From the NCBI GenBank assembly GCA_001603075.1, contig LVBB01000156.1:1-41663 (forward strand): a DNA stretch of 41,663 nucleotides. Direction: 5' to 3'. Each line of letters opens with the position of its first letter. Position 1 is the stretch's first letter. The notes beneath the pieces were generated by a model that made no database searches, was not told the DNA's origin, and was given only the letters and a program-made list of their open reading frames with translations. Shown here in pieces: positions 1 through 41,663 of the stretch. The stretch is from Phycisphaerales bacterium Planc_01 (GTDB lineage Bacteria > Planctomycetota > Phycisphaerae > Sedimentisphaerales > Anaerobacaceae). The position numbers and the translations under genes are program-made.

Positions 1-1362
1 GGTGTGGACGTAACGACCGCGCTGAGCTGGCGTGCCGGTCGCGATGCGGCCTCGTACGATGTCTACATGGCCGGGGACCCGAACGAACTGGCCCTGGTCG
101 GCACAACCGCCGGTGTGACGTTGGCGCCGAGCGACATCGAGTTCGGCAGCACGTACTACTGGATGGTCGATGCGGTCAATCCGGCCGACGCCAACCCGGT
201 CTGGGGCAGCGCCCTGTGGAGCTTCTCGACGCAGGAATATGCCCTGATCGACGGGTTCGAGACGTACACCGACAACCTTGAGGCCGGCGAGGCGATCTTC
301 GACACGTGGCTCGACGGCTGGGTGAACAACACCGGCTCGACGGTCGGCTACATCCAGACGCCGTTCGCCGAGAAGACCATCGTCCACAGCGGCATGCAAT
401 CGATGCCGTTGCAGTACGACAATAGCACCTCGCCGTTCTATTCCGAGGCCGAGCGGCGGTTCGCCCCGGCGCAGGATTGGTCGGGCAACGGGGCCGATAC
501 GCTGGTGCTGTACGTTCGCGGCAACGCGCCGGCCTTCAAAGAGACGGCCGACGGGGGCGTCATCATGAGCGCGATCGGCACGGACATCTGGGGCACGGCC
601 GATCAGTTCCGCTTCGCCTACAAGAGCCTCAGCGGCAACGGATCGATCGTAGTCCGGGTGGACAACCTGGTCCGCAGCAACGAGTGGGCCAAGGCGGGCG
701 TGATGATCCGCGAGACGCTGGAGGCCGGCTCGAAGCATGCGTTCGTGGCCCTGACCCCGGAACCGACGCATGGGGCGTCGTTCCAGCGTCGTCCGGTGGC
801 GGGGACCGACAGCGCCAATACGGACGTGGCGGATATCTCGCTGCCGTACTGGGCGAAGCTGACGCGGACGAACAACCTCTTCACAGCGCAGATCTCAGCC
901 GACGGCGTCACGTGGGTGGATATCACACCGACGGCGCCGGTGGAAATTCCGATGACGGCCAACGTCTATATCGGTCTGGCGGTGACCAGTCACGACGCCG
1001 CGATTACGACGGCGGCGGAGTTCTCGAACGTGGCGATGACGGGCAGCGTAACGGGCGCCTGGCAGACGGCGGACATCGGGGCGACGCAGCCGACGGGCAA
1101 CGACTCGGCCGACCCGATGTATGTTCGCATCGAGGACAGCGCGGGCCAGAGCGTGACGATCGTGAATGCCGATGAGGCGATCACGCTTCGTCCGACGTGG
1201 CAGGAATGGTCGATTCCGTATGCCGACCTGGCGGGCGTGAACTTAGCTCGCGTCCAGACGATGGTGATCGGGGTGGGCAGCAAGACCAGCCCGACCGTCG
1301 GCGGCGCCGGCACGGTCTACGTGGACGACGTCGGTTTCGGACGGCCTTTCGATTCAGAGTGA
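1..1362 (+). CDS. C-terminal part of a large secreted carbohydrate-binding-type protein (5' truncated)
   Basis: The reading frame is open from the first base, so this is the 3' end of a longer gene; the GTG at position 4 is not a convincing start. Roughly the first 75 residues look like a fibronectin-III-like module (LSWRAGRDAASYDVYMAG, then TYYWMVDAVN). A beta-sandwich segment follows from about residue 80 (FETYTDNLEAG, TLVLYVRGNAP). At about residues 195-345 there is a DUF1349-like concanavalin-type module (FRFAYKSLSGNGSIVVRVD, WAKAGVMIRETL, SFQRR). After it the first sandwich seems to resume (YVRIEDSAGQ, WQEWSIPYADLAGVNL, VYVDDVGFGRP). Such proteins are common among exported polysaccharide-interacting proteins of Phycisphaerae. 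No catalytic domain is visible in the part present. Domain assignment is by eye. The gene converges on the Hsp70-like gene with a hairpin between them. Confidence 0.75.
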   Translation, partial: GVDVTTALSWRAGRDAASYDVYMAGDPNELALVGTTAGVTLAPSDIEFGSTYYWMVDAVNPADANPVWGSALWSFSTQEYALIDGFETYTDNLEAGEAIFDTWLDGWVNNTGSTVGYIQTPFAEKTIVHSGMQSMPLQYDNSTSPFYSEAERRFAPAQDWSGNGADTLVLYVRGNAPAFKETADGGVIMSAIGTDIWGTADQFRFAYKSLSGNGSIVVRVDNLVRSNEWAKAGVMIRETLEAGSKHAFVALTPEPTHGASFQRRPVAGTDSANTDVADISLPYWAKLTRTNNLFTAQISADGVTWVDITPTAPVEIPMTANVYIGLAVTSHDAAITTAAEFSNVAMTGSVTGAWQTADIGATQPTGNDSADPMYVRIEDSAGQSVTIVNADEAITLRPTWQEWSIPYADLAGVNLARVQTMVIGVGSKTSPTVGGAGTVYVDDVGFGRPFDSE

Positions 1363-1409
1363 TCGGTTCGCAAGAAGCGAACCGGGGCACCGCCATCCCA
1401 AGTGCAATC

Positions 1410-1439
1410 GGGGGCCTGTTTCGCAAGAGACAGGCCCCC
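1410..1439. terminator. Strong hairpin between convergent genes
   Basis: A perfect 10-bp stem (gggggcctgt / acaggccccc) with a 10-nt loop lies 48 nt after the stop of the upstream plus-strand gene and 23 nt from the stop of the convergent minus-strand gene. There is only a weak T-rich tail (tgctctt) on the plus strand. Its position suggests a shared bidirectional terminator. Confidence 0.7.
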
Positions 1440-1461
1440 TGCTCTTGCGGCCACGCGACGG

Positions 1462-3441
1462 TCAGAGTTGGGCGACTTCGGAAAGGCCTTCGATCTGCGA
1501 TTCGGTGATCTCGCGGATCCGCGTTTCCATCTGGTCCTGGAGGTTTGCGGTCTCGCGGCGGAGCGTTTCCTCAAGCCGCGATCTGAACTCCTGGCGCGCT
1601 CGGGCGATGCGCGACGGCGTCATGACCCGCCGGATAACCCACGCCGGGGCGTTCCAATTGTCGGCCAGTTCCCTCGCCCTTGCCTTGCCATAGCGCACGG
1701 CCAAGAACGCGGCCACGGCGCTGAGCAGCGCCCCGGCCAGCAGGCCGACCGGCCCGGACGCCAGAAGGGCCATGCCGGTCCCGCCACAGATCATGGCGCC
1801 GGCGCTGGTGGCCATGGCCACGACGAACCAGCCGACGCTTTCCATGATCCCGCCATAGAGGTCGGGGGCTTCCGGTCCGATCATGTCGCGCTGGACCGCG
1901 ACGGCTCGCCCGTCACCGACCGGGTTGTCGCCCACGCTCAGGCCATAGGAGCCAAACCATCCGGCCAGTAGCTCGTTGAGTTGCCCCGGCAGCCCCAGAC
2001 TCAAGGTTCGCATCCGTCCTTCGATGATCTCTCTGAGCCGATCTTCGTCGGCTTTGACGTTGGCGCCGATGGTCTGCCGCAAGGTGCTTACCGAACCCCC
2101 ATTGCTTCGGAATTCCTCCAGAACGGGTCGAATCGACTTGTCGAAGACCTCCAATGTCACGTCGTTGGCGACCTGGGAGATGTATGCCCCCGTGACGCGT
2201 TCGACGAGAGGACGAACCCGCGTCCGACAGAATTGCGGCAGATCGGTCCGCAACCTGTCTCGCGTCTGGTCGAACTGCCTCTGCAGCGCCGGCAGGATCG
2301 CCAGGCCCTGCGCGATCACGGCGTACGGCCGGTCGCTTCGCAACAGGCGGGACGAATCGACGTTCAATGCGTCGGCGATTACGTCGGCGACAAATGGCCA
2401 CTGACTGCTGCCGCCGGCCAGAATCACCCGGCTGATTTCGCCGCCCTGGACGGCCTCTTCCGCGAGTCCCTGGACGAGCGATCGTCGGAACCACTCGATC
2501 AGATCGACGGCCTCTTCGCGCTGCGTCACGCTGCGGCATCGCACGCCCATGTTCTGAAGGTGCTCGACGAGAGTCGGACTCGGCACGTAGCGGCTCGCCC
2601 GCTTGGCGAATCCCGCCCAGTCCATGCCGCGCAGACTACCATAGCGGCCGACGGACTTGTTGACGGTCTCGGTGCGGTCGCGCGTCATCGTCAGCGAGAA
2701 GAACTCCTTGACCTCGCGGCACAGATAGGAATGGACGTAATAGGCGTCGCCCGTCTCCTGCAGATCCCGAACGACCTCCGGGTTCTGTTCGCCGAACCAC
2801 TGGAAGAACAGATCGTCAAACAGGCGGCCCCCCAATTCCATGTCCCCCCAGGAACAGGTGACGCGCAAACCCTGCAGAAAGGCGAAGTCGCAGGTCCCGC
2901 CGCCGAAGTCGACGACGAGAATCCCCTTCTGCGCCTCCTCCGGCGAAAAATCCTTTCGCCACAGGTGGTAGAGCAAGGCCCCTTTGGGTTCGTCGAGCAG
3001 GCGGACCTGACCGTAGCCGGCTGTCTTTGCGATCTCGGTCAGCGTTGTGCGGAAATCGCCCTGGGATTCGCTGGGCATGCCGAAGATCACATTCAGATCG
3101 ACGGGGTCGAGCGCGATATGCTGTCTGCGGGCCTGGTCGATCACCGTTCGTAGAAAACCCACAGCGGCATCGGCAGCTTCGGCGCTGCGGGCGATGTCCG
3201 GCTTGAACTGCGTGCACAGGCGATACTGCCGGCGCTCCTGCGCCGAGGCCTCGCCGAACTCGTGCAGCGCCGCCTCGCCTACAAGGGGCTCGCGGTCGCC
3301 TCGATAGAGGATGGCGGTGGGAAGGCCGTCGCGTCCGGTGCCGAAATCGACGCCGACCGGCGCAATCTGGTCGGCCGGACACTTGCAGTAGTAAGAGTTC
3401 GTAGTCCCGAAGTCGATGGATAGGACACCACGATCGTTCAT
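1462..3441 (-). CDS. Hsp70-like ATPase with C-terminal membrane hairpin
   Basis: This 659-residue protein has an Hsp70/actin-fold ATPase domain over about residues 1-390. Visible motifs are phosphate-1 (IDFGTTNSYY, residues 9-18), the connect segment (LLDEPKGALLYHL, 148-160), phosphate-2 (VVDFGGGTCDF, 176-186), an ELGG motif (202-205) and the adenosine motif (ILAGGSSQWPF, 340-350). It has no recognisable DnaK substrate-binding domain. The C-terminal 270 residues are helical, with a hydrophobic membrane-hairpin-like stretch at about 537-583 and a charged coiled-coil-like tail. It should therefore be a membrane-anchored ATPase facing the cytoplasm, not a general chaperone. The ATG lies one base after the stop of the upstream gene (3443-4429), so the two are probably translationally coupled. 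Substrate and role are unknown. Confidence 0.85.
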   Translation of the reverse strand: MNDRGVLSIDFGTTNSYYCKCPADQIAPVGVDFGTGRDGLPTAILYRGDREPLVGEAALHEFGEASAQERRQYRLCTQFKPDIARSAEAADAAVGFLRTVIDQARRQHIALDPVDLNVIFGMPSESQGDFRTTLTEIAKTAGYGQVRLLDEPKGALLYHLWRKDFSPEEAQKGILVVDFGGGTCDFAFLQGLRVTCSWGDMELGGRLFDDLFFQWFGEQNPEVVRDLQETGDAYYVHSYLCREVKEFFSLTMTRDRTETVNKSVGRYGSLRGMDWAGFAKRASRYVPSPTLVEHLQNMGVRCRSVTQREEAVDLIEWFRRSLVQGLAEEAVQGGEISRVILAGGSSQWPFVADVIADALNVDSSRLLRSDRPYAVIAQGLAILPALQRQFDQTRDRLRTDLPQFCRTRVRPLVERVTGAYISQVANDVTLEVFDKSIRPVLEEFRSNGGSVSTLRQTIGANVKADEDRLREIIEGRMRTLSLGLPGQLNELLAGWFGSYGLSVGDNPVGDGRAVAVQRDMIGPEAPDLYGGIMESVGWFVVAMATSAGAMICGGTGMALLASGPVGLLAGALLSAVAAFLAVRYGKARARELADNWNAPAWVIRRVMTPSRIARARQEFRSRLEETLRRETANLQDQMETRIREITESQIEGLSEVAQL

Positions 3442-3442
3442 C

Positions 3443-4429
3443 TCAGGTCGTCTCTCGCACTTTTCTGACCAGGCCGCGTTCGACCACCTTGCCCTCGAAG
3501 ACGACCGGCGGCCGCTCGACGATCACAGGATCGCCCTCGACAATATGACCGAAGGTCTCGTACTTGCTCGCAAGGCCCCCCTTCCAGATCATGGAGTCCT
3601 GTTCCCGGCCGCGATCCTCGGAGAATGCCGCCGGGCCGTCGAGCCCTTCAAAACCATAATTCCTGGCCTCCTGAATGAGTTCGTCGACCACAACCGGCAA
3701 CGACTCGCCTGCGGTCTGATGGAGGGTGTAGATCAGCTTGCCGATTCGGCGGAACGCGGCTTCCCTCTTGGTCTGCGGCTCCTGCGACAGAGAGCCGTGC
3801 AGACACAATACGGCCAGCGTCGGGACCGCCCAGTCCATCCACTGCTCGACACAGGCGAGAACGACCGCTTCGTGGTCCTTGCGGGCATGCCCGGACAGCG
3901 ATCGCGTGTCGGATGAAAGGCCCGGCAGGAACCGAAGAAACAGCCGGACGCGTGAGAGGCGATACACGATCAGCACTGCCAGAAGCGCGCCGACAGGCCC
4001 CCCCACCACCAGTCCGAGATCGCGCATGTCATACGCCCAGCGAAGCAGCGGCGCCAGGGCAAGCATCCCGACGGCGGCGCCCGCCAGAGCCGCCAGGGCC
4101 AGCGTGTAGACCTTCGGCTCGCGGACGACCGGCGGGTGAGGGATCTTCAGAGGCTTGGCGATCGCGTCGAACGTCAAGGCCAGCCCGGCCACGGCCCGGT
4201 CGTCGAGCCGACGGCCGCCTGCGACGACGGCCAGGGTCTCAGCGCGGAACAGGTCGGCCTTGAGCGCGCCCATCGCCCGGTCCCGTGCGGCATCGAAATC
4301 CGCACTTGCCACCAGGCGTCCTGTGCCGAGCGTGCGGAAATACTCCTTCACGGCCGTCCGAATCGTCTCTCGGCGCAGGCCGCTGGTGCCCTCACGGGCT
4401 CTGGAGATTTCCTCCTGGATGTCGAGCAT
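3443..4429 (-). CDS. Membrane protein partnered with the Hsp70-like ATPase; possible GrpE-like C-terminus
   Basis: I do not recognise a named family. The N-terminal 90 residues are helical and charged. Two membrane segments follow (LALAALAGAAVGMLALAPLL and LGLVVGGPVGALLAVLIVY), then a soluble domain of about 190 residues. Its end (ARNYGFEGLDG ... YETFGHIVEGDPVIVERPP ... GLVRKVRE) loosely recalls the beta-domain of GrpE, which would fit a nucleotide-exchange partner for the adjacent Hsp70-like ATPase; this is inference. In-frame ATGs exist at 4519, 4438 and 4429. I chose 4429 (MLDIQEEIS) because a GAGG lies about 11 nt upstream; at 4438 the same GAGG would be too close, and 4519 has no ribosome site. 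The stop is one base before the Hsp70-like start codon. Confidence 0.7.
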   Translation of the reverse strand: MLDIQEEISRAREGTSGLRRETIRTAVKEYFRTLGTGRLVASADFDAARDRAMGALKADLFRAETLAVVAGGRRLDDRAVAGLALTFDAIAKPLKIPHPPVVREPKVYTLALAALAGAAVGMLALAPLLRWAYDMRDLGLVVGGPVGALLAVLIVYRLSRVRLFLRFLPGLSSDTRSLSGHARKDHEAVVLACVEQWMDWAVPTLAVLCLHGSLSQEPQTKREAAFRRIGKLIYTLHQTAGESLPVVVDELIQEARNYGFEGLDGPAAFSEDRGREQDSMIWKGGLASKYETFGHIVEGDPVIVERPPVVFEGKVVERGLVRKVRETT

Positions 4430-4597
4430 CAGAGCCATTTCCTCATGCTTTGGTCGACGGCGCCGTGGCGAGCACGCTGCGAATTCTACACCCACCGACA
4501 CCGGATTGATGCGGGCCATTCTACGCCGTTAGACGCAGAATGCCACAAGAAATTGCAACCACGAGCACCAACGTGACGGATGGACCCGGATGGCGGG

Positions 4598-6034
4598 CTA
4601 TGGCAGCGGGTCGCAGGCGGGGTCGTCGGGGTTGCCGCACATCAGCCACTCGCCGAGCAGGATCGCCAGATCGGCGAAATCGACGCGGCAGTCGCCGTTA
4701 AGGTCGGCCCGCAGCCTCGTCGGGCAATGGAAGATCGAGAACGGCCTGTCGCTGACGTCATAGACATGTGGGCGTTCCGCGTCGTGGATGCGGAGCAGGC
4801 AGGCATCTGATTCGACGGCGGGCGCCCTCCACTCATAGCGGCCCGAGTTTGTCACCCGGTCCACCACCGTCCAGCTCGCGCCTGCGTCGGCAGAGTATTC
4901 GATGACGACCTGGCGGATATCGACGTTTCCGGTGGTCTTCCATCGCACCGTGTGCGGCTGCGAGGCGGCGAGCCGCTCGGTGCCGTTGGGCCAGAGGACG
5001 ACCGGTCCGGGCTCGACGCGATACCCCCACGTCTCGCCGGGTCCGTACAACGGCGGCACCGACAGATCGTTGCTCCGCCGTTCCATCCAGGTCAGTGTGA
5101 CCTCCAGGTCATCGACCTCAACGAGAATGTAGCCGTAGCGAGGGGCATGGTGGAGCTGTTCGGGAACGAAGTAGCTGTTGTCGCCGAGGTACGGCGGGGC
5201 CCACGTGTAGAACGGCGCGCCGGCCGTCGCCACGATCAACTGGTGAATGTCGTTTTCGGGCATACCATCCCCGTCGTCGACCACGGCATGATCGTAATAG
5301 TGATCGTGCCCACAGAAGTACGTTCGTCCGCCGGCGCGTTTGATGCTCTCCCAAAGGGCGTCTCGCCCGGATGGAAAGGCATCGAGACAGTCCGTGTGGT
5401 AGGTCCGAAAGGCCGGTTCGTGCCCGAAGACGAATACGTGAGGCTGTGCGTTCCGGTCCAGTCGCTCGTCGAGCCAGTCCTGATTGACGCGGTGGGCAAT
5501 CTGGTGCCTGATTCCCGCATACTGGTCGAGCGACACGATCAGTGCGTTCTTGTGCACGACCGCGTAGGTCATATGCTCCTCTCCGGCGGGGCCGTCGCCG
5601 GGCAGCATCAGATCGGGATGGGCCGCGTTGCCGAAAACGCGGAGCCATCGCAGGGCGTGATTGTCGATGGGATTGGGTTCGGTCCCTGGCTCGGCTCCCG
5701 CCACATCCATGGCCTCATGATTGCCCCGGCAGACATAGACGCCAATGCCCGCCTCGTAGATCGGCCGCATGACCTGCACCCAAGTCCACAACTGCTGCTC
5801 GAACTGGTTGGGCGTCGCTCGAACGCCGTGGACGAGGTCCCCCGGATAGAGCAGGAAGTCCGCGCGATGTCGCACAACCTCACTCGCCAGTTCCGCCAGA
5901 ACGGGCTCGTTCACCCCCGTCAATGCCTGGCGACTGTCACACGTCACGATGAAACGCCAGCGCTCGGCGCCCGACGCCGCCGTGGCGGCCAGAACACACC
6001 AACACAGGATGTTCCGGCATCTCGCGACATTCAT
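4598..6034 (-). CDS. Exported calcineurin-like metallophosphoesterase with dockerin-like C-terminus
   Basis: The protein starts with a signal peptide (MNVARCRNILCWCVLAATAASG). A metallophosphatase domain follows, with RFIVTCDSR (aspartate block), YPGDLVHG (GDxxH-type), CRGNHEAM (GNHE) and later FVFGHEPAF and YFCGHDHYYDH (GHxH). This order is that of dinuclear-metal phosphoesterases, some of which are purple-acid-phosphatase-like. A beta-sandwich region (about 330-440: TVRWKTTGNVDIRQVVIEYS) comes next. The end is one EF-hand-like calcium loop plus LGEWL (ADLNGDCRVDFADLAILLGE), typical of exported Phycisphaerae proteins. I chose the ATG at 6034 because it opens the signal peptide; the upstream GTG at 6070 only adds polar residues. 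It follows the subtilase-like gene by 60 nt on the same strand and is probably co-transcribed. Substrate unknown. Confidence 0.85.
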   Translation of the reverse strand: MNVARCRNILCWCVLAATAASGAERWRFIVTCDSRQALTGVNEPVLAELASEVVRHRADFLLYPGDLVHGVRATPNQFEQQLWTWVQVMRPIYEAGIGVYVCRGNHEAMDVAGAEPGTEPNPIDNHALRWLRVFGNAAHPDLMLPGDGPAGEEHMTYAVVHKNALIVSLDQYAGIRHQIAHRVNQDWLDERLDRNAQPHVFVFGHEPAFRTYHTDCLDAFPSGRDALWESIKRAGGRTYFCGHDHYYDHAVVDDGDGMPENDIHQLIVATAGAPFYTWAPPYLGDNSYFVPEQLHHAPRYGYILVEVDDLEVTLTWMERRSNDLSVPPLYGPGETWGYRVEPGPVVLWPNGTERLAASQPHTVRWKTTGNVDIRQVVIEYSADAGASWTVVDRVTNSGRYEWRAPAVESDACLLRIHDAERPHVYDVSDRPFSIFHCPTRLRADLNGDCRVDFADLAILLGEWLMCGNPDDPACDPLP

Positions 6035-6071
6035 AACTGGATTCGCCGAAGAGGTCTCTGCGGGCGGCACA

Positions 6072-6088
6072 AACGGGACGATCCCGTT
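6072..6088. other. Short perfect hairpin between the subtilase-like and phosphoesterase genes
   Basis: A 7-bp perfect stem (aacggga / tcccgtt) with a 3-nt loop lies in the 60-nt spacer. On the minus strand it is followed by only a short T stretch, so it could be a weak attenuator, a processing site or a stabilising structure. Confidence 0.4.
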
Positions 6089-6094
6089 CGGCGG

Positions 6095-7855
6095 TTAGTT
6101 GGTGGCCGTCTCCACGTGCCACTCGGCCTTGCGGTTCTGATTGGCGAACAGGCTCTCCAGGTCGGCGCCGTCGATGACCCCGTCCATGTTCACATCGCCA
6201 ATCAGATACGCGTCGGGCGAGGTCAAGCCGAGATTGCGATTGGCCAGAAAGATGGCGAGGTCCGCTTCGTCCACGACGCCGTCGGCGTTGAGATCGTGCC
6301 AGAGAATGCTGTTGGCATGCGACCTTTCGCCCACCGTCCATGCCAGGCCGTAGCGCTCGGATTGGCCGCCGATCTGCCCGTCGCCGTCGGCGTACGAGAC
6401 CACCAGTTCGTACACACGATACTCCGGCAGCATCTGCACATGGAGATGCTCGACGTTGTCCACCTTGCTGTCGCAGAAGTCGAGCAGAAGGTCGTTGCTC
6501 GAATCTTCCGGATCGATCGCCCATACTTCGATGCGCAGGTCGCTGTCGGCGGCGGCAATGCGCTCGAATGGAAACGTCTGCCCGTAGTGCCGGTTCCAGG
6601 CGAGCGTGGCCGTGAGCATCTTGCCCATCGACTCATCGACCGTGAAACGATAGACCTGCGGAAGGCCCTGTGCCCGGTCGATCTCGTTCAAGTCCCACCC
6701 GGTGGAAGGCACGCTGCCGGGCAGATGGCGTCCGGCCGTCAGGATTCGATGGGCACCCAACGCATTGATCATCCCGGCGCCCTGGACGAAATCCAGCGGC
6801 ACCTCGCGGTCGTCTTCGGTGGTCAGCCGGCCCTTGTGCCAGAACGGCAGTTTGGTGGCCGAACTCATCAGAATCGCCTTGATGGCGCAATTGCCGCCAT
6901 CGGGCGAGACGGCCGGACTGAGGCTCGGGTCCTGCCTAGCGGTCTGCACCAGCAACCCGACCACACCGGCCACGACCGGCGCAGCGAAACTGGACCAGTC
7001 GCCCGATGTAGTGTAACTGCGATCGTCGGTCGCACCGGCCACGACGCAATTGCCCGGCGCCACGATGTCCGGTTTGGAGCGATCGTCCTGGGTCGGCCCC
7101 AGGGTCGATTGATCGGGATACGCCAGCGCGAAGTGCATCAGGTCGATCACCGGATCGCCGGTCTTGACGGAGCTGACCACGCCGACGCCGATCACGTTGG
7201 ACCCGGCCCCCGGATAGAGCGGCGGGTCTGTTGCATTGGTGCCGTTTCCGACGCTGGCAACGACGGGAAGACCGGCGTGCTCGGCCAGCGACTCGACGCC
7301 CCGCGTCCACCAGTTCTCGAACTGGAAGCCGAAGCTGGCGGTGATGACGTCCACCGCCGGGGTGTTCTGCTCGAACAGATATTGCTCGCCGAAGTGGAAG
7401 TACTCGTAGATGTGCCCTTCGGCCGCCGGGACGACGCCCTGATAGAAGAACGAGCCGAGGAACGGCGTCGCCGCCGCCGCATCCTCCCCGAAGAGGATCG
7501 AGCAGATCGCCGTCGAATGAGCCGAGACGCCCGGTGCCAGCAGGCCTTTGTCGTACGAACGCAGCCTGGCTGTCTGGAAGCAGGCGTGCTTGAGGTTGGG
7601 CTGATAGTCGTTCTGGGGCTCACCGTCCTTGTAGCTGACGCTGCGACTGAGGACGCCGAAGCGCACGCCGTCACCGGTCAGAGCGGGATCGATCTGACGT
7701 AACGCGTAGATCCCCACATAGTCCAGCCCCTGCGGCTGAAGCAGCGACGCCTCCTGGGCGCCGGCCACACCGGCACAGATCAATACGCCGACCAGCAGGC
7801 CAACGACCCATAACCTGCGAACCACGATCGTCGCATCGTCTGCCGTTCTTCGCAT
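6095..7855 (-). CDS. Exported subtilisin-like (S8) protein with C-terminal dockerin repeats; catalytic Asp replaced
   Basis: A 586-residue protein with a basic start, a signal-anchor-like segment (LWVVGLLVGVLICAGVAGA, about 15-33) and a subtilase fold. The His block is GVSAHSTAICSILFG (H113), the oxyanion Asn block VVASVGNGTN (N204) and the Ser block WSSFAAPVVAG (S289). The usual Asp block (VIDTGV) reads VLSRSV around residue 70, so the canonical Asp is a serine and the enzyme may be altered or inactive. After a beta-rich P-domain-like region, the C-terminus holds two dockerin F-hand repeats (HDLNADGVVDEADLAIFLAN and IGDVNMDGVIDGADLESLFA). The ATG at 7855 is chosen because it opens the signal sequence. 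Upstream is a good minus-strand promoter. It is the first gene of a unit with the phosphoesterase. Confidence 0.85.
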   Translation of the reverse strand: MRRTADDATIVVRRLWVVGLLVGVLICAGVAGAQEASLLQPQGLDYVGIYALRQIDPALTGDGVRFGVLSRSVSYKDGEPQNDYQPNLKHACFQTARLRSYDKGLLAPGVSAHSTAICSILFGEDAAAATPFLGSFFYQGVVPAAEGHIYEYFHFGEQYLFEQNTPAVDVITASFGFQFENWWTRGVESLAEHAGLPVVASVGNGTNATDPPLYPGAGSNVIGVGVVSSVKTGDPVIDLMHFALAYPDQSTLGPTQDDRSKPDIVAPGNCVVAGATDDRSYTTSGDWSSFAAPVVAGVVGLLVQTARQDPSLSPAVSPDGGNCAIKAILMSSATKLPFWHKGRLTTEDDREVPLDFVQGAGMINALGAHRILTAGRHLPGSVPSTGWDLNEIDRAQGLPQVYRFTVDESMGKMLTATLAWNRHYGQTFPFERIAAADSDLRIEVWAIDPEDSSNDLLLDFCDSKVDNVEHLHVQMLPEYRVYELVVSYADGDGQIGGQSERYGLAWTVGERSHANSILWHDLNADGVVDEADLAIFLANRNLGLTSPDAYLIGDVNMDGVIDGADLESLFANQNRKAEWHVETATN

Positions 7856-7958
7856 CACAAGACCCAAGATGTGGCTGGGACCGCTCTCCGGCACGCCATC
7901 ACTCCCCCAAAAACCAGCCTCCCTGCTGCTGGGCTGCGCCCTCCCTGTGACTGTGCCT

Positions 7959-7987
7959 ATGATAGCAGAAACCCACCTCCGTTTCAA
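7959..7987 (-). promoter_or_regulatory. Sigma-70-like promoter of the subtilase-like gene
   Basis: On the minus strand, TTGAAA (7982-7987) is followed by 17 bp and TATCAT (7959-7964). It lies about 105 nt upstream of the chosen start and diverges from the pyrR promoter. Confidence 0.6.
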
Positions 7988-8068
7988 GCAATTTCCAACT
8001 GCGACGTGTAGTATACCGGCCCCTGCCAATACTGCCAAGGCCGATTCGCAAAACTGAGAACGTGGGCC

Positions 8069-8097
8069 TTGCGTCGGCGGCCGGCGGGTGCTATACT
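8069..8097 (+). promoter_or_regulatory. Sigma-70-like promoter of pyrR-pyrB
   Basis: TTGCGT (8069-8074), a 17-bp spacer and TATACT (8092-8097). Transcription would start near 8104, leaving a leader of about 48 nt, too short for a classical PyrR-controlled antiterminator/terminator pair in front of pyrR. Confidence 0.6.
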
Positions 8098-8151
8098 CCC
8101 CCAACGACCCACAACAACCGCGTGGAACCGGATTTAGACTGGACAGCCGAT

Positions 8152-8679
8152 ATGAAGGTCATCCTCGACGCCGAGCAGATCGAAAAGAGTCTCCTGGGCC
8201 TGACCGAGGAAATCGCCGATCGTGCGTTACAGGGCGACGATCCCGTGATTATCGGCGTTCGCAGTCGCGGCGAGATCCTGGCTCAACGATTGGCCGGCCG
8301 TCTTTCGGAGCGGCTGGGCCGGCCGATCCACTGCGGAACGCTCGACATTACGCTATACCGTGACGACCTCAACACGCCTCACAGCAGCGGTCATCCCCTG
8401 GTGCAGACCACAGAAATCGGCTTCGACATCGACGACAAGACCGTCATCCTGGTCGATGATGTGCTGTATACCGGACGTTCGGTCCGGGCGGCGCTGTCGG
8501 CCTTGATCGATCTGGGCCGGCCCAAGGCCATCCGCCTGGCGGTTCTCGTTGAACGCGGGGGAAGGGAATTCCCCATTCAGGCCGATTATATCGGTTATAA
8601 GGCCGAGGTCGGGCCCGGACAGGTCGTCCAGGTCAACCTCATCGAATCGGATGGAAGAGACGAGGTTGTAGTCGAGTAG
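8152..8679 (+). CDS. pyrR: PyrR: pyrimidine regulator / uracil phosphoribosyltransferase
   Basis: The 175-residue product is a type I phosphoribosyltransferase of the PyrR family. The PRPP loop is VILVDDVLYTGRSVRAAL, and the N-terminal IIGVRSRGEILAQRL and LDITLYRDDL blocks are typical. In characterised members PyrR binds pyr mRNA to attenuate transcription when UMP is high, and also makes UMP from uracil and PRPP. I chose the ATG at 8152 (MKVILDAEQIEKSL), where family homology begins; the frame continues upstream only through unrelated residues that would lie inside the promoter. pyrB follows directly on the same strand. No obvious PyrR-binding stem-loop was identified in the short leader. 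Confidence 0.93.
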   Translation: MKVILDAEQIEKSLLGLTEEIADRALQGDDPVIIGVRSRGEILAQRLAGRLSERLGRPIHCGTLDITLYRDDLNTPHSSGHPLVQTTEIGFDIDDKTVILVDDVLYTGRSVRAALSALIDLGRPKAIRLAVLVERGGREFPIQADYIGYKAEVGPGQVVQVNLIESDGRDEVVVE

Positions 8680-8753
8680 GGACAATGAACCGCATCCTCA
8701 GTATCGTGGAGCAACACACCCACCACGGCTCCAAGAGACGGCACAGTACAACC

Positions 8754-9713
8754 ATGGCGATCACGCGAAAAGGCAAGCAGTTCAGTTGGCGACGCAAGCA
8801 CTTGATCGGTCTTCGGGACCTCAGCGCCGAGGAGATCCTCTACATCCTCGATACGGCCAAGGGCTTCGAGCAGATCAGCACGCGCTCGGTCAAGAAGGCC
8901 CCACCCCTGCGAGGCAAGGTGGTCGTCAATCTGTTCTTCGAGGACAGCACGCGGACGCGGACGAGCTTCGGCTTGGCGGCCAGTCGGCTCAGCGCCGACG
9001 TCGTCGAGTTCACCAAGAAGAGCAGCGCCGTCAGCAAAGGCGAGACCCTGCTGGACACGGCTCGCAACCTCGAGGCGATGGGCGTCGATATCGTCGTGAT
9101 CCGCCACAACGCCGCCGGAGCGCCGAAGCTGCTGAGCCGGAGCATCAACGCCTGCGTAATCAACGCCGGCGACGGTTTCTGCGAGCACCCGACGCAGGCC
9201 CTGCTCGACGTCTACACCATCCGCCAGATGAGGGGCTCGCTCGAAGGGCTCAAGATCGCCATCGTCGGCGACATCTCGCACTCGCGCGTCGCCCGCAGCG
9301 ACATGTGGGCCATGACCAAGCTTGGCGCCGAGGTGACGCTGGTCGGCCCACCGACGCTGATGCCCGCCGAGGCGAGCCGGCTGCCGGTGAAGGTCAGCTA
9401 CTCCCTCGACGAGGTGATCGAGCACGTCGACGTGGTCAACATGCTGCGGATCCAGTTCGAACGGCTGGGCGGCAACCCGTTCCCGTCGATTCGGGAGTAT
9501 TCGCGCTACTTCGGCCTGACGGTCGAGCGGATGCAGCGGGCCAAGCCGGACATCCTCGTGATGCACCCCGGCCCGATCAACCGGGGCCTGGAAATCGAGA
9601 GTGAGGTCGCCGACGGCAAGAACAGCGTCATTCTCGATCAGGTCAGGAACGGCCTGGCCGTCCGCATGGCCGTGCTGTTTCTCGTCAATCAGGCCGCCCA
9701 GACCCCCATCTGA
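8754..9713 (+). CDS. pyrB: Aspartate carbamoyltransferase catalytic subunit
   Basis: PyrB condenses carbamoyl phosphate and aspartate in the second step of pyrimidine synthesis. The carbamoyl-phosphate motif FEDSTRTRTSF, the HPTQALLDVYT block, the aspartate-domain GDISHSRVARS and the late HPGPINRG are all present, so it should be active. From the ATG at 8754 the protein has 319 residues, near the usual 300-320, with KHLIGLRDL at residues 15-23. Another ATG at 8685, six bases after the pyrR stop and just behind an AGGG, would add 23 polar residues and cannot be excluded. No pyrI-like regulatory subunit or pyrC follows, so this is probably the stand-alone trimer type or one paired with a distant dihydroorotase. 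Confidence 0.93.
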   Translation: MAITRKGKQFSWRRKHLIGLRDLSAEEILYILDTAKGFEQISTRSVKKAPPLRGKVVVNLFFEDSTRTRTSFGLAASRLSADVVEFTKKSSAVSKGETLLDTARNLEAMGVDIVVIRHNAAGAPKLLSRSINACVINAGDGFCEHPTQALLDVYTIRQMRGSLEGLKIAIVGDISHSRVARSDMWAMTKLGAEVTLVGPPTLMPAEASRLPVKVSYSLDEVIEHVDVVNMLRIQFERLGGNPFPSIREYSRYFGLTVERMQRAKPDILVMHPGPINRGLEIESEVADGKNSVILDQVRNGLAVRMAVLFLVNQAAQTPI

Positions 9714-9788
9714 CCTCGCCCCACCTCCCGACGGGCGCAGCCAGGCCGGTCCGCGAGAAATGTTCGTGCAAGCATCGTCACCGCGACG

Positions 9789-9794
9789 TATAAT
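9789..9794 (+). promoter_or_regulatory. Perfect TATAAT just before the 9803 start codon
   Basis: A TATAAT box ends eight bases before the ATG at 9803. If it is the -10 element, transcription would begin about 2-3 nt before the start codon. The candidate -35 is poor (GTGCAA at 9766-9771). Confidence 0.4.
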
Positions 9795-9802
9795 CACCTG
9801 CT

Positions 9803-10384
9803 ATGAAACTGCCAGAACTCGAAAAACCACAGAGATATGCGGGGCTGTATATCTTCGATTTCGGCGACCAGGTCGCTGTCGGATTCACAGCCGAGGAAGT
9901 GGCCGAACTGCTCGAAAGCGAACGCTATTGCGACAGCAAGGTCTACAAGATCCATCGGGCCTATCCGGACGGCCGACTGGAGATCAAGGGTGTGCCCGCC
10001 CGGACGTTTCAGTTGGAGTCGGGGATGCTCTTCTATTCGACAGCGGTCGAACAGGCCCGGGACGACTTCAAACGTCTGGTCGGTGCGGCGATTACGACCG
10101 AACCCCCTTGTCGGGCCAAAGTCCAACTGGCCCGGTATGCCGACGACCGGTTCGCCGTGGCCCTGATCTACCCGGCCGAATACGAAGATGAAGTCAGTGC
10201 CTGGCTTCTGGCCCGCGAGTACCGCGCGGCCGGCGCGGCCGAAGGTGGGGTCGGGGCAATCGAGCGATACTACCGTGACGCCCCGGAGATCGTCGAACGG
10301 CATCAGCTCTTCGGCGTCAGCGAAGGCATCAGCCGGACCGGAGATGAACTGCTCACCTCGCTCAAACGAGCGGTGCAAAGATAG
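9803..10384 (+). CDS. Uncharacterised 193-residue protein
   Basis: I do not recognise a family. The product is soluble, without signal peptide or membrane segments. It appears to have an alpha/beta N-terminal half (YAGLYIFDFGDQVAVGFTAEEVAELL; KVYKIHRAYPDGRLEIKGVP) and a second half with RFAVALIYPAEYEDEVSAWLLA. The middle carries FYSTAVEQARDDFKRLVG. It is probably real because codon use matches its neighbours and the frame is closed tightly by pyrB upstream. No Shine-Dalgarno sequence precedes the ATG, consistent with a leaderless message from the TATAAT at 9789. About 300 bp without a convincing gene follow. Function unknown. Confidence 0.7.
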   Translation: MKLPELEKPQRYAGLYIFDFGDQVAVGFTAEEVAELLESERYCDSKVYKIHRAYPDGRLEIKGVPARTFQLESGMLFYSTAVEQARDDFKRLVGAAITTEPPCRAKVQLARYADDRFAVALIYPAEYEDEVSAWLLAREYRAAGAAEGGVGAIERYYRDAPEIVERHQLFGVSEGISRTGDELLTSLKRAVQR

Positions 10385-10681
10385 GCGACAGGCACACGTG
10401 GCTCCCACCGTGATCCAACTGCGATCCGATGCACGCAGGCCGACCCGACCATCGAAGGCGGCCCGGCTCGGCAGCCTCGTTGCCATGATTGCCGCCCTGG
10501 CTCGGCCTCGACGCCGGCCCATCACCAGCGAAGACCTCAGAGGACATGATGTGCCGACCTGCACGCAGCGATTGGGCGTGCGATTCATCGAGCGGCTGCG
10601 CGATGCTTTTCGTCCCCGTTGGCTTCGAAAACGCCTCTGACAACCCCCGGCTTTCCAGCAGCCGTCAGAATCGAGCCTGAA
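10385..10681. other. Intergenic stretch, no gene recognised
   Basis: About 297 bp between the 9803 gene and the convergent receiver-domain gene. Open frames exist on both strands, but none has a ribosome site or recognisable protein content, and no clear terminator hairpin was found. Confidence 0.5.
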
Positions 10682-11098
10682 TCACGTGCACGGCGGAGCT
10701 TCACTCAGCGTCCAGTACTCGTGGATCGCCCGCACGGCCTCGACGAATTCACTTCGCGAGCCGGACTTGACCACGAAGCCGGCCACCCCCAGCGAAAAGC
10801 TCTCGTCAACGACCCGCGTGTTGCCCGATGGCGCCAGCACCACCACCGGAACCGACCTCAGCGTCTCGCTCGATTTGACAGCTTTCAGGACGTCCAGGCC
10901 CTCGTGGTCCTCAATCAGACCATCAAGAACGATGACCGCCGGCTCCAGGGCTCGCTCGCCATTGAGCCGCTCCAGGGCCTGCCCGAGGTCATGGCAATGC
11001 ACCACGTTGCCGGTCAGACCCAGTTCGTTCAAAGCCTCGCTGGCTGTGGGCGGCCTTGCATGAGGCCCCTCGATCAGGAGCATCGGTCTTGCGTACAT
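10682..11098 (-). CDS. Stand-alone receiver-domain protein, atypical
   Basis: A 138-residue single receiver domain. The phosphoacceptor is probably D59 (AVIVLDGL) and the conserved lysine K111 (GFVVKSGS). The N-terminal acidic pair is reduced to one Glu (LLIEGP), and the conserved Thr/Ser position reads Ala (VVVLAPSGN), so phosphorylation may be weak or absent. The ATG at 11098 is supported by an AGAGGT six bases upstream; the frame remains open further upstream but has no start with a better site. It lies downstream of the FixJ-like regulator on the same strand, across a 271-bp gap in which I found no convincing promoter. It could be a phosphate sink or phosphorelay partner of the large kinase. 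Confidence 0.8.
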   Translation of the reverse strand: MYARPMLLIEGPHARPPTASEALNELGLTGNVVHCHDLGQALERLNGERALEPAVIVLDGLIEDHEGLDVLKAVKSSETLRSVPVVVLAPSGNTRVVDESFSLGVAGFVVKSGSRSEFVEAVRAIHEYWTLSEAPPCT

Positions 11099-11369
11099 GA
11101 CTGCACCTCTTGCTTTTGGGGTCTTTGGCGCAACCCCACTCCCATCATCGTCCGATGCGGAGCCAACGGTCCCGAACCGGCTCCGGCAGTTGCGTTCTAT
11201 CGCGGGATGAACACCGCACCTGGCCACCGAGTCTCTGTGCCGCCGTCGGTGGCCTCCTGACGCAATCACTCTACCTATGTGATCGATCCGATGGACATTC
11301 GCATAAATGGGAAACTCTCGCAAGCCAGCCCGACCCTTTCCCAGTACGAAGGGGCCGTTTCCAGTCCTC

Positions 11370-12008
11370 TTACTGGAGCGCCCCAGCCTTTTCCCTGGTA
11401 TATCCGGCCTGATGCGACAGACGGACCAGTTCCACCACCGAGGCGGCCCCGGCTTTGTCGAGGATGTTCGTGCGGTGAAAATCGACCGTCTTCGAACTGA
11501 TCCCAAGCTCGTAGGCGATGGCTTTGTTCGGTTTGCCCAGGATCAGCAGGTCCATCACCTGGCGTTCTCGCCGGGTCAGGCCCTTTACGCGCGACTGGAA
11601 ACCTCTGGCATGCTCCTTTGTCGCACGCACGCGTCGGTCCAGCTCGATCGCCCTCTGAATGCTGTCGAGCAATACCTGGTCGCGGAACGGCTTCTCGATG
11701 AAATCGATCGCGCCGGCCTTCATGGTCTCCACCGCCATCGGAATGTCCCCGTGACCGGTGATGATGATCGTCGGGATCTCCACGTTCGACTCGTTGAGCC
11801 GAGCCTGGAGCTCGATGCCGCTCATCCCCGACATCCGCACGTCCAGCACCAGACACCCCGGCTGCGACGGATCGTAGTGATCCAGAAACGGCCGAGCCCC
11901 GTTGAAGGTCCGAACCGCAAGACCGATATCTTCGATCAGAAGACGCAGCGACTGACAGATCGCCTCATCATCATCGACGACAAACACGATGGGGTTTGCA
12001 CTGCTCAT
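11370..12008 (-). CDS. FixJ-family response regulator (receiver + LuxR-type HTH)
   Basis: A 212-residue two-domain regulator. The receiver domain carries the acidic cluster VVDDDEA, phosphoacceptor D56 (LVLDVRMSG), the T/S block IIITGHGD and K106 (FIEKPF). The C-terminal DNA-binding domain is LuxR/GerE type (LTRRERQVMDLL, NKAIAYELGISSKTVDFHR). The GHGDIPMAVETMKAGAIDF stretch is characteristic of FixJ/TtrR/StyR-like regulators. The ATG at 12008 has an excellent AAGGAG, 7 nt upstream. The start lies inside the end of the histidine kinase gene (38-nt overlap), so both are translated from one message and it is almost certainly that kinase's cognate regulator. Target genes are not evident here. 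Confidence 0.93.
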   Translation of the reverse strand: MSSANPIVFVVDDDEAICQSLRLLIEDIGLAVRTFNGARPFLDHYDPSQPGCLVLDVRMSGMSGIELQARLNESNVEIPTIIITGHGDIPMAVETMKAGAIDFIEKPFRDQVLLDSIQRAIELDRRVRATKEHARGFQSRVKGLTRRERQVMDLLILGKPNKAIAYELGISSKTVDFHRTNILDKAGAASVVELVRLSHQAGYTREKAGALQ

Positions 12009-15000
12009 GTTCAACTCCTTCCGCCGGTAATATGAATTTGAAAACCGCCCCGGAGCTCTCGTTTGCCTCGACCCACAGCCGACCGCCGTGCGCTTCGACA
12101 ATCCGACGACTCAGGGACAAACCAATCCCAAGACCCTCATTCTTGGTCGTGAAAAACGAATCGAAGACCCTCTCGGTCAGTTGCGATGGAAGCCCGCGGC
12201 CGGTATCGGCGACGGCAATCTCGATTCCGTCACCGCTGTCGGCGGGCCGCGTCGCGAGGGTCAGACTTCGCACGGGGGTCGCGCCGTTCATTGCATCGAG
12301 GGCGTTCCGCACGAGGTTGAGCGTGACCTGCTGGATCCCCACGGCATCGCCTCGAACCTTGGGCAAACCTTCGGCCATGTCGCGAACGACGGTGATGCCC
12401 AGCCGGGCGATCTCCGCGTCCACCATCCGCATCGTCTCGTCAAGCACGTCGTGGACATCGAGGCTGGTGCGGTCCGGCTGGCGTTTTGCGACCAGCCCGC
12501 GAATCCGCCGGATGATCGCCGCGGCCCGTTCCGCCTGGTCTGCGATGTGTTCGATCGAGTCGCCCAGAGTCTTCACGTCCACCGGCTCCCGTTCGGCCAG
12601 TCGCCGACAGCCCGCGGCGTAATTGACGATCGCGCAAAGGGGCTGATTGATTTCGTGGGCCAGACCCGACGCCATCTCGCCGAGCGTGTTGGCGTGCCAG
12701 GCCCGCGCCAGTTCCACGCGGTGATTCTCGGCCGCCCGCGACGCCTCGATCCGCTCGCTGACATCCCGCGCCACCGCCACGACGCGGTCGCGTCCCCCAA
12801 TCCGGGCCTGTTTGAGGTTCATCTCCGCCCAGAAACAGCGACCGTTGCTGCTCTTGCACAGGCATTCCAACACCTGAGGGCCCTCGCGAGCCACCCTGGC
12901 GAACCAGTCGCGGATCACCTCTGCGCTATCGGCGCGGGGCTCGGCCCACAGACCCGACACGCCCATGCGATGCAATTGCTCCTGAGAGTAGCAGAACATG
13001 TCCAGACCCGTCTGGTTCACATCGAGGATGTCCCCTGTGACCGGATCGTGGACGAAGATGGCTTCATTGGCCGCGTTGAAGATCTCCCGATAGTTGCGTT
13101 CCGAAGCCAGCAACGCCTCTTCGGCCCGTAGGCGCGCCAGAGTGGTCCCCATCTCGGCGGCGATGGTCTCCAGCGCCGGCCGACATTGATCCGCCATCGC
13201 CTCGCAACGACTCGATGCGACGACCAGGACCCCCATCAGAGCATGGTCGTCGCTGATCGGAAGCACCGCGTATGCGCGGAGCCCGGCCTTTCTCTGGGCA
13301 GGACTCAACGGCATGCGACGTTCGTCGGCGCCGTAGTAGACGGGCTTGCCCTGGGCCAGCACGCGCATCTGCGCGGAACCTTTGCCCACCCACAGTACGT
13401 TCGGCGAGAAGCGGCCCGACATGCCGTGGTGGCTCAGCAATTTCATCTCGCCGGAAACCTCGTCCACGAGATACACCCCCCCGCAGTCCGCCTGGGAGGC
13501 GGCAACGGCCGCATCCAGACAAAGACGAGCGCCTTTGCGGATGTGATCGATGGTGTTGAGCTTCACCGCCAGATCGTGCGTGATCTTCGACAGATGCTCG
13601 GCCTGCTTGCGTTCGCTGATGTCACGCACGATCGCGATGACCTCCCGTTCGCCACAGGCCACCAGTCGGCATTCCAAATCACGCAGCCCCTCCGCCAACG
13701 GCAACTGGTATTCCAGCGTCTGCGTCTGCCCCGTGGTCAAAGCCCGATCGATGGAATCCGTCACCAACGCGGCAATCGGGGCCGGCAGGACCTCGGCCAC
13801 AGGCCTGCCGAGGAACTGCGCCGGGGGACGATAGAACTCCTGGCTCTTTGCCATCCGGTAATCGCGGAAGACGCCGTCGGCGCTGAGACGAAAAATCAGA
13901 TCCGGAATCGCATCCAACAGCGCATGAATCTGTGCTTCGCTCTGCTTCAGGGCGTTCTGCGTGTGCACCCGCGCGGTGACGTCGGTGCAGGTGGCATGCA
14001 CGGCAGGGCGGCCGCGGTATTCGATGCGGCAGGCATGCAGTTCCAGCCAGCGAACGGCCCCATCCTTGCGAACGACCTGGAACTCGTAGTTTTCCGGAAG
14101 CGACCTGCCCTCGAGTCGGGCGCGATGGTTGTCCCAGATGCGCTGGCGGTCTTCGCTGTGCACGAAATCCCAGATCTCCTCGGGCGACTTCGCGAGAATC
14201 TCTTCGACGGAGAACCCGCTGATCTGGCTCATCGCGTGATTGGTGAACACCACCCGCTCGTCCTGGATCACGACCAGTCCTTGCAGGGAATGGTCGACGA
14301 GCGTCCGATAGGCCTCCTCGGCGCGTCGTCGATCGGTGATGTCGCGTCCGATCCCCACGAGGCCGATGACCTGACCGCTCTCATTTCTCAGCGGCACCTT
14401 CGTTGTCAGATTCCAGGTGCTCTCGCCGGAAGCCGGGGCGATGACGCATCGTTCGTGGTTGACGATCGGGCGACCGGTCGCCATGAGTTCCTGTTCGTCC
14501 TGGTAGGCGCGTTCGGCCGTCTCCAGCGGGTAGAAGTCGCGGTCCGTCTTGCCCACAATCTCCTCGATGGTCGCCACGCCCTTGCGGCGCAGGACCTCCG
14601 AATTGCACAGAACGAACCGGCTCTGTCGGTCCTTCACATAGATGGCATCGGGCAGATTGTCGATCAGAGTGCTCAACAGATTCCGCTCCTCGACCAACCT
14701 GCACTCGGCGCGCGCGACTTCCGTGACATCAAGGGCCACCTTGCCGCCCCCGACGACGGTTCCGAGATCGTTGACAATGGGGTAGCCTCGCAGAGACCAC
14801 GTCCGATGGGTGACGGAGACCTTCTCGGCCCGCTGAGGCCGACCCGTTTCCATGGCGGCGACCACGGGACAGCCGGGACAGGGGTCCTGGCGGTGCTCCC
14901 AGAGCTCATAACAGTGCCGACCGATGATGGCCTCTCGGGACAGCCCGGCCGAGTCGCAGGCCGACTGGTTGGCCCACAGGACGCGCATGTCCGTATCGTG

Positions 15001-15498
15001 TCGAATGACATGTTCGCCGATCGCGTCGAGCATGCTCTCGGTATCGACCTCGGGCGTCCCGCTCGGTGCCGAGCCAGACGACGCCACCGAAGACTCGGTC
15101 GCCTGTGCATCTCTGTCCCGCTTCGCGCGAAGCCGATCGGCATCGCGCTCGGCGTCAAGCTGTCTTTCCCTCAGCGCCGCGACGACAGCACCGACGGCCA
15201 CGAGAATTAGCGAACGAAGAAGATCGTCGATCATCGCCGCTCCGGCTCTCGCCGTGGCAACCTGGGCCGTCGCAAGACACGCCCCGGCCACAGCCGCAAC
15301 AGCGAACCCCCGCCAGCCGAACCACAGGCACGCCAACACCACAGGAAGATACAGCAGGTAGCTCCCCTCACCTCCAGGCATCCGCCGACCGGGAGCGTAC
15401 CATGCGAACCCGGCCGCAGCAAACAAGCCAAGCCCCCATACGAGGCGCCCGTATCGACCTCTCGTGCTCCCCACTCCGTTCGGCCCGCGTTCGTCCAT
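11971..15498 (-). CDS. Large membrane multi-PAS/GAF sensor histidine kinase (FixL-like)
   Basis: An 1175-residue hybrid of many sensors. The N-terminus has about four hydrophobic segments (LVWGLGLFAAAGFAWYA ... LLYLPVVLACLWF ... DLLRSLILVAVGAVVAAL). Then come PAS domains starting about residues 150 (with CPGCP after WEHRQDP), 275 (DNLPDAIYVKD), 400 (DHSLQGLVVIQDE) and 525 (DAIPDLIFRL). A GAF domain (about 640-800; CGGVYLVDE) and a fifth PAS (FNAANEAIFVHDP) follow. The kinase core has H948 in GLAHEINQPLCAI, an N box VTLNLVRNALDAM, and G boxes VADTGRGLP and GIGLSLSRRI. FixL-type kinases phosphorylate FixJ-type regulators, and such a gene overlaps its 3' end. The ATG at 15498 is used; a TTG three codons earlier is the alternative. 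No heme-binding motif could be confirmed. Confidence 0.92.
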   Translation of the reverse strand: MDERGPNGVGSTRGRYGRLVWGLGLFAAAGFAWYAPGRRMPGGEGSYLLYLPVVLACLWFGWRGFAVAAVAGACLATAQVATARAGAAMIDDLLRSLILVAVGAVVAALRERQLDAERDADRLRAKRDRDAQATESSVASSGSAPSGTPEVDTESMLDAIGEHVIRHDTDMRVLWANQSACDSAGLSREAIIGRHCYELWEHRQDPCPGCPVVAAMETGRPQRAEKVSVTHRTWSLRGYPIVNDLGTVVGGGKVALDVTEVARAECRLVEERNLLSTLIDNLPDAIYVKDRQSRFVLCNSEVLRRKGVATIEEIVGKTDRDFYPLETAERAYQDEQELMATGRPIVNHERCVIAPASGESTWNLTTKVPLRNESGQVIGLVGIGRDITDRRRAEEAYRTLVDHSLQGLVVIQDERVVFTNHAMSQISGFSVEEILAKSPEEIWDFVHSEDRQRIWDNHRARLEGRSLPENYEFQVVRKDGAVRWLELHACRIEYRGRPAVHATCTDVTARVHTQNALKQSEAQIHALLDAIPDLIFRLSADGVFRDYRMAKSQEFYRPPAQFLGRPVAEVLPAPIAALVTDSIDRALTTGQTQTLEYQLPLAEGLRDLECRLVACGEREVIAIVRDISERKQAEHLSKITHDLAVKLNTIDHIRKGARLCLDAAVAASQADCGGVYLVDEVSGEMKLLSHHGMSGRFSPNVLWVGKGSAQMRVLAQGKPVYYGADERRMPLSPAQRKAGLRAYAVLPISDDHALMGVLVVASSRCEAMADQCRPALETIAAEMGTTLARLRAEEALLASERNYREIFNAANEAIFVHDPVTGDILDVNQTGLDMFCYSQEQLHRMGVSGLWAEPRADSAEVIRDWFARVAREGPQVLECLCKSSNGRCFWAEMNLKQARIGGRDRVVAVARDVSERIEASRAAENHRVELARAWHANTLGEMASGLAHEINQPLCAIVNYAAGCRRLAEREPVDVKTLGDSIEHIADQAERAAAIIRRIRGLVAKRQPDRTSLDVHDVLDETMRMVDAEIARLGITVVRDMAEGLPKVRGDAVGIQQVTLNLVRNALDAMNGATPVRSLTLATRPADSGDGIEIAVADTGRGLPSQLTERVFDSFFTTKNEGLGIGLSLSRRIVEAHGGRLWVEANESSGAVFKFILPAEGVEHEQCKPHRVCRR

Positions 15499-15602
15499 GT
15501 CGACCAAAACCTGCCACTGGGGCTTCGCGCCCGTCCAAACCCTCGAAACCCCACTAAGAACATGGGGCTTGCAGAGGAATCATCCACACCATCCCACGCG
15601 TT

Positions 15603-15630
15603 GTCCAGTCAGAAAATCGGCTGACTTGAC
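15603..15630. repeat. Imperfect palindrome upstream of the histidine kinase
   Basis: gtccagtcag / ctgacttgac, ten-base arms with one mismatch and an 8-nt loop, 105 nt upstream of the kinase start. It could be an operator or a small RNA hairpin. Confidence 0.45.
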
Positions 15631-15756
15631 CGAGGCGGACGACAAATTCCAGTCAACTGCCGCAATCTGCGTAAGCGACACCGCAAAAATCCACATCCGA
15701 ACGCGAACCACCGCTCCGACCCCGCGTACGAATTATTGGACGCAAGGAACAGAAAC

Positions 15757-15785
15757 CCATACAATGCGGCAATTGCGTTGTATGG
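15757..15785. repeat. 11-bp stem-loop
   Basis: ccatacaatgc / gcgttgtatgg pair over 11 bp with one G-U wobble and a 7-nt loop. No T tract follows on either strand, so it is unlikely to be a simple terminator. Confidence 0.5.
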
Positions 15786-15828
15786 TTGATGATACGAAAA
15801 AGGAAAACTAAGATTTTTCTCCCCTCCG

Positions 15829-15865
15829 GAAAACATCGGGTAGCGCCTTGCTGCTCGATGTTTTC
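15829..15865. terminator. Hairpin with T tract downstream of secA
   Basis: A perfect 10-bp stem (gaaaacatcg / cgatgttttc) with a 17-nt loop, followed on the plus strand by TTTTT (15866-15870). It lies 54 nt beyond the secA stop on the minus strand, where the T-rich part comes about 30 nt later. A role in secA termination is inferred from position. Confidence 0.5.
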
Positions 15866-15918
15866 TTTTTGGGGCCGCCGCCCCGCCCCCACAATACCCA
15901 TTCCACCCAAACCACCAC

Positions 15919-18900
15919 CTATGCATCCTTGCCGTGGCATTTCTTGTATTTCTTGCCACTGCCGCACGGGCAGGGGTCGTTGCGCCCGACCTTGGGCTGT
16001 TCCAGCCGAATCTGCTTGACCTTCTGCTCTCCCTGCGGGGCCTGGGCGGCAGCGCGCTGTCGCTCGGCCATCGCGAACTGGCCTACCTCATCGTGCGTGG
16101 TCTGGCTGACGTTCCAGACGCTCCTCGCCCGCGTTCCCGCCTCGAGATGCACGCGGAAGATGATATCCGTCACGCGATCCTCGATCGATTCGAGCATCTC
16201 GTTGAACATCCGGTAGCCTTCGCGCTTGTACTCAACCTTGGGGTCCTTCTCGGCAAACGAACGCGTCCAGATGCTGTCTTTGAGGTGATCCATCGCGTAG
16301 AGATGGTCTTTCCACGTGCTGTCGTAGACCTGCAACAGAACGTACCGTTCCAGGTCCGCCAGTTCACGGCGCAGGAAGCAGACGCCCACCGCCCGGAGCC
16401 GCTCCTTCGGATCGTCCTCGTGGCCCAGATCTTCAGGTTTCAGCGAGGCCTCAAATCTCTCATTGGCCCACCGGGTCAGCTCCTCGACGTTCAGGTGGGC
16501 GGCCTTTTCGGCCAGCTCTTCGTCGAGTTTGCCGTCGTTGTAGCTCTCACTGAGCCGCATCAACTGCTCGTGCACCTCGCGCGGTTTTTCGTTCTGCAAC
16601 CGCTCGGCCGAGAGCTCGGCGTTGTACTTCTTGTTGGCCCACTGGGCCAGCGACTCGAATCCATAGACGTTGGCCCCCTGCGATCCGTAGGCCATGCTCA
16701 TGGCGAATTCGACCGGATACTCGATCTCGCGCCGGCGGTATTTCTGCGCCGTCTCGGCGAGCATCCATTCACGCGCCTGCCGGGCATTCATTCCCTTCAG
16801 ATTCTCGATGTCCGGCTTCAGATCGAACTTCGCCCGGGCCCACTCGGCCAGGCGACGCACGGCGAAGTCGTCCCGCAGGAACTCCGCCAGAGGCGAGCAG
16901 TCGCGTCGGTCCACCTGCTCGCACGCGGCCGCAACGAGCTGCTCCTCGATCTCCTCAGGCGACTGGTTCTTGACCTTGCTCGCGCTGAGACTGACCTTGA
17001 ACGCCGACATCGCCCACTTGGTCAGGCCCGCGACGTCCCACGTGCCCGGATCCGCATAATCCTCCAGGTATTCGCCCAGCGAGAGAGAGATGTTGTTCCG
17101 GGCGGCGTCCTTGGCGCGGTCCTTGATCAGATTTGCGACATCCTGGGGCTCGGCCCCGGCCACGTCGGAGATCTTCAACTCAACATCGAAATTCGCGCGG
17201 GCCCATTCGAGCATGCACCGGAAGGGATACTCTTTGTCGAGGATGGACTCGCAATGGCCCGTGATCGTATGGTCGATCATCTCCTCGATCATCGCCTTGA
17301 GGTTGCGGCCTTCGAGGACCTGGCGCCGGCGGGAGTAGAAGATCTTCCGCTGGTGATCCATCACCTCGTCGTATTCGAGCAGGCTCTTGCGGATCTCGAA
17401 GTTCCGCTCTTCGACCTTCTTCTGCGCCTTCTCGATGCCCTTGCTGATGCGGCTGTGGTAGATGGGCTGGCCTTCTTCCCAGCCGATCCAGGACAGCGCC
17501 TTGACCGTCCACTCCGGGGCGAAGACGCGCATCAGATCGTCGTCAAAGCTCAGGAAGAACTGGCTCGATCCGGCGTCGCCCTGCCGGCCGGCGCGCCCGC
17601 GAAGCTGGTTGTCGATTCGCCTCGCCTCGTGCCGCTCGGTGCCGAGGATGTGCAACCCGCCGATCTCGGCCACCCCGTGACCGAGCTTGATATCGGTGCC
17701 GCGGCCCGCCATGTTGGTCGCAATGGTCACGTTGCCGCACATCCGGCCGTCGTGCGCCTTGTGCTGCTGACCCGCCTTGAGAACGATCTGGGCCTCGCGG
17801 GCATGCTGCTTGGCGTTGAGGACCTCGTGGTCGAGCCCGTATCGCTTCGTCAGGGCCGTCGAGAGCAGTTCGCTCTTCTCGATGCTGATCGTGCCGACCA
17901 GAACGGGCCGGCCGGCGGCGCTGGTCTCATGGATATCCTCGACGATCGCGTTGAACTTCTCGGCCATCGACTTGTAGATCACATCCTGCCGATCGTCGCG
18001 GACGCACGACTTGTTCGTCGGAACGACCACGACATCCAGCTTGTAGATCTTCATGAACTCGTCGGCCTCGGTCGCGGCCGTACCGGTCATGCCGGCGATG
18101 TTGGCGTACAGCTTGAAGAAATTCTGGAGCGTGATCGTCGCCAGCGTCTGGCTCTCTTCCTTGACGGTGACCCCCTCCTTGGCCTCGACCGCCTGGTGCA
18201 GGCCGTCGGACCACTGCCGCCCCTGCATCAGTCGCCCCGTGAACTCGTCGACGATGACGACCTTGCCGTCCATCACGACGTAGTCCTTTTCCTTCTCGAA
18301 GACCACATGGGCTCGAAGGCTCTGCTGCAACAGGTGGGGCCAGTCGATATTCGTCCCGGTGTAGAACGACCCCATGCCCGCAATGTCCTGGGCGGCCTTT
18401 TCGCCCTCGTCGGTCATGCGCACCTGCTTGCGGTCGAATTCCACCTCGTAGTACTGCGTCGCCTCGGTCAGTCTGGCCTGTGCGGCGGCAATCTCCTCCT
18501 GGGCTTTTTCGATGGCCTGCTGGGCCTTCTCCATCCGCTTGTTGTCCTTGTCCTTCTTGGCCTCGGACAACTCGCCCTGCGCGTTGGCGATCCTGCGCTC
18601 GGCCGCGTCGATCTGCGCCTTGGTCCGGGTGTACCCCCCCTGAAGCGAGATCAACTGCCGCGCGACCTGGTCGGCCTTTTTGTAGCGGGTCACGTCGTCG
18701 AACGCCGGCCCGGAGATGATCAAAGGCGTCCGGGCCTCGTCGATCAGAATCGAGTCCACCTCGTCGATGATCGCGTACTCGAGCGGCCCCTGGACCATCT
18801 GCTCGAGCATGGTCTTCATGTTGTCGCGCAGATAGTCGAAGCCGAACTCGTTGTTGGTCCCGTACGTGACGTCGCAGAGATAGGTGTCTTTTCGCTCCTG

Positions 18901-19407
18901 GCCGGCCGTATCCATGTCGGACTGGATCGCCCCCACCGTCATGCCCAGCGCATTGTAGACCGGCGCCATCCACTCGGCGTCGCGCTTCGCCAGATAGTCG
19001 TTGACCGTGACGATGTGCACGTGCCGTCCGGTCAGGTGCACCAGATAGGCCGCCAGCGTCGCCACGAGGGTCTTGCCCTCGCCGGTGGCCATCTCGGCGA
19101 TCTTGCCTTCGAACAGCACGTTGCCACCGATGAGCTGAACGTCGAAGTGTCGCATCTCGACGGTCCGCCGGGCCGTTTCCCGCACCACGGCAAACGCCTC
19201 GGCAAGGATGTCGTCCGGGTTCCTTCCGGCCGCCAGGGCCGCCTTGAATTCGGCGGTCTTGGCCTTCAGCGCCGCATCGTCGAGCTGCCGAATCCGATCC
19301 TCGAACGCCCCGGCCCGCTCGACCATGCCGGTATACGATTTGATCAGTCGCTCGTTGCGCGAGCCGAAGATCTTCAGGAGGACTCTACTTACTCTGTCGA
19401 AAGCCAT
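15919..19407 (-). CDS. secA: SecA preprotein translocase ATPase, long form with tandem repeats
   Basis: SecA drives proteins through SecYEG. All core motifs are present: Walker A ([13 protein letters not shown]), Walker B ([14 protein letters not shown]), motif VI ([20 protein letters not shown]) and the C-terminal zinc knuckle ([17 protein letters not shown]). At 1162 residues it is about 250-300 longer than usual. One insertion is a charged coiled coil at about residues 255-325 in the preprotein-crosslinking region ([18 protein letters not shown]). The other lies in the helical wing/scaffold region, where a W-A-x-x-x-F/Y unit recurs at W735, W798, W856, W923 and W980. The same unit normally occurs once. 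secA follows efp by 73 nt on the minus strand and probably shares its promoter. Other alternative starts were not needed: [15 protein letters not shown] is a typical SecA beginning. Confidence 0.97.
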
Positions 19408-19480
19408 TTCGCTAACTCGATCCTCTCCATGAGGGCGTCGGCGGTGTCCGCCCCGCGGCTACCTGCCGACGCGATTCGAT

Positions 19481-20041
19481 TCAATCTTTGACTCGGGTGA
19501 CATACAGGCCCGTGCGGGTGTCCACGCGAATCAGCTCGCCGACCTTGATAAACGGCGGCACGGTCACCACCAACCCCGTCTCCAGTGTGGCCGGCTTGGT
19601 CTGGCTCGTGGCCGTAGCGCCCTTGATCTCCGGCGGAGTGTCCGTCACTTCGAGGTCCACCGTATTGGGCAGTGTGATGACCACCGGCTTGCCGTCATAC
19701 ATGCTGACCTGGAGCGGCGTGTTGGGCTTGAGGTACTTCGGGCCGTCGCCGAAGGCTTCATCGTCCAGAGCGATCTGGTCGAACGTCTCGGTGTCCATCA
19801 GAATGTGCCCGTCGCTTGATGAGTACAGATACTCGTAGTTGCGTTTGTCGAGAAAGATCTCCTCGATAACCTCTTCGCTGCGCAGCCGTGCGTTCTGGAT
19901 CGAGCCGTCCGTCAGACTCTTGAGCTTGGTCTGATAGACGGCCCCGCCCTTGCCCAATTTGACGTGTTCGAAGTCGACGATCGCATAGAGCTTGCCCTCG
20001 ATCTTGATCGTCTGGCCCTTTCGCATTTCCGACGCTTTCAT
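19481..20041 (-). CDS. efp: Elongation factor P
   Basis: EF-P relieves ribosome stalling at polyproline. The 186-residue protein has the KOW-like N-terminal domain with the modification loop EHVKLGKGGA (K31), two OB-like domains and the signature YLKPNTPLQVSMYDGKPV. The loop reads LGKGG where the common version is PGKGx. K31 would be the residue modified in lysylated or otherwise modified EF-Ps, but no epmA-like or related gene is in view. The ATG at 20041 is chosen because GGAG lies 6 nt upstream; an in-frame start four codons earlier is less likely. efp is the first gene of an efp-secA unit on the minus strand. Confidence 0.96.
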   Translation of the reverse strand: MKASEMRKGQTIKIEGKLYAIVDFEHVKLGKGGAVYQTKLKSLTDGSIQNARLRSEEVIEEIFLDKRNYEYLYSSSDGHILMDTETFDQIALDDEAFGDGPKYLKPNTPLQVSMYDGKPVVITLPNTVDLEVTDTPPEIKGATATSQTKPATLETGLVVTVPPFIKVGELIRVDTRTGLYVTRVKD

Positions 20042-20110
20042 ATACCGCTCCAACGGCTACCCAGATGAATGTCTTCAAAACTGTGAATGCAAAGCACTTA
20101 CGGTCGGATC

Positions 20111-20139
20111 AGTATGCCAGAGTGGGTCGGGGCTGTCAA
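20111..20139 (-). promoter_or_regulatory. Sigma-70-like promoter of efp-secA
   Basis: On the minus strand TTGACA (20134-20139), 17 bp, then CATACT (20111-20116). The predicted start is about 63 nt upstream of the efp ATG. Confidence 0.6.
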
Positions 20140-20202
20140 GAAAACGCACTCGGACAATCCACTTGCGGCCATCGGACGTTGCCCCGCGGACACGATTCGG
20201 AG

Positions 20203-20231
20203 GTGACCGACCCGACGGAAAAGGGTATGCT
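20203..20231 (+). promoter_or_regulatory. Candidate promoter of the ADP-ribosylglycohydrolase gene
   Basis: GTGACC (20203-20208), 17 bp, TATGCT (20226-20231), about 54 nt upstream of the ATG at 20285. It diverges from the efp promoter. Confidence 0.45.
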
Positions 20232-20284
20232 CTCGTCCGGAACAGCGGCCAGGAACGGACCAATCGATGATCGGGAGCCTTGAA

Positions 20285-21094
20285 ATGCTGGGCGCAATTG
20301 CAGGCGACATCGCGGGGTCGGCCTATGAGGGCAGGCCGGTCAAACGCAAGGACGTATCGCTGTTCGGACCGCTGGCGACCTTCACCGACGACACGGTGCT
20401 GACGGTGGCGGTCGCCGACGCCCTGCTGGGCGACCGCGACTACGGGCGTGCCTTGCGAACGTATACCCGTCGGCATCCCTTACGCGGCTACGGCGGCCAT
20501 TTTCTGCGATGGGCGGTGGTGCCGGCGATGGGGCCATACAACAGCTTCGGCAACGGATCGGCGATGCGGGTCAGCCCGGTGGCCTGGGCCTTCGATTCGC
20601 AAGACGACGTCCTGCGCGAGGCGGCCCGAACCGCCGAGTGCACGCACAACCATCCCGAGGGCGTCAAAGGGGCCCAGGCGACGGCGCTGGCGGTCTTTCT
20701 CGCTCGAAACGGCGAAGACAAGGAGTCGATTCGCCGGAGAGTCAGCGGCCGTTTCGGATACAACCTGTCGCGAACGGTCGATGAGATTCGGCCCGGCTAT
20801 GCGTTCGACGTCACCTGCCAGGGTTCCGTGCCGGAGGCCATCGTCGCCTTTCTCGACTCCCATTCGTACGAAGACGCCCTGCGCAACGCCGTCTCGCTCG
20901 GCGGCGACAGCGACACCCAGGCCTGCATCGCCGGGGCTATCGCCGAGGCGTTCTATCAGAAGGTCCCCTCCGAGTTCATCAGACAGGTCAGGGAACAACT
21001 GACCCCCGATCTTTGGAGCAAGACACTGGAATTCTACGCGAGGTTTGGATCGAAGGATATCATGGATCAGGTTCGTTCCCTCGACGGGGAGTAG
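20285..21094 (+). CDS. ADP-ribosylglycohydrolase family protein
   Basis: Members of this family remove ADP-ribose from proteins or small molecules using two Mg ions. The 269-residue product has the N-terminal block MLGAIAGDIAGS, the metal-binding TFTDDTVLTVAVADAL and the C-terminal GGDSDTQACIAGAIAEAF, with NGSAMRVSPVAWAF between them, so all usual ligand blocks are intact. The ATG at 20285 fits the family start and has GGGAG eight bases upstream; an ATG at 20267 would add six residues. No ADP-ribosyltransferase, nitrogenase or phage gene is near, so the substrate cannot be inferred. It is probably monocistronic because the next gene has its own promoter. Confidence 0.9.
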   Translation: MLGAIAGDIAGSAYEGRPVKRKDVSLFGPLATFTDDTVLTVAVADALLGDRDYGRALRTYTRRHPLRGYGGHFLRWAVVPAMGPYNSFGNGSAMRVSPVAWAFDSQDDVLREAARTAECTHNHPEGVKGAQATALAVFLARNGEDKESIRRRVSGRFGYNLSRTVDEIRPGYAFDVTCQGSVPEAIVAFLDSHSYEDALRNAVSLGGDSDTQACIAGAIAEAFYQKVPSEFIRQVREQLTPDLWSKTLEFYARFGSKDIMDQVRSLDGE

Positions 21095-21117
21095 ACCTGC
21101 GCAGCGGGTTCGGAGTA

Positions 21118-21146
21118 TTGCCTGAACCGCCGCAACTTCGTATACT
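21118..21146 (+). promoter_or_regulatory. Sigma-70-like promoter of the beta-helix protein gene
   Basis: TTGCCT (21118-21123), 17 bp, TATACT (21141-21146). It would give a leader of about 110 nt before the ATG at 21263. Confidence 0.6.
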
Positions 21147-21262
21147 ATGCAGTTGCAGGGACGTAGCGAGCCGAGTACAGGGCGGCTCATGTTCTTTGCA
21201 CAGGACCCGCGGAAGAAGCCGGCAACAACATGGCCGGCCAAGCGGAGAACGGAGGTTATACC

Positions 21263-23272
21263 ATGACGGCGAAGCACACAAGGAGTCTCCGGACAATCTC
21301 AATTGCACTGGCCATCGTCGCGATGGGCTCGGCCGTGTCCGGCGGCATCACTTTTGTGGACCACGACGCCGCCGGAACGGGCGACGGAACGACCTGGAGC
21401 AACGCCTATGTCCACCTGCAGGACGCGCTGGCCGCAGCGATCGACTTGGACGGACCCGTGGAGATTCGGGTTGCGCAAGGGCTGTATCGCCCGGACCAGG
21501 GAACGAACCAGAGGCTTGGTGACCGTAGCGCCACGTTCAGGCTTCTCAACAACGTGACCCTCAGGGGAGGTTTTGCGGGCGCCGCTGCGCCGGACCCGAA
21601 CGCCCGCGACGTAGGCACGTACCTGACGGTCCTCAGCGGCGATCTGGAGGACAACGATGGTCCGGACTTTGTCAACTGCGAGGACAATGCGGAGGCGGTC
21701 GTTACTTCCATCTCCAACGACACAACCGCCGTCATGGACGGCTTCACCATCACCGGTGGATTCGGCGGGTTCGGGCCCGGCCTGAACTGCCATGACACGT
21801 TCCCCGTCGTGCAGGACTGCACGTTCCGGGTCAACATGGCGGCGGGCGAGGACGGTGGCTATGGGGGCGCCGTGTTCGTCTCAGCAGGAGGGCCCGTATT
21901 CAGCCGGTGCACCTTCGCAGGCAACTGGGCAACGAAGCAAGGCGGTGCCATCTGCAGCCAGAACCGCGCCGACCTGACCGTCCATCACTGCGCCTTTAGA
22001 GCCAACTACGCCGACGACGGCGGCGCCATCCGCAGCGCCAGCGGCAATGTGAACGCTGCCGACTGCACCTTTGTCGGCAACGTGGCCGAAAGCCACGGCG
22101 GCGCTCTCTACTGCCACCAAGGCCGCCATGCGCTGACTCGATGCACGTTCGCCTCGAACTCGGCCCGATGGGGCGGCGGTCTCTACAACCTCTTCGGTGC
22201 AATGGACTTTGTGCGATGCACGTTCACCGCCAATGACGCCGATGAAGGCGGCGGCGTCTACATCGATTCAAGCGCCGCCGTGACCCTGAGCCATTGCCTG
22301 CTGGCAGGCAATCGAGCCCGCGATTGGGGCGGCGCAATGCTGGCCTGGTGCGACAGCAGCCCGGAACTGATCCACTGCACGATTGCCGACAACCGGGCGC
22401 CGGAAGGCTCCGCCGTCTCCAGCGGCGAACCGGTGCTCTGGAACTGCATCGTGTGGAACCGGGAAGCCACGAAATCGCCCTTCCGAGTACAGGGCGTGGG
22501 CCCCGCAGCAGGCTATAGCTGCATCCAGGGTGACTTTCCCGGCCGGGGCAACCTCGACACCGATCCGCTGTTCGCTTCGCCGGGCCATTGGGATTCCAGC
22601 GGGACGGCCGACGATCCCAGTGACGATTACTTCGTCGCGGGGGATTATCACCTCCGATCCGAAGCCGGGCGGTGGGACCCGAACAGCGAAAGCTGGGTAG
22701 CCGACGAGACGACCAGCCGGTGCATCGACGCAGGCGATCCGGACGATGGAATCGGCGAGGAACCCTTCCCAAACGGCGACATGGTCAACATGGGTGCCTA
22801 CGGCGGCACGGCTGAAGCCAGCAAGTCACCCGCCGGCAGTCCTTTGTGTGGGCAAACCGCGTACGAATTCGTGCCCGGGCAGAGCGCCGTCCTTCAGACG
22901 GGAGGATTCGCAGGCGTCAACTGGACATATCGCGTGGAGGGGAATATCCACATCGTCCTCGATTGCCTGATCGGTGTGGCCTCGTTCCGGCGTGTGGACG
23001 CGGCGGCCATCGATGAAAGCAGTTCGCTGCCGCGCCACCTTGACCTCAACGAGGCGTTCCGCCTGACGAGCTTGGTCGGGAGCGCCAAGCCCGACGGGAC
23101 CCTGGTGTTTTCCGGCAAGGCGGCTGATGATAGCGACGTCAGAATTACCGTCGCTTTCAAGGAGGATTGGGTGCTCATGAACGGCCAGACCACTCCGCCG
23201 GCCGGAACAGCGGACTTCTTCATCTTCAGCCTGGATGCGCTGCTGAAGCGATCATCCCACAACGATCGTTGA
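21263..23272 (+). CDS. Secreted right-handed beta-helix protein
   Basis: A 669-residue exported protein. The start (MTAKHTRSLRTISIALAIVAM) is a signal peptide, and the ATG at 21263 has GGAGG seven bases upstream. From about residue 140 to 420 there are many parallel beta-helix coils with the pattern GGAI/V ... CTF.GN.A (CTFAGNWATKQGGAICS, CAFRANYADDGGAI, CTFVGNVAESHGGALYC, CTFASNSARWGGGLYN). An IDAGDPDDG and MVNMGAYGGTAEA region follows, typical of planctomycete secreted choice-of-anchor-type proteins. The last 150 residues are beta-rich and unassigned. The many regularly spaced cysteines suggest a stable extracellular fold. I saw no catalytic polysaccharide-lyase residues, so a structural or adhesive role is equally possible. 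It does not have a dockerin. Confidence 0.85.
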   Translation: MTAKHTRSLRTISIALAIVAMGSAVSGGITFVDHDAAGTGDGTTWSNAYVHLQDALAAAIDLDGPVEIRVAQGLYRPDQGTNQRLGDRSATFRLLNNVTLRGGFAGAAAPDPNARDVGTYLTVLSGDLEDNDGPDFVNCEDNAEAVVTSISNDTTAVMDGFTITGGFGGFGPGLNCHDTFPVVQDCTFRVNMAAGEDGGYGGAVFVSAGGPVFSRCTFAGNWATKQGGAICSQNRADLTVHHCAFRANYADDGGAIRSASGNVNAADCTFVGNVAESHGGALYCHQGRHALTRCTFASNSARWGGGLYNLFGAMDFVRCTFTANDADEGGGVYIDSSAAVTLSHCLLAGNRARDWGGAMLAWCDSSPELIHCTIADNRAPEGSAVSSGEPVLWNCIVWNREATKSPFRVQGVGPAAGYSCIQGDFPGRGNLDTDPLFASPGHWDSSGTADDPSDDYFVAGDYHLRSEAGRWDPNSESWVADETTSRCIDAGDPDDGIGEEPFPNGDMVNMGAYGGTAEASKSPAGSPLCGQTAYEFVPGQSAVLQTGGFAGVNWTYRVEGNIHIVLDCLIGVASFRRVDAAAIDESSSLPRHLDLNEAFRLTSLVGSAKPDGTLVFSGKAADDSDVRITVAFKEDWVLMNGQTTPPAGTADFFIFSLDALLKRSSHNDR

Positions 23273-23315
23273 CCGCGGCAGAGAATCGGCCTCGAATGGC
23301 GTGACAGTCCCAACC

Positions 23316-23341
23316 GGCCAAAGAGATCACCCTCTTCGGCC
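23316..23341. other. Hairpin after the beta-helix gene
   Basis: ggccaaagag / ctcttcggcc with a 6-nt loop and one A-C mismatch. There is no T tract; it could be a weak terminator or part of the leader of the next operon. Confidence 0.35.
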
Positions 23342-23374
23342 AGGGATGTAGTCTGCTTTGCGGCGGGTTTTCGG

Positions 23375-23403
23375 TTGCCAACCTGCGCCGGTCAAGGTAT
23401 CAC
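23375..23403 (+). promoter_or_regulatory. Candidate promoter of the FAD oxidoreductase operon
   Basis: TTGCCA (23375-23380), 17 bp, TATCAC (23398-23403). The leader to the ATG at 23466 would be about 56 nt. Confidence 0.45.
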
Positions 23404-23465
23404 AAGGCCATGGGCCGACGCATGACCGATCCAACCTCGATCCATCTCAACAGAGGAGAGTCTTC

Positions 23466-24833
23466 ATGGACCATCGTATGAATCGACGGGACTGCCTGCG
23501 AGCGCTGGGGCTGTCGGGACTGACCGCAGGACTGGGATGGACCGCCGCGCCGTCCGCCCGCGCCCAGGGCGTCGGCGAATCGAGCGGGTTTCAGAGTTCG
23601 GTCATCGACCCACGCAAGGTCCAGGACGCACGGACGGCCGCGACGATCGTGGACGGCAAGGTGATCCAGCCGCAACGCGAGCTGCCGATTCTTCACCAGA
23701 CCGATGTGCTGGTGGTCGGAGGCGGCTCGGCCGGCGTCGTGGCCGCCATCGCCGCCAGGCGCGCCGGTGCCAACGTCACGCTGGTCGAGCGTTACGGCCA
23801 CTTCGGCGGGCTCTGGACCGGCGGGCTCGTCGTGCTGATCCTCGGGCATATCGTCAAAGGAGGCAAGCAGGTCTGCCAGGGGATCGGCGAGGAGATGATG
23901 CGCCGGATGGACAAGCTCGACGGCGCGATCATCGACCGCCGTCCCGGCGTCAATCCGACCGTGGATGCCGAGGCCGCCAAGTACGTCATGGTCGAGATGA
24001 TCGAGGAGGCGGGCGTCGACGTCTTCCTGCACTGCTGGGGCGTTGATGCAATCGTCACGGGGAACACGGTGCGTGGCGTCGTGTTCGAGAGCAAATCAGG
24101 CCGCCAGGCCATTCTGGCCAAAATCGTGGTCGATGCCACCGGCGATGGCGATCTGTTCGCGGCGGCCGGCGCCGAGTTCGAGCACCGCTCGCACAACGTC
24201 GGGCTCGTCTCGCGGATCGGCAACCTGGACCGGATCGATGCCGAGAAAGCCAAAGAGGCCCCGAAGCCCCGCCGGCTGGGCTCGGCCACGCCCGCCCCCG
24301 GCGTCAACTGGGTCAATTTGACCGGTCCGGAGGTGGACGGCCTGGACTTGGCGACGCTGACGCGCATGGAGATGAACCATCGCAAGTTCATCTGGAAAGA
24401 TGTCCAGAGAACGCGTCAGACCCCCGGCTACGAGAAGGTGTATCTCGTCGAGACCGCGCCGCAGATCGGCGTGCGGATCACTCGCGTGCTCAACGGGCTT
24501 AACCGCGTCCGGCTTTCGGACCTCAAGGCGGCGACGAAGTTCCCCGACGTCGTCGGCGTGGGCGGCGCATCCAACGCCACGCACGGCGAATGGCAGATTC
24601 CCTACGGGGCCCTGGTCCCCACCACGGTGGACAACGTTCTCGCATCGGGCCGCTGCATCAGCATGGACATGGGGATGGCCGACCTGGTGCGTCTGATCCC
24701 GAACTGCTTTGTCAGCGGTCACGCCGCCGGTGTTGCAGCAGCCGTGGCTGTTCAAGACCACTGCCGACCCCGCGACGTGGACATCGCCAAGGTCCAGAAG
24801 ATTCTCCGCCAGCAGGAGGCCTATCTCGGGTGA
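23466..24833 (+). CDS. Tat-type FAD-dependent oxidoreductase
   Basis: A 455-residue flavoprotein of the FAD_oxidored (pfam12831-like) group. The N-terminus (MNRRDCLRALGLSGLTAGLG ... ARAQ) looks like a twin-arginine signal, which would export the folded FAD protein. The dinucleotide motif is DVLVVGGGSAGVVAAIAARRAGANVTLVER; further FAD blocks are HFGGLWTGG, VVDATGDGD and VLASGRCISMDMGMADLVR with a C-terminal GHAAGVAAAVAV. The ATG at 23466 has GGAG eight bases upstream. Such enzymes include dehydrogenases for many organic substrates, but none can be assigned. It overlaps the next gene by four bases (GTGA), so the flavoprotein and the Nap-type iron-sulfur protein are probably a single electron-transfer unit. 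Confidence 0.88.
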   Translation: MDHRMNRRDCLRALGLSGLTAGLGWTAAPSARAQGVGESSGFQSSVIDPRKVQDARTAATIVDGKVIQPQRELPILHQTDVLVVGGGSAGVVAAIAARRAGANVTLVERYGHFGGLWTGGLVVLILGHIVKGGKQVCQGIGEEMMRRMDKLDGAIIDRRPGVNPTVDAEAAKYVMVEMIEEAGVDVFLHCWGVDAIVTGNTVRGVVFESKSGRQAILAKIVVDATGDGDLFAAAGAEFEHRSHNVGLVSRIGNLDRIDAEKAKEAPKPRRLGSATPAPGVNWVNLTGPEVDGLDLATLTRMEMNHRKFIWKDVQRTRQTPGYEKVYLVETAPQIGVRITRVLNGLNRVRLSDLKAATKFPDVVGVGGASNATHGEWQIPYGALVPTTVDNVLASGRCISMDMGMADLVRLIPNCFVSGHAAGVAAAVAVQDHCRPRDVDIAKVQKILRQQEAYLG

Positions 24834-26050
24834 GCGGTCCCGCAAAACCCAACAGGCCCTCCGACACGACGGAGAACACAGGACACCGTCGCATTCGGTG
24901 GATCGTTCGCGGCATCTGCCTGGTTGCCGCCGTCGTCGTGCTCCTGGCAGCCCGACAAACGCGCTGGCCGGTCGTGATTCCAGCGATGAGCCCGTTCATT
25001 GCCGCATGCTCGATCCTGGCAACCCGCACCTTCAACGTCATAGCGGTCCTCGGGCTGGCCGTGGGGTTCATCGCCTTCTGGCGAGCCCGCTGGTTCTGCC
25101 GGTGGGTTTGTCCTCTGGGATTCTGCGCCGACGGCGTAAGCCGCATGGGCCGGCGATGCGGTCGAAAGCCAGCGAAGCGGCTCTCGGTCGGACGATGGAT
25201 CGTGCTGTTGACCCTGGCGGGCGCGTGCCTGGGCTATCCTGTGCTGCTGTGGCTGGACCCGCTGGCGATCTTCTCCGGCACGTTCGCATTCGCCGCCTGG
25301 CCAGCCATCGTCCCCCTGCTGACCCTCCTGGCGCTGAGCTTCATGTGGCCGCACATCTGGTGCGGCCGTGTCTGCCCATTGGGAGCCTTTCAGGACGTGC
25401 TCGCCTCCCTGGCCCGGCGCATCCGCAGGCGAACCAGCGAAGGTTCTCCGCCACAGCGATGGAGTCTGCCTGTCGCCCGGCGAACTGTGCTTGGCATCGG
25501 TGCCGGCGCAGCATTGGCCTCGACAGCGCGTCTCGCCCATCGGCCCGCATCGCGGCCAGTGCGTCCGCCGGGTGCAATCGACGAGCCGGGGCTTCTCGGT
25601 GTCTGTATCCGCTGCGGCAACTGCATTCGCGCATGCCCGACCCGCATCATTGAGCCGTCGCTCGGTCGGCATGGAGTGGCGAGCCTCCTGACACCCGTCC
25701 TTCAATTCCGAGAGAACTACTGCTTGGTCGATTGCACGAAGTGCATGGAGGTCTGCCCCAGTGGCGCGCTGATCCGCCTGTCGGCCGAGGGCAAGGCCAG
25801 CAAACCCATCGGGCTACCCGAGGTCGATATGAACGTGTGCTTGTTGGGGGCAGACCGCGAGTGCGCGGAATGCCGCCGGTGGTGTCCGCATGAAGCGATT
25901 CGCTACGTGTGGTCTGAGAGCGAGTACACGCTCATCCCGCAGATCGATCCACAGAAGTGCACCGGCTGCGGCGCTTGTGAGGCGGTCTGTCCCACGAAAC
26001 CGAAGAAGGCCATCGTCGTTGTGCCCCTGGCTGATTCGCCTCGCGGTTAA
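24830..26050 (+). CDS. NapH-NapG-like fusion: membrane protein plus four-cluster ferredoxin
   Basis: Starts at a GTG overlapping the stop of the FAD oxidoreductase (GTGA), with AGGAGG ten bases upstream. The 406-residue product appears to join two usually separate proteins. Residues 20-190 are NapH-like, with about four membrane segments and the two C-x3-CP motifs (C90/C94, C178/C182). At 217-232 an RR-led hydrophobic segment (ARRTVLGIGAGAALAS) resembles a Tat signal. After it comes a NapG/MauM-like ferredoxin, including RPPGAI before the first cluster (CIRCGNCIRACP, C259-C269) as in NapG, then clusters at C298-C309, C337-C352 and C377-C387. NapGH pass quinol electrons to a periplasmic partner; here the partner may be the adjacent Tat flavoprotein. 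It converges on rnr with a 16-bp gap. Confidence 0.87.
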   Translation: MSGPAKPNRPSDTTENTGHRRIRWIVRGICLVAAVVVLLAARQTRWPVVIPAMSPFIAACSILATRTFNVIAVLGLAVGFIAFWRARWFCRWVCPLGFCADGVSRMGRRCGRKPAKRLSVGRWIVLLTLAGACLGYPVLLWLDPLAIFSGTFAFAAWPAIVPLLTLLALSFMWPHIWCGRVCPLGAFQDVLASLARRIRRRTSEGSPPQRWSLPVARRTVLGIGAGAALASTARLAHRPASRPVRPPGAIDEPGLLGVCIRCGNCIRACPTRIIEPSLGRHGVASLLTPVLQFRENYCLVDCTKCMEVCPSGALIRLSAEGKASKPIGLPEVDMNVCLLGADRECAECRRWCPHEAIRYVWSESEYTLIPQIDPQKCTGCGACEAVCPTKPKKAIVVVPLADSPRG

Positions 26051-26066
26051 GGTCTCGCAGCAGACG

Positions 26067-28292
26067 CTACTTGTGCCTCTTCTTCTTCGTCTGAGGCTTG
26101 CGGGCCGACTTGCGAGCGTTTCGGCGAGGCTTGCGGTCGGATTCGCGTCGCGACTTGCCTCGGCCCTCGCCCAGCAACGTCACGGGGGCAAGGTTCAACT
26201 GGCGTCCCGGCACGTTGACCGAGACGATGCGGACGTGCATGGGCTGGCCCAGATGGACCTCCTGGCCGCTGCGCTCGCCGACGACGCACTGGGCGGGCTT
26301 GTTGAGCTGCCACTTGTCGGGTCCAAGGTCTTCGAATTTGATGAGTCCCTCGATCCCGAATTTGCGCGACTGGACGAACAGCCCGAACCCGGCCAGTCCC
26401 GTCACGACGCAGTCCAGCTCTTCGCCGACCCGCTTGCTGAGCATTTGCAGGGTGAGCACGGCGACGAGATCGCGCTCGGCGTCTTCGGCCCGCTGCTCGG
26501 TGAAGGTGATGTGCTTGCCCACCGCGGCCAGGTCCTGACCGGCGGCGATCTGCCTGGCGGTGTCCATGCGGTCCTGGAGGTAGAACTGCAACTGCCGATG
26601 CACAAGCAGGTCCGCGTACCGGCGGATGGGACTGGTGAAATGGCAGTAGTGCGTCGAGGCCAGGGCATAGTGACCGATGTGCAGCGGCGCATACTGGGCC
26701 TTCTCGAAGCTCCTCAGGACGACGAGATTGACTGCCAGCGAGCGCTCCGCGTCCTTGACGGAATCGAGCAGGTCCTGAATGGCCCTGCGATCCGGGTTAC
26801 GCGGCATGGGGAAGCCCATCGTGCGAAGCAGCTTGGAGAGGTTCTTGATGCTCAGGACATCGGGCTCGGGGTGAATGCGGCGCATGAACGGCACGTCGAG
26901 CCGGTCGAGCAGCGAGGCGACGGCGTCGTTGGCCTCGACCATGAACATCTCGATGATCGTGTGCGGATAGCTGTTGTCGGCGGGATGGGCATCCACGACC
27001 TGGCCCGACTCGTCGAAGTCCAACTCGGGCTCGGGCAGATCGAGATGGAGCATTCCGTTCTCGATCCGGCGTTTCTCGATCCGGCGGGCCAGCGCCTCCA
27101 TTCTGCCGAGCAACTGGATGACCTCGGGCTTGGCGCCCTTGGTGTGGCCCTTGAGAATGCGGTCGGCCAATTCGTAGGTCAGCCGGGCCTTGGAGCGAAT
27201 GATGCTGTTGGCGAAGCGGCGATGCAGGATCTTGCCCGCATCGTCGTAGGTGATGTAGACACTCTTGGCGAACCGGGGCTGGTCGGGCTGGAGGCTGCAA
27301 ATGCCGTTGCTGAGGACCTCGGGCAGCATGGGAATCGTCTTGCCCGGCAGGTAGACGCTGTTGCCCCGAAGGCGAGCCTCTTCGTCCAGCGGCGAGCCGG
27401 CCGGGATGAAGTGGCTGACGTCGGCGATGTGAACGCCGAGCACCCAGTTCCCATCGGCGTCGGTTTCCAGGCTGATGGCGTCGTCGAAGTCCTTGGCGTC
27501 GGGCGGGTCGATCGTGACGATCATCTTGTCGGCGATGTCTTCCCGCTCGGCGCCGGGTTCGGCTCCGAACGCGGCAGCGGCACGGCGGGCCTGTTCGACA
27601 CATTCTTCGTCAAATGCGCCGGGCAGGTGAAACTGCCGTATGGCCGCCTGAATCTCGGTGTCGTACTGCCCCGCGCGGCCGAGCACTTCGACGATAACGC
27701 CACGGGCGAGGTACCGTTCCGTCGGATAGGAGAGGATCTCGACGACGACCTTGTCCTTCTCCCTGGCGTTCTTGGCCGTAACGTCCTCGACGACGATCGG
27801 CTCGATGAACCGGTTGCCGTCCGGCTGGACGATCCACGCTTCCGGGTGCCGGGTCAGGGTGCCGACGAACTGATTGTCGGCGCGTTCGAGCACCTCGATG
27901 ATCTCGCCGGTGTATCGCGTCTCGCCGGCTCGCTTGCCCCTGCGCGTGGCCTTGGCCAGAACGGTATCGCCGGTCATGGCGTCGCCGGTGCTGTCGGGCG
28001 GAATGAACAGATCGCCGTGCGCGTTCGCCTCAAGGGGCACGACGAACCCGAACCCCTTGGCGTTCTTGCGGAAGGTGCCCACGATCTGGCCGGCCATCGA
28101 GGGCAGGGTCACGAGGTTGCCGCCCCCGATGACGACGTGTCCGGCGCGGCGCAGCTCTTCGAAGGCTGCCTTGAACTCGGGATAGGCGTCGGATTCCACG
28201 CCGAGCGACCTGGCCAATTGCGCCGCCTTCACAGGGGTGTAGTCGGCGTGCTGGAGCAGCTTGACGATCCGGTCTCGATACACATTCGGCAT
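26067..28292 (-). CDS. rnr: Ribonuclease R
   Basis: A 741-residue 3'-5' exoribonuclease of the RNase II/R family. The N-terminal winged-helix (RDRIVKLLQHADYTPVKAAQLA), cold-shock domains (KGFGFVVPLEANAHGDLFIP), RNB catalytic core (TIDPPDAKDFDDAISLE, then HFTSPIRRYADLLVHR) and a C-terminal S1 domain (VVTGLAGFGLFVQSRKFGIE) are all present. The final 25 residues are Lys/Arg rich, as in RNase R proteins that bind structured RNA. The active-site aspartates in DPPDAKDFDD are intact. The ATG at 28292 (MPNVYRDRIV) is preferred; another in-frame start eight residues earlier exists. It lies downstream of rpsT on the minus strand, separated by 126 nt that contain a strong hairpin. Confidence 0.95.
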   Translation of the reverse strand: MPNVYRDRIVKLLQHADYTPVKAAQLARSLGVESDAYPEFKAAFEELRRAGHVVIGGGNLVTLPSMAGQIVGTFRKNAKGFGFVVPLEANAHGDLFIPPDSTGDAMTGDTVLAKATRRGKRAGETRYTGEIIEVLERADNQFVGTLTRHPEAWIVQPDGNRFIEPIVVEDVTAKNAREKDKVVVEILSYPTERYLARGVIVEVLGRAGQYDTEIQAAIRQFHLPGAFDEECVEQARRAAAAFGAEPGAEREDIADKMIVTIDPPDAKDFDDAISLETDADGNWVLGVHIADVSHFIPAGSPLDEEARLRGNSVYLPGKTIPMLPEVLSNGICSLQPDQPRFAKSVYITYDDAGKILHRRFANSIIRSKARLTYELADRILKGHTKGAKPEVIQLLGRMEALARRIEKRRIENGMLHLDLPEPELDFDESGQVVDAHPADNSYPHTIIEMFMVEANDAVASLLDRLDVPFMRRIHPEPDVLSIKNLSKLLRTMGFPMPRNPDRRAIQDLLDSVKDAERSLAVNLVVLRSFEKAQYAPLHIGHYALASTHYCHFTSPIRRYADLLVHRQLQFYLQDRMDTARQIAAGQDLAAVGKHITFTEQRAEDAERDLVAVLTLQMLSKRVGEELDCVVTGLAGFGLFVQSRKFGIEGLIKFEDLGPDKWQLNKPAQCVVGERSGQEVHLGQPMHVRIVSVNVPGRQLNLAPVTLLGEGRGKSRRESDRKPRRNARKSARKPQTKKKRHK

Positions 28293-28310
28293 AAGCCACC
28301 CCAACGAAAG

Positions 28311-28346
28311 CAGCACCCAACCGATCAGGTCATCGATTGGGTGCTG
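28311..28346. other. Strong hairpin between rpsT and rnr
   Basis: A perfect 10-bp stem (cagcacccaa / ttgggtgctg) continued after one mismatch by cgat/atcg, loop of 6 nt. It lies 19 nt upstream of the rnr ATG. The T tract is on the plus-strand side (gatttt), so on the rpsT-rnr transcript it may be a processing or attenuation element. Confidence 0.6.
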
Positions 28347-28418
28347 ACGATTTTCCCTACGACGTTATTGCCCACAGTCGTCCATACCAGACGCCGTGCA
28401 GGCCGTTTGGCACAGCGT

Positions 28419-28700
28419 CTAACTGGTCTGCTGCTTGGCCTTCAGGGCGTTGAGCTTCCTGGCCAGCCGGGATTTCTTCCGGGCGGCCGTCTTCTTGTGC
28501 ATCGTGCTCGTGGCGGCAACCTTGTCCAGCTTCTTGACCGTCGCCCGGAACTCCGTATCGGCCGCCTCGACGTTGCCTGTGCTCAGGGCGGTCTCGAGAC
28601 GCTTGACCTGCGTCTTGACCTGGCTCCTGCGGGCCCGGTTGATCACTCGCTTCTTGGCGTTCTGTCTGACTCTCTTCTTCGCTGATAACGAATGTGCCAC
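28419..28700 (-). CDS. rpsT: 30S ribosomal protein S20
   Basis: A 93-residue basic protein matching S20: MAHSLSAKKRVRQNAKKR, RARRSQVKTQVKRLETAL, KVAATSTMHKKTAARKKSRL. S20 binds 16S rRNA helices in the small subunit. The start is GTG at 28700, with AGGAGA six to seven bases upstream, which fixes the start. It lies 39 nt downstream of the TPR protein gene on the same strand, and the TAG stop touches a mismatched hairpin (28390-28419). In some bacteria S20 has a weak or non-ATG start used in autoregulation; the GTG here would be compatible. Confidence 0.96.
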   Translation of the reverse strand: MAHSLSAKKRVRQNAKKRVINRARRSQVKTQVKRLETALSTGNVEAADTEFRATVKKLDKVAATSTMHKKTAARKKSRLARKLNALKAKQQTS

Positions 28701-28739
28701 GTTGTTCTCCTGGTCGTCCTAAAAACGCTGTTTCACAAC

Positions 28740-30905
28740 TCACTGAGAGGTTGGTCCACGCGATCCGAGATCGCCGGACGGGGCGTCGGGTCCCGTCAAT
28801 CGCGACTCCGCCCGCAACCGGTCCACCCGTTCACTGACGTCTTTGTACCCGAAATCGAGCTGGGCAATCCGACGGTACAACTCCAGCGCCCGTTCCTGAT
28901 CGCCCTGCGACTCATGGGCCAAGGCGAGATTATACCGCAATTCCTTGGCGATTGCATCATCTTTTATTTCATAAGAATCGATGGCCCTGGAAAAGACGTC
29001 GATGGCATCAGCATACCAGCCCTTCTTGTAGAAGCAATAGCCGATCTTGTCCATCGCGGCGATCCGCCGGCGCGGATCCTTCTGGGCGTCCTGGAACAGC
29101 GGGATGGCCTCGTTGTACCGCTCGTTGCGCATCAGACGCAGGGCGTATTCATACTTGGCGGCCAGGTCCGTGGGGTAATTCTCCACACAGAGCCGGTAGT
29201 GCTCCAGCTCGGTGCGTCCCAGGGTCTCGGTCAGTTCGCGAACCCCGGCCTTGGCCGCCGGGTCCGACGGCCGGGCCTTGAGAAGCTTCTTGGCGGCCCG
29301 AAGCTTACGCCGGACCTGCCGGATTTGCAGTAGACCCGCTCGCTCCTGGAACCGAAAGTCCTTGCGGGCCTCCGCCGCATCGCGGAGCAGTTGAATCGCC
29401 TCGTTCTCCCCGTCGTCGGTCTCCAGGTCCGCCAGGGCATCGGCCAGAGCGAAGACGTTCTTGGCCAGCTCCGGGTCGGCGGCGTAGGCCGTGCGGGACT
29501 CCTCGACCGCGCTGAGCCGGTAGTCCTCGGTCTTGATCATCCGGTCCTGAGAGTACAGGCGGGCCTGCGTCTCGCGGTCGCGGATCGACTGGCGGAAGTC
29601 CCCTTCGACGTCATACTTGCCCCTGGACATCGTCAACTCGGCCGAGAGGTTTTTGAACTCGTCGGCCAATTCCTTGTCGTCGGGTTTCATCCGAGCGGCC
29701 CGCTGGCAGGCGGCCACCGCCTTGTCGTACTGCCCCATCGCCTTGTAGCAGTCCTTCAGGAGCAGATACGTCTGGAGAGAGGGTTTCTCGATCGCGTTGT
29801 TGGTCTGGAAGATCAGATTGGCAATCCAGTGCGCGGTGCGGTGGTATCCTCCGTCAACCGCCGCCCTGAGCATGGCCTCAGCGTAAGGCGTATGATCGGG
29901 GTCCTTGGCAAAGAGGTACTCGGCGTTGAGCATCTGTTCGAGCGGGGTCTTGCCCCGCAGGCGTTTGACCCGCTCGACCATCGAAGGCTTCTTGCCGCCC
30001 CGCCCTCGCCGCTGGAGCCCCAGCTCGCACAGGGGCAGGTGTCCGTCTTCGAGGGCATCGGGGGCCCGCTGGAGGCCGTCGAGGTACATCTCGATGGCAT
30101 AGTCGTAATTCTTGCTCTCGGCGGCCTTGCGCGCCTTCTCGAAGAACGTTCTGGCGGAGGCCAGATCGCCCTGATCCAGGGGACCGGCCAGCAGCGCTTC
30201 CTGCGGAGCGGCCTCGGTCGGCTCCTGGTCCTGCGGCGGCTGTGCCGCGTTGGCATGGACGCGAGTCCGCTTCGGCCGCATCTTGGCGGCATGCGACGCC
30301 TGAGCGGAAGCCACGGGTGAGCCAGTGCCGTTGCGACGGCCGGCCCCAAGCTTCTCGGCCAGACGCTTGAGGTCATCGACAAGGATCAGGTCGTTGGGTT
30401 TGAGCCGAGCGGCACGCTGGCAGGCGGCCGCCGCGCGATCGATCTGCCCGATGGCCTCATAGGAGTCCTTCAGAAGGATATAGACGGCCACCGAGGGTTT
30501 CTTGGCGTTGTTGTTGGCCAGGAACATCAGGTCGGCGATCCACTTGGCCGTCTCGCGATAGCGCCCGGCCACCGCGGCGCGAAGCACCGCCTCCCCATAA
30601 GCCAGATGCTGAGGGTCTTTGGCGAGAAGATACTCGGCATTGAGCATCTTCTCCAGCGGCGTGTCCCCCTCGGAAAGCCTGCGCTCGACCTCCTCGGGCG
30701 ACGGCTTGCTTGCGCCCCGTTCGTCTCGCTTCAGAGCAAGGACCCGCAACTCCACATGGCCGCCCTCGACGGTGTCGGGGCTTCGCCTCAGCCCGTCCAG
30801 GTACGCATCGATGGCCCGGTCGAAATCGCCCGCCTCATAGGCCTGGCGAGCTCGTTCGAAATAGGCCTCAGCCTGCGCTTGTGCTTGAGCATCCGGTTCG
30901 GGCAT
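28740..30905 (-). CDS. TPR-repeat protein with a large internal duplication
   Basis: A 721-residue soluble protein made mainly of tetratricopeptide-type helices. Residues about 14-187 and 252-424 are two diverged copies of one 174-residue module, each with AYLDGL/MYLDGL, MLNAEYL.AKDP and ACQRAAR.KP at an offset of 238-239 residues. The copies are joined by a low-complexity linker (about 188-250). Residues 440-700 carry further TPR-like helices (LAAKYEYALRLMRNERYNEAIPLFQDA; DAIDVFSRAID). There is no signal peptide or membrane segment. TPR proteins are usually scaffolds; the partner here is unknown. The gene is transcribed towards rpsT, so it may be co-transcribed with ribosomal protein S20. 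Confidence 0.85.
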   Translation of the reverse strand: MPEPDAQAQAQAEAYFERARQAYEAGDFDRAIDAYLDGLRRSPDTVEGGHVELRVLALKRDERGASKPSPEEVERRLSEGDTPLEKMLNAEYLLAKDPQHLAYGEAVLRAAVAGRYRETAKWIADLMFLANNNAKKPSVAVYILLKDSYEAIGQIDRAAAACQRAARLKPNDLILVDDLKRLAEKLGAGRRNGTGSPVASAQASHAAKMRPKRTRVHANAAQPPQDQEPTEAAPQEALLAGPLDQGDLASARTFFEKARKAAESKNYDYAIEMYLDGLQRAPDALEDGHLPLCELGLQRRGRGGKKPSMVERVKRLRGKTPLEQMLNAEYLFAKDPDHTPYAEAMLRAAVDGGYHRTAHWIANLIFQTNNAIEKPSLQTYLLLKDCYKAMGQYDKAVAACQRAARMKPDDKELADEFKNLSAELTMSRGKYDVEGDFRQSIRDRETQARLYSQDRMIKTEDYRLSAVEESRTAYAADPELAKNVFALADALADLETDDGENEAIQLLRDAAEARKDFRFQERAGLLQIRQVRRKLRAAKKLLKARPSDPAAKAGVRELTETLGRTELEHYRLCVENYPTDLAAKYEYALRLMRNERYNEAIPLFQDAQKDPRRRIAAMDKIGYCFYKKGWYADAIDVFSRAIDSYEIKDDAIAKELRYNLALAHESQGDQERALELYRRIAQLDFGYKDVSERVDRLRAESRLTGPDAPSGDLGSRGPTSQ

Positions 30906-30948
30906 AGCGACAAGTGGAATATCACCTCAAAAGGTCCGCAGCCAACTG

Positions 30949-30976
30949 ACTCTAATACTCGGCTGGATTTTGTCAA
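30949..30976 (-). promoter_or_regulatory. Candidate promoter of the TPR gene
   Basis: On the minus strand TTGACA (30971-30976), 16 bp, TAGAGT (30949-30954), about 44 nt upstream of the start. Confidence 0.45.
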
Positions 30977-30987
30977 CGAATAAATGC

Positions 30988-31016
30988 TTGTCTGAAAATG
31001 GCGGTCGTGATATAAG
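30988..31016 (+). promoter_or_regulatory. Sigma-70-like promoter of glyA, with overlapping palindrome
   Basis: TTGTCT (30988-30993), 17 bp, TATAAG (31011-31016). A CGTGA-N7-TCACG inverted repeat (31006-31022) spans the -10 box and could be a repressor site. A small hairpin (cgacc / ggtcg, 31036-31051) lies in the leader. Confidence 0.6.
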
Positions 31017-31093
31017 GTCACGCTTGCCGATTATCCGACCTTTATAGGTCGTAGGAGCCATTCGAAGAAGTGCCATTCAGGGAGACAACACGT

Positions 31094-32368
31094 ATGCAAA
31101 CCGCTCTGGAACAGTATGACCCTCAGATCTACGAACTGATACGGCAGGAAGAGGCCCGTCAGAGCGGCTCCATTCGCCTGATTCCTTCGGAAAACTACGT
31201 CTCGCGGGCCGTGATGATGGCCAGTTCGAGCTGTCTGACGAACAAGTACGCCGAGGGCTATCCCGGCAAACGCTACTACGAAGGCCAGCAGGTCACCGAT
31301 CTGATCGAGAAACTGGCTCAGGATCGGGCCAAGGAGCTGTTCAAGGCCGACCACGCCAACGTCCAGCCCTACTCGGGCTCGGTAGCCAACCTGGCCGCCT
31401 ATGCCGCCCTGATCGAGCCGGGCGACACGATCATGGGCATGTCCCTGTCCCATGGAGGGCACCTGACCCACGGCTGGAAGGTCTCACTGACGAGCAAGTT
31501 CTACAATTCCGTCCCCTACGAGGTGAACACGGAAACCGGCCTGCTCGACTACGACGCCATTCGCGACCTGGCCAAGAAGCATCGTCCGAAGATCATCATC
31601 TCCGGGGCAACGGCCTATCCGAGAATCATCGACTTCGAGATCTTCGGCCAGATCGCCAAGGAAGTCGGGGCGTACCTCGTCAGCGACATCGCCCACATCG
31701 CGGGCCTGGTGGTCGCCGGGATCCACAAGAGTCCCGTCCCCTATGCCGACGTGGTCTCGACAACGACCCATAAGACGCTTCGCGGCCCGCGCGGGGGCCT
31801 GCTGCTGTGCAAGTCCGAGCACGCCGCCAAGGTAGACAAGGCGGTCTTCCCCGGCCTTCAGGGCGGCCCGCACATGCACACCCTGACGGCCATCGCCGTG
31901 GCCATGGCCGAGGCCAATACGCCCGAGTTCGTCGCCTACGCCACCCAGGTCGCCAAGAACGCCAAGGCCATGGCCGCCAAACTGCTCGAACGTGGTTTCA
32001 AACTGGTCACCGGAGGGACCGATAACCACCTGATCCTCATCGATCTGAGGAACAAGCAGATCCCCGGCAAGAAGCTGGCCAAGGCCCTGGACAGAGCGCG
32101 GATCGTCAGCAACTACAACACCGTCCCTGGCGACCCGGCCCCGCCGTTCAACCCCAGCGGTCTGCGAATCGGAACGCCGGCGATCACCACACGCGGGATG
32201 AAAGAAGCCGAGGCCGAGCAGATCGCGACGTTCATTCACCGCGTGGTCGAGGACATCGACAACGAGTCGGTCATCGAGCAGATCGGCAAAGAGGTCTTGT
32301 TGTTGTGTTCGCAGTTCCCGGTGCCCGAGCACTTCATCATCCCTTCCCGGAACGGCGGTCCAAGGTAG
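31094..32368 (+). CDS. glyA: Serine hydroxymethyltransferase
   Basis: GlyA interconverts serine and glycine using tetrahydrofolate and PLP, supplying one-carbon units. The 424-residue protein has the PLP lysine K227 in VVSTTTHKTLRGPRGG, the substrate block YAEGYPGKRYYEG and ANVQPYSGSVANLAAYAAL, and the C-terminal RIGTPAITTRGM. The length is normal. The ATG at 31094 (MQTALEQYDPQ) has GGGAG ten bases upstream. The gene has its own promoter and is followed after 140 bp by a Gfo/Idh/MocA-like gene. No glycine riboswitch or other aptamer was recognised in the leader of about 70 nt. Confidence 0.97.
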   Translation: MQTALEQYDPQIYELIRQEEARQSGSIRLIPSENYVSRAVMMASSSCLTNKYAEGYPGKRYYEGQQVTDLIEKLAQDRAKELFKADHANVQPYSGSVANLAAYAALIEPGDTIMGMSLSHGGHLTHGWKVSLTSKFYNSVPYEVNTETGLLDYDAIRDLAKKHRPKIIISGATAYPRIIDFEIFGQIAKEVGAYLVSDIAHIAGLVVAGIHKSPVPYADVVSTTTHKTLRGPRGGLLLCKSEHAAKVDKAVFPGLQGGPHMHTLTAIAVAMAEANTPEFVAYATQVAKNAKAMAAKLLERGFKLVTGGTDNHLILIDLRNKQIPGKKLAKALDRARIVSNYNTVPGDPAPPFNPSGLRIGTPAITTRGMKEAEAEQIATFIHRVVEDIDNESVIEQIGKEVLLLCSQFPVPEHFIIPSRNGGPR

Positions 32369-32508
32369 GGGTCGACAAGCGTTCGGCAAGCACGGCGATG
32401 GAAGCCGGCAGGCGGAGAGTCCGACGACATGGTGCGGTCGAAGACGCCTTGCAGAGTGCAGGGCGGTGCGGCGGCGAACAGGGCCGGGGACCACGCGTAA
32501 CGTAGCAT

Positions 32509-33567
32509 ATGGCAGATCAGATGTTGACAGCGGGCGTACTCGGTTTGGGCAGGGACGGTGCCCTCCTCCTGGAGGCGGCCCGCCAGACCGGGCAGTTTCT
32601 CATCCGGGCCGTCGCGGATCAGGACCATCAGCGCATCGAGAAGGTTGCCGCCGAATTCGGCTGCGAGCCATACACCGATTACAGGCAGATGATCGTCCAG
32701 AACCAGCTCGACTGTCTTCTCGTGGCCGCCGACATTCACACCTGTGACGAACATCTCAAGACGGCGATCCGCAAGAAGTTCCATGTGCTCAAACTTGCTC
32801 CGCCGGCGCGGAACTACGAAGAGGCGATGGAATACGTCCAGATGGCCGAGTATGAGAAGGTCCGATTCGCGATCGGCAATCCCGCCCGCTTTCAATCCAG
32901 CTACATGACCGCGCACGAGCTGATCGCCCAGGGACACATCCGAAACGTATTCCTTGTAACCGCCTATGAGGAATCCACCGGCATCGACAGGCCAACCTGG
33001 CAAGCCGATCCTCGACTGGCCGGAGGCGGCGTGCTGTTGCACGATTGTCACCAGGTGGTCGATCAGATCCTCTGGAGCTTCTCGATCCCGCAGCAGGTAT
33101 ACGCCCTGACGACCAATCAGGCCCCCGACAAGCAGCAGCGGTTGTACTTGACCGAGGACACAGCCGTCGTATCCATGAAATTCACTGATGGGCTGACGGC
33201 CGGCATCATCGCGACGCGGCGCAGCGACAGGGGCCCGACGCGAACGGGCCTGCAGATCTACGGCAAGGGGGCGAGACTGACAGTCACAGATGAACGCGTC
33301 ATCCTCAGCACCGATTCGGGCCAGGAGGACCAGGTCTGGCAATATGAACAGACCGAGCAGGACGTGATGCAAAGACTGCTGTCCAGCTTCGCGCGGAGCG
33401 TCCATGATCCGGAGGCGCACCCACTGGTCAGCAGCGCCGCCGAGAACCTGAAGAACATGGCCGTGTTCGAATCGGCCTATCTGTCGGCACGGACGGGCTT
33501 CCCGGAAGAGCCGGTGAGGATCCTGCAAATCACGCGAAACGCCTCCGGAACCGCAACGAGCATTTGA
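32509..33567 (+). CDS. Gfo/Idh/MocA-family protein with altered EKP motif
   Basis: A 352-residue protein with a Rossmann N-terminus (AGVLGLGRDGALLLEA) and the DxxxxR-type and DCLLVAADIHTCDEHLKTAI region typical of NAD(P)-dependent sugar/inositol oxidoreductases. The C-terminal domain has GGGVLLHDCHQVVDQILW, retaining the His/Asp pair (H181, D185). The usual EKPxA segment reads LAPPA (96-100), so the catalytic Lys would be Ala97, unless K95 replaces it. The protein may bind but not oxidise, or may use an unusual chemistry. The ATG at 32509 has no good Shine-Dalgarno; an in-frame ATG four codons later is possible. It is likely in the same transcription unit as glyA, but could have its own promoter; substrate unknown. 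Confidence 0.85.
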   Translation: MADQMLTAGVLGLGRDGALLLEAARQTGQFLIRAVADQDHQRIEKVAAEFGCEPYTDYRQMIVQNQLDCLLVAADIHTCDEHLKTAIRKKFHVLKLAPPARNYEEAMEYVQMAEYEKVRFAIGNPARFQSSYMTAHELIAQGHIRNVFLVTAYEESTGIDRPTWQADPRLAGGGVLLHDCHQVVDQILWSFSIPQQVYALTTNQAPDKQQRLYLTEDTAVVSMKFTDGLTAGIIATRRSDRGPTRTGLQIYGKGARLTVTDERVILSTDSGQEDQVWQYEQTEQDVMQRLLSSFARSVHDPEAHPLVSSAAENLKNMAVFESAYLSARTGFPEEPVRILQITRNASGTATSI

Positions 33568-33592
33568 CAAGCCATCGGCGTTGGGGTATGCT
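33564..33592 (+). promoter_or_regulatory. Strong sigma-70-like promoter overlapping the upstream stop
   Basis: TTGACA (33564-33569) begins within the stop of the Gfo/Idh/MocA-like gene; then 17 bp and TATGCT (33587-33592). It would start the zinc-ribbon gene with a leader of about 75 nt. Confidence 0.65.
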
Positions 33593-33674
33593 TCGCCTGT
33601 GCGGTGTGGACGAAGGCATTTCGGTCGACGAGATCGTGCCAAGAGCGTCTATTTCGAGTCGGGAGGTTTGAGCC

Positions 33675-34088
33675 ATGAAGAACCTGATCTACGGCGGCAT
33701 CATCGTATTGTGTCTGATCGTCTCCGGAATCGTCATCCTCGTCACCCGTTCGGGTGGTTCGGGCGGCATCGACGACCTCTCCGACGACACACAGCTATGG
33801 GTCATCTGCGCCGCCTGCAAAGCCTCTTATGAGATGGGGGAGAAGGACTTCTACACACAACTGAAGCAGAAGAGCGTGGAACTGGCCAATCCGATGGCCA
33901 GGGCCTACCTGACCTGCCAGAAATGCGGCAAAGACCGTGTGGTCAAGGCCGTCAAGTGCGGCAAGTGCAGCGAGGTCTTCCCCGAGGGTGCCGTGCCGAA
34001 CGACTTCTCGGACCGATGCCCCAAGTGCAAGTTCAGTGCGACGGAAGAGAAACGAAAGGCCCGCCAAGCCCAACAGGGTCAGAACTGA
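33675..34088 (+). CDS. Small membrane-anchored zinc-ribbon protein
   Basis: A 137-residue protein of no family I can name. A single N-terminal membrane segment (LIYGGIIVLCLIVSGIVILV) is followed by a soluble domain with four Cys pairs (CAAC, CQKC, CGKC, CPKC), enough for two zinc ribbons. The tail is charged. The ATG at 33675 has GGGAGG eight bases upstream. Its own promoter and a strong terminator suggest a monocistronic gene. The topology would place the ribbons either in the cytoplasm or periplasm; the positive-inside rule is not decisive. Confidence 0.8.
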   Translation: MKNLIYGGIIVLCLIVSGIVILVTRSGGSGGIDDLSDDTQLWVICAACKASYEMGEKDFYTQLKQKSVELANPMARAYLTCQKCGKDRVVKAVKCGKCSEVFPEGAVPNDFSDRCPKCKFSATEEKRKARQAQQGQN

Positions 34089-34114
34089 TCGCACGATCCG
34101 CGGCAGAAGCCAAT

Positions 34115-34140
34115 GGGCCAGCCCTCTCGGGGGCTGGCCC
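34115..34140. terminator. Strong bidirectional terminator between convergent genes
   Basis: A perfect 10-bp GC-rich stem (gggccagccc / gggctggccc) with a 6-nt loop, followed by ttcatttt on the plus strand. It lies 26 nt after the zinc-ribbon stop and 1 nt from the convergent M48 stop. Confidence 0.8.
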
Positions 34141-34141
34141 T

Positions 34142-34996
34142 TCATTTTGCCGATGCGGCGTGTTCTGTCATCTCCTCGCTGTTCCGCCGGGGTGATAGAA
34201 CGGCCAGCACATTCTGCTGGTATTCGTCCTGCCCGGTCTTCAGTTCGCCGAACATCGTGTAACGTCGTCCGATTCGCTCCTGCAAATACGCGATGCGACT
34301 TTCCGGATTGGGGTGGGTCGAGAAGAACTCGATCGGGCGAATCGTCTGCAACTCCTGCAGGATCTGCATGGTTTCGACCATCCCGTTGGGGTCGTAGCCG
34401 GCCTGAACCATATAGGACAATCCCACGAGATCGGCGTCCTTCTCGTCGTCTCGGCTGTACTGGAGGCTGAGCACCCCGGAAACAAACGCCGCGCCGGCCG
34501 TGAGATCCCCGCTGCCCCGCCCCCCCACGCCCGCCGACGCCGCCACCAGCGCCGTCATCCCAATCTGACGGCTCAGAGCCACCATCGTATCGCGCGCCAC
34601 CACGTGCCCGATTTCGTGCCCCAAAATCGCGGCCAACTGCGCCTCCGACTCCAGCTTCTCCAGCAGTCCGGTCGTGATGTAGATATAGCCTCCGGGCACG
34701 GCGAAGGCGTTGATCTGTTTCTGACGAACCGCCGTGAAGTGATAGGCGATGTCCGGGCGATGGCAGACCCGCGCCAGCCGCTGCCCGACCCGGTTGACAT
34801 AGCTCTGGAGATTCTCATCCGGAAACCGACCGCCCAGGGCCTTCTCGATCTGCGGCCCGTACTTGCGGCCCAGTTCCACATCCTTCTCCGGGCCGAAGAA
34901 CATCAGCTCTTCCTGCCCCGTGACCGGATTGACCGCGCAGCCGCTCAGCAACGTGGTCAGCAGCAGACTCAGCAGCAGGACGAATTCCGTTCTCAT
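34142..34996 (-). CDS. M48-family lipoprotein metalloprotease
   Basis: A 284-residue protein with a lipoprotein signal (MRTEFVLLLSLLLTTLLSGC, lipobox cysteine C20). The M48 zinc site is HEIGHVVARD (H127, E128, H131), with the third ligand probably E185 (SRDDEKDADLVG). The C-terminal FFSTHPNPESRIAYL is typical of BepA/LoiP-like proteases that handle outer-membrane protein quality. The ATG at 34996 opens the signal; the frame extends 44 codons further upstream without signal content. Its promoter probably shares the palindromic ATTATAAT with the divergent Rnf promoter. Confidence 0.92.
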   Translation of the reverse strand: MRTEFVLLLSLLLTTLLSGCAVNPVTGQEELMFFGPEKDVELGRKYGPQIEKALGGRFPDENLQSYVNRVGQRLARVCHRPDIAYHFTAVRQKQINAFAVPGGYIYITTGLLEKLESEAQLAAILGHEIGHVVARDTMVALSRQIGMTALVAASAGVGGRGSGDLTAGAAFVSGVLSLQYSRDDEKDADLVGLSYMVQAGYDPNGMVETMQILQELQTIRPIEFFSTHPNPESRIAYLQERIGRRYTMFGELKTGQDEYQQNVLAVLSPRRNSEEMTEHAASAK

Positions 34997-35027
34997 AACC
35001 ACGACCTTTGGAATTGCAAAGTTGTCG

Positions 35028-35055
35028 TTGAAATGCCTGTCCAACCCATTATAAT
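35028..35055 (+). promoter_or_regulatory. Sigma-70-like promoter of the rnf operon
   Basis: TTGAAA (35028-35033), 16 bp, TATAAT (35050-35055), with transcription starting near 35062. The -10 is part of attataat, which reads the same on the other strand and could also serve the divergent M48 gene. Confidence 0.65.
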
Positions 35056-35084
35056 CCACATTTTCGCATTTGGTAGTGGAAACC

Positions 35085-35375
35085 ATGGGACAAGCAAAGC
35101 CCTGTGACGGCTGTAGCCACGCCCACAACTGCGCCGCAGTCTACCAGCGGCTCGGTCGCGCCGATGGGCCTTCGGTCGCGCTGAAGGCGGTGGTTGCCTT
35201 CGTCCTGCCGATCGGCGCATTCGCCGTCGCCCTTGGGGCCTTCGAGCATCTGCTGGCGGACGTTGTGGCCGAACGGAGCCGAACGTTCGTGGCATTCGTG
35301 GTGGCCCTGGCCCTCACCGTCGGCCTGATGCGCGTGGTCAGCCTGCTCGTCGGACGACGTCACAAGCCACAGTAG
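35085..35375 (+). CDS. RseC-like small membrane protein heading the rnf operon
   Basis: A 96-residue protein with an N-terminal cysteine group (PCDGCSHAHNC; C7, C10, C16) and two membrane segments (LKAVVAFVLPIGAFAVALGAF; TFVAFVVALALTVGLMRVVSL). This layout recalls RseC/MucC proteins of SoxR-reducing Rsx systems, but the usual N-terminal domain of RseC is missing or very short. It lies 19 nt upstream of rnfC under the operon promoter. Function in the complex is unknown; a structural or reducing role is inferred from its position only. The ATG at 35085 is used; an in-frame TTG lies five codons earlier. Confidence 0.65.
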   Translation: MGQAKPCDGCSHAHNCAAVYQRLGRADGPSVALKAVVAFVLPIGAFAVALGAFEHLLADVVAERSRTFVAFVVALALTVGLMRVVSLLVGRRHKPQ

Positions 35376-35394
35376 TAACTGGATTGTTGCCCTT

Positions 35395-36768
35395 ATGACG
35401 GACGACCTGAAAGACGGATGCACGTTCTCTCGCGGGGTCCATCCCCCCGAGAGCAAACACCTCACGGAAGACCGACCGATCGAACCGGGTCCGGCCGTCG
35501 GCGAGTTGTCGATCCTGCTCAGCCAGCACATCGGCGCCCCCTGCCAGGCGGCGGTCAAGAAAGGCGACCTTGTCCAGGCCGGCCAGAAGATCGGCGAGTG
35601 CCAGGCGTTCGTCTGCGCGCCCGTTCATGCCCCTGTGGCCGGCAAAGTCAAGGAGTTGGCGCTCAAGCCTCACCCGGTGCTGGGACGTTGCCAGGGAATC
35701 ACCATCGAGGCTCAGGAGCCGGCGCCGCCGAGCTTGCCTTCATTCGACCTGCCGGCCGATTTCGATCCGGCTCGCTGCAAACCCGACGAGATCTGTCAGG
35801 CCGTCAGGGAGGCCGGCCTGGTCGGCATGGGTGGAGCGGGGTTTCCCACCAGCGTGAAGATCCAGCCGGATGCGAAGCCGCCCAAGCACACCCTGCTCGT
35901 CAATGGCTGCGAGTGCGAGCCCTATATCACGTGCGATTATCGCATCATGCTCGAATGGACCGACCAGATCCTCGCCGGCGTCCGACTGGCGCAGCGGGCC
36001 TGCGGCGCATCGAAGGTCTTCATCGGCATCGAAGACAACAAACCCAAGGCCATCAAGGCCATGAGCGCAGCGATCGCCAGAGCCGGATCGGCCGGCGACA
36101 TCCGCGTGGTGCCGCTCCAGACGAAGTATCCCCAGGGTGGCGAGCGGCAGCTCATCAACGCCGCGATCGGCCAGACGGTCCCAACAGGAGGCATCCCGCC
36201 GATGATCGGGGTGGTGGTAATCAATGTGGCCACCGCTGCCGCTATCGCCGACGCCGTACTCTGCAACCGACCGCTGACCCATCGTGTCGTCACCGTCACG
36301 GGAGAGGCCATCGCCAGGCCGGGCAATTACTATGTTCCGATCGGAACGCCGGTCGAGGCCCTGATCGAGTTCTGCGGCGGCGTGACCGAGAAATCGGCCA
36401 AGGTCGTCATGGGCGGCCCGATGATGGGGCTCGCCATCGCCGATCTGAGCACGCCGATCACCAAGACCGGCGGTGCGGTCACCGTCCTGACCCGCCACCA
36501 GATCGGCCAGGCGAAGTTCGAACGGCGTCAAACCGCGTGCATCCGCTGCGGCCGATGCCTGGAGGTCTGCCCGGAAAACCTCAACCCCACGCGAATCGCC
36601 CATGCGGTCAAGAGCAACCTGCTGGACGTCGCCGAGAGTCATTTCATCGGCGCGTGTATCGAGTGCGGCTGCTGTAGTTATGTCTGCCCGGCCAATATCG
36701 AACTGACCGGGTACATCAAGACCGGCAAGATCTTCCTGGCCAGACAGAGAAAGAAGATGCCGGCCTGA
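35395..36768 (+). CDS. rnfC: Rnf complex subunit C
   Basis: RnfC is the soluble NADH-binding flavin and iron-sulfur subunit of the ferredoxin:NAD+ oxidoreductase. The 457-residue protein has the barrel-sandwich N-terminus (GVHPPESKHLT, VCAPVHAPVAGKVKEL), the nucleotide/flavin block REAGLVGMGGAGFPTSVK, NGCECEPYITCDYRIM and two 4Fe-4S sites (CIRCGRCLEVCP; CIECGCCSYVCP). It is of the short type without long alanine-rich repeats. The ATG at 35395 has no strong Shine-Dalgarno. rnfD follows after 43 nt. Confidence 0.96.
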   Translation: MTDDLKDGCTFSRGVHPPESKHLTEDRPIEPGPAVGELSILLSQHIGAPCQAAVKKGDLVQAGQKIGECQAFVCAPVHAPVAGKVKELALKPHPVLGRCQGITIEAQEPAPPSLPSFDLPADFDPARCKPDEICQAVREAGLVGMGGAGFPTSVKIQPDAKPPKHTLLVNGCECEPYITCDYRIMLEWTDQILAGVRLAQRACGASKVFIGIEDNKPKAIKAMSAAIARAGSAGDIRVVPLQTKYPQGGERQLINAAIGQTVPTGGIPPMIGVVVINVATAAAIADAVLCNRPLTHRVVTVTGEAIARPGNYYVPIGTPVEALIEFCGGVTEKSAKVVMGGPMMGLAIADLSTPITKTGGAVTVLTRHQIGQAKFERRQTACIRCGRCLEVCPENLNPTRIAHAVKSNLLDVAESHFIGACIECGCCSYVCPANIELTGYIKTGKIFLARQRKKMPA

Positions 36769-36811
36769 CGGGGGCGCCGGGCCACAGCAAGGGACAACGA
36801 GGACTCGATCG

Positions 36812-37825
36812 ATGCTCAAGGATATCACGGTTTCATTCGCACCCCATATCAGCAAGCCGCTTTCGACGCGGCGCGTCATGATCGACGTGGCCGTCGGCCT
36901 GCTGCCGGCCATGGCGGCTGCGGGAATCTACTTCCGCATCCACGCCCTGCTGCTGATCGGCACGTGCGTGGCCTGGTGCGCCGCCACCGAGTGGGTCTGC
37001 AATCGGATTCGCAGGAAACCCAACTCGCTGGGCGACTTCAGCGCCGTCGTCACCGGCATCATCCTGGCTCTGTCGCTGCCGCCGGGCCTGCCGCTCTGGG
37101 CGGCCGCCATCGGCAGCGCCGTATCGATCATCGTCGGCAAGATGGCCTTCGGCGGACTCGGGGCCAACGTTTTCAATCCTGCGATGGTCGGCCGGGCGTT
37201 TCTGACCGCCTCGTTCGGCGTGATGATGACCACCTGGACGGTGCCCGCCTCCATCGACAGCGGCATGCCCACGCTCTCGGCGGCCGACGTCGTGGACACG
37301 CGGACCCAGGCGACCCCGCTGGCCTGGAGCAAAACGGCAATCAAGGACAAAGACGAGGCAAAGACGTACAGCGGCCGACTGCTTTTCTCGACCGTCACCG
37401 GCGAGGTGGCCGGCAGTCTGGGCGAAACCAGCGCGATCGCGATCCTGTTGGGCGGCGTCTATCTGCTTTGGCGAAAGACGATTGGCTTCCATATCCCGGC
37501 AGCAGTGCTCGGCTCGGCCTTCGTCGCGGCGGCCATCGCCTACCTGATCAATGCCGACGCCTACGTCCAGCCGTTCTTTCATCTGACCAGCGGCGCCTTG
37601 CTGTTCGGCGCGTTCTTCATCGCGACCGATCCGGTCACCGCCCCCCTGACGCGCCGCGGCATGTGGCTGTTCGGCATCGGCGTCGGGACCATCACCATGG
37701 TCATCCGCATCCTCGGCGAGTATCCCGAGGGCATGATGTTCGCCGTGCTCCTGATGAATGCGGTGACCCCATTGATCGACCGGCTGTGCAAGCGCATCCC
37801 GGCAGGAGGCAGGCCCCATGCGTAG
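36812..37825 (+). CDS. rnfD: Rnf complex subunit D
   Basis: RnfD is an integral membrane subunit carrying covalent FMN. The 337-residue protein has many membrane helices, begins with MLKDITVSFAPHISKPLSTRRVM and carries the FMN attachment region DTRTQATPLAW, with T168 the likely FMN-linked threonine. A NqrB-type FNPAMVGRAFL block is also present. It overlaps rnfG by 8 nt. ApbE, the enzyme that would attach FMN here, is encoded at the other end of the operon on the opposite strand. Confidence 0.95.
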   Translation: MLKDITVSFAPHISKPLSTRRVMIDVAVGLLPAMAAAGIYFRIHALLLIGTCVAWCAATEWVCNRIRRKPNSLGDFSAVVTGIILALSLPPGLPLWAAAIGSAVSIIVGKMAFGGLGANVFNPAMVGRAFLTASFGVMMTTWTVPASIDSGMPTLSAADVVDTRTQATPLAWSKTAIKDKDEAKTYSGRLLFSTVTGEVAGSLGETSAIAILLGGVYLLWRKTIGFHIPAAVLGSAFVAAAIAYLINADAYVQPFFHLTSGALLFGAFFIATDPVTAPLTRRGMWLFGIGVGTITMVIRILGEYPEGMMFAVLLMNAVTPLIDRLCKRIPAGGRPHA

Positions 37826-38435
37826 CATCAGGCACTTCTTCGAGCAGAGCTGGCTGCTGATCGTCGCGTCGTTCTTCTTCGGCCTGCTGATTGCCGTCAC
37901 CAACGCCGCACTGTCTCCGAGGATCGAGCAGAACAGGAACTCCAAGCTCAACGAACTGGCCGGCGGCCTGCTGCCGGACGCGACGGCATTCACCCCCGTC
38001 GCGGAGACGATCGAGATCCAGGCCCTCGACGGCAAACAGCAAAAACTGGCAGTCTATCGGGCCACAACGGGCAGTCAGACAGTTGGATGGGTCTTTCAGG
38101 TGGTCGGTTCCGGATTCGCCGACAAGATCGAGCTGGTCGTCGCCGTCGACGCCGCGTTCACAAGCCTCGCCGGCTTCGACGTCCTTGCGAGCAACGAGAC
38201 GCCCGGCTTCGGCGATCAGATCAAGTATGGTTACTACCGCGACCAGTTCAAGGGCGCCCCGACCGACGGGTTGACGCTCGTCAAAAGCGGGGATCCCGCG
38301 ACAATCGACGCCCAGATCGTCGCCATCACGGGCGCCACCGTCAGCAGCACAGCGGTGGTTCGCGCGATGGACCACTATCTTCCACAGGTCAAGACGCAAC
38401 TCCAACAGAAGGGGCTGATCGGCCATGGCAACTGA
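37818..38435 (+). CDS. rnfG: Rnf complex subunit G
   Basis: RnfG is a membrane-anchored, externally located subunit with covalent FMN. The 205-residue protein starts with one membrane segment (SWLLIVASFFFGLLIAVTNA) and has the FMN-binding block with GFGDQIKYGYYRDQF and ITGATVSSTAVV, with T174 as the likely FMN attachment threonine. The ITGAT form replaces the common SGAT. It overlaps rnfD by 8 nt and rnfE by 11 nt, indicating translational coupling. Confidence 0.95.
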   Translation: MRSIRHFFEQSWLLIVASFFFGLLIAVTNAALSPRIEQNRNSKLNELAGGLLPDATAFTPVAETIEIQALDGKQQKLAVYRATTGSQTVGWVFQVVGSGFADKIELVVAVDAAFTSLAGFDVLASNETPGFGDQIKYGYYRDQFKGAPTDGLTLVKSGDPATIDAQIVAITGATVSSTAVVRAMDHYLPQVKTQLQQKGLIGHGN

Positions 38436-39045
38436 TTCCGACGGACAGACGTGCGTGTACAAGAACACGTTGCTCGCCGGCCTCTGGCGAGAGAACCCGG
38501 TCCTGCGCCTGCTGCTGGGCATGTGCCCGACGCTGGCGGTCACCGCGGCGGTCAAGCCGGCCTTTACGATGGGCATGTGCGTGGTCTTCGTGCTCGTGTG
38601 CAGCAACGTCATGGTCTCTCTGATGCGCGACAAGCTCAAGCCGCACCTGCGCATCCTGATGTTCACCCTGACGATCGCCACGTTCGTGACCATCGCCGAC
38701 CTGCTGCTCAAGGCATTCCAGCCGGACATGAGCGCCGCACTCGGGCCGTATGTGCCGCTGATTATCGTCAATTGCATCATCATCGCGCGGGCCGAGGCGT
38801 GCGCCAGCAAGAACCCCATCCTGCTGAGCATCGTCGATGCCCTGAGCATGGGCGCCGGATTTACCGTCGCCCTGTGCGTCCTGGCGGGCATCCGGGAGGT
38901 GCTTGGCACCGGCAAGTTCTTCGAGATTCAGGTCATGCCGAAGGCGTTCGTGCCCTGGGCGGCGCTGAGCATGCCCGTCGGCGCGTTTCTGGCGCTCGGG
39001 TTCCTGCTCGGGCTCGTCACCCTGATCACCAAGAAGCGCAGTTAA
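38425..39045 (+). CDS. rnfE: Rnf complex subunit E
   Basis: A 206-residue polytopic membrane subunit, homologous to RnfA and NqrD/E. NPVLRLLLGMCPTLAVT is the characteristic cysteine-bearing first helix; PYVPLIIVNCIIIARAEAC is its second-half counterpart, and the two cysteines are those expected to hold the intramembrane iron site with RnfA. It starts inside the end of rnfG. AGAGGT at its 3' end is the ribosome site for rnfA. Confidence 0.95.
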   Translation: MATDSDGQTCVYKNTLLAGLWRENPVLRLLLGMCPTLAVTAAVKPAFTMGMCVVFVLVCSNVMVSLMRDKLKPHLRILMFTLTIATFVTIADLLLKAFQPDMSAALGPYVPLIIVNCIIIARAEACASKNPILLSIVDALSMGAGFTVALCVLAGIREVLGTGKFFEIQVMPKAFVPWAALSMPVGAFLALGFLLGLVTLITKKRS

Positions 39046-39056
39046 GAGGTCGCAGC

Positions 39057-39644
39057 ATGGATACCGTCTATCTCCTGATCACGGGTTTCCTTTCGGTCGT
39101 CCTGATCAACAACCTGGTCCTGACGAAGTTCCTGGGCATCTGCCCGTATCTGGGCGTGTCCGGCCGGATCGACATGGCCTTCGGCATGGGCCTGGCCGTC
39201 ACGTTCGTCATGACGCTCAGCGGCACCCTCACCTGGCTGATCGACCACATGGTCCTGATCCCGCTGGGCCTGGAGGTGACGCGGTACGTCTGCTTCATCC
39301 TGGTCATCGCCAGCGCCGTGCAACTGGTCGAGATGTACCTGCGGAAGTTCTTCCCGCCGCTCTACGACAGTTTTGGGATCTTCCTGCCCCTGATCACGAC
39401 CAACTGCGCCATCCTGGGCCTGTGCCTGTTCCTGAATCTCTGGGGCATCGACAGCCTGCTCGAAGCGGTCGTCCTGAGCGTGGGCGGCGGCATCGGCTTC
39501 ACGATGGCCATCTGCATCATGGCCGGCATCCGCGAGAACCTGCGCATGGTCGATGTCCCTGAAAGCCTTCAGGGCGCGCCGATTACGTTGATTACCGCCG
39601 GCATCCTCTCGCTGGCGTTCATGGGATTTGCGGGAATCATATGA
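39057..39644 (+). CDS. rnfA: Rnf complex subunit A
   Basis: A 195-residue membrane subunit with the RnfA pattern: NNLVLTKFLGICPYLGVSG and FLPLITTNCAILGLCLFL, each with the expected cysteine. The longer frame around it begins inside rnfE; the real start is the ATG at 39057, with AGAGGT six bases upstream. The last four bases (ATGA) overlap the start of rnfB. Confidence 0.95.
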   Translation: MDTVYLLITGFLSVVLINNLVLTKFLGICPYLGVSGRIDMAFGMGLAVTFVMTLSGTLTWLIDHMVLIPLGLEVTRYVCFILVIASAVQLVEMYLRKFFPPLYDSFGIFLPLITTNCAILGLCLFLNLWGIDSLLEAVVLSVGGGIGFTMAICIMAGIRENLRMVDVPESLQGAPITLITAGILSLAFMGFAGII

Positions 39645-40525
39645 TGATCTTAGCGAGTATTGTCGATCTGTTGAGCAGCGCCTGGATGGCGGGCCTGATT
39701 ATGCTGGGCCTTGGTTTCGTTTTCGCGGTGATTCTGCTGATCGCCCACGAGAAGCTCAAAGTCGAGGTGGACCCGCGCATCGTGCAGATCCATGCGGCGT
39801 TGCCGAACATTGACTGCGGCGCATGCGGGTTTGCCGGCTGCGGCGGATACGCCAAGGGCGTGCTCGAAAACCCGGAGCTGATCGGCCGCTGCTCGCCCGG
39901 CGGCGCGGCCGTCGCCGCCAGGATCGCCGCGATCCTCAACCTGCAGGCCAGCGAGTCCGGGCCGGCCCAGAGACCCATCGTCCACTGTCGGGCCCACACC
40001 GCCGACCGGACGTACTATGCCGAGTACCAGGGCATCCCAAGCTGCACCGCCGCCAACGCCCTGGCCAACGCCCAGGCGTGCAAGTTCGGGTGTCTCGGCT
40101 TCGGAGACTGCGTCCGCGCCTGCAAGTTCGATGCGCTGCACATTATCGACGGCCTGTCCACCGTCGATTACAGCAAGTGCACCGGCTGCACCGCCTGCTC
40201 GAAGGCGTGCCCGCGCAACCTGATCGAGATGGTCCCGTTCGGCCACGAGAACATGATGACCGTCGCGTGCAGCAGCAGGGAAAACGGCAAGACGACACGG
40301 GCAATGTGCCAGGTCGGCTGCATCGGCTGCGGCCTGTGCGCCAAGCAAAGCGACGCCTTCACCATCGCCGACAATCTCGCCCGCATGGACTATGCGAAAT
40401 ACGCCCCCTGCGGCGAGAACGAAGCCGCCCTGAACAAGTGCCCCACCGGCGTCATCGTCTACCGAGGCAAGACCGCCCCACCCCCGCGCGAATCCAAAGC
40501 CAAACAAGCCCCCGCCAAGGCATAG
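39641..40525 (+). CDS. rnfB: Rnf complex subunit B, polyferredoxin
   Basis: RnfB accepts electrons from ferredoxin. The 294-residue protein has an N-terminal membrane helix (MAGLIMLGLGFVFAVILLI), the Fe-S domain CGACGFAGCGGY (C59, C62, C67, C84) and a long ferredoxin part with cysteines at 147-161, 180-190 (CTGCTACSKACP), 223-233 (CQVGCIGCGLC) and 267. With 21 cysteines it is the long, multi-cluster type known from anaerobes. It starts at the ATGA overlap with rnfA and ends the operon. The tail (about 276-294) is Pro/Lys rich. Confidence 0.95.
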   Translation: MMILASIVDLLSSAWMAGLIMLGLGFVFAVILLIAHEKLKVEVDPRIVQIHAALPNIDCGACGFAGCGGYAKGVLENPELIGRCSPGGAAVAARIAAILNLQASESGPAQRPIVHCRAHTADRTYYAEYQGIPSCTAANALANAQACKFGCLGFGDCVRACKFDALHIIDGLSTVDYSKCTGCTACSKACPRNLIEMVPFGHENMMTVACSSRENGKTTRAMCQVGCIGCGLCAKQSDAFTIADNLARMDYAKYAPCGENEAALNKCPTGVIVYRGKTAPPPRESKAKQAPAKA

Positions 40526-40544
40526 AGCGGCCCGTCCTCCGCCT

Positions 40545-40581
40545 GTCATCTCGACCGGAGCGAAGCGAAGTGGAGAGATCT
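40545..40581 (+). repeat. 37-bp repeat, copy A
   Basis: Starts gtcatctcgaccggagcg and ends gagagatct. It matches copy B (40691-40727, opposite strand) at 30 of 37 positions. Both lie between rnfB and apbE. Confidence 0.75.
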
Positions 40582-40690
40582 GGCCGAGAAGAAGACAGGC
40601 GCCCGGCCCGTGTCTGGGCCCTTCGAACCGTTGAAGAATCACTGCGTCGCGGATGCCGGCGCGAAACGCAGACAATAGCCTTTCGGTGCC

Positions 40691-40727
40691 AGATTCCTCC
40701 ATTCCGCTTCGCTCCAGTCGGAATGAC
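40691..40727 (-). repeat. 37-bp repeat, copy B (inverted)
   Basis: Read on the minus strand it starts gtcattccgactggagcg and ends gaggaatct. With copy A it makes an inverted-repeat pair separated by 109 bp. Confidence 0.75.
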
Positions 40728-40774
40728 GAAGCGGATGCGACAGATTCAAATGCCACCGCATTCCGATCGCACAC

Positions 40775-41663
40775 TCACTGGAGGTAGGCTTCGGCGCCGG
40801 TGGTGAAGATGGCCTGGGCGTCTTTCTGGTGGCCGATGAGAATGGCCTCGGTGTCGGGCACCTGCTCGATCAGGGCCAGCCCCTTCTCAAGGCCGAGGAC
40901 ACTGACGGCGGTGGCCAGCGCGTCGGCGCTGGTGGCGTCGGGAGCGATGATGGTGACGCTGGCGAGGGCGTCGGCCCCCCGGCCGGAGCGGGTGTCCATG
41001 ATGTGGCTCTGCCGCTGACCTTTGACCGTCGCGAAGCGCCGGTAGTCACCGCTGGTGGTCACCGCTCGATCCCGCACCTCCAAGACGAACAGCGGCTTGC
41101 CCGTCGCCATGTCATCGGGTGCGACATTGGGGTCCTGCAACCCCACCCGCCAGGTCTTCTGGCCTTTGGGTGGCCTGCCGAAACAGCGGATGTCGCCGCC
41201 GATGTCGATCATTCCGCCGACGGCCCCGGCCGCCTTCATCGCCTCGACAGCCTTGTCGATCGCAAACCCCTTGGCGATGCCGCCCAGGTCGATCTTCACA
41301 CCCTCGACGGCAAACCGAACCGTCCGGGCCGCCGGGTCCAGCCGCAGCTTGTCGTAACCCACCCTGCTCCTTGCCTCGGCGATTTCGGCCTCCGTCGGCA
41401 CGGTATCGGTCGCGGCCGCCCGGCGCCATAGCTCGCCGAGGGCGCCGATCGTGACATCGAACGCTCCGCCCGAAACCTCGCTGAAATGCATCGCCTTCTC
41501 CAGGACCGCAAATGTCGCCTCATCGACCTCAACCGCCCTCTGATAGGCCTCGCGATTGACCGTATTCAGTTCGGAGTCGAGGTTGTGATAGCTCATCAGT
41601 TCATCGACCCGCCTCTGCTCGTCGAACGCGGCGGCAATAGCGGCCTGCCCGGCCTTCTCACTC
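40775..41663 (-). CDS. apbE: FAD:protein FMN transferase ApbE (5' end beyond the window)
   Basis: ApbE transfers FMN from FAD onto threonines of flavoproteins such as RnfG and RnfD. The visible part has the family blocks ELMSYHNLDSELNTVN, FDVTIGALGELWR, KIDLGGIAKGFAIDKAVE, GMIDIGGDIRCFG and HIMDTRSGR with ATAVSVLG. The frame stays open through the window edge (about 22 more codons before the ATG at 41596, with the typical AFDEQRRVDELM content), so the gene is 5'-truncated here and 41596 is not the start. It converges on the rnf operon whose RnfD and RnfG it would modify. A signal sequence would lie outside the window. Confidence 0.93.
   Translation of the reverse strand, partial: SEKAGQAAIAAAFDEQRRVDELMSYHNLDSELNTVNREAYQRAVEVDEATFAVLEKAMHFSEVSGGAFDVTIGALGELWRRAAATDTVPTEAEIAEARSRVGYDKLRLDPAARTVRFAVEGVKIDLGGIAKGFAIDKAVEAMKAAGAVGGMIDIGGDIRCFGRPPKGQKTWRVGLQDPNVAPDDMATGKPLFVLEVRDRAVTTSGDYRRFATVKGQRQSHIMDTRSGRGADALASVTIIAPDATSADALATAVSVLGLEKGLALIEQVPDTEAILIGHQKDAQAIFTTGAEAYLQ

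Follow-up and report, generated by a model that had tools for sequence, protein, structure and literature searches.

A compact NapH–NapG-type fusion polyferredoxin is persistently paired with a Tat-type flavoprotein gene in planctomycetes

Main

The window, a 41,663-nt stretch of DNA from an uncultured planctomycete, carries two overlapping forward-strand genes that probably form a two-gene extracytoplasmic electron-transfer module: a flavoprotein gene (positions 23466–24833, 455 aa plus stop) and a gene for a compact NapH–NapG-type fusion polyferredoxin (24830–26050, 406 aa plus stop). In the mechanism that we propose, Sec would insert four helices of the fusion protein, and its weakly hydrophobic, twin-arginine (RR)-led last segment would then be passed to Tat, which would carry the four-cluster ferredoxin, already folded, across to the outside of the membrane. 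The flavoprotein would be exported separately by Tat and may dock on this ferredoxin, so that electrons would pass between a membrane carrier and FAD through the CX3CP-bearing core and the ferredoxin. The newer part of the finding is the lasting partnership with the flavoprotein. It gives a likely membrane partner to the apparently exported PF12831 flavoproteins, an uncharacterised group whose function thereby becomes testable, and it enlarges the small group of putative dual Sec- and Tat-assembled proteins by a compact form that has a conserved partner.

A single reading frame joins NapH-like and NapG-like halves

The fusion gene begins with GTG and contains no internal stops, and its start codon shares the tetranucleotide GTGA (24830–24833) with the TGA that ends the flavoprotein gene. 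Pfam detects two Fer4_5 domains and several Fer4 models in the protein. Among NCBIfam models, NapH/MauN matches residues 49–194 (E = 3e-18), NapG residues 210–400 (E = 6.8e-26) and mauM_napG residues 222–399 (E = 1.2e-22), every one of them under its curated cut-off: NapH-type models score 66.3 and 56.2 bits against cut-offs of 213.05 and 234, NapG 91 bits against 269 and mauM_napG 80.5 bits against 178.85. The initial annotation had described a NapH–NapG-type fusion and proposed profile searches over its two halves; this description stands, with both halves matched within one intact frame by Pfam, by NCBIfam below cut-off and by alignment.

The NapH-like membrane core (residues 22–173, positions 24893–25348) is delimited by hydropathy, net-charge counts and the NapH/MauN match. 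Aligned with three NapH proteins, the first half of the fusion corresponds to the NapH membrane core only; the NapG-like part begins where the C-terminal part of NapH would, and the cytoplasmic two-cluster part of NapH is absent. Two CX3CP motifs align with those of NapH, C90-C94-P95 (25097–25114) and C178-C182-P183 (25361–25378). They are the only such motifs before the RR, and no cytoplasmic CxxCxxCxxxCP occurs in the protein. Next comes the predicted internal Tat-like segment, in which RR 217–218 leads a weakly hydrophobic stretch (residues 217–237, 25478–25540) that lines up with the Tat signal found at the N terminus of NapG where this is a separate protein. An RPPGAI lead-in, as in NapG (residues 245–250, 25562–25579), connects it to a NapG-like ferredoxin (residues 259–388, 25604–25993), identified by Pfam Fer4-family models, the NapG model and cysteine conservation. 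Its four 4Fe-4S motifs comprise sixteen cysteines (259/262/265/269, 298/302/305/309, 337/345/348/352 and 377/380/383/387). Searched against solved structures, the fusion protein had seven matches, all of the ferredoxin type.

We gauged conservation in 22 aligned fusion proteins, the window's included, picked from paired loci and with some starts approximate. The RR is present in all 22, as are R245 and P247 of the lead-in (P246 and G248, 21 of 22) and every ferredoxin cysteine except C259 (21 of 22). In the CX3CP motifs, C90, C94 and C182 are invariant and C178 is found in 21 of 22. The RR conservation and the alignment with NapG Tat signals bear out, at the level of sequence, the internal Tat-like segment that had been suggested. 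Two within-genus comparisons gave dN/dS values of 0.26 and 0.22 for the whole fusion protein, indicating purifying selection, and 0.16 and 0.33 for the linker and RR stretch (residues 196–258); for the flavoprotein the values were 0.07–0.08. Many genomes carry NapG and NapH as separate proteins, as would be expected had separate napH and napG genes been joined here by an assembly or frameshift error, the outcome named at the outset as fatal to the fusion. Such an error is, however, extremely improbable, strongly opposed by comparative data: many independent assemblies show the same in-frame fusion under purifying selection, and since the RR is kept in 22/22 aligned members we conclude that the fusion is no assembly error. 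Scanning public genomes also revealed fused forms; their contigs carry the labels Bacteroidetes, Deltaproteobacteria, Acidobacteria, Desulfovibrio and Spirochaetia, and a Pfam check was made on three of the cases.

The fusion gene follows a Tat-type flavoprotein gene

The upstream protein matches PF12831 (FAD_oxidored) over the full length of the domain (E = 1.2e-80; 272.3 bits against a gathering score of 27), and its relatives align over their full length. Its first residues (23466–23564) form a predicted Tat signal peptide, read by eye from NRRDCL, a hydrophobic stretch and a SARA-Q cleavage-like site; the Pfam TAT_signal model is not among its matches, and R7 and R8 are invariant in 17/17 aligned sequences, the window's included. 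The domain is shared with PF12831 proteins at large, from which this subgroup differs in its predicted Tat-type signal and its probable membrane partner. Matches to solved structures, among 60 of 79, cover mostly the N-terminal FAD-binding region, and neither these nor the matches of the fusion protein hint at a substrate. AlphaFold models of the two proteins (mean pLDDT 47 and 42, from alignments of 10 and 6 sequences) were unusable for structural claims.

A scan of 397 class genomes at E ≤ 1e-60 recovered the flavoprotein in 20. The weakest match (G116; 37%, over query residues 72–451 only) was set aside as non-orthologous; it is a PF12831 protein whose start does not look Tat-type by eye, and the 14 kb read at its locus hold no fusion protein. 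For 17 of the 19 orthologues the fusion protein follows directly on the same strand, and the other two genes stop 165 nt (G060) and 29 nt (G213) short of the end of a contig. Together with the GTGA overlap, this pairing across related genomes, where the initial annotation had proposed to look for it, supports the claimed coupling to a Tat-type flavoprotein. A further scan of 392 genomes of the phylum (E ≤ 1e-100) found five more flavoproteins, four adjoining a full-length fusion partner and one a truncated partner; in G573, an intact flavoprotein sits beside a fusion protein without its ferredoxin half. The pair is also present in planctomycete classes other than that of the host and in one Verrucomicrobia bin. 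It is not described in the titles and abstract openings among the literature matches listed, a scope that lies outside subscription papers, preprints and supplements.

Searched from the fusion protein instead (E ≤ 1e-30), 27 of the 397 class genomes gave a match, 17 of them paired. In G337 the contig begins inside the flavoprotein gene, whose last 48 codons stand just upstream of the fusion gene, and in G213 the two genes are at the ends of different contigs. The G070 fusion gene has no flavoprotein gene in the 437 nt upstream. Seven genomes (G076, G132, G170, G171, G235, G345 and G348) have separate NapG or distant forms, 34–41% over the matched part, among which those of G171 and G235 are compact fusions too. 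Against the proposed module, fusion proteins are also found without this flavoprotein, as in G070, in L097 (no flavoprotein gene in 2.3 kb upstream) and in more distant cases such as G424 and G171. In G003, a genome of the same genus as the host that is 75% complete, the fusion protein had only a weak match (best E = 2.5e-5). From the scan of relatives, the matches in G012 and G032 and a second fragment in G031, all at contig edges, were set apart before counting.

The neighbours of the pair mostly differ beyond the genus, so it is the pair, rather than a larger block, that is kept; they give no hint of a pathway. A sulfatase gene adjoins the pair in G110 and comes after the fusion gene in G337, which may be coincidence. 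The G171 compact fusion comes after a Tat-type DUF362 gene, and that of G235 begins near a contig end. Pairwise identities of the flavoprotein and the fusion protein correlate (r = 0.83, 231 pairs from 22 genomes), a value that ignores shared ancestry and that we do not take as proof.

Topology and export

By hydropathy alone, the window protein has five segments ahead of the RR, an odd number, where a dual Sec/Tat polyferredoxin would have an even number and its N terminus inside. Net-charge counts favour four helices, with the stretch 47–65 as a periplasmic loop: the loops bearing the CX3CP motifs have median net charges of +6 and +3 and would lie inside, and the other loops, at +1 and −1, outside. 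The RR-led segment has a hydropathy of 1.04 versus 1.85–2.29 for the other four, on the Kyte–Doolittle scale (Tooke et al. 2017, PMC5449189, used an energy scale). It is the least hydrophobic of the five compared in 18 of the 22 proteins and not in the other 4, and the 15 residues after it hold 1–6 lysines or arginines in all 22; low hydrophobicity with positive charges behind it also marks the Tat-dependent helix of dual Sec/Tat polyferredoxins. TatC is present in the genome.

The closest precedent is the dual Sec/Tat NapH–NapG fusion ‘polyferredoxin’ described by Tooke et al. (2017). With reporters in E. coli, export of the protein from delta proteobacterium MLMS-1 (Q1NSB0) was reported to depend on its RR and on Tat, and its membrane insertion to be Tat-independent (PMC5449189). 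The initial annotation had called an internal Tat-like segment unusual; neither this segment nor the fusion is novel, given the 2017 description of an RR ahead of the last helix and of a need for Tat in export but not in insertion. Compared by description, both proteins are NapH–NapG fusions with an RR directly before a weakly hydrophobic last helix and with four outward 4Fe-4S motifs, the need for Tat and the outward face being predictions for the window protein. The MLMS-1 protein is longer (TMD5 at 338–359, against an RR at 217 here), and three cytoplasmic clusters are predicted for it, against two CX3CP motifs before the RR in ours. The parts of PMC5449189 consulted do not state three such clusters as a defining rule; because the window protein lacks them, we regard it as a compact version rather than a plain polyferredoxin member.

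It is very unlikely that the RR-led segment is instead re-entrant or an ordinary Sec helix, leaving the ferredoxin half in the cytoplasm. The weak hydrophobicity of this segment and the five segments that hydropathy alone places before the RR would suit that arrangement, but an RR invariant in 22/22, the alignment with NapG Tat signals together with the RPPG lead-in, and the experimental precedent of the MLMS-1 polyferredoxin (PMC5449189) all argue against it.

Electron source and direction

Like NapGH, the fusion protein combines a CX3CP membrane core with a four-cluster ferredoxin that has a Tat signal and an RPPG lead-in. It differs in being one polypeptide with an internal signal, without the two C-terminal clusters of NapH and with scores under the NapH and NapG cut-offs. 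Nor is there a sign of the usual NapGH client: as the initial annotation had noted for the DNA in view, no nitrate reductase was found, and the NapA model TIGR01706 matched nothing in the host genome (G000, 97.4% complete) at E ≤ 0.001. A control search gave matches in 11 of 14 genomes, above the cut-off in one.

The nature of the membrane carrier is less clear. The initial annotation's ‘quinone-linked’ route had been drawn from the resemblance to NapH, and two findings count against it in this organism: the MqnA/MqnD family was not found in the genome, and a survey describes the Sedimentisphaerales as fermentative and without an electron transport chain. The core might then be fed from a cytoplasmic source, for example an Rnf/ferredoxin pool, or act as a CX3CP thiol relay. 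An rnfCDGEAB operon lies within the window, with rnfG about 12 kb from the pair, the cytoplasmic clusters of NapH are missing from the fusion protein, and CX3CP has been discussed as a disulfide or metal site (PMC5928378). We nevertheless consider a carrier other than a quinone rather unlikely, since the genome search covered the MqnA/MqnD family rather than the classical menaquinone pathway, and the pair is shared with planctomycetes of other classes and with Verrucomicrobia, where a quinone may be available. If the host truly has no quinones, the pair raises the question of what NapH-type cores react with.

As to direction, the same anatomy would permit electrons to run inwards, with the flavoprotein as an extracytoplasmic dehydrogenase delivering them to quinone by way of the ferredoxin and the membrane core, and NapH-like modules are also associated with the alcohol oxidase ExaA (PMC8238504). 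This is a possibility, albeit an unlikely one: NapGH and the NapGH-like module of the Sulfurospirillum multivorans PCE region are described as passing electrons from quinol to a reductase (PMC4585668), and no dehydrogenase signature appears in the structure matches of the flavoprotein (among 60 of 79). We judge an outward route, in which a reduced membrane carrier supplies a flavoprotein that works as a reductase, to be more likely. The most ambitious form of the proposal, a dedicated, horizontally spreading, respiration-like module of anaerobic planctomycetes reported to have no respiratory chain, in which a minimal NapH core devoid of cytoplasmic clusters and with a non-menaquinol donor drives a Tat-exported flavoenzyme, is speculative and we think it improbable.

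Service to other extracytoplasmic enzymes has been described for NapH-like modules (PMC8238504, PMC4585668). The S. multivorans PCE region likewise has a NapGH-like module proposed for an enzyme that is not nitrate reductase; there it is encoded by two genes and its partner is a reductive dehalogenase, whereas the window has one fusion gene (PMC4585668). Extracytoplasmic NapH-like systems (PMC8238504) and RdhC/PceC (PMC5928378) also combine a NapH-type core with different outside enzymes, but they use a covalently flavinylated FMN-binding domain where the window pair has a ferredoxin of the NapG type, with the FAD in a second, Tat-type protein; by Pfam, the FMN-binding domain is absent from both genes and eight neighbours. 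RdhC is also described as being without the C-terminal clusters of NapH, like the window protein (PMC5928378).

A compact NapH-NapG fusion encoded in frame

The gene at 24830-26050 (+) encodes a compact polyferredoxin of 406 aa, and its GTG start lies inside the stop codon of the preceding gene (23466-24833, +), which encodes a Tat-type FAD oxidoreductase (PF12831). In profile searches, residues 49-194 match NapH/MauN and residues 210-400 match NapG, both below curated cut-offs; with the same fusion present in relatives, this bears out the proposal of the initial annotation that one protein joins NapH-like and NapG-like parts. The alternative, that a frameshift or assembly error joined two genes, fails against recurrence and constraint: the in-frame fusion is found in relatives at 86, 68, 58, 53, 51, 51 and 40% identity, in nine loci of named public genomes and in 22 aligned members including that of the window, all with the internal twin arginine (RR, residues 217-218 in the window protein; 22/22). 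Further, dN/dS against two genus relatives stays below 0.35 whether computed for the full protein, either half or the linker. The assembly that holds this contig (contig 156) is 5.65 Mb and 97% complete. Judged from sequence, the join is real.

Aligned with separate NapH proteins from three genera, the NapH-like half keeps its two CX3CP motifs and ends where the C-terminal cytoplasmic two-cluster part of NapH would start, the NapG-like part following instead. Separate NapG proteins, when aligned, place their N-terminal Tat signal over the RR-led segment and RPPG lead-in. In the window protein, hydropathy alone gives five segments before the RR; net charge favours a count of four helices, placing the two CX3CP loops on the inside and the stretch 47-65 on the outside. 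Of the segments compared, the one led by RR has the lowest hydrophobicity in 18/22 members; in 22/22 it is followed by one or more K/R in the next 15 residues. TatC was found in the genome. Structure prediction gave no usable model of either protein.

Precedent for the internal Tat-like segment

The internal Tat-like segment had been called unusual, a view overturned by the polyferredoxin of delta proteobacterium MLMS-1. According to Tooke et al. 2017 (PMC5449189), this protein is a NapH and NapG fusion with an RR before TMD5, and in E. coli reporters its export needs Tat and the RR, while its membrane insertion does not. The window protein shares this architecture, with the RR before the last helix, so the segment is expected rather than anomalous.

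Other fused NapH-NapG forms are common among the 80 loci kept from at least 147 relatives in a public-genome scan. Contigs in which an automatic test recognised a fusion carry labels such as Bacteroidetes, Deltaproteobacteria, Acidobacteria, Desulfovibrio and Spirochaetia, and some of these calls have weak membrane-half scores (20-60 bits); Pfam found both parts in all three fusions checked (L102, L106 and L113). An RR before the ferredoxin is visible in several of these fusions, not all: L106 has KR in its place, and L111 has no RR in the stretch inspected before the ferredoxin. The fused architecture is already described; neither the compact form nor its conserved association with a Tat-type PF12831 flavoprotein was found described in the portions of the literature searched.

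Conserved pairing with the flavoprotein

A scan of 397 genomes of the class gave flavoprotein matches at E<=1e-60 in 20, of which G116 (37% identity, no fusion partner within 14 kb) was set aside. The fusion protein directly follows the flavoprotein on the same strand in 17 of the remaining 19: the window's own genome (G000), G001, G002, G005, G036, G079, G099, G110, G150, G159, G181, G228, G247, G304, G332, G370 and G378. Among these, the fusion gene of G001 is split across two contigs and the flavoprotein of G247 is apparently frame-broken. In G060 and G213, the contig ends 165 and 29 nt past the flavoprotein, respectively. The pair is also present in G004 and G031 (identities 49 and 39% in G031), both outside the 397-genome sample. 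Five of the six genus members searched carry the fusion protein; the sixth (G003, 75% complete) gave a weak match only.

A phylum scan (392 genomes, flavoprotein E<=1e-100) added five flavoproteins, with the pair in G552, G566, G673 and G740; in G573 (L206, 7497-9882, -), an intact flavoprotein is followed by a truncated fusion gene that retains the membrane half alone. By eye, the sequence past this truncated gene resembles an integrase end. G424, in the same sample, has the fusion protein (E<=1e-50) without the flavoprotein. Of nine full-length compact relatives in a scan of named genomes (L092-L100), six are paired, including a Verrucomicrobia bin and a Thermoguttaceae bin, with G159 and G247 recurring among the six; of the other three, one is at a contig edge, and L095 (G070) and L097 lack the flavoprotein. 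These counts indicate that the flavoprotein nearly always occurs with its fusion partner, and that the fusion protein can occur without the flavoprotein. By these comparisons, the pair is a real and well-conserved feature.

Separately, the Thermoguttaceae fusion protein (L100, 4956-6674, +; 572 aa) has an enlarged linker and, by eye, a long A/Q-rich insertion between the third and fourth helices. In a 959-aa frame of G099 (L086, 2028-4907, +), ferredoxin motifs lie in the first half and a compact NapH-NapG-like part covers 605-930.

Proposed function

Most likely, the two products together make up an electron path at the outer face of the membrane, comprising the core, the ferredoxin and FAD, and we favour outward electron flow to the flavoprotein as a reductase. 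NapH-like modules are described as modular, serving reductases or oxidases (PMC8238504), and a role in feeding a dehalogenase has been proposed for a NapGH-like module (PMC4585668). On the simple reading, the membrane carrier would be a quinone, but neither NapA nor the MqnA/MqnD family was found in the genome; the former agrees with the initial remark that no nitrate reductase is in view.

Gene neighbourhood and related modules

Within the genus, the wider neighbourhood of the pair is also conserved; beyond it, neighbours mostly differ, except that G110, G150 and G247, with distant pairs from one genus, share some. The Thermoguttaceae flavoprotein is 75-77% identical to flavoproteins of the Sedimentisphaerales order and the Verrucomicrobia flavoprotein 79% identical to that of the planctomycete G673; these identities across groups may reflect horizontal transfer, but both copies come from metagenome bins, which may be mis-binned.

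In the window, a beta-helix protein gene (21230-23272, +) lies between the ADP-ribosylglycohydrolase and flavoprotein genes. It is absent from the genus relatives G005, G002 and G001, where about 120 nt separate those two genes, reflecting either gain in the window or loss in these relatives. In G228, the gene immediately downstream of the pair (L075, 5388-7730, -) encodes a protein with a hydrazine synthase alpha middle domain, and relatives of this protein occur close to the pair in G110, G150 and G247.

On contig 128 of the window's own genome (L046, 8372-10030, - and 10133-11362, -), two neighbouring genes encode a second, longer NapH-NapG-type fusion, with an internal RR and extra cytoplasmic clusters, and a protein with TPR and an FMN-binding domain. 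On contig 106 (L045, 802-3078, +), a DUF362 gene whose product has a Tat-like N-terminus is followed by a NapH-like and an RR-plus-NapG-like reading frame; this appears to be a third module, with a different partner, and its frame looks broken between 2231 and 2311.

The pair is followed, some 9 kb downstream, by an rnfCDGEAB-type operon (35395-40525, +), recognized by models for rnfC, rnfD, rnfG, rnfE, rnfA and rnfB, with rnfG below cut-offs. Elsewhere in the window, the 1162-aa SecA (15919-19407, -) has a DEAD-like domain match spanning 440 residues for a 290-position model, which suggests a large insertion in that domain.
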